A stretch of 24,504 nucleotides of DNA from the IMG/VR virus record IMGVR_UViG_3300006789_000152, positions 1 through 24,504 of that record. The stretch is one strand, 5' to 3'. This document shows, one piece after another, positions 1 to 24,504 of this stretch; the stretch's first letter is position 1, and every line of letters starts with the position of its first letter. Below the pieces are notes generated by a model, which saw only the letters and a list, made by a program, of their open reading frames with translations, was not told where the DNA came from and did no database searches. Position numbers and translations under genes: made by a program. The stretch is from a virus.

Positions 1-86
1 GAACTAACAGTATTACTATCAGCAGCGTATAAGGCAAGAGGTGTCCAAAGTATTAAACATAGGATAATAAAAATAAAATAATTCAT
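1..86 (-). CDS. Secreted or membrane-anchored small protein, N-terminal part only
   Basis: On the minus strand an ATG at 86 opens a frame that runs off the left edge after 28 codons. The visible residues begin MNYFIFIILCLILW, a hydrophobic stretch, followed by TPLALYAADS. This looks like a Sec signal peptide with an A-x-A type cleavage site near residue 21-22. The start follows a weak purine-rich GGCGG site. It lies just after a 26-residue membrane protein at the end of the late operon, where phages often keep lysis or spanin-like genes. The function cannot be decided from the fragment. Confidence 0.5.
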   Translation of the reverse strand, partial: MNYFIFIILCLILWTPLALYAADSNTVS

Positions 87-98
87 TAATGGCCGCCA

Positions 99-179
99 TT
101 AGTATTTAAATCCTGGTGTCATTAGTAGAAACATAGCACCGATCAATAGTACTATGTATATAAGTAATCTAAAGTTCAT
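99..179 (-). CDS. 26-residue single-span membrane protein
   Basis: A short minus-strand frame starts with ATG immediately after the stop codon of the radical SAM gene and encodes 26 residues. Residues 4-21 are almost all hydrophobic (LLIYIVLLIGAMFLLM), so it is a likely single membrane span, ending in a short polar tail (PGFKY). It sits between the maturase gene and a signal-peptide protein. A holin-like or spanin-associated role is possible but not shown. It was accepted because of its tight spacing, its composition and the otherwise empty gap. Confidence 0.4.
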   Translation of the reverse strand: MNFRLLIYIVLLIGAMFLLMTPGFKY

Positions 180-180
180 C

Positions 181-1521
181 TTATACTCCCGCATATTGTT
201 TCATTTCAAACCCAAATACATCTCGTCTATATTCTGGTAAGTCTTCTCCTTCAATACGATACAAGATATGCCCCGTTAATTCATATAGTGCTGCTGCTAA
301 CCATACTACATTATCACTATAAGAATTGTCGCAAGAAAGTTTCCATTCTTCTGAGTTAGGACTTAAAAATAAACATGCCCCTTGACATAAATGAAGAACA
401 GGACATTTAGGGCATTCATCCCTATCTGACCAGTGAGTTCCTGTCTTGATATTCACATCTTTCAAATTATCCATCGTTCCAATATGATGTGAAATACCAT
501 CTGGGTTTTCAGATGAAATTGTGACATTCTGGCAAGTGGTGACATTACCATTCAAATCAACTGCCATTGTCTCTGGAGAATCCATTCCACATTTTTGTTG
601 TAAAGAACTAGATGGTTTTTGTTCTTTCAGTGAATTTAAGAAGAAATCTATTTTTTGATTTAAAATACTAAATTGATGTATTTTTCTGTCCATTATTTCT
701 CGAAATGCCTTACGTCTATATTTTATATGTTCCTCGTTGTTTTTCCATGACATCGATGCACCGCCTTCATCGTAAGCATCAACAGTTCCGCCCTCTCCTA
801 TTGTTACCATCCCAAAATTATTTCGTATCCACCTCTGAACTTCTGCACGCCTATCATTATTTTTATGAATCATAGCACCAACAGCAAATCGGTTCTCTGG
901 AACTAAAAGGTTTCGTAATTTAAAAAGCCATTTCTTTTTTTCAGGATCATCTAATGGATCAGGTCCTCTCGTCTTTTGTCCAACACCATCATGTGAAATA
1001 GAAACACTAAATTTGTATTTCTGAATGAAATCAATTATTTCTTGATTAATTAAAGAACCATTTGTAATAACACTAAATGTTGCTTTTGGATATTTCTCAT
1101 GAAGTTGCTCTGTTATCATTTTCATTTTTGGAAAATACAAAAATGGCTCTCCACCCCATAACTCAAAGTGTAACGTTTCACCAACTGTTACATTATCAAA
1201 TCTTTTAACAAATACAGAAATTTCTTCTGCCGTCTTTTCATCTTCATCCTCATGTTTATAATTATCATCTGGATTACGAGGAATAAATCTTTGCGAACAA
1301 TACTCACATGAATAATTACATTTAAGTCCTAATTGTATTTTAATCTTTGTTAAATTTCGTTTTCCTGCATCCATTTTATAAAATGGAATCCAGTCTTTAA
1401 AAACATCTTGTGCAAGAACAATATCACCATTCTCGTAACGTAACTCTGACGTAGAATTATCATAATTAAGAATTAATTCTGTTCCTTCTTTTTCTTTTTC
1501 TAAATAGAATTTAAATTTCAT
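181..1521 (-). CDS. Radical SAM protein with SPASM domain (peptide/protein maturase type)
   Basis: The 446-residue protein has the radical SAM cluster motif C68-x3-C72-x2-C75 (CNYSCEYC), which binds the 4Fe-4S cluster that cleaves S-adenosylmethionine. The GGEP motif is at 123-126. The C-terminal part matches the SPASM cysteine pattern closely: C311, then G325-x4-C330, then C370-x2-C373-x5-C379-x3-C383, then C397, so it should hold two auxiliary 4Fe-4S clusters. SPASM enzymes such as sulfatase maturases and sactipeptide synthases act on peptide substrates, so a peptidyl substrate is the best guess. An N-terminal stretch of about 60 residues precedes the barrel. The start overlaps the end of an oxygenase gene by ATGA, indicating co-translation. 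It is the last enzyme of a modification cluster behind the tail genes. All expected cysteines are present, so it should be active; the substrate is unknown. Confidence 0.93.
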   Translation of the reverse strand: MKFKFYLEKEKEGTELILNYDNSTSELRYENGDIVLAQDVFKDWIPFYKMDAGKRNLTKIKIQLGLKCNYSCEYCSQRFIPRNPDDNYKHEDEDEKTAEEISVFVKRFDNVTVGETLHFELWGGEPFLYFPKMKMITEQLHEKYPKATFSVITNGSLINQEIIDFIQKYKFSVSISHDGVGQKTRGPDPLDDPEKKKWLFKLRNLLVPENRFAVGAMIHKNNDRRAEVQRWIRNNFGMVTIGEGGTVDAYDEGGASMSWKNNEEHIKYRRKAFREIMDRKIHQFSILNQKIDFFLNSLKEQKPSSSLQQKCGMDSPETMAVDLNGNVTTCQNVTISSENPDGISHHIGTMDNLKDVNIKTGTHWSDRDECPKCPVLHLCQGACLFLSPNSEEWKLSCDNSYSDNVVWLAAALYELTGHILYRIEGEDLPEYRRDVFGFEMKQYAGV

Positions 1522-2225
1522 AATAATGGTCTTAAATTTATTAACTTAATTAATGTTGGATGTATTTGTGATTCTCTACTTATTTTAAAATTAACAACTA
1601 AACACACTCTTAGTCCTGCTTGGGTATGTGTATTTGTCTCATGCCAAACGTACCCTGGGTGTATTACAGTAAGACCATTATATGGACTTATTTTTATAAT
1701 ATCCGCTCTAGTATCACCTTCAGGGCATAGATTAGTTGGTCTAGGATCTAATAGTATTAGATTTCCGCTATAATCCGTATCTAACGGCGGGGCGCCTTCA
1801 TCATTTTCTACATAAAATTCATTACCTACTGTTAAATAATGTATTAATGTTCCGTCAACATTAGTATGTCGATGTGGTTCTAATCTTTTATCATGTGACA
1901 ATTGTATTTTGCTAGTACAATGAGCTTCTACTTGTACTGTTTCATTAAATCCCCATGCTTGTTTAATATACGCTTTAATAACTTTACTAATAATAAGTTC
2001 GAACCTATATACAGATTTAAAGATATTTGTTTTATTCTCAGTATTGCCAGTATACTGAGTGTAATCAAATAAATCTATGCATGAAGGCACTGGTTCTTTT
2101 GTAGTTATCCTTTTAGAATAGTTAGTTACAACCCATTGAATTAAATCTTTTCTTACATCTTCTGGAAGATCAATTGCTAGCTGACCAATAGGGGTAGCCC
2201 ATTCTTCTGTAATTTGTAAGTTCAT
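1518..2225 (-). CDS. 2OG-Fe(II) oxygenase-like protein, paralogue 1 of 5
   Basis: The 235-residue protein has the pattern seen in all five tandem paralogues. It opens with a WATPIG-like start (residues 9-14), then a basic PHRH motif (H118, H120) followed by DGTLIHYLTVG, an LLDPRP motif (159-163), and near the end PGYVWHETN (H195) with R206. These fit the jelly-roll metal site (histidine pair near strand 2, distal histidine, 2-oxoglutarate-binding arginine) of the phage 2OG-Fe(II) oxygenase family related to TIGR02466. The expected reaction is oxygen- and 2OG-dependent hydroxylation; the substrate is not known. The stop overlaps the start of the radical SAM gene by ATGA, and the gap to paralogue 2 is 7 bases. 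Family assignment rests on motifs read by eye. Confidence 0.8.
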   Translation of the reverse strand: MNLQITEEWATPIGQLAIDLPEDVRKDLIQWVVTNYSKRITTKEPVPSCIDLFDYTQYTGNTENKTNIFKSVYRFELIISKVIKAYIKQAWGFNETVQVEAHCTSKIQLSHDKRLEPHRHTNVDGTLIHYLTVGNEFYVENDEGAPPLDTDYSGNLILLDPRPTNLCPEGDTRADIIKISPYNGLTVIHPGYVWHETNTHTQAGLRVCLVVNFKISRESQIHPTLIKLINLRPLL

Positions 2226-2232
2226 ATCATTC

Positions 2233-2925
2233 TTAAATCATAGGTCTTGAAGGTTTAGCCTCATCTGAAGTTGGATTTCTCATTAGTTCTCTTGTTGGTT
2301 CAATTGAAGTATTTTCTAAAACACCTGGAGCAATATCAAAATTAACAACAAGACTTATTCTAAGTCCAGATTTTGTATGAGAATTAGTTTCATGCCAAAT
2401 ATACCCAGGCTGAATTACAGTTGTTCCTGCTACTGGTCTTATAGTTCTAGCCTTATTATTATAAGGATAACTAACATTTGGTCTAGGATCTAACAGCATG
2501 AGATCACCACTATAGTCATTATTTATACTAGTATAATGCATTTCCTCGTTTTCAATAAAATATTCATTGCCTACTGTTAAATAATAAATTAAAGTTCCAT
2601 CAGCGTTATCATGAAAATGGGGCTCTACTCTTCTCCTATGAGGTTGTTGAATATGACTAAGACAATGTATTAGCATACCTATATTTTCATCTAACCCCCA
2701 TGCCTCTTTTACATACTCTCTTATTAGTTTAGAAACAATCATTTCAAATCTATAAACTGCTTTAAAAATATGTATTTGTGAATCAGAAGCATACTTTGTA
2801 TAATTAAAAAGATCTAAATTTGTAGCTGATGTAACACACTGAACTAGTGAATCCCTCATTGATTTGGGTAAGTTAATTTCAGTTTTTCCTATAGGAGTTG
2901 ACCAAAGTTGTTGGTAGTTCATCAT
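2233..2925 (-). CDS. 2OG-Fe(II) oxygenase-like protein, paralogue 2 of 5
   Basis: This 230-residue protein shares the family layout: WSTPIGK near residue 8, PHFH followed by DGTLIYYLTVG in the middle, LLDPRP, then QPGYIWHETN and GLRISLVVNF near the C-terminus. The presumed iron ligands and the 2OG-binding arginine are all kept. It is closest in text to paralogue 1. A C-terminal extension of about 25 polar residues ending RPMI is not shared. Its first 47 bases overlap the end of paralogue 3 in another frame, so the two are probably translationally coupled. The start at 2925 is a double ATG (MM). Substrate unknown. Confidence 0.8.
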   Translation of the reverse strand: MMNYQQLWSTPIGKTEINLPKSMRDSLVQCVTSATNLDLFNYTKYASDSQIHIFKAVYRFEMIVSKLIREYVKEAWGLDENIGMLIHCLSHIQQPHRRRVEPHFHDNADGTLIYYLTVGNEYFIENEEMHYTSINNDYSGDLMLLDPRPNVSYPYNNKARTIRPVAGTTVIQPGYIWHETNSHTKSGLRISLVVNFDIAPGVLENTSIEPTRELMRNPTSDEAKPSRPMI

Positions 2926-3634
2926 GGTTTTTTGTTAAAATAGTAAAGGATACAGCAACTAAAACTCTTACTCCTGCCTTAGTATGAGTATTAGTTTCGT
3001 GCCAAACATATCCAGGGTGAATTAAAGTAAATCCTTTTGTGGGTGTAACTACAAAATATTGGTTATTACCGGGGTACCCTTCTCTTGCAATAGTTACTCC
3101 TATATTACAGGGCCTAGGATCTAATAATATTAGATCCCCACTAAAATCCGTGTTTAAAGGTGGACGAGAAGGAGACCCATCAGAATATTTTTCTAAATCA
3201 AATTCTCCACCTATTGTTAAGTAATGTACTAAAACTCCATCCCAACCATGATGGTAATGAGGAGCTGTTCTTCTTCCAAATGTTTGTTGTACATTACCAA
3301 ACCCCCTAGCTTTTATTTCAACATTCTTATCAGCATCCCACGCCTTATGAATATAATCTCTAATTACATTAGATATAATTTTTTCAAAATCCTTAACTTG
3401 TTTAACTTCATTCTCGTCAGAATATCTAGAACAATCAAATATGTTGTAAATTTTTCTTTCAAATAATTCTGATTCAGTTATTGTTCCAATTTTTCCATCA
3501 TAAGTATCTTCAGTAAATACATGATCTTGTTTTTTTATTATATCAATAAGCGTAATTCTCATTTCTTCTGGTAAATCAATATGTCCTTCCGCTATAGTTG
3601 ACGGCCATTCCTGATCAATTTTTAACTTATTCAT
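2879..3634 (-). CDS. 2OG-Fe(II) oxygenase-like protein, paralogue 3 of 5
   Basis: The 251-residue protein has the conserved EWPSTIAEGHIDLPEEMR start, the PHYHHGWDGVLVHYLTIGG core, LLDPRP and HPGYVWHETNTHTKAGVR. The metal and cosubstrate residues are present. Compared with paralogues 1 and 2 it carries an insertion near residues 35-65 and a longer segment before LLDPRP, so substrate loops probably differ. It ends only after overlapping the next gene by 47 bases, and it starts directly after the stop of paralogue 4. Two plus-strand open frames inside it are shadows of its codon pattern. Confidence 0.8.
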   Translation of the reverse strand: MNKLKIDQEWPSTIAEGHIDLPEEMRITLIDIIKKQDHVFTEDTYDGKIGTITESELFERKIYNIFDCSRYSDENEVKQVKDFEKIISNVIRDYIHKAWDADKNVEIKARGFGNVQQTFGRRTAPHYHHGWDGVLVHYLTIGGEFDLEKYSDGSPSRPPLNTDFSGDLILLDPRPCNIGVTIAREGYPGNNQYFVVTPTKGFTLIHPGYVWHETNTHTKAGVRVLVAVSFTILTKNHDELPTTLVNSYRKN

Positions 3635-4414
3635 TTAACCTCTTAATGGCTTACTTAATTCATTGTACCCATGCGACATAATTCTAAAATTAACAACAAT
3701 ACAAATTCTTGTACCTTCACCAAGCCAAGGATTGGTTTCATGCCATAAATAGTTGGGGTGAATTATGGTAAGTCCCATTCTTGGGGATACGGTATGTACT
3801 TTTTCCCAGTATGGATAATTAATTGCAGGTCGTGGATCAGTAAATAATATTTTATGTGTGCCATGTCGAGGAGATTTTTCAGCCCCTTCCATTAAATTTC
3901 CGTCTCCTACAGCAAGATAATGTATTAAAACACCGCTAGTATCTTGATGATAATGGGGATAAGTTCTTGCACCTGGTTGTTGGACATTACCAAAACATCT
4001 ACCCTCAATTCTAAGATCATCAGCTTGCTGAATCCCCCATCCTTTACGAATATAGTAGCGAATCATTTGGCAAGCAACTTGTTCAAACTCTAAAATAGAA
4101 TCTTTAGCAAAAGGATACTCATCACAATCATCAAAAAGATTATAATGAGTAGTAGCGTAAAATCCTTTAGCTTCTGCAATAGAATAAAAATCAGGATTCG
4201 TTTGTTTTACTTCACTTAGAGCTGTTTCTTTTAATTCAAGAACTTTACTAAGATCCTCGACCATGTTGGGAGGAAGTTTTGTATCACTTTCAAAAAAGGG
4301 AGTAGTAAATTTTTGTTCTATCTTTGAGAAATTGTCTAGTGGGTGGGTGGTTGTATCTTTAGGTTCTTCTGTTATATTTTCATAAAATGCTATATGCTCG
4401 GGTTTTGTTATCAT
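3635..4414 (-). CDS. 2OG-Fe(II) oxygenase-like protein, paralogue 4 of 5
   Basis: The 259-residue protein is the most divergent of the five. It keeps PHYHQDTSGVLIHYLAVG, TDPRP, HPNYLWHETN and TRICIVVNF, so the presumed active site is intact, but LLDPRP is changed to LFTDPRP. About 35 extra N-terminal residues precede the FTTPFF segment that replaces WATPIG. A pairing of G-R-C-F-G-N-V-Q-Q before the histidine motif links it with paralogues 3 and 5. It abuts paralogue 3 with no gap. Its ATG overlaps the stop of a possible 29-codon frame at 4411-4500. No strong ribosome-binding site is seen upstream, so it may depend on coupling. Confidence 0.78.
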   Translation of the reverse strand: MITKPEHIAFYENITEEPKDTTTHPLDNFSKIEQKFTTPFFESDTKLPPNMVEDLSKVLELKETALSEVKQTNPDFYSIAEAKGFYATTHYNLFDDCDEYPFAKDSILEFEQVACQMIRYYIRKGWGIQQADDLRIEGRCFGNVQQPGARTYPHYHQDTSGVLIHYLAVGDGNLMEGAEKSPRHGTHKILFTDPRPAINYPYWEKVHTVSPRMGLTIIHPNYLWHETNPWLGEGTRICIVVNFRIMSHGYNELSKPLRG

Positions 4415-4500
4415 AAGTCATTTAAAATGAAGATCATCAAAGAGAGTTTAGTATCGCATTCATCGTTTGCAATAGCAAAATCGTGACTATAATAACGCAA
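4411..4500 (-). CDS. Possible 29-residue ORF, or in-frame extension of the preceding gene
   Basis: The gap between paralogues 5 and 4 is 95 bases in an operon whose other gaps are 0-8 bases. It holds an open minus-strand frame from a TTG at 4500 to a TGA that overlaps the next ATG. The peptide ends SLMIFILNDL. The frame is the same as that of paralogue 5, separated from it only by that gene's TAG stop and three codons. It could be a tiny coupled gene, a remnant of a longer C-terminus, or chance. No Shine-Dalgarno site is visible. Confidence 0.2.
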   Translation of the reverse strand: MRYYSHDFAIANDECDTKLSLMIFILNDL

Positions 4501-4509
4501 CTGTGTATC

Positions 4510-5379
4510 CTATACTAAAGGCTTTACTATACCAGAATTATTCCTCGTTAATACGCGATAATTAACAACAACCGCTGCTCTGATGCCTGTACCAACATAT
4601 GTATTTGATTCATGCCAAAGATAAGCAGGATGAAAAATAGTTGTTCCTACTTTCGGTTCAAATGCAATTGCTTTATTATCATAGGGGTAACTAACAGCAG
4701 GTCGTGGATCTTGTAACAACATGTTACCTGAACCTTCACATGGTAAATTATCTTTAGATAATTCAAATGATCCGTAATCAGCAACCTTGTTATCTTTTAT
4801 TGGTTCAATTTCTGCATTACGGGGGATAATTAATAATTCTTCATTACTTGTATCTTCACCTTTAATATCAAACTCTCCACCAAGCGTTAAATAGGTAATC
4901 ATTACACCATCAAAACCGTGATGATAATGAGGATAAGTACGTCTACCATTAGTTTGCATATTACCAAAAGCACGAGCTTCTAAATTCATTGATTCAGTAT
5001 TTTTAGTATCCCAAGAATTTGCAATATAGTATCTAATCATTTCGGAAGCAATTTTTTCAAAGCCACGAATATGTTGTCCAACTTCTTTATCTTCCCCAAA
5101 CTCAAACATATTGTAATGATTTGCTTCAAACTCTGGTGTTTGTGTTTTCTTATGAGTACCCATTGTGGTGCAATAACCACGTGAAGCAATAAACTTAATA
5201 AGACCTATTCTCATTTCTTCAGGTAAATTAAGTTCCATTTCACCTACAGGTGTTGCCCATTGGGATGTAATTTTCATATGACCCGCAAGAGGATGTTCTT
5301 TTGATAAAAATTTATCTTGTTTCACAGGTTCAACAGCAGGCATATTGAACATGTCTTCTAAAACTATTGTTGTAGACAT
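4510..5379 (-). CDS. 2OG-Fe(II) oxygenase-like protein, paralogue 5 of 5 (longest, first transcribed)
   Basis: The 289-residue protein is the operon-proximal copy. After a 35-residue N-terminal extension it shows QWATPVGEMELNLPEEMR, then YPHYHHGFDGVMITYLTLGG, an insertion of about 45 residues rich in acidic and polar residues, LLQDPRP, and HPAYLWHESN with GIRAAVVVNY. The presumed ligands are kept. The insertion between the first histidine motif and DPRP is unique among the five and probably forms an extra loop near the active site. An AAGGGG ribosome-binding site lies 8 bases upstream of the ATG. It follows the 336-residue virion protein by 12 bases, linking the enzyme block to the tail operon. 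Confidence 0.8.
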   Translation of the reverse strand: MSTTIVLEDMFNMPAVEPVKQDKFLSKEHPLAGHMKITSQWATPVGEMELNLPEEMRIGLIKFIASRGYCTTMGTHKKTQTPEFEANHYNMFEFGEDKEVGQHIRGFEKIASEMIRYYIANSWDTKNTESMNLEARAFGNMQTNGRRTYPHYHHGFDGVMITYLTLGGEFDIKGEDTSNEELLIIPRNAEIEPIKDNKVADYGSFELSKDNLPCEGSGNMLLQDPRPAVSYPYDNKAIAFEPKVGTTIFHPAYLWHESNTYVGTGIRAAVVVNYRVLTRNNSGIVKPLV

Positions 5380-5391
5380 TTTTTCCCCTTT

Positions 5392-6402
5392 TTAAGTTAC
5401 GGTATACTGTACATCTTCAACACCTGTAAAGTTTCTAAATCCAATCTTAACTTTAAAGGTATCGTCAGTTGCTAAACCTAGCGCAGATACTTTAAATGAT
5501 CCTAAACCATCTGTAACGGCAACTCTAGTTTTAGGAAGATACCCTCCTGTAGATTCTAAATATACAGTAGTATCTTTTTCTATAAGAGTGCCATCTTTTT
5601 CAGTCATCTTAAATTCAACCGTGTCAGACTCATCAGCAGCAATATCACCACCACCACTTGTGACAGTAAAGTGTGGCATAGCATCACCAAGTTGCCCCAA
5701 ATAGTTATAGTCAGCAGGAGCTTCCCAATCAGTAAGTATGTTAGTACTAAATCCAAATCCCTTGTTATATTTTAAGGTCACAGAACAATCCGTAAATTTA
5801 TCAGATTGAAATGGTTGATATACAAATAATGAAGCAGGAGCACCATATTGTCGTACTGAACGAAGTGGGTGGGCTTTAGAATTAAAAGTATGGGTAAGTG
5901 CATTATAAGCAGGGGAAGTTCTTGGGCAAGAAGACGACATTACACCTATTACCCAACATGCTACATCAGAGTGTTCACCGTTACGTATAGAAGGATCAGA
6001 TGGATCAATCCAAGAATAAGCACAATTACGAAACCATTGTCCTGTCAATTGTTCTGTAACACTATCTCTAATACTAGCTGGTATATTAGGAAGAAAGTCC
6101 TCACCTAATTTTTCTTCTCCAAAAATTGAACCTGCGGGCAATCTATTGTGATACACCCCTTTATTCAATTTTGGGAATTCCATATACTTAGGTAATGCAG
6201 AAAAATTTAAGCTCTTTGAGATAAGCTTTGAACTTTCTACAGTTGGAACTTGTCCTTCAACATCTAAAGTAATTTCTGCACTTTTTTCATCTAATTCGTG
6301 TCCTTCAAGTGGACTCCATATTTTTAAGCAAGCGTAGTCATCATGCACTAAATACTCTACATGAACTCCTACGGATAGACTGTTATACATTTTTTTAAAC
6401 AT
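5392..6402 (-). CDS. Putative virion/tail protein with C-terminal Ig-like domain
   Basis: The 336-residue protein has no motif that I can name over most of its length. Its last 90 residues (ADESDTVEFKMTEKDGTLI..., TTVYLESTGGYLPKTRV, then TDGLGSFKVSALGL and VQYTVT) have the rhythm of a bacterial Ig-like (Big) beta-sandwich, a domain common on phage tail and head decoration proteins. It contains several cysteines in the middle (NCAYSW, DVACWV, SSCPR), which is unusual beside most of its neighbours. It lies between the Asn/Cys-rich fibre and the first oxygenase, so it may be a virion component or a second substrate of the enzymes. The function is inferred from position and composition. Confidence 0.55.
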   Translation of the reverse strand: MFKKMYNSLSVGVHVEYLVHDDYACLKIWSPLEGHELDEKSAEITLDVEGQVPTVESSKLISKSLNFSALPKYMEFPKLNKGVYHNRLPAGSIFGEEKLGEDFLPNIPASIRDSVTEQLTGQWFRNCAYSWIDPSDPSIRNGEHSDVACWVIGVMSSSCPRTSPAYNALTHTFNSKAHPLRSVRQYGAPASLFVYQPFQSDKFTDCSVTLKYNKGFGFSTNILTDWEAPADYNYLGQLGDAMPHFTVTSGGGDIAADESDTVEFKMTEKDGTLIEKDTTVYLESTGGYLPKTRVAVTDGLGSFKVSALGLATDDTFKVKIGFRNFTGVEDVQYTVT

Positions 6403-6424
6403 TTTATAGTATCCTTTAATTTAT

Positions 6425-7135
6425 TTAACAATTACAAGCGCAGTCACAAGCGTTCCAACAATTTGAAGAAGCTAATGTAATATTAGGAGCACTAGTACTT
6501 AATGTATGGCCATTAACGCCGCCATTACAAGCGTTGGGCTTAATTGCCCCGCCTGTTCCGGATCCAGTTGTAATTGTTCCATTACCGGTTCCAGAGCAAT
6601 TAGCACAATTAGCCATCCCATTACCATTTGTTGTACAGTTGCCATGATTAGTACAGTTAGTCGTCCATGTACCGTCACCTCGAAGATAATTTCCTGAACC
6701 ACCAGTACCAGAACCTAATCTAGCTGAAGCTATCGTACCTGATCCTATTCTAGCCGCATCCATTGCTCCTGAACTAATATTATCTGCATTAGTAGTGTCT
6801 GTAGTTGCACTAGTTGCAAGGCCAGCAACCTGAGCATTTGGAAGATCAACTATTCTGGCATTTGGTAATGTACCACTTGAAATATTACTAGCACTAGTAG
6901 TATCTGTCGTAGCAGAAGCTGCTAAACCAGCAACTTGAGCATTCGGGAGATCTACGATTCGTGCGTTAGGTAACGTTCCTGTATTAATATTACTGGCATC
7001 TCTTGTATCTGTATTGGACCAGGCCGGTACATTTAAAAGAGTATTCCAGTCGGAGGCAGGTACGTTATCTAAGCCAGCTGAGATAACATCCCCGTCTGCT
7101 TCTAGTAAGTTTGCGAGTTCTCTAGCTTTGCTCAT
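6425..7135 (-). CDS. Tail-fibre protein with 35-residue repeats and Asn/Cys-rich C-terminus
   Basis: The 236-residue protein begins MSKARELANL, a start often seen on marine phage fibres. Residues 46-80 and 81-115 are tandem 35-residue repeats (SNI..GTLPNARIVDL, NAQVAGLA, SATTDTT), 31 of 35 identical, with a degenerate third copy to about 142. SGNYLRGDGTW (148-157) is a common fibre-tip linker. Residues 160-236 are strange: all ten cysteines of the protein (161, 167, 177, 180, 203, 226, 230, 232, 234, 236) and fifteen asparagines, with Asn-Cys six times and the ending NACDCACNC. This could be a metal-binding or cross-linked tip. Because a radical SAM/SPASM enzyme and five oxygenases follow in the operon, I infer that the tail may be enzymatically modified. 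The stop is well supported, with no sign of a frameshift making the Cys-rich end. Confidence 0.8.
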   Translation of the reverse strand: MSKARELANLLEADGDVISAGLDNVPASDWNTLLNVPAWSNTDTRDASNINTGTLPNARIVDLPNAQVAGLAASATTDTTSASNISSGTLPNARIVDLPNAQVAGLATSATTDTTNADNISSGAMDAARIGSGTIASARLGSGTGGSGNYLRGDGTWTTNCTNHGNCTTNGNGMANCANCSGTGNGTITTGSGTGGAIKPNACNGGVNGHTLSTSAPNITLASSNCWNACDCACNC

Positions 7136-7147
7136 CGTTTTATCCTT

Positions 7148-7624
7148 TTAGAAATTTATAAACTCAATTTTATCGGCAGTGGTGGCTCCTGCTGCAAGTA
7201 CTACCGTAGTACCATTAGTAGCCACAAAATCATTTCCCACTCCGTTTAATAATTTTACGCCATTTAAAAATACATGTAATCGTCCTGGTGTGTATACGTG
7301 AGGAAAATCTGTTTGCGCAGCTGTTGGTGTTTCAACTGTTTCTGAATACTGATCATCAGCTGCAAAATCCTCTAATAATTCCGCTGTCATTCTAAGTTCA
7401 ACAGGAATACCAGCAGAGTGTCCGCCTGCTACAGCATCACATGTAAAAGTAACCCCCGAAATAGCCGTAACTTTAACTACTTCATCGGTTAGAGATACAT
7501 ACGTCCAGTCTCCCCCACTTAAAGTAGGGAAAGTCGCTGCTGACACTACATCAAAACTAGTTGCCCCAGCGGATATTGTTGAATCTAATGTTGTATATGC
7601 ATTATTCGTAAACTTTACGCCCAT
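7148..7624 (-). CDS. Tail-fibre/appendage protein, beta-rich
   Basis: The 158-residue protein has two modules that recur in marine phage fibre proteins. The first (residues 1-75) has the form F-NNA-TTLDSTISAGATSF...FPTLSGGDW...VVKVTAISG. The second (about 100-158) reads AAQTDFPHVYTPGRLHVFLNGVKL and ends with ATTADKIEFINF. Both are beta-rich. It is probably a structural subunit of the tail tip or fibre. It lies 12 bases upstream of the repeat-bearing fibre gene in the transcript, and the two may assemble together. The family call is from pattern memory, not from a search. Confidence 0.65.
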   Translation of the reverse strand: MGVKFTNNAYTTLDSTISAGATSFDVVSAATFPTLSGGDWTYVSLTDEVVKVTAISGVTFTCDAVAGGHSAGIPVELRMTAELLEDFAADDQYSETVETPTAAQTDFPHVYTPGRLHVFLNGVKLLNGVGNDFVATNGTTVVLAAGATTADKIEFINF

Positions 7625-7653
7625 AGCTGTACTCCTTTAAGTAACAGGGGTTA

Positions 7654-8076
7654 TTAAGATATGGTGATAGTCCACGTAATAGTAATAGAATCTGATGCAC
7701 CTTTATTAACTACTGAGAATACAGTTCGTGCAAGCATGTCACCACTTGAAGCAGCATCAAAAAGACCAGCTTCAGTAATAGCACCTGTACCATCACCAGC
7801 TGCCCATGTACATGAATACGCAATTGTATTAGTTGAAACAGTAGTACCTGTTAAAGCATTTCTGTCAATTTCTGTCTGTAACGTAGTATCTCCAGCAGCC
7901 GCTGCGTTAGTACCAGTACCTAACGCCATATGCGTCATTACTGTATTCGCATTGTTCATTCTATCGGCTACCCATTCTTTACCTGCCGTTACTACTAAAT
8001 TATCTGTTTCTTGCACTACTACACCATTTAGTGAAATGCTTAGTGCACCTGTTAAGTGTAAACCATCATTAATCAT
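7654..8076 (-). CDS. Phage tail structural protein
   Basis: The 140-residue protein contains the segment MTHMALGTGTNAAAAGDTTL followed by TEIDRNALTGTTV and GAITEAGLFDAASSGDMLAR. This pattern occurs in many phage proteins annotated as tail or baseplate structural components. Strongly beta, no membrane span, no cysteine cluster. It ends with an alternating hydrophobic strand (SITITWTITIS). A GGAG ribosome-binding site precedes the start. It is part of the 9553-5392 tail gene run. Its exact position in the virion is not known. Confidence 0.6.
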   Translation of the reverse strand: MINDGLHLTGALSISLNGVVVQETDNLVVTAGKEWVADRMNNANTVMTHMALGTGTNAAAAGDTTLQTEIDRNALTGTTVSTNTIAYSCTWAAGDGTGAITEAGLFDAASSGDMLARTVFSVVNKGASDSITITWTITIS

Positions 8077-8087
8077 TTTTAAAACTC

Positions 8088-9179
8088 CTAGTTGAGTGTA
8101 ACATTATTTAACGGGATTCCTCCTCCATTCAATACCCCGCCCGAAATCTTAGTAAGGCTCATTAAATCAGAAGTAGTCGCCACATTATTTACTACATTAG
8201 CATGAGGATCACTATTTAGTGTAATAGCTAGTCCATCATTTAATATTTGGAATTCATCGCTTGCTACTAAACTATTCATTGTTTGAACTGGTACATTTAG
8301 TAGCACACTATTTAGCGGTATTCCTGGTGCGCCCAAGAGCCCACCTGAATTATGACTTACGTTTATGGAATCAGAAACAGTTGCCGCATTATCGACTATT
8401 CCAATGTCGTCATAATAATGGTAGACCAGTGTATCTGCTAGACTTAGTGAATCAGTTAAAGTTTTAAAGTCTATGTACAGGTAATCTGTCAAACCAATTG
8501 TGTCAGATATACCTTTACCTATGCTATAGTCATCCGTATCACTAAATGTAAAGGCATCTGTGACATTTTTACCTGGTGTTAATGCTATTATATCTGAAAG
8601 CGGCCCAAAAACATCAACCTGATCATTACCTTTTAATAACTCAAACTGGGAATTGGCCGTATTTAAGGTTCGTGAATTAAGTTCATGGGTACCCAGTGGG
8701 TTAAATTCAACATCTCCTAATAAAATAGAGTCATTAAAATTTCTAACGTAGTCCCAAGCTTGGGCAACTACGTCACTTATACTATAACTATCAGCTACAG
8801 GATGTTCATACAACAGCCCAAGAATATCCGACATCGTAGCAACATTACCTTTAGTTCCAATGTAATCTTTGTCTATTAATGCCGAGTCATCTAAAGCGAC
8901 ACCATCTGCTATAGCTTTAGTTAGTACTCTATAGGCCGTATCTGAAACAGTGACGCTATCTAAAGGTGATTTCAATGGATGTACTGCTGCAACATCCAGT
9001 AGTGCAAAGATATCACTTATTGCTGGTTTTACTATTGCAGTTGCATGCGAATCAGCTAAAGGAACTGTAAAATAAAATTCTCTATTTTTACTATCGTAGT
9101 CTAAGAAAACGTCAACACTCGCATTAACATAATCTACATCTGCTTCTGCATTACTACCTGTAAAACCGCCTACAGCCAT
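8088..9179 (-). CDS. Repetitive tail protein with SD-type repeats and a C-terminal duplication
   Basis: The 363-residue protein is built of loose repeats of about 25-40 residues carrying (V/I)SD or DS(V/I)-SD motifs, for example DSVTVSDTAY, NVATMSDILG, DSYSISDVVA, NAATVSDSIN. Such Asp/Ser repeats are common in marine phage virion proteins and suggest an extended fibre or bead-like structure. The last third holds a clear internal duplication: SGGLLGAPGIPLNSVLLN recurs at the very end as SGGVLNGGGIPLNNVTLN. It overlaps the neighbouring structural gene by one base at 9179. Role in the virion inferred only. Confidence 0.55.
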   Translation of the reverse strand: MAVGGFTGSNAEADVDYVNASVDVFLDYDSKNREFYFTVPLADSHATAIVKPAISDIFALLDVAAVHPLKSPLDSVTVSDTAYRVLTKAIADGVALDDSALIDKDYIGTKGNVATMSDILGLLYEHPVADSYSISDVVAQAWDYVRNFNDSILLGDVEFNPLGTHELNSRTLNTANSQFELLKGNDQVDVFGPLSDIIALTPGKNVTDAFTFSDTDDYSIGKGISDTIGLTDYLYIDFKTLTDSLSLADTLVYHYYDDIGIVDNAATVSDSINVSHNSGGLLGAPGIPLNSVLLNVPVQTMNSLVASDEFQILNDGLAITLNSDPHANVVNNVATTSDLMSLTKISGGVLNGGGIPLNNVTLN

Positions 9180-9553
9180 TAGAAGTCACTCCGTACTTTA
9201 AATTTAAGCCTATCAAAAAGAGTTAAAACACCTCCGCTAGTATAATTTAATGAAATTTCACCTTCATAAGTACCAGCTGAAACATTCAAAGTCGTAGCAC
9301 CCCAGGGCATGTAGCATTTCCCATCTACAGGAACAGTTTTTATACACGTCATCGTATCTAGGACAGTTGAAGCGCCCAAAGCACGAAATTTTACTGTAAC
9401 TGCAGGATCGGTAATATCGATGGCACTCCAGGTATCGGAGTCATCGGGGTCTAGAGTAAGACCAGCGGCGGCGGTGTTAGAATCTTTTAATGTTAAGTTG
9501 ATCTCTGGCTTTGTATCATTAGCCACGAGATTAATATCTGCATAGTATGCCAT
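9179..9553 (-). CDS. Putative baseplate/tail protein, BppU N-terminal-like
   Basis: The 124-residue protein has the beta-rich layout of the BppU N-terminal domain family: an early DTKPEINLTLKDSNT strand, a middle stretch of the form ITDPAVTVKFR, and a terminal GTYEGEISLNYTSGG followed by DRLKFKVRSDF. In those families it joins receptor-binding parts to the tail. A palindromic Shine-Dalgarno region (CTCCTTAGGAG) stands in front of the start. It is the first gene of the tail/fibre run after the connector candidate. Assignment is moderate because it is based on remembered pattern only. Confidence 0.5.
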   Translation of the reverse strand: MAYYADINLVANDTKPEINLTLKDSNTAAAGLTLDPDDSDTWSAIDITDPAVTVKFRALGASTVLDTMTCIKTVPVDGKCYMPWGATTLNVSAGTYEGEISLNYTSGGVLTLFDRLKFKVRSDF

Positions 9554-9636
9554 TATTAACTCCTAAGGAGGTTGTTCTCAGCATTGGCAATGGTTGCGGG
9601 TGTAGAATACGATAATATTTTAAAATGTCAACTTAA

Positions 9637-10317
9637 TTATATAAATCCGTTATCCTCTAATTTAGTATTAACTTCAATTTCATTATTTCCCCACATGCCA
9701 GAATTAATTAATTGCTTACAACTAGCTTCATAACGAAGATAGTAAGTATTATTCTCATCTTTCATATCACCACTAATAGCACCATGTGCTTTATACGCTG
9801 AGTAATTAAGTAATGCTTCTGTGTATACTTCATTAATCTTTAAATCTGCATAAGTTGTTTTAGCTTTTTTAGGAGCAGCAGCATATTTTAAAAGAATTTG
9901 AGTTCGTTTAGGTGATTCAGCATCTGTGCCTTTGATAACTGCCTTAAATGGCTCTGGTATAAGAATAGACACGTGTTGGTCGACCTCTTGTACTAATTTT
10001 ACTGAATCGTCTTTAATAGGTACTTGTACAAAATCCGAAGCGTAATATGCGTAAATAGGAGAAAGAAAATCTGAAGGTAAAGTAAATTCTTCTCCATCTA
10101 ATGGATTGTCCAGTTCGTATGTTTTTATCATTAAATGAAATCGTTTATGTAAAGCTAAATTAGCTAAATTTACATAATTAATAAACTTATTTTGATTGAC
10201 CGTTTGTACTGCAGTTGGCGCTGGGCTTGGATTAGCCGACATGTCGCCGACAGATGCGATAGCAAGCTTACTGCATTCCCCTGTAGTTAAGTAATCAATA
10301 TATTCAGAAACTTTCAT
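9637..10317 (-). CDS. Putative head-tail connector/adaptor protein
   Basis: The 226-residue protein follows the terminase gene, where N4-like phages keep a head-tail adaptor. It is mostly helical with no membrane span. The C-terminal region (LLNYSAYKAHGAISGD, then NTYYLRYEASCKQL) resembles the helical AYRA-type segment in phage adaptor proteins, in which a conserved helix pair packs against the portal. The middle (EFTLPSDFLSPIYAYYASD) recalls the same families. The start ATG has a run of five G residues upstream as a weak ribosome-binding site, and a short upstream ORF with a better site overlaps it. The call is inferred from context and pattern. Confidence 0.5.
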   Translation of the reverse strand: MKVSEYIDYLTTGECSKLAIASVGDMSANPSPAPTAVQTVNQNKFINYVNLANLALHKRFHLMIKTYELDNPLDGEEFTLPSDFLSPIYAYYASDFVQVPIKDDSVKLVQEVDQHVSILIPEPFKAVIKGTDAESPKRTQILLKYAAAPKKAKTTYADLKINEVYTEALLNYSAYKAHGAISGDMKDENNTYYLRYEASCKQLINSGMWGNNEIEVNTKLEDNGFI

Positions 10318-10360
10318 AATGCCCCCATCGATTTAGATACCAGTATAATACACCAAACAT
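10304..10360 (-). CDS. Possible 18-codon leader ORF overlapping the connector gene
   Basis: Minus-strand ATG at 10360 follows an AAGGAG site at ideal distance and encodes MFGVLYWYLNRWGHYESF, ending inside the start of the 226-residue gene in another frame. The downstream gene has a poorer site of its own, so the leader could feed it ribosomes by coupling. The peptide is rich in aromatic residues. No family recognised. Confidence 0.3.
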   Translation of the reverse strand: MFGVLYWYLNRWGHYESF

Positions 10361-10381
10361 TTTAGTTCTCCTTGAGGAGCA

Positions 10382-10413
10382 GATGAGCAGGGGAGTCGAG
10401 GCCCCTGCCCATC
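10382..10413 (-). terminator. Strong GC-rich hairpin between terminase and connector genes
   Basis: GCAGGGG (10387-10393) pairs perfectly with CCCCTGC (10402-10408) across an 8-base loop. GATG and CATC extend the stem past one A/C mismatch. There is no T-run on either side, so it is not a classical intrinsic terminator. It may be an RNA-processing or mRNA-stability element, or mark a packaging or regulatory site in the 142-base gap. A second small stem (AGAT-ATCT) lies at 10434-10445. Confidence 0.45.
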
Positions 10414-10459
10414 CGGGAGGCGCAAACAAACCCAGATCCGCATCTAGGTTGTTGCGAGG

Positions 10460-11503
10460 TTAAACAAAATAAGAACTATCACCTATCTTTCGAGGTTGGT
10501 CACCCCACATAGTTGAATCTTGAAGTTCGTCTTCCTCTTCTTCCTGCGGCCCTACTTCACTCGGCTTCCATGCATTTAATTCTGCCAACATAGTGATCGT
10601 ATCTATTTGATCATCATGTTTACTCTTAAACCCCTTTAGAGTAGCTAAAGATAATTCAAAAAGCAACTCTACAAGTTCTTTACTATCTTTTAATTCCTCC
10701 GGGAACCAAATTTTTTTAGACTTAAATAAGGGGATAGCATTTTGTTGGAATCTACTCATCTTATCCTTAGTCGGTCTAATACCTATCGTATTACTATTTT
10801 TTCCTTTAGACAACGTAAAATAAATATTGCGTTGCCCCATCTCATTCTGAATCCAACTAATAAAACCACCCTGCTGTCCTGTAGTTTCGATACCTACCTC
10901 TTGTGGTCTATATTCTTGAACTAAACGAAATAACTCATCGATAGTATTATTCATGAGGGTTCGTTTACAAAATCCGTCTACCCAAAGCCAATCCCCATTG
11001 TTATTTAAGGCCCAAACGTTGATTACACTAAAATCGGCGTGTTCTCTGTCAGATGTAGCAAAATCCGTAGTAATGTAAAAATTATAAGCTCCTCTATTTT
11101 TAAGTACGTTATTACGTTTATACCATGTAATGTCAGAGTCGTTAACCAATCGGTCTTCCTCTGATGTAATTCTTAACATTAACTCCTGATTAAATGAATC
11201 AAGTTTCCCAGCGCCTTTCGCTTTAAGGTATTGAGTATTAACGTAATCGTAACTAAATCGATCTTCCCAGGCACCTTTAAATTCTTCTTCACTACAGGGA
11301 AAGCTTTCACAGACCGGGTACACGTTAACATGCCAAACTCCAGATTCGATAGCTTTGTATAGAGGATCTTTAGCGTTAAACGGAGTCCCAGACCAAATAA
11401 CTTTCCTCTTAGCAGGATGTAATGCATAATCAATGGCAGAATAGACGGTGTTTTCAACGTTCTCAATAATAGTCGCAGACCTAGCATCTTCATCTCCTAA
11501 CAA
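10460..11503 (-). CDS. terL: Large terminase, C-terminal part with nuclease domain
   Basis: The frame encodes about 347 residues from a TTG at 11503. It begins LLGDEDARS, which continues directly the Walker B strand of the adjacent ORF. It then shows the ATPase C-terminal region (VIWSGTPFNAKDPLY, the coupling motif) and the RNase H-like nuclease: TTDFATSDREHADF with the first Asp, VGIETTGQQGGF with the Glu, and HDDQID with the last acids. This domain cuts concatemeric DNA during packaging. The only in-frame start near the junction is TTG; no good ribosome-binding site precedes it. With the 184-residue ORF it makes a normal-length terminase of about 530 residues, so this is one gene interrupted by a -1 frameshift. 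Confidence 0.9.
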   Translation of the reverse strand: MLGDEDARSATIIENVENTVYSAIDYALHPAKRKVIWSGTPFNAKDPLYKAIESGVWHVNVYPVCESFPCSEEEFKGAWEDRFSYDYVNTQYLKAKGAGKLDSFNQELMLRITSEEDRLVNDSDITWYKRNNVLKNRGAYNFYITTDFATSDREHADFSVINVWALNNNGDWLWVDGFCKRTLMNNTIDELFRLVQEYRPQEVGIETTGQQGGFISWIQNEMGQRNIYFTLSKGKNSNTIGIRPTKDKMSRFQQNAIPLFKSKKIWFPEELKDSKELVELLFELSLATLKGFKSKHDDQIDTITMLAELNAWKPSEVGPQEEEEDELQDSTMWGDQPRKIGDSSYFV

Positions 11504-12051
11504 TCATCAAGTACTGCAAGTTGCGGTCTAGTATTCAATTCAACTGTACCACGAACACCCGTCTTTGCACCATGGCCAGTAACAACAAATTCCTTGCCTT
11601 CCATATTTTTAAAATACCATCTAATATCCGTAAATCTGGATTCTTTAATAAATGATTTTAAAAATTCACTTTGTTCACATCGACGTTCCATACGAAGTCG
11701 CATTTTCTTTACACCATTTTCAATACTATCTGAAAGATATAAAGCATAATCTACCTTTCCAAATCCCGGAATCGCCCCATAAACAGCTAGATACAGGAAT
11801 AGATATTCAGCAAATATAGTAGTTTTAGCCAATCCACGAGCGCACATGTTCGCCGTGTTTTGGTTTTTGCCCGCAATTTTATCGAGCATTTTATAGTGAA
11901 TTACCGGAGTCTTATTTTCTTCTCCTTTCTCACCATTAACTAACTTAACAAATGATATAAATTCCAGGGCGAACTCACTAGGTACATAACCAGGATCATC
12001 CTTGTAATTACAATCATTTAACCACTCATCCACTGATTTTTTAGTCAGCAT
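11497..12051 (-). CDS. terL: Large terminase, N-terminal ATPase part, ends at Walker B
   Basis: The 184-residue ORF carries the packaging ATPase. The Walker A-like motif is CARGLAKTT at residues 70-78, the adenine/arginine region follows, and the Walker B strand LAVLDD is at residues 178-183. The frame stops two codons later (C, then TAG). A shift of one base back at GAT-GAT gives LAVLDD-LLGDEDARS, the expected continuation. So the sequence shows a -1 frameshift exactly after the catalytic aspartates. No slippery heptamer is visible at the junction, which argues against ordinary programmed slippage and for an indel (real or sequencing) or coupled re-initiation at the TTG. The start overlaps the small-terminase-like gene by 11 bases. 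Confidence 0.9.
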   Translation of the reverse strand: MLTKKSVDEWLNDCNYKDDPGYVPSEFALEFISFVKLVNGEKGEENKTPVIHYKMLDKIAGKNQNTANMCARGLAKTTIFAEYLFLYLAVYGAIPGFGKVDYALYLSDSIENGVKKMRLRMERRCEQSEFLKSFIKESRFTDIRWYFKNMEGKEFVVTGHGAKTGVRGTVELNTRPQLAVLDDC

Positions 12052-12805
12052 CCTTAATTACCTCATAAGTTGTTTCTACAGGTTTTGCAATTATTTCACT
12101 AACCGCTATGTCTTTAGCCGTAGACTGTCCATTCATAATCATTTTTAATTGCTGTTGGGCCAAGGCTTTTGTGGTATTTCGAAGGTCTTCTACAACATCA
12201 TTACTGTATCCAATATCGATTTCCACTTTGGCAGCTGTTGGAGCTGTTAAATTACTCATTAAACTCTCAGCAGCCTTCTGCCGTACCAATTCTGATTTTG
12301 CGGTTCGCATTAATTCAGCTTGGGTATTAATAGCTTCCTGGTACACGCCGGCATTTAATATATGCGTTGGTACCATGGTTTGCTCCATAATTTTAGTTAT
12401 TAGCCCTGTTTTACTGTAATTATCAGCAAAACTAGCTATATATGAAGCAGAGGCGCCTTTATCTATTAAGTTCTGATATCGATCAGGAAATACCTTACTA
12501 TAGGCAACAGAGGACTTATCTCCCATTAATTTCAGAGATACAAACTTTACAGCATTAACATATGCTGTTAAGGAGTGTTTTCCTGTAGATAAAACAGAAG
12601 AGTATGTTAATGCGTTATCTCTAAATACTCTTCGTAACTCGCTATCAGCTTCTGAGTTAATTAGATCAACAACTTTATCCGTTATATGCCTACGAAAACG
12701 CTTATCAGGAACAGCACCGGTTAGCATGTCCTTAGTTAAATAATCAGTTGTTTCTAAATCAGTGCCATTATCTTTTAAATTAGTTAGTTGCATTACGAAC
12801 CTCAT
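12041..12805 (-). CDS. Putative small terminase subunit
   Basis: The 254-residue helical protein lies directly before the large terminase and overlaps it by 11 bases, the usual place for the DNA-recognition subunit. Residues 174-222 (LVRQKAAESLMSNLTAPTAAKVEIDIG, then NDVVEDLRNTTKALAQQQLKMI) match a pattern I recall from small-terminase-like proteins of marine and N4-like phages, in which a helical region precedes an oligomerisation beta segment. The N-terminal half is helical and could hold the DNA-binding part. The ATG at 12805 overlaps the preceding gene by 26 bases; a second ATG at 12793 would give a slightly shorter protein. Confidence 0.55.
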   Translation of the reverse strand: MRFVMQLTNLKDNGTDLETTDYLTKDMLTGAVPDKRFRRHITDKVVDLINSEADSELRRVFRDNALTYSSVLSTGKHSLTAYVNAVKFVSLKLMGDKSSVAYSKVFPDRYQNLIDKGASASYIASFADNYSKTGLITKIMEQTMVPTHILNAGVYQEAINTQAELMRTAKSELVRQKAAESLMSNLTAPTAAKVEIDIGYSNDVVEDLRNTTKALAQQQLKMIMNGQSTAKDIAVSEIIAKPVETTYEVIKDAD

Positions 12806-13094
12806 TCCATTTGTGAATTAGGGCATTATGAGATGTACCGTCGGTGTAGCACATATGAGGGCACACCATCCATATATTCTTATCTACTTGTATTAAAACG
12901 CTTTTCTCTACTAATTCCGTCCAGTATTTTTTCCAAGTCCTATAATCCTTAATCCATCTAACTGCTTTTATAAAAGTTTTCTTATTTATCTCATTATTTT
13001 GATTAGATAATAACGTTAACGGTAACAATAAAGCAAACGCCGTCCTGGATAACGACCACTCACCTGCAGTTTCTAAATTAACATATTTACTCAC
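12780..13094 (-). CDS. Winged-helix-like DNA-binding protein B
   Basis: The 104-residue protein starts at GTG (13094), inside the end of the preceding gene, with a GAGGAC ribosome-binding site. Its layout is a helix-rich start (RTAFALLLPLTLLSN), a basic middle helix (FIKAVRWIKDYRTWKKYW), and a hairpin wing (VLIQVDKNIWMVCPHMCY) followed by HNALIHKWNEV. The order of helix, basic helix and hydrophobic wing ending in a P-x-M/V-x-Y/F turn is shared with the next gene upstream in the transcript, so the two look like diverged paralogues. It resembles plasmid Rep-type winged helices. A role in replication control, packaging or late transcription is possible. Confidence 0.45.
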   Translation of the reverse strand: MSKYVNLETAGEWSLSRTAFALLLPLTLLSNQNNEINKKTFIKAVRWIKDYRTWKKYWTELVEKSVLIQVDKNIWMVCPHMCYTDGTSHNALIHKWNEVRNATN

Positions 13095-13428
13095 CTCTAA
13101 GTCCTCGGCTAGTTTGGGTATCCCACATGTGCTTAACTATAAAATACTGCCTGTCATTCCCATTAAACATAACATCAGGATTAAGCATATACTCTTTTTT
13201 GGTGTATTTCCTAACAAAATCAAACTTCTTCAGGGCTCTCAACCCTCGATGGAAGTCATGAAGAGTTATACCAGACTTTTCACATATGGTTTTAGGGGTC
13301 CCTACTACCATATTTACTCGATTAATCTTATACATCATTTTCAGTAATACCAGCGCCGCGTCACTTGACAGCTTATTATCAGCTAAAAGCGTAGCCGGTG
13401 CGGTTCCGAGTTGAAATTTATTAAACAT
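13087..13428 (-). CDS. Winged-helix-like DNA-binding protein A, first gene of leftward operon
   Basis: The 113-residue protein has a helix-turn-helix-like region (SDAALVLLKMMYKINRVN, then TPKTICEKSGITLHDFHRGL) and a wing-like hairpin (FVRKYTKKEYMLNPDVMFNG). This resembles replication-initiator or MarR/Rep-type winged helices, in which the NP-x-h-h-h-x-G turn after the wing is typical. A strong AGGAGG site precedes the ATG. As the first gene next to the divergent hairpin-rich region it is a good candidate to bind there and control replication or transcription. The family name is not certain. Confidence 0.5.
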   Translation of the reverse strand: MFNKFQLGTAPATLLADNKLSSDAALVLLKMMYKINRVNMVVGTPKTICEKSGITLHDFHRGLRALKKFDFVRKYTKKEYMLNPDVMFNGNDRQYFIVKHMWDTQTSRGLRGE

Positions 13429-13831
13429 TGACGCCCTCCTTTTCCTGATGTAATCTTTTCATGTTTGGTCTCCTCCTTGGGTGTCCATTCACTTTTACGG
13501 TGGGTGGGCACCCCTCCTTAATTAATAAGCTGCGAATGAAGCCATTTATTAATTTATTTCCAACTCACTTACTACGAGTGTAACTAATCACGCTCCAACC
13601 GGGAAACTCACTCATGTATGTCGAGCTGAAAACTTACGCTCTATTTGAACGTAAGTTAATTTACCTCCTACCCTTAGGTAATTTAATTTACGACTTACCT
13701 TTTATAAGTGTGACGACGAGTGAAGTTATTTCCAACTCGCCTCACCTAAGTCGAGTCTGGCCTAATTTGAATATGCCTCTCACTTAGTATAAGTAGAGTG
13801 CACTTCAATTGTTTTATGGCTTACACCCACA

Positions 13832-13852
13832 TTGTTTTATAGCATAAAACAA
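13832..13852. promoter_or_regulatory. Perfect 9-bp palindrome with AGC loop
   Basis: TTGTTTTAT, loop AGC, ATAAAACAA is a perfect hairpin in DNA or RNA. Its left half repeats 23 bp upstream as ATTGTTTTATGGC (13808-13820). The short 3-base loop resembles the hairpin promoters of the N4 virion RNA polymerase, though this stem is longer and AT-rich. An operator is equally possible. Confidence 0.35.
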
Positions 13853-13874
13853 CAAATAGCAACACTTAACTTCA

Positions 13875-13932
13875 GTTTAATCTCACATTAGAGATTTAAC
13901 TACCCTGTTTAATCTCAGATATGAGAATAAAC
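13875..13932. repeat. Two tandem hairpins with 32-bp period, candidate operator pair
   Basis: GTTTAATCTC is followed after 6 bases by GAGATTTAAC (13875-13900). It then recurs as GTTTAATCTC, 6 bases, GAGAATAAAC (13907-13932). Each is a 10-bp inverted repeat with one mismatch, and the mismatch falls at a different place in each copy. Near-identical tandem dyads between divergent operons are typical of repressor or activator sites. Confidence 0.45.
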
Positions 13933-13991
13933 TATTTGTAACCTCTTCTATCTAAAGGTCTAACTCTCCTATAAGAATAAGAAGCGTCCTC

Positions 13992-14021
13992 CGGCTTTTC
14001 GCCCCTTCGGGGCTTCAGCCG
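13992..14021. promoter_or_regulatory. GC-rich hairpin with 3-base loop
   Basis: Outer arms CGGCT (13992-13996) and AGCCG (14017-14021) enclose GCCCC-TTC-GGGGC (14001-14013). The inner stem of 5 bp with a 3-base loop, purine-centred (GAA) on the minus strand, has the geometry of N4-type hairpin promoters reading right, towards the first early gene. It lacks a downstream T-run, so it is not a simple terminator. Confidence 0.35.
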
Positions 14022-14039
14022 TCGTCCTTCTTAATAATA

Positions 14040-14072
14040 AATTAATTAGCCCCACAGGGGGCGTAATTAATT
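14040..14072. repeat. Long dyad: AT-palindrome around a GC stem
   Basis: AATTAATTA-GCCCC (14040-14053), loop ACAG, GGGGC-g-TAATTAATT (14058-14072). Fourteen paired bases with one bulged G. It is symmetrical enough to act on either strand, as a bidirectional terminator, cruciform or protein-binding site between the two arms. Confidence 0.45.
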
Positions 14073-14251
14073 AGATGGTCCAGCGCCATTAGCAATTTTT
14101 TATTTTTAGGTAGAGGTGCAGTACTAACTAGCTAAATTCAAATGGCGGGATACTACCCCCGCCCCTTAAAATATAAACGATCTTTACACAAAGGACAGTG
14201 CAACATCACTTCGTCAATCAGGCTATAAACAATAAACCTTAAGGAGATACC

Positions 14252-14482
14252 ATGGAACTAGTCGATACATTCAGCAAATCATCTTGTTACATTCTTCAAA
14301 CCCTAGATCAGGGTACTGGAACCATCTTTCACGGTGCTGCCATTGTCAAAAACGCAATGGTCAAAGAGCACGTGGTTCAACAGCGTCAGCATTACGAAGA
14401 CATTAATGCTGAACTGGCAAAACCTTCTGGTAACTTAACAGAAAAGCAAATTGCAAACCTCAATGCAATCCCTGATATGTAA
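14252..14482 (+). CDS. Hypothetical early protein, first rightward gene
   Basis: The 76-residue protein starts at ATG 14252, eight bases after an AAGGAG site. No family is recognised. Residues 45-76 are charged and helical (KEHVVQQRQHYEDINAEL, then LTEKQIANL). There are no cysteine pairs or membrane spans. Its place as the first gene after the divergent control region suggests early expression and perhaps a host-takeover role, which is inference only. Codon use is more GC-rich than that of the small genes further right, possibly reflecting high expression. Confidence 0.75.
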   Translation: MELVDTFSKSSCYILQTLDQGTGTIFHGAAIVKNAMVKEHVVQQRQHYEDINAELAKPSGNLTEKQIANLNAIPDM

Positions 14483-14493
14483 ACTCACCCCAA

Positions 14494-14527
14494 CTGGAGG
14501 CTAAGTCAATAAAAGGCTAGCCTCCAG
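14494..14527 (+). ncRNA. 10-bp perfect hairpin after the first early gene
   Basis: CTGGAGGCTA (14494-14503) pairs perfectly with TAGCCTCCAG (14518-14527) over a 14-base loop. It lies just after the stop of the first early gene. There is no T-run after it, so it is not a classical intrinsic terminator; an mRNA 3' end-stabilising or processing element is more likely. Confidence 0.45.
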
Positions 14528-14681
14528 CCAACCTCAAAATCTAAGTCAAAATCCAAAGATTAAAACCCAATCTAAAATTTACACATAAGATAGACACAGT
14601 AAGAGAGAGCGAAGAGACATACTTCTTAAATCTTAAAACAACGTCAAAATCACTTCGTCTAAAAGGCGTTTAAAAGCGTCT

Positions 14682-14746
14682 GTGGTTCTAATGTTCCCTG
14701 TTCAAGGAGTACCAGTATTCTCCGCTCGGGCATCCTCCTGAACCAC
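14682..14746 (+). ncRNA. Structured RNA with two alternative long pairings
   Basis: GTGGTTC (14682-14688) can pair with GAACCAC (14740-14746). The competing pairing GTTC-a-AGGAG (14700-14709) with CTCCT-GAAC (14735-14743) uses the same 3' bases. Both are strong, so the RNA may switch between them or fold into the inner one. The AGGAG resembles a ribosome-binding site that would be hidden, but no start codon follows it. Confidence 0.4.
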
Positions 14747-14752
14747 TTAACC

Positions 14753-14815
14753 ACTGAAGTCTAAGGTCACTCTCATATAGGTTAAATTCCTATCAAGATA
14801 CGCTTAGACTTCAGT
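14753..14815 (+). ncRNA. 13-bp perfect stem enclosing a smaller hairpin
   Basis: ACTGAAGTCTAAG (14753-14765) is the exact reverse complement of CTTAGACTTCAGT (14803-14815). Inside lies a second hairpin, ATAGG-ttaaatt-CCTAT. A perfect 13-bp stem is very unlikely by chance over this distance. It ends 33 bases before the next gene, so it could be a 5' leader structure, an RNase III site or a stand-alone small RNA. Confidence 0.5.
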
Positions 14816-14848
14816 ATTACTAATCCTCTTCTATAGGAGGCAGTAAAC

Positions 14849-15214
14849 ATGAGCGTAAATGCTAACAAGCAAGCTCCAAAAGTAAAACCAGATCAATCTA
14901 ATGCACCTAAACTTAGATTTACTCTGGGTGATTCAGAACGGTATTACGAACCCGCTAAATACCTTAGTGCAATAACTGTTGCTAAGGTAGTAGCACTCTT
15001 CGCAAACGAGGCAATGTCCTTGGAAGAGACCGAAGGCAAAAGTCTTAAAGTTATGTATAAGACTGATACCGAAGTAAAGTTCTGTGGATTTGTAACAGCT
15101 GGCGACGCGTCCATTGTTTTAGATGAGTCAGACGTCGAAGCTATTCTAGAATCTGCTCGAACTGGTGAGATTAAGAAGGCTATCTCTGCTGAGGAGCTTA
15201 TTGATCTGTTTTAA
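14849..15214 (+). CDS. Hypothetical acidic early protein
   Basis: The 121-residue protein starts at ATG 14849 with an AGGAGG site ten bases upstream. It has a basic N-terminal tail (residues 1-20, NKQAPKVKPDQSN), a central alternating hydrophobic section (SLKVMYKTDTEVKFCGFV) and an acidic helical end (ESDVEAILESA, then AEELIDLF). No family is recognised. The acidic C-terminus recalls phage single-stranded DNA-binding proteins in charge pattern only. An intrinsic terminator follows the stop, so it may be a monocistronic, highly expressed gene. Confidence 0.75.
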   Translation: MSVNANKQAPKVKPDQSNAPKLRFTLGDSERYYEPAKYLSAITVAKVVALFANEAMSLEETEGKSLKVMYKTDTEVKFCGFVTAGDASIVLDESDVEAILESARTGEIKKAISAEELIDLF

Positions 15215-15215
15215 G

Positions 15216-15274
15216 TGAAAAAGGCTAGATTCCCGTTAGGTTACAACCGTTATACGGGGGTCTAGTCTTGTTTT
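15216..15274 (+). terminator. Rho-independent terminator
   Basis: An A-run precedes AAGGCTAGA (15221-15229), which pairs with TCTAGTCTT (15261-15269) with one G-U. CCCG/CGGG extends the stem inside. It is followed by TTGTTTT. It sits right after the stop of the 121-residue gene. Confidence 0.7.
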
Positions 15275-15279
15275 ACTAA

Positions 15280-15295
15280 CTATAAACTAAGGAGG
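15280..15295 (+). promoter_or_regulatory. CTATAAAC motif before a Shine-Dalgarno site
   Basis: CTATAAAC occurs at 15280-15287, at 14223-14230 and at 16498-16505. Each copy stands 2-16 bases before the ribosome-binding site of a gene that follows a hairpin. It could be part of a promoter used by the phage RNA polymerase or host sigma factor. It may also simply be an AT-rich leader. Confidence 0.3.
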
Positions 15296-15299
15296 CACA

Positions 15300-15512
15300 A
15301 TGCAAACTTACAAAGATATATTAGTCGAGGCAAAAGAAGAGATTAAAGTAATCTGGGAAGATGCTTGGGCTGACTACAAATTTACGTGTGCCCAAGCTAA
15401 AGCAGAAGCAGAACTTCAAAGGCACCAAAAAGCTATCGATACGTTAGCTATACAAGCTCAGCTGGAAATAGATGAGCTTAAAATTAACCATAACGAAAAC
15501 TTCTGGAGGTAA
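15300..15512 (+). CDS. Hypothetical coiled-coil early protein
   Basis: The 70-residue protein begins at ATG 15300 after an AAGGAGG site. Nearly the whole chain is helix-forming and charged (EAKEEIKVIWEDAWADYKF, then AEAELQRHQKAIDTLAIQAQ), so a coiled coil is likely from about residue 30 to 65. No family is recognised. It is followed one base later by the next gene, whose ribosome-binding site lies within its last codons, so the two are co-translated. Confidence 0.7.
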   Translation: MQTYKDILVEAKEEIKVIWEDAWADYKFTCAQAKAEAELQRHQKAIDTLAIQAQLEIDELKINHNENFWR

Positions 15513-15513
15513 T

Positions 15514-15732
15514 ATGTCTTGCATGAATGCTAAAGAAGTTGTAGTACCAAGAGGGCGTTATGATACTAGAATCATTGAAATGAAATGCGGAGAAACCGAC
15601 CATCACGGTTACCGTGTGATATGTGATTCTTGTTTGAATAGCCGAGAGGCTATGGCAGAAATAGAACGACACCAAGCTAATGTAGATGCTGATAATGCTT
15701 GGCTTTCCTCAGCTGGCTGGGGAGAGATGTAA
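15514..15732 (+). CDS. Hypothetical early protein with partial zinc-ribbon cysteines
   Basis: The start is placed at ATG 15514, seven bases after TGGAGG, not at an earlier in-frame ATG that lies inside the previous gene without a ribosome-binding site. The 72-residue product has cysteines at 3, 25, 40 and 43. The pattern MKCGETDHHGYRVICDSC looks like one half of a small zinc ribbon with a CxxC and flanking histidines. The C-terminal half is helical. Such small metal-binding proteins are common in phage early regions. No specific role can be assigned. Confidence 0.7.
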   Translation: MSCMNAKEVVVPRGRYDTRIIEMKCGETDHHGYRVICDSCLNSREAMAEIERHQANVDADNAWLSSAGWGEM

Positions 15733-15790
15733 GTTCTAATTGTCCTGTTAATCCTTAAATACAAGGAGATTATTGTGGAAGATTGAATCT

Positions 15791-15885
15791 AGCCTCCGTT
15801 AAAGCGTTACAGCGGTCACGTGTGCTGTAACTATGGGGCTCACCGATTGCGTGATGCAAGCTAGCTCGAATCCGATGGCTAGCCC
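15791..15885 (+). ncRNA. Multi-stem RNA element with GTTACAGC hairpin
   Basis: GTTACAGC (15806-15813) pairs perfectly with GCTGTAAC (15824-15831). AGCCTC (15791-15796) can close it with GGGGCT (15835-15840). Alternatively GGGCT pairs on with AGCCC (15881-15885), enclosing TTGC-GTGAT-GCAA and the palindromic GCTAGC repeats at 15860 and 15878. The choice between the two closures suggests a switch or a three-way junction. A TCGAATCC stretch recalls a tRNA T-loop, but the stems do not make a tRNA. Confidence 0.4.
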
Positions 15886-15925
15886 AAGAGGTAAAAGGGA
15901 GACCGTTCTCCATTATCAAAGGCGG

Positions 15926-15988
15926 TAAGGCTAAAGCAACCTATTGCACACATGGTAAAAACCTAAATAAGCCAATAGTTTAGCCTTA
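15926..15988 (+). ncRNA. Long hairpin with a 5-base bulge
   Basis: TAAGGCTAAA (15926-15935) pairs perfectly with TTTAGCCTTA (15979-15988). After a bulge (GCAAC) the stem continues as CTATTG (15941-15946) with CAATAG (15973-15978). The inner loop holds GGT-aaaa-ACC. That is sixteen base pairs in all. Confidence 0.5.
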
Positions 15989-16000
15989 AACCAAATTCTA

Positions 16001-16101
16001 AAGCAGGATCGCTCACTACAAGGTTGACATCGATATAAGAGAGGCTATATGCCTAACAATCAACGATGACTTCATGTACTCGGACGTGAGCCTTCCTGCT
16101 T
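16001..16101 (+). ncRNA. Long closing stem around a pseudoknot-like core
   Basis: AAGCAGGA (16001-16008) and GCTCAC (16011-16016) pair with GTGAGC (16086-16091) and TCCTGCTT (16094-16101), separated by a 2x2 internal loop. Inside, GTTGA (16023-16027) can pair with TCAAC (16060-16064) and CATCG (16028-16032) with CGATG (16064-16068). These cross each other, so they form a pseudoknot or two exclusive states. AGGC-tatat-GCCT lies between them. Confidence 0.5.
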
Positions 16102-16210
16102 AATTTTACACTAGAGGTGTGCTAGTAAGCCAGAGCTGAAAGCACGAGAGAAACCACCTTGGGGCGGGTCTAGAACCGACCCCTAAAAAATTCGATCAAA
16201 TAGAAGCGGT

Positions 16211-16250
16211 ACATACTTTGTTCAACTTGGTAAGCCATTGCGAAGTATGT
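16211..16250 (+). ncRNA. 8-bp hairpin with internal direct repeat
   Basis: ACATACTT (16211-16218) pairs perfectly with AAGTATGT (16243-16250). Its loop ends with GTAAGCCATTG (16230-16240), which recurs exactly at 16261-16271 just outside the stem, 31 bases on. The repeat could be a protein- or RNA-binding module used twice. Confidence 0.4.
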
Positions 16251-16372
16251 TTGCAGATTAGTAAGCCATTGGCTGAAGACGGCAAGTCCCGAAGGGCGAC
16301 TGACGAGTTCCTGCCCTTGAAACCCCTTATTTTAATAGAGGTAGGCGTTAGCGTCTCCCCAGAATTACGGAA

Positions 16373-16408
16373 CACTGCACCAAGCCAGTGGTAGTTAGCG
16401 AGCGGTGC
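16373..16408 (+). ncRNA. H-type pseudoknot candidate
   Basis: CACTG (16373-16377) pairs with CAGTG (16386-16390). GCACC in its loop (16377-16381) pairs with GGTGC (16404-16408). The order A-B-A'-B' is that of an H-type pseudoknot. Confidence 0.4.
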
Positions 16409-16430
16409 CTTTTAAGAGTAAATGGGAACA

Positions 16431-16466
16431 CATCCGCCAATAGGATGAGGTGGCTTCATGAACCAC
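16431..16466 (+). ncRNA. Second H-type pseudoknot candidate upstream of the AlkB-like gene
   Basis: CATCC (16431-16435) pairs with GGATG (16443-16447). GCCA in its loop (16436-16439) pairs with TGGC (16451-16454). GTGG (16450-16453) may instead pair with CCAC (16463-16466). It ends about 60 bases before the AlkB-like start. Confidence 0.4.
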
Positions 16467-16528
16467 TGACCTTACTCTACTCTATTACTTTTATAACCTA
16501 TAAACTTTAATCTAAAGGAGGATAAAGA

Positions 16529-17152
16529 ATGGCTGAATTTCTAGGTGTAATCGATGGAGGCATAATCAGAAAAGACGGCTACACGATTATGTCAGGCTTC
16601 ATAAACAAACCAGAAGAGGGCAATGCAGGAGTTCACACAATCCTGCAAGATTTCGACCATCTCTGGGCTATTATTGAAGCTGACAACAACTGCAATAAGA
16701 ACTACTACAATCACATAGCTACTTGGTACGGTGATGTAGATTATTCTTATACAGGTGTAAGGCACAAAGCTCAGCCGATGCCTTACTACTTCGACTGGAT
16801 CGCTAAAGATCTAGACGAAGAGCATGAATTCCCAGCAGGTTACTTTAACTGCTTACTTGCTAATCTTTACACTGGTAAAGGCATTGCACCTCACTCCGAC
16901 GACGAAGCAATCTACATGGAAAACGACGGAACCGTAGGTGCTGTTGCAACTATCAGTTTAGGAGGAACGGCGATTGCTACTATAACCCGTAAGAATCGTC
17001 CAGAACCAAACCCTCTAGCAATCAAGCTAAGAGACGGGAGCTGTTACGTAATGCCTGAAGGTAACTTCCAGAATGAATACACGCATTCGGTTAGCAAACC
17101 AGATGCTCGTAATCCTCGGAGAATTAGCTTAACTTTCAGGCATATTCCTTAA
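16529..17152 (+). CDS. AlkB-like 2OG-Fe(II) dioxygenase
   Basis: The 207-residue protein shows the AlkB family signature. NxYxxGKGIAPHSDDE gives the first metal ligands H122 and D124, THSV gives the distal H186, and RRISLTFRHI supplies the 2-oxoglutarate- and substrate-side arginines R198 and R204. AlkB enzymes remove methyl groups from 1-methyladenine and 3-methylcytosine in DNA or RNA by oxidation, and viral homologues are known. The HSDDE form is also seen in viral AlkB proteins. It is unrelated in sequence to the five oxygenases of the late operon. A strong AAAGGAGG site lies ten bases upstream of the ATG. It is flanked on both sides by structured noncoding sequence, which makes an RNA-repair or demethylation role worth considering, though that is inference. 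Confidence 0.85.
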   Translation: MAEFLGVIDGGIIRKDGYTIMSGFINKPEEGNAGVHTILQDFDHLWAIIEADNNCNKNYYNHIATWYGDVDYSYTGVRHKAQPMPYYFDWIAKDLDEEHEFPAGYFNCLLANLYTGKGIAPHSDDEAIYMENDGTVGAVATISLGGTAIATITRKNRPEPNPLAIKLRDGSCYVMPEGNFQNEYTHSVSKPDARNPRRISLTFRHIP

Positions 17153-17158
17153 ACAATT

Positions 17159-17246
17159 GGAGCAGTATATAACGCAAGTCTTGGGATACATGAATAAGAT
17201 CGTATCCGCTCACTGCATAAAAATTAGTGAGGTTATATACTGCTCC
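17159..17246 (+). ncRNA. 88-base three-way-junction RNA with a 15-bp perfect stem
   Basis: GGAGCAGTATATAAC (17159-17173) is the exact reverse complement of GTTATATACTGCTCC (17232-17246). Inside are two further perfect stems: GGATAC with GTATCC, and CTCACT with AGTGAG. The result is a three-way junction occupying nearly the whole gap between the AlkB-like gene and the next small gene. It has no T-run, so it is not a terminator. A longer frame annotated through it would need a poor start; the real gene begins at 17265. Confidence 0.6.
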
Positions 17247-17264
17247 TTAACCTATGGAGGCACC

Positions 17265-17366
17265 ATGAGCTTTATACATTTTATTGATTTATTGTTCTTT
17301 GTTATCCTTCCTGTAGGTCTTATTGCGTATGCTATTAAATACGCATGGGAGGATATCAATGATTAA
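17265..17366 (+). CDS. 33-residue small membrane protein
   Basis: The start chosen is ATG 17265, eight bases after TGGAGG. An upstream in-frame ATG would put the 15-bp RNA stem inside the protein and lacks a ribosome-binding site. Residues 4-24 (IHFIDLLFFVILPVGLIAYAI) form one membrane span, and the tail WEDIND is acidic. It overlaps the next small membrane protein by 8 bases, so the two are probably made together, perhaps as a pair. Role unknown; small early membrane proteins can act in host takeover or exclusion. Confidence 0.65.
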   Translation: MSFIHFIDLLFFVILPVGLIAYAIKYAWEDIND

Positions 17367-17490
17367 TAACATTATTATCTTTATCTTAACAGTTATCACC
17401 TTATTCACATTAGCTCACTATGTTAACGCATGGGAAATTGCTAATAACTACCCTTATGGTAAGTTATGTGATTTATACAACAATTGTTAA
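17359..17490 (+). CDS. 43-residue small membrane protein
   Basis: The frame begins at ATG 17359, inside the end of the previous gene, with GGGAGG upstream. The sequence MINNIIIFILTVITLFTLAHY is one hydrophobic span or a signal anchor. It is followed by a polar part with two cysteines (LCDLYNNC) that would lie outside the cytoplasm if the segment is a signal. A hairpin follows immediately after the stop. No family recognised. Confidence 0.6.
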   Translation: MINNIIIFILTVITLFTLAHYVNAWEIANNYPYGKLCDLYNNC

Positions 17491-17492
17491 CT

Positions 17493-17524
17493 GCCCTAGA
17501 CCAGCCAAAGGCTGGTCGTAGGGC
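17493..17524 (+). terminator. Strong 14-bp hairpin without T-run
   Basis: GCCCTA-GACCAGCC (17493-17506) pairs with GGCTGGTC-g-TAGGGC (17510-17524) over an AAA loop. It comes three bases after the stop of the small membrane gene. The missing T-run makes it an atypical terminator; RNA processing or 3'-end protection is equally likely. Confidence 0.5.
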
Positions 17525-17576
17525 TTAATCGTAAGATAGTGAGATAGTGACTTTAAACTTTAAAGGCGGAGGATCT

Positions 17577-17792
17577 ATGTACGAATATACAGTATATGAA
17601 GTTTTATCTGCTCAACCGTTCTTTAGGAAGATAGATAGTGTTAAAGCTATGAATAGCGAATCAGCTAGAAGAAAAGCTATCATTGGTAACAATACAGCAT
17701 ATAATAAAACTTGTACAATGCAGAAGAAAGAAGAAGCAAATAGAAAGCTTGAAGATTTATTAGAGGACAACATTCTTAATGAGGAGCCTTAG
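17577..17792 (+). CDS. Hypothetical small early protein
   Basis: ATG 17577 is chosen because GGAGG stands six bases upstream. An ATG 30 bases earlier has no such site. The 71-residue protein starts MYEYTVYEVLSAQPFFRKID with a beta pattern, then the basic segment SESARRKAIIGNN and an acidic helical tail (KLEDLLEDNILNEEP). This resembles small phage proteins of the type that wrap an incoming side chain or carry a short SH3-like fold, but no family is recognised. Confidence 0.65.
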   Translation: MYEYTVYEVLSAQPFFRKIDSVKAMNSESARRKAIIGNNTAYNKTCTMQKKEEANRKLEDLLEDNILNEEP

Positions 17793-18029
17793 AAACCCAG
17801 ACCGCAAAGAGTTGACCTCTGGAGGGGCCACTCCATGTCGTAAAACCGAGTCTCATAGTAGTTAGGTCTTATGCCTTTAGGTAAGGGTGGAGGCGGTTGA
17901 GTCTTAAGATTGTTGAGCGGTGCATATTCTAGCCAACGTGATCGTGCAATATGATTCACGATCTCTACATAGACGCTAGTGCACAACTAGAATATGCATT
18001 GCTACCCTCATTTTATAAGGAGTCTAGCT
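17793..18029 (+). other. 237-base gap with structured RNA
   Basis: No convincing gene is present. The first half holds small stems (TGGAG/CTCCA near 17820, and CTTA..CCT-AGG..TAAG near 17868-17885). The second half is filled by the long stem at 17921-17998. A frame on the opposite strand is open across it, but it has no ribosome-binding site and opposes the transcript. Confidence 0.45.
17921..17998 (+). ncRNA. 12-bp perfect stem enclosing a 7-bp hairpin
   Basis: TGCATATTCTAG (17921-17932) is the exact reverse complement of CTAGAATATGCA (17987-17998). Inside, GATCGTG (17940-17946) pairs with CACGATC (17957-17963). A competing CTAG-CTAG pairing near the 3' arm could compete with the main stem. 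The architecture, an AT-rich long closing stem with hairpins inside, parallels the element at 17159-17246. It ends 32 bases before the next gene. Confidence 0.55.
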
Positions 18030-18230
18030 ATGGAACATTGGAAAGAAATAATTAAATTGGTTTACAATTGGCAACACACAAAAAGAATAGCAGGAACAAG
18101 TATGCAAGAAGATGAAGACTTATTTATCAAAGAGTTAAACGAAGAATTCGTCCTTGTTAAAAGGGATGAGATAGTAAAGAATGAAATCGTATTTAAACCT
18201 GGAATCGATCCACCAACAGGGATCATATAA
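18030..18230 (+). CDS. Hypothetical small early protein
   Basis: ATG 18030 is preceded by ATAAGGAG; an earlier in-frame ATG lies inside the long RNA stem and was rejected. The 66-residue protein is helical at first (MEHWKEIIKLVYNWQHTKRI), then acidic (EDEDLFIKELNEEF), with an alternating end. No family recognised. It is followed nine bases later by the next gene with its own site. Confidence 0.65.
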   Translation: MEHWKEIIKLVYNWQHTKRIAGTSMQEDEDLFIKELNEEFVLVKRDEIVKNEIVFKPGIDPPTGII

Positions 18231-18239
18231 GGAGAAACC

Positions 18240-18530
18240 ATGAGTGCATATAGTGATGAGTCTGATCGTTTATTAAAATTATTAATTCAGGAATATTTTA
18301 AAAACAAATACAAAGCTACAAATTATACAGATACTTATACAAGAAAATCTTTACTTACATGTATGGAAGATTTAACAAATAGGGCTATGTATAATCATTG
18401 TATTGAAGATCGAGTGGCTATGCATGAAATAGCTGATGAATATCATGAGTGGTTAGAACTAAATATAGACAGGCTAGCTGAAGAAGAATTAGAATTCAAA
18501 GATAGTTTGGATAAAAAGGACATAAATTAA
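18240..18530 (+). CDS. Hypothetical helical early protein
   Basis: The 96-residue protein starts at ATG 18240 after AAGGAG. It is almost entirely helical and acidic (DESDRLLKLLIQEYFKNKYK, then CMEDLTNRAMYNHC, then HEWLELNIDRLAEEELEF). No metal site or membrane span. It abuts the next gene with no gap. Confidence 0.65.
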   Translation: MSAYSDESDRLLKLLIQEYFKNKYKATNYTDTYTRKSLLTCMEDLTNRAMYNHCIEDRVAMHEIADEYHEWLELNIDRLAEEELEFKDSLDKKDIN

Positions 18531-18746
18531 ATGTGGCTTTTAGTAATGATAATATTTAATCAGCCCTACCAGGTTGACCATATACAATTACTCGGTAAAT
18601 ATACTAGCCGACAAAATTGCGTGGTTGAACAACGTAGGGCTGTTTCAGTTTATAATAAAAATCAAAAAGGTCCTGTTAGTTTTGGTTGTATGAGACTAGA
18701 AGGAACTACAATAAAAGGAGCAAATAATGATATGGGTTCTAGCTAA
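18531..18746 (+). CDS. Small protein with N-terminal hydrophobic segment
   Basis: The 71-residue frame starts at ATG 18531 directly after a stop codon, with AAAGGAC about ten bases upstream. The start MWLLVMIIFNQPYQVDHIQL could be a short signal or membrane anchor. Two cysteines follow (QNCVVEQ and FGCMRL), with spacing seen in small exported disulphide proteins. It overlaps the next gene by 20 bases. Confidence 0.5.
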   Translation: MWLLVMIIFNQPYQVDHIQLLGKYTSRQNCVVEQRRAVSVYNKNQKGPVSFGCMRLEGTTIKGANNDMGSS

Positions 18747-18921
18747 AGACGTAGCATGTACGGATCACGGCGAGGGCCCTTGCCTAGCACATGCAACCGA
18801 TGAAGAAAAAAATTTAATTAAATTTGATTCTAAGGAAGAAGCTGAGTTATACGTGCATGCTTACATGGATAGTGACCCAGATATTTTAATAATACCTGAA
18901 ATGGAGGTTATTAGAAAATGA
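18727..18921 (+). CDS. Hypothetical small acidic protein
   Basis: The 64-residue protein starts at ATG 18727, seven bases after AAAAGGAG. It has two early cysteines (C10, C19) near an HGEGPCLAH stretch, then an acidic helix (TDEEKNLIKFDSKEEAELY). It ends with a hydrophobic strand, ILIIPEMEVI. It overlaps the previous gene by 20 bases and the next by ATGA, so it is part of a coupled series. Not recognised. Confidence 0.6.
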   Translation: MIWVLAKDVACTDHGEGPCLAHATDEEKNLIKFDSKEEAELYVHAYMDSDPDILIIPEMEVIRK

Positions 18922-19091
18922 TACACTCTCTTAAATTAACTGAAGAAGAATGTGCACAACTTCAGTTTATGGTAACCGAACGGTTAAATAAATATAGAGG
19001 GGATGAATCAAAAGTTTTAGCTAGTATTAACGAAAAATTACAGGACCTGAATACCGACAATATGGATTTTTATGATGCAGTTGACTACTAA
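18918..19091 (+). CDS. 57-residue hypothetical helical protein
   Basis: The frame starts at ATG 18918 overlapping the previous stop by ATGA, with ATGGAGG about 15 bases upstream. It encodes MIHSLKLTEEECAQLQFMVT and then a charged helical chain ending DNMDFYDAVDY. The start resembles small phage proteins of the L-T-x-E-E-x-x-x-L type often found in early regions. Too short for a family call. Confidence 0.55.
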   Translation: MIHSLKLTEEECAQLQFMVTERLNKYRGDESKVLASINEKLQDLNTDNMDFYDAVDY

Positions 19092-19106
19092 TTTATAAGG
19101 GGGCGT

Positions 19107-19334
19107 ATGAAATTACCGAAAATTCCTATTAACCAAATAGAAAGGGCATTAAAAATGGTACCGTTAGTTAAAGATATCTTACCAATTAATAGCGAATCGG
19201 AATCCAGTTTATTAAACTTAATTAAACAGCAAGAAGATGCTTTACATGATAAGAAAGCTGAAATCTGTGCTTTAAGGTTTAAAATTAAAGATTTAGAAGA
19301 GAAATTAGAAGATCTTAATCTTAAGGAGTTCTAA
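19107..19334 (+). CDS. Coiled-coil early protein
   Basis: The 75-residue protein starts at ATG 19107 after AAGGGGG. From residue 34 to the end it is a regular coiled coil (LLNLIKQQEDALHDKKAEI, then FKIKDLEEKLEDLNL). The first half is basic and hydrophobic (IERALKMVPLVKDILPI). There is no signal peptide. It precedes a tiny membrane protein by 2 bases, so a membrane-linked complex is conceivable. No family recognised. Confidence 0.65.
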   Translation: MKLPKIPINQIERALKMVPLVKDILPINSESESSLLNLIKQQEDALHDKKAEICALRFKIKDLEEKLEDLNLKEF

Positions 19335-19336
19335 TA

Positions 19337-19429
19337 ATGGAAAAACATTTAGAAGCAGCAGCATGGGTAACTATTTGTTTTGCCGTCCTCTATTTTGGTG
19401 GACACCTTATAATTGCCTTAGCTAAATGA
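19337..19429 (+). CDS. 30-residue membrane protein
   Basis: ATG 19337 follows the previous stop by two bases with AAGGAG ten bases upstream. The peptide MEKHLEAAAWVTICFAVLYF followed by GGHLIIALAK has one clear membrane span. Its stop overlaps the next start as ATGA. Not recognised. Confidence 0.55.
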   Translation: MEKHLEAAAWVTICFAVLYFGGHLIIALAK

Positions 19430-19614
19430 TTGTATCAAATACAGATGGATATTGCCCAAAATGCCATGAGGGAGATGTCTCCCATTCTGGTTTTTTGGAA
19501 AATATTCATTTTTTTAAATGTAATTTATGTGGTCAGCATTATGGTTTTAATATCAAAGAAATAGATGTAGATGAGTTACCATTTACTTCTAACCCTTCAC
19601 CAATAGACGTATAA
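19426..19614 (+). CDS. Small zinc-ribbon protein
   Basis: The 62-residue protein begins at ATG 19426, overlapping the previous stop. It has two knuckles, CPKC (residues 10-13) and CNLC (32-35), with an aromatic stretch between them, a standard zinc ribbon of about 35 residues. An acidic tail follows. Such ribbons are often nucleic-acid- or protein-binding. The gene is the last before a terminator that separates it from the RNA polymerase, so it probably ends this small-gene operon. Confidence 0.75.
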   Translation: MIVSNTDGYCPKCHEGDVSHSGFLENIHFFKCNLCGQHYGFNIKEIDVDELPFTSNPSPIDV

Positions 19615-19645
19615 ATCGACTTCGTCGAAACGGCTCTCACCCCTT

Positions 19646-19675
19646 AGCCTCTAGGAGAAATCCTAGGGGCTTTTT
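19646..19675 (+). terminator. Rho-independent terminator upstream of RNA polymerase gene
   Basis: AGCCTCTAGGA (19646-19656), loop GAAA, TCCTAGGGGCT (19661-19671) and TTTTT. All eleven positions pair, with one G-U. A copy of ACTTCGTC stands just before it (19619-19626). Confidence 0.85.
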
Positions 19676-19695
19676 CTATATAAATCGGAGGAAAT

Positions 19696-21444
19696 ATGAA
19701 CAATACAGCTATAGAACAGTATGAGTTGGAAACTTCGTGGTCTACAAGAATTACGGATGAAATAGTACTGGAAGCTATACAGGGAGAGTTTCCTTTTTCT
19801 ATGGAACTGGGCATATTAAACGCTATTACAGACATTAATAGGGGCAAAATATCAAATAAAGAAATTTACATTAAGTTATTTTCCATCATTCTCATAGATA
19901 AAGTCGCTAAACCTATCCAAGCTGTTTCTACCCAATTAGGGCATATAGCAGGAATTAAAAATTCTGCTGAAGCCTTTGAATGGGGCATTTTATTGATTAA
20001 AGAATGCAAGAAATTTGGTTTGTATTCTTTTCAAGACGTAGATGGGGATTGGTATGTGCACCCTAATTTCACGCTAGATAAGAAAACAAAGCAGAAATTA
20101 GCTAAGCTACAGTACCTACCTCCTATGAAAACCATGCCTATAAAATGGACTAATAACCATAACGGAGGCTGGTTCTTTGAAACCAAGCATCTAGTTTTAG
20201 GAAGTAGATTTACTAAGCATAATGAATCCTTAGCTTATGACGTTATCAATAAGCTACAATCCATTCCATGGGAAATAGATTCAGCTACTTATAATCTTGA
20301 AAAGCAAACTAATCGTGTAATGAACAAGAAGAAATTCTTACGAGTCATTAAAGAATATTTAGGTATTCCATTTCATTTTGTCTGGAGATACGATTCCAGG
20401 GGAAGGAGCTATTCCTCAGGATATGATCTTAATCTCCAAAGCAATGAATATGGTAAGTCCTTGTTATCTTTACATAAAAAGGAACTTATCACTGAACTTG
20501 GGCTACCTAATCTGTATATAGCAATAGCCAATCATGCAGGTAAAGACAAACTTACTTGGCAAGACCGGTATGATTGGGCAGTTATGCAAAATATCAATGA
20601 CATTGAGTGGGATGAGCCTATTCTTGGACGTAAGGCGATTAGGGCCCTTCAAGATACTGAAGCAGGTAAACCTACGGGTTATGTAATGAGCGTTGATGCA
20701 ACAAGCTCAGGGATCCAAATCATGGCTGCTGTATCTGGGTGTAAAGAAACTGCTAAGCTAGTTAATATGTCAGACCCAACTACTAGGTATGACGTTTATA
20801 CCGAAATAGCTGATTTGATGAATAAGCAACTACCTAAGCCAGTGCCTAGAAAGATAGCTAAACAAGTCGCAATGACTCATTTCTATAATTCTAAGGCTAC
20901 GCCGAAAGCATTACTTTCAAAGAATGAGTTAGCTGTATTCTATGACGTTATTCAAGGGCTACTTCCAGGAGCAGAAACAGTTATGCATTCTATTAACGCA
21001 TGCTGGAACCAAGAGGCAGACTCCCATTCATGGGTAATGCCTGATGGACATCATGTATATATACCTGTTGTAGAAGCAGTTAATGGAACATACGCAGACC
21101 CAGAATTAGGGGAAATACCGCTTAGGTGGTATCACCAAACTAAGTCTGAGAATTTTAGGTCTCTTTGTCCTAATGTCATCCACTCTATTGATGGGTATAT
21201 AGCTCGAGAAATGGTAAGACGCTGTGATTTCCAATTAAGTCATGTTCACGATTGTTTTGTGTTTAATCCTAATCACTTACAACAAGTAACAAAGACCTAT
21301 AGGGAAATTATGGCTGAAATAGCTAACAGTGATCTATTTGGAGATATATTAAGACAAATTACCGGCGATGCTAATATGCAGGTAACTAAGTCTAGTACTG
21401 ATTTAGCTCAAGATATCTTAAATAGCAACTATATGCTGTCTTAA
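19696..21444 (+). CDS. Single-subunit DNA-dependent RNA polymerase (T7/N4 type), compact
   Basis: The 582-residue protein has the landmarks of the T7-like RNA polymerase family. WRYDSRGRSY (residues 230-239) is the DxRGR motif. Motif A is SVDATSSGIQ (332-341) with catalytic D334. Motif B is R385...K389...Y397 in PRKIAKQVAMTHFYNSK, matching T7 R627/K631/Y639 spacing. Motif C is HVHDCF (516-521) with D519. It transcribes phage genes from its own promoters. It is about 300 residues shorter than T7 polymerase: the catalytic core begins near residue 150, so the N-terminal promoter and RNA-binding domain is much reduced, as in N4 RNA polymerase II, whose two subunits this could represent in fused form. 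A GGAGG site precedes the start, and terminators lie on both sides, so it is a separate transcription unit. Confidence 0.92.
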   Translation: MNNTAIEQYELETSWSTRITDEIVLEAIQGEFPFSMELGILNAITDINRGKISNKEIYIKLFSIILIDKVAKPIQAVSTQLGHIAGIKNSAEAFEWGILLIKECKKFGLYSFQDVDGDWYVHPNFTLDKKTKQKLAKLQYLPPMKTMPIKWTNNHNGGWFFETKHLVLGSRFTKHNESLAYDVINKLQSIPWEIDSATYNLEKQTNRVMNKKKFLRVIKEYLGIPFHFVWRYDSRGRSYSSGYDLNLQSNEYGKSLLSLHKKELITELGLPNLYIAIANHAGKDKLTWQDRYDWAVMQNINDIEWDEPILGRKAIRALQDTEAGKPTGYVMSVDATSSGIQIMAAVSGCKETAKLVNMSDPTTRYDVYTEIADLMNKQLPKPVPRKIAKQVAMTHFYNSKATPKALLSKNELAVFYDVIQGLLPGAETVMHSINACWNQEADSHSWVMPDGHHVYIPVVEAVNGTYADPELGEIPLRWYHQTKSENFRSLCPNVIHSIDGYIAREMVRRCDFQLSHVHDCFVFNPNHLQQVTKTYREIMAEIANSDLFGDILRQITGDANMQVTKSSTDLAQDILNSNYMLS

Positions 21445-21462
21445 TCCGTGGTATCTATTAAT

Positions 21463-21492
21463 GGCCCTCCTTCGGGAGGGTTATTTTTTTTT
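21463..21492 (+). terminator. Rho-independent terminator after RNA polymerase gene
   Basis: CCCTCC-TTCG-GGAGGG (21465-21480), followed by TTA and nine T residues. The UUCG-type tetraloop and long T-run make this the clearest terminator in the window. Confidence 0.93.
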
Positions 21493-21560
21493 TATAAACC
21501 CAATACTTAAGATTATAGTATCTAACTTACTTAATTAAACTTATATATAGGAGCTGTTTA

Positions 21561-21752
21561 ATGTTGAATTTTGTGGTAAACTATTGTGAATTAAGAGCCT
21601 GCCAACACTGGAGGATCGATAATAAATGTACCAAAAATAATCAACCTATCGCTGATAGTCTTAAATCTGTAGCTAATATGCATGATAGTTCAGTATGTGA
21701 AGTAAGAAGACAAATAGATACATACCGATTAGAAAATTTATTGGAGGAATAA
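21561..21752 (+). CDS. Small cysteine-containing protein
   Basis: The 63-residue protein starts at ATG 21561 after ATAGGAG. The N-terminal half has C9, C14 and C23 (YCELRACQHWRIDNKC), and a fourth cysteine lies at 46, so a small metal site is possible. The rest is helical and charged. It ends EELLEE-like with GGAGGA providing the ribosome-binding site of the next gene, which starts 3 bases later. Confidence 0.65.
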   Translation: MLNFVVNYCELRACQHWRIDNKCTKNNQPIADSLKSVANMHDSSVCEVRRQIDTYRLENLLEE

Positions 21753-21755
21753 ATA

Positions 21756-22367
21756 GTGAGACTAGGAGAATCTGATTTATCAAGAATAAGAAGGGAAATA
21801 TTAGATGATTTATATGGGACAGAGCAGAAAAAACTAGACGAACAGAAAGTAGTTATGGCTAGAAGAAACCGAGACTTATGGTTAGAACAATACCAGCACT
21901 TACTAGCTCAATTACCAGAAGCAATGGTAACTCGACATACTGATTATCATTTAGCTATAAAATATGCACCGGGTTCTCCACACGATAATACCGTTGCACT
22001 AGAAGAAAGATGGGATTACTCAGTTAAGGACGCAATTGTAAATCCATGTGAATCTAATGGTTCATCCCATTATCTTAACGCAGCTCAATCCCCATTACAT
22101 AAGGATTTAGAACAAGAAACTGCAGTACTTTGTAACGAAATTCTAAAATTGAAGGAAGAAAGAGACAAGATGAATGAGTATTTAGTATCTACTACAGCTG
22201 TGTATAAAGGAAGCTTACAACTAAAAAAAGTATGGGACGCGTCATTGCATAAATTTTTACCACCGGAACCAGTCAGAGCTAAGAAAACGAAAGAAGAGAA
22301 ATCCGTGCCTGAAACACCAACATTTCTTAAAGAACGTATGACCACTAATTTATTGGAGGATAACTAA
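21756..22367 (+). CDS. Hypothetical coiled-coil protein, weak Nmad5-like pattern
   Basis: The 203-residue protein uses a GTG start at 21756, with GGAGGA nine bases upstream. Residues 1-55 and 118-145 are strongly helical and charged (RIRREILDDLYG, then LKLKEERDKMNEYL). The opening MRL..xxxRIRREI and the C-terminal STTAVYKGSLQLKKVWDASL with FLPP recall the Nmad5 family (proteins linked to phage nucleotide modification by genomic context). The match is by eye and weak. It is followed by a small gene with TAATG overlap, then the AAA+ ATPase. Confidence 0.6.
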   Translation: MRLGESDLSRIRREILDDLYGTEQKKLDEQKVVMARRNRDLWLEQYQHLLAQLPEAMVTRHTDYHLAIKYAPGSPHDNTVALEERWDYSVKDAIVNPCESNGSSHYLNAAQSPLHKDLEQETAVLCNEILKLKEERDKMNEYLVSTTAVYKGSLQLKKVWDASLHKFLPPEPVRAKKTKEEKSVPETPTFLKERMTTNLLEDN

Positions 22368-22489
22368 TGTCAGGTAACGAAGAAATTTATATAGAAGTTG
22401 CAGATATAGATCCTGATCTTGTAGAAAACGCTAGTGATTTAGAAGAATTAATGGAGCTATTGTTATTCCTAGGCTTTCCAACCATATAA
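22367..22489 (+). CDS. 40-residue acidic protein
   Basis: The frame starts at ATG 22367, overlapping the previous stop (TAATG), with GGAGG at good distance. The product is strongly acidic (SGNEEIYIEVADIDPDL, then ASDLEELMELLLFLGF) with a hydrophobic end. An acidic 40-residue peptide before the ATPase gene might be a small partner or DNA mimic; that is speculation. An AAAAGGAG site follows for the ATPase. Confidence 0.6.
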   Translation: MSGNEEIYIEVADIDPDLVENASDLEELMELLLFLGFPTI

Positions 22490-22504
22490 AAGGAGACATA
22501 ATGT

Positions 22505-23539
22505 ATGTTTGAAGTAAACGCAGTTGAACTGCAAGAGTGCTTAGAAGAGGATTTAAAAGCAGGTCTCACCCCAATGGTTGCATCTAGCCCAGGAATGGGG
22601 AAATCCGATATTATTCGTACTCTTGCCGATAAATTTAGCTTGAAGGTAATTGATTTTCGAGTATCTCAATGTGAACCAGTTGACATGCAAGGTTACCCAG
22701 GAGTAATTAGTGACGCCGGTAATCAATTAAGAATGACGTTTCATATCCCAGAATATTTTCCCATCGAGGGGGATTCTATTCCTGAGGGATACCTAGGATG
22801 GTTACTATTTCTTGATGAATTTAATTCAGGAAACAAGCAAACGGAGGCAGCAGCGTATAAATTAATTTTAGATCGTGAAGTATACAAACATAAATTACAT
22901 GAACGATGTTTGATTGCCGCAGCAGGAAATTTAACTACGGACAGAGCAATCGTAAATACCCAGAGTACAGCTACTACATCCAGGTTAACTCATTACCGCA
23001 TGCGAGTGGACCATAAAGTATGGATAGACTGGGCGAACTCTCATAATATAGACCATCGCATTATTTCTTTAATTAAATTTAAGCCAGAAATTTTACATAA
23101 ATTTGATCCTCAAACTAATGAATTAACATTTCCTTGTCCTCGTACATGGGAATTTGCATCTAAAATAATTTTAAATAGAAAAACAATAGATAATATTACT
23201 AAAACTCGTTTAGCCGGTACAATTGGCGAAGGAGCTGCAGTAGAACTAGCTACATACTCTGAAATTTATCAGAACCTACCTACTATCGAACAAATACTTA
23301 ATGATCCTAAAGCAGGATGGAAAGTTCCTAAAGAACCTAGTGAGCAATACGCAGTTACAACTATGTTAGCTCACAATAGTACACCGGACAGTATTGAAAA
23401 AATCATAATTGCTATAAATCGTTTACCAGTAGATTTCCAAGTAATTACATTTAGGGATATTTATAAAAGAACGCCAGTATTAAAAGGCCACCCAATTATT
23501 AAAGAATGGGTTGCAACAAATGCTCACATTATTTTCTAG
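22505..23539 (+). CDS. MoxR-family AAA+ ATPase
   Basis: The 344-residue protein starts at ATG 22505; an ATG four bases earlier leads only to three codons. Walker A is SSPGMGKS (27-34), Walker B is LFLDE (101-105), and sensor 1 is AAGN (139-142). A conserved NTQSTATTSRLTHYRM stretch carries the arginine-finger region. MoxR ATPases act as chaperone-like remodelling machines, usually with a VWA-domain partner. N4-like phages also carry such an ATPase next to a VWA-like gene; no partner is visible before the window ends. It is followed eight bases later by the ligase gene. Confidence 0.85.
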   Translation: MFEVNAVELQECLEEDLKAGLTPMVASSPGMGKSDIIRTLADKFSLKVIDFRVSQCEPVDMQGYPGVISDAGNQLRMTFHIPEYFPIEGDSIPEGYLGWLLFLDEFNSGNKQTEAAAYKLILDREVYKHKLHERCLIAAAGNLTTDRAIVNTQSTATTSRLTHYRMRVDHKVWIDWANSHNIDHRIISLIKFKPEILHKFDPQTNELTFPCPRTWEFASKIILNRKTIDNITKTRLAGTIGEGAAVELATYSEIYQNLPTIEQILNDPKAGWKVPKEPSEQYAVTTMLAHNSTPDSIEKIIIAINRLPVDFQVITFRDIYKRTPVLKGHPIIKEWVATNAHIIF

Positions 23540-23547
23540 GAGAAGAC

Positions 23548-24468
23548 ATGAATTTAAAACCAATGTTAGCTGCTAAAGCTACAGATTTACAAATACAAAA
23601 ATTATTCGACACAAACGGGATACTAATTGGCTCACCTAAATTAGATGGTATACGTTGTACTATTCAAGGTCAAAAAGCGTATTCACGGTCTCTTAAATTA
23701 ATTCGTAACAAACATGTCCAAAGCAAATTAAGTGCCCCAGAGCTAGAAGGACTAGACGGAGAGTTAATCGTAGGAAGTCCAACCGCTCATGATGTTTATC
23801 GCACAACTACTAGTAATGTAATGCGAGAAAGCGGAACACCTGATTTCACATTTTGGGTTTTTGATAACATACTAAAACCAACAAGAAATTACCGACAAAG
23901 GCTTACTGCATTACGATCACAAGCAAAGAAATGGGAAAAAGGAATTTTCTTAAAATTACCAGTAGAACTTTTAGAAGCTGTAGATTTAGATGGTATGGAT
24001 GAATTAAAAATTTATGAAAAGGCTTGTTTAGATGCCGGATTCGAAGGAGTAATACTTCGTGATGGATCCGGTAGATATAAATATGGTAGAGCAACAGCTA
24101 AAGAAGGTGAACTCATAAAAGTAAAAAGATTCAGCGATTCCGAAGCTACGATACTCGGTATGGAAGAGCAGATGAAAAACAATAACGAGAAGAAAGTTAA
24201 TGAACTCGGAAGAGGTCAACGATCTTCTCATAAAGAAAACAAAGTTCCTAAAGGAACATTAGGTGCTCTTGTGTGCAAAGACAAAACCACCGGAATCCAA
24301 TTTAATATTGGCACAGGTTTTGACGATGCCACAAGAGACCAGTTATGGAAATATAAAGACGGTCTAATAGGGCAAACAATTAAGTATAAATATTTTGATA
24401 TTGGTGTTAAAGATGCACCAAGACACCCAGTATATTTAGGTATGCGAGATCAATCTGACATGTCTTAG
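23548..24468 (+). CDS. ATP-dependent DNA ligase
   Basis: The start is taken at ATG 23548, seven bases after TAGGAGAAG; an earlier in-frame ATG lies inside the ATPase gene. The 306-residue product has the adenylation site K-x-D-G in PKLDGIRC, motif III (LDGELIVG), motif IV (FEGVILR) and motif V (LIKVKRF). A C-terminal OB-fold of about 90 residues follows (GTLGALVCKDKTTGIQFNIG, then TIKYKYFDIG). It seals nicks in phage DNA using ATP. It is slightly smaller than T7 ligase (359 residues). A loop around MKNNNEKKVNELGRGQ is an insertion between the nucleotidyl transferase and OB domains. Confidence 0.92.
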   Translation: MNLKPMLAAKATDLQIQKLFDTNGILIGSPKLDGIRCTIQGQKAYSRSLKLIRNKHVQSKLSAPELEGLDGELIVGSPTAHDVYRTTTSNVMRESGTPDFTFWVFDNILKPTRNYRQRLTALRSQAKKWEKGIFLKLPVELLEAVDLDGMDELKIYEKACLDAGFEGVILRDGSGRYKYGRATAKEGELIKVKRFSDSEATILGMEEQMKNNNEKKVNELGRGQRSSHKENKVPKGTLGALVCKDKTTGIQFNIGTGFDDATRDQLWKYKDGLIGQTIKYKYFDIGVKDAPRHPVYLGMRDQSDMS

Positions 24469-24476
24469 GAGGTAAT

Positions 24477-24504
24477 ATGGGAATTAATCTAGAAGGAAAA
24501 TTAC
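24477..24504 (+). CDS. Start of a further gene, cut by the window edge
   Basis: ATG 24477 follows the ligase stop by eight bases with an AGGAGG site. Only MGINLEGKL is visible, so nothing can be said about function. Confidence 0.6.

Follow-up and report, generated by a model that had tools for sequence, protein, structure and literature searches.

An Asn/Cys-repeat tail-fibre end and a linked radical SAM/SPASM enzyme in a candidate tip-finishing cassette of phages

Introduction

A radical SAM/SPASM enzyme of phages is genetically tied to tail fibres that end in an Asn/Cys repeat (NC repeat), a tie supported by genome comparisons made from both sides. The gene series in which the two occur is read here, with a probability of roughly 0.72, as a transferable phage cassette that finishes the distal tip of the tail fibre. 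The series lies on the minus strand at positions 181-7135 of the window, the whole 24,504-nucleotide stretch analysed (IMG/VR record IMGVR_UViG_3300006789_000152), and the virus that carries it is an N4-like podovirus. It encodes an Asn/Cys-rich fibre, a 336-aa companion protein, five 2OG-Fe(II) oxygenases, and a complete radical SAM/SPASM enzyme. Searches of the open-access literature for radical SAM enzymes with tail fibres, Hint domains, RiPPs, or phage tails found no description of such a system, in keeping with the first-pass annotation, which was not aware of one; the searched passages of a 2024 study on RiPPs in phage-host interactions (PMC11118758) contain no mention of it.

Organization of the Gene Series

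The genes follow one another in the same orientation and either overlap or are separated by 0-95 nt (Table 1), and the neighbouring gene at 7148-7624 matches the tail-fibre family phrog_8469. The first-pass annotation had described the order as fibre, structural gene, five tandem 2OG-Fe(II) oxygenases, and radical SAM/SPASM enzyme, with Asn and Cys enriched in the last 77 residues of the fibre and a complete SPASM cysteine set in the enzyme. All genes were found at the positions it gave, and each of these features was recovered in the analyses below.

Table 1. Features of the gene series in the window.
Feature	Position	Strand	Basis
Tail-fibre-like protein, 236 aa, proposed substrate	6425..7135	-	Relatives match tail-fibre PHROGs
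Asn/Cys-rich fibre tip, residues 158-236, end CDCACNC	6428..6664	-	Cys context N/A/D
Companion protein, 336 aa	5392..6402	-	Phage-specific N-terminal domain and C-terminal Ig-like domain (residues 243-336)
2OG-Fe(II) oxygenase 1, 289 aa	4510..5379	-	phrog_81 E 5e-6; PHxH/WHE/R kept
2OG-Fe(II) oxygenase 2, 259 aa	3635..4414	-	PF13759 39.8 bits; phrog_81
2OG-Fe(II) oxygenase 3, 251 aa	2879..3634	-	phrog_81 E 3e-12; motif kept
2OG-Fe(II) oxygenase 4, 230 aa	2233..2925	-	PF13759 29.2 bits; phrog_81 E 2e-16
2OG-Fe(II) oxygenase 5, 235 aa	1518..2225	-	phrog_81 E 4e-10; motif kept
Radical SAM/SPASM enzyme, 446 aa, proposed tip-modifying enzyme	181..1521	-	PF04055, phrog_1802; CteB Z 23.5
Radical SAM cluster motif C68-x3-C72-x2-C75	1297..1320	-	Invariant in 123 relatives
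SPASM domain, C311 to C397, seven invariant cysteines	331..591	-	Comparison of 123 relatives

The Asn/Cys-Rich Fibre End

The 10 cysteines of the window fibre are all confined to its last 77 residues, where the residue before every one of them is N, A, or D. The fibre at locus L003, which is 65% identical to it overall, ends in CHSACNCACNC, and another CxCxC end among the enzyme relatives reads NCNCACNC*. Across fibres of the family, 79% of cysteines follow Asn, vs. 12% expected from composition and 4.2% in other ORFs, and the X residues of the CxC repeats rank N>A>D>K>R>Q. Cys and Asn are each encoded freely by both of their codons, so the repeat is a feature of the protein; a DNA-level repeat as the source of the pattern was ruled out on the same codon usage.

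The CxC fibres are proteins of unrelated sequence, 60-1082 aa in length. Most members, the window fibre included, stop at the NC repeat with no domain beyond it. In some, the repeat directly precedes a Hint domain (Hom_end_hint, 47.5 bits), as in Achromobacter/Burkholderia-type and other fibres, or an S74 chaperone domain (50.6 bits), as in L074. Profile searches identified chitin-binding modules and tail-fibre PHROGs among the CxC fibres, and 9/9 of those scanned from other phages match tail-fibre or structural PHROGs, while family profile searches with the window fibre itself gave no match. The window fibre, the companion, and the first oxygenase found no match among annotated phages by tblastn, and the collection is therefore taken to be without cultured phages carrying the window’s own version; the only close enzymes recovered there were those of Achromobacter phages JWF and 2-1.

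Linkage of the Enzyme to the Repeat

The forward comparison covered 95 distinct enzyme relatives scoring at least 300 bits and having at least 4 kb upstream. A same-strand, fibre-like gene that ends in CxCxC, or that has a self-cleaving domain just after the repeat, accompanies 93 of the 95. An automatic test for the CxCxC tail was passed by 91, and L066 (NCNCY*) and L038 (CxC, then Hint) were added by eye; for the two failures, L112 and L103, a CxC gene is located elsewhere, on another contig of the L112 genome and, for L103, at the neighbouring L111 copy. CxCxC occurs within the last 35 residues of 98/844 same-strand upstream ORFs vs. 15/4618 others, and 8 of these 15 are the same fibres slightly further away. 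The reverse comparison began with distinct ORFs ending in CNCxCNC* and having at least 2.8 kb downstream, without using the enzyme in the search. The enzyme lies downstream of 24 of these 25 ORFs, the exception being a spurious ORF of 73 aa. The module occurs in podo-, sipho-, and T4-like phages and in prophages.

Co-occurrence of the fibre C-terminus with the SPASM enzyme, which the first-pass annotation had proposed as a check, is thus seen from either direction. It had named relatives keeping the enzyme without any Asn/Cys-rich protein as contrary evidence; the protein is retained with the enzyme in 93 of the 95 relatives, although a few chromosomal relatives lack it. Among the latter, L262 (beside flgK) and L264 have intact motifs, and their genomes encode no CxC protein. 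Members of the enzyme family can therefore occur where this substrate is missing, or may have another that has escaped recognition. Some chromosomal relatives are decayed.

The Radical SAM/SPASM Enzyme

The enzyme is a member of the radical SAM superfamily (PF04055, 47.5 bits against a cut-off of 29.5) and matches phrog_1802 (E 1.4e-58), a family described as “radical SAM domain-containing protein,” for which PHROGs states no function and to which the genes of Achromobacter phages 2-1 and JWF also belong. The GenBank entry of phage JWF labels its enzyme as anSME. The CX3CX2C cysteines (C68/C72/C75) and the SPASM set (C311-x13-G325-x4-C330, C370-x2-C373-x5-C379-x3-C383, and C397) are invariant in 123 relatives, and the seven SPASM cysteines fit the motif CX9-15GX4C-gap-CX2CX5CX3C-gap-C (PMC6231123). 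The stretch separating C311 from C330 contains no further Cys in any of the 123 relatives, so Aux I is predicted to have three protein ligands. The mean column identity of the family is 39%, which leaves room for differing chemistries.

The AF2 model of the enzyme (pLDDT 92) matches CteB best (Z 23.5 over 354 residues), followed by the cyclophane enzyme ChlB (Z 21.6) and anSME (Z about 20). The N-terminal ~55 residues form only three strands in the model, and a full RRE is not evident there. The best NCBIfam profile is that of the ranthipeptide maturase PapB (NF047865), at 74.4 bits under a curated cut-off of 340, and the SCIFF profile cut-off is missed as well. The CteB, PapB, and RumMC maturases likewise combine a radical SAM core with SPASM and act on a dedicated Cys-rich substrate encoded adjacently; the Aux I site of CteB is open, and the apparent three-ligand Aux I of the phage enzyme resembles it. 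The acceptors of ranthipeptide, SCIFF, and sactipeptide systems (Asn, Ala, Asp, Lys, and Arg) are residue types shared by the repeat. Ranthi- and sactipeptide substrates are small leader peptides, whereas that of the cassette would be a structural fibre end with alternating CxC, within virion modules. The neighbourhoods examined contain structural and lysis genes; no short precursor with a leader, no transporter, and no processing protease was seen in them. Of the hallmarks of a RiPP system (small leader precursor, RRE-guided modification, and export/processing genes), the first and the last are thus missing from these neighbourhoods, and the earlier label “RiPP-like” fits only as a comparison of enzyme classes.

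The Companion Protein and the Oxygenases

The companion family is frequent but optional, being found at 72/95 enzyme loci. In its AF2 model (pLDDT 91), the Ig domains of GH2 beta-galactosidase and of intimin align with the Ig-like domain at Z 10-12 across about 90 residues, and the full-length matches are unnamed phage proteins only. For the N-terminal domain, no full-length PDB relative is present among the matches listed, which are mostly to the Ig-like domain, and companion and oxygenase profiles compared with the PDB by sequence gave no convincing relative. The JWF protein between fibre and enzyme was considered as a diverged companion and rejected, as comparison found it to be unrelated.

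The five paralogues belong to the PF13759/phrog_81 family of 2OG-Fe(II) oxygenases, and their activity is predicted from profiles and motifs: all match phrog_81 (E 5e-6 to 2e-16), PF13759 is above cut-off for two and sub-threshold for three, and the PHxH...WHE...R motif (His/His/Arg) is kept in 5/5. The first-pass label “TIGR02466-like” applies only weakly, to one paralogue, which scores 20 bits where the cut-off is 62.5. Marine-phage oxygenases are of the same family and share the multi-copy habit, as in T4-like cyanophages. Their viral functions have so far been without specific investigation (PMC9602691), and the published idea is control of host nitrogen/2-oxoglutarate (PMC3037559, PMC9602691). 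Unlike in this metabolic idea, the oxygenases described here sit inside a fibre-tip cassette, which suggests protein tailoring.

Oxygenases are present at 58/95 loci and absent at 37/95, and hence are frequent but optional. Their presence tracks the companion gene rather than any tip difference: the companion is found at 56/58 oxygenase loci (Fisher P 3e-9, uncorrected for shared ancestry), while the proportion of Asn before Cys, 63% vs. 69%, does not usefully differ with oxygenase presence. The earlier proposal that the cassette acts on the fibre tip is partly supported: its radical SAM part survived the two-way comparison, whereas the oxygenases, optional and associated with no difference in the tip, are candidates for acting there.

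Proposed Mechanism

The proposed mechanism builds on what is read from sequence, namely how the genes are ordered, the linkage of enzyme and NC repeat seen in both directions, the Asn-before-Cys rule, and the position of the repeat at the C-terminus or before Hint/S74. The fibre, with its Asn-Cys pairs and terminal (Asn/Ala/Asp)-Cys repeat, would be the substrate of the dedicated radical SAM/SPASM enzyme, which would recognise the fibre end, probably in the cytoplasm ahead of virion assembly, and modify the Cys-X-Cys repeat. Action of the enzyme on the NC repeat is considered highly probable. The likeliest reaction would bond Cys sulphur to a carbon of Asn, Ala, Asp, Lys, or Arg acceptors, giving sactionine- or ranthionine-type thioethers. 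A thioether product is favoured, with some reserve. The X residues N, A, D, K, and R overlap known acceptors (Asn, Ala, Lys, and Arg in ruminococcin C1; Asp and Asn in freyrasin and NxxcA), and the CteB fold match, the PapB profile, and the three predicted Aux I ligands also count for this reading. Counting against it, the thioether rings known so far enclose more residues than a C-X-C spacing would require of adjacent partners.

The product would be a rigid, redox-stable host-contact tip, which would likely serve adsorption or stability. The virion-like companion may assist or decorate this tip, and the oxygenases may provide a second, optional tailoring through hydroxylation of the tip itself, of the companion, or of adjacent parts of the fibre; the odds that they act on the same assembly as the enzyme are about even. 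Self-cleavage by a Hint or S74 endosialidase-chaperone domain, where present, would expose the NC repeat as the mature C-terminus.

Alternative Explanations

The enzyme might act on the NC repeat to yield something other than a thioether, such as formylglycine from Cys (as by anSME), epimerised residues, or C-C cross-links. This is rather unlikely, although profile and structure both place anSME among the families closest to the enzyme, ChlB is a close structural match, and the strict alternation of residues would suit an epimerase too. anSME shares the fold and a Cys-containing target in a large protein, but its Aux I is ligated by four cysteines (Cys255, Cys261, Cys276, and Cys330); the phage family never has the fourth (261 position, 0/123), carries Gln331-Asn332 without exception at the place of Cys-Asp-Phe in the anSME sequence aligned with it, and is accompanied by no sulfatase. 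The TIGR03942 score of the enzyme, 69 bits, is far under the cut-off of 349 for anSME membership. The epimerase EpeE is a weaker structural match (Z about 12.6). Many cyclophanes need aromatic residues, and the X residues of the repeat are not aromatic. It is decidedly less likely that the CxC repeat forms a metal, Fe-S, or disulphide tip, comparable to the fibre or spike tips that bind metal, while the enzyme modifies something else, e.g., the companion. If the fibre is a trimer, its alternating cysteines would point in the same direction, and stacked metal sites could arise from them; the companion is conserved too; however, the enzyme persists at 23/95 loci with no detected companion, the NC repeat stays in 93/95, and in JWF the intervening protein is not a companion. 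Metal sites are not known to follow a rule of Asn ahead of almost all cysteines, which also counts against a metal tip.

Slightly short of even odds is given to oxygenases that are unconnected with the tip and act on the companion or on other proteins of the virion, or that adjust 2-oxoglutarate in the host, a role put forward for cyanophages (PMC3037559). Their optional occurrence and association with the companion fit this account, as does L027, where a companion and oxygenase pair lies apart from the enzyme. Its metabolic version alone fails to explain why up to five different paralogues are wedged between fibre gene and tip enzyme in podo- and myovirus contigs. Phage tail regions swap genes blockwise, and the enzyme and fibre end could be functionally unlinked passengers of a hitch-hiking block; such a chance neighbourhood is very improbable, since two independent searches, one starting from the enzyme and the other from the fibre end, recover the pairing across podo-, sipho-, and T4-like phages as well as prophages, and the fibres bearing the repeat are unrelated in sequence.

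Significance

In many unrelated bacterial viruses the dedicated enzyme probably cross-links the fibre tip, which would be a route to host-contact ends not recognised before. If true, it would bring the peptide chemistry of radical SAM enzymes to structural proteins of the virion. The substrate rule offered, Asn-Cys at the C-terminus, is testable in cultured phages and inducible prophages, and the cassette gives phage 2OG-Fe(II) oxygenases a testable role. Phage host range is read from fibre sequences, and if many tips are rebuilt, receptor-binding models using sequence only would miss the contact surface. In the broadest form of this reading, for which the chances seem evenly balanced, a horizontally exchanged and widespread viral system of enzyme and optional oxygenases may rebuild Asn-Cys fibre ends into cross-linked tips, completed at the stop codon or by Hint/S74 cleavage; it would constitute a general post-translational layer of host recognition and would explain many “2OG oxygenase” genes of marine phages.

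Genome context and the proposed modification cassette

The window is a fragment of an N4-like podovirus genome; its terminase matches phrog_38, and its RNA polymerase has N4-like PHROG matches. The gene series proposed in the first-pass annotation, with a complete SPASM cysteine set in the radical SAM protein (hereafter, the enzyme), was recovered in full; neighbouring genes either overlap at their ends or lie no more than 95 nt apart. All 10 cysteines of the fibre lie within its last 77 residues, each preceded by Asn, Ala or Asp, and the enzyme contains the radical SAM motif and a SPASM domain with all seven cysteines.

Features of the window and of loci (L numbers) holding relatives of the enzyme
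Feature	Coordinates	Strand	Observation
Cassette	7135 down to 181	minus	Fibre (236 aa), 336-aa protein (companion), five 2OG-Fe(II) oxygenases, radical SAM enzyme
Large terminase	10460-12051		Occupies two neighbouring ORFs, 11497-12051 and 10460-11503, which match different halves of phrog_38; frameshift, natural split or remnant of an intron
Gap	13430-14250		Free of listed ORFs; coincides with the switch in GC skew and in gene direction; probably the divergent control region
Sixth 2OG-Fe(II) oxygenase	16529-17152	plus	Outside cassette; PF13532, AlkB-like, 56.7 bits; unrelated to the cassette five
Gene preceding CxC fibre	L003:4679-5401		Carries Mtd_N, the N-terminal domain of the major tropism determinant and a module of receptor-binding proteins
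Fibre	L031:2805-6053		1082 aa; five chitin/carbohydrate-binding modules (CBM_5_12); ends NCNCNC
Tryptophan-halogenase-type flavoprotein	L074:5742-7610		PF04820, 260 bits; between enzyme and a fibre with a 27-fold Cys repeat, mostly CK; fibre tips possibly halogenated
Chromosomal enzyme relatives, Burkholderiales	L262:7968-9332; L263:756-2159; L264:978-2375		Genomes without a CxC protein; one adjoins flgK, one has lost radical SAM cysteines

Linkage of the enzyme to Asn/Cys-rich fibre ends

A profile search for the enzyme found 76 viral and 42 genome loci; one Thalassobacter stenotrophicus genome holds four copies, three full and one partial (L107, L110, L113, L116). The first IMG/VR match (L003, 79%) belongs to a contig that also encodes a long structural protein matching T4-like marine myoviruses, and its gene order is that of the window: a fibre ending CHSACNCACNC, the companion, four oxygenases and the enzyme. 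Achromobacter phages JWF and 2-1, whose long tail is of the tape-measure type, encode an enzyme matching at 41-44%; a fibre with an NCNCDC-type repeat exactly ahead of a Hint domain comes first, followed by another gene and then by the enzyme.

The enzyme is linked to this Asn/Cys-rich (NC) repeat of alternating cysteines in both directions. Among 95 distinct relatives (at least 300 bits, at least 4 kb of upstream sequence), 91 passed an automatic test that required a same-strand ORF either ending in CxCxC or carrying it immediately ahead of a Hint or S74 domain. Two more were positive by eye (L066, ending NCNCY, and L038, with CxC ahead of Hint), giving 93/95, and the genomes of both failures (L103 and L112) hold CxC genes elsewhere. 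Of the 844 same-strand ORFs upstream, 98 had a CxCxC tail, compared with 15 of 4618 other ORFs; eight of these 15 are again the same fibres, situated slightly more than 4 kb away. Conversely, a DNA pattern for CNCxCNC-stop, picked without reference to the enzyme, yielded 25 distinct in-frame ORFs whose downstream sequence was long enough to judge, and the enzyme followed 24 of them.

The repeat obeys a substrate rule. Across 129 distinct fibres, outside the terminal tract, the residue before Cys was Asn in 79% of cases (12% expected; 4.2% in other ORFs), and the residues between cysteines in the tracts were N (297), A (102), D (39), K (21), R (11), Q (9) and a few others. Codon choice is mixed, so selection acts on the protein. 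Nine CxC fibres of other phages matched tail-fibre or virion structural families. Most fibres carry the repeat at the stop codon; otherwise a Hint or S74 domain follows at once, the Hom_end_hint match beginning at the next Cys (47.5 bits in JWF) and the S74 self-cleaving chaperone of L074 directly after the repeat (50.6 bits). Hint and S74 domains are known to cut themselves off; given such cleavage, predicted here, the repeat would form the mature C-terminus in each of the three arrangements.

The proposed tie to an Asn/Cys-rich fibre holds strongly for phage copies, but it is not universal in the protein family. In an independent sample, few prokaryote genomes gave hits to the enzyme (7/399 and 4/391, centre genomes included). 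Where a new locus kept the enzyme intact and its upstream sequence was complete, an NC repeat lay nearby in six cases (L249, L250, L254, L255, L256, L257), but for L262 and L264 the whole genome contained none except one 52-aa spurious frame. The cluster motif is lost in L263, and L266 is truncated. A chromosomal branch, decayed in part and in one case located beside flagellar genes, therefore lacks the NC-repeat substrate.

Predicted chemistry of the enzyme

The enzyme model (pLDDT 92) best matched CteB (Z 23.5 over 354 residues), followed by ChlB, anSME and TigE. The SPASM auxiliary cluster Aux I has an open site in CteB that a substrate cysteine can occupy, whereas in anSME it is fully ligated by Cys255, 261, 276 and 330 (PMC6231123). 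All 123 relatives compared lack a cysteine at the 261 position, and Gln rather than Asp follows the 276 equivalent. These differences from anSME make binding of a cysteine and formation of a thioether more likely than formylglycine formation, though they do not prove it. Asn, Ala, Lys and Arg (PMC8172795), and Asp and Asn (PMC8326336), are among the acceptors found in thioether peptides, and it is these residues that alternate with Cys in the present fibre tips. The analysis shows the linkage and the substrate rule; which reaction takes place, how the residues are connected and what role this plays are inferred.

Companion, oxygenases and implications

The companion occurs in 72/95 enzyme loci and oxygenases in 58/95, with the companion present in 56 of these 58; the P value of this association takes no account of common descent. 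In the companion model (pLDDT 91), the C-terminal domain is Ig-like and matches Ig domains of GH2 and intimin at Z about 11; full-length matches were to unnamed phage proteins only, and it is therefore probably a virion protein. In marine relatives, the cassette gains further oxygenases from another family, PF13640.

The enzyme class is already known; a radical SAM system dedicated to fibre ends appears previously undescribed, no description having been found in the open-access papers searched. Phage 2OG oxygenases have so far been explained by 2-oxoglutarate control (PMC3037559, PMC9602691), and the cassette offers a testable role for them.
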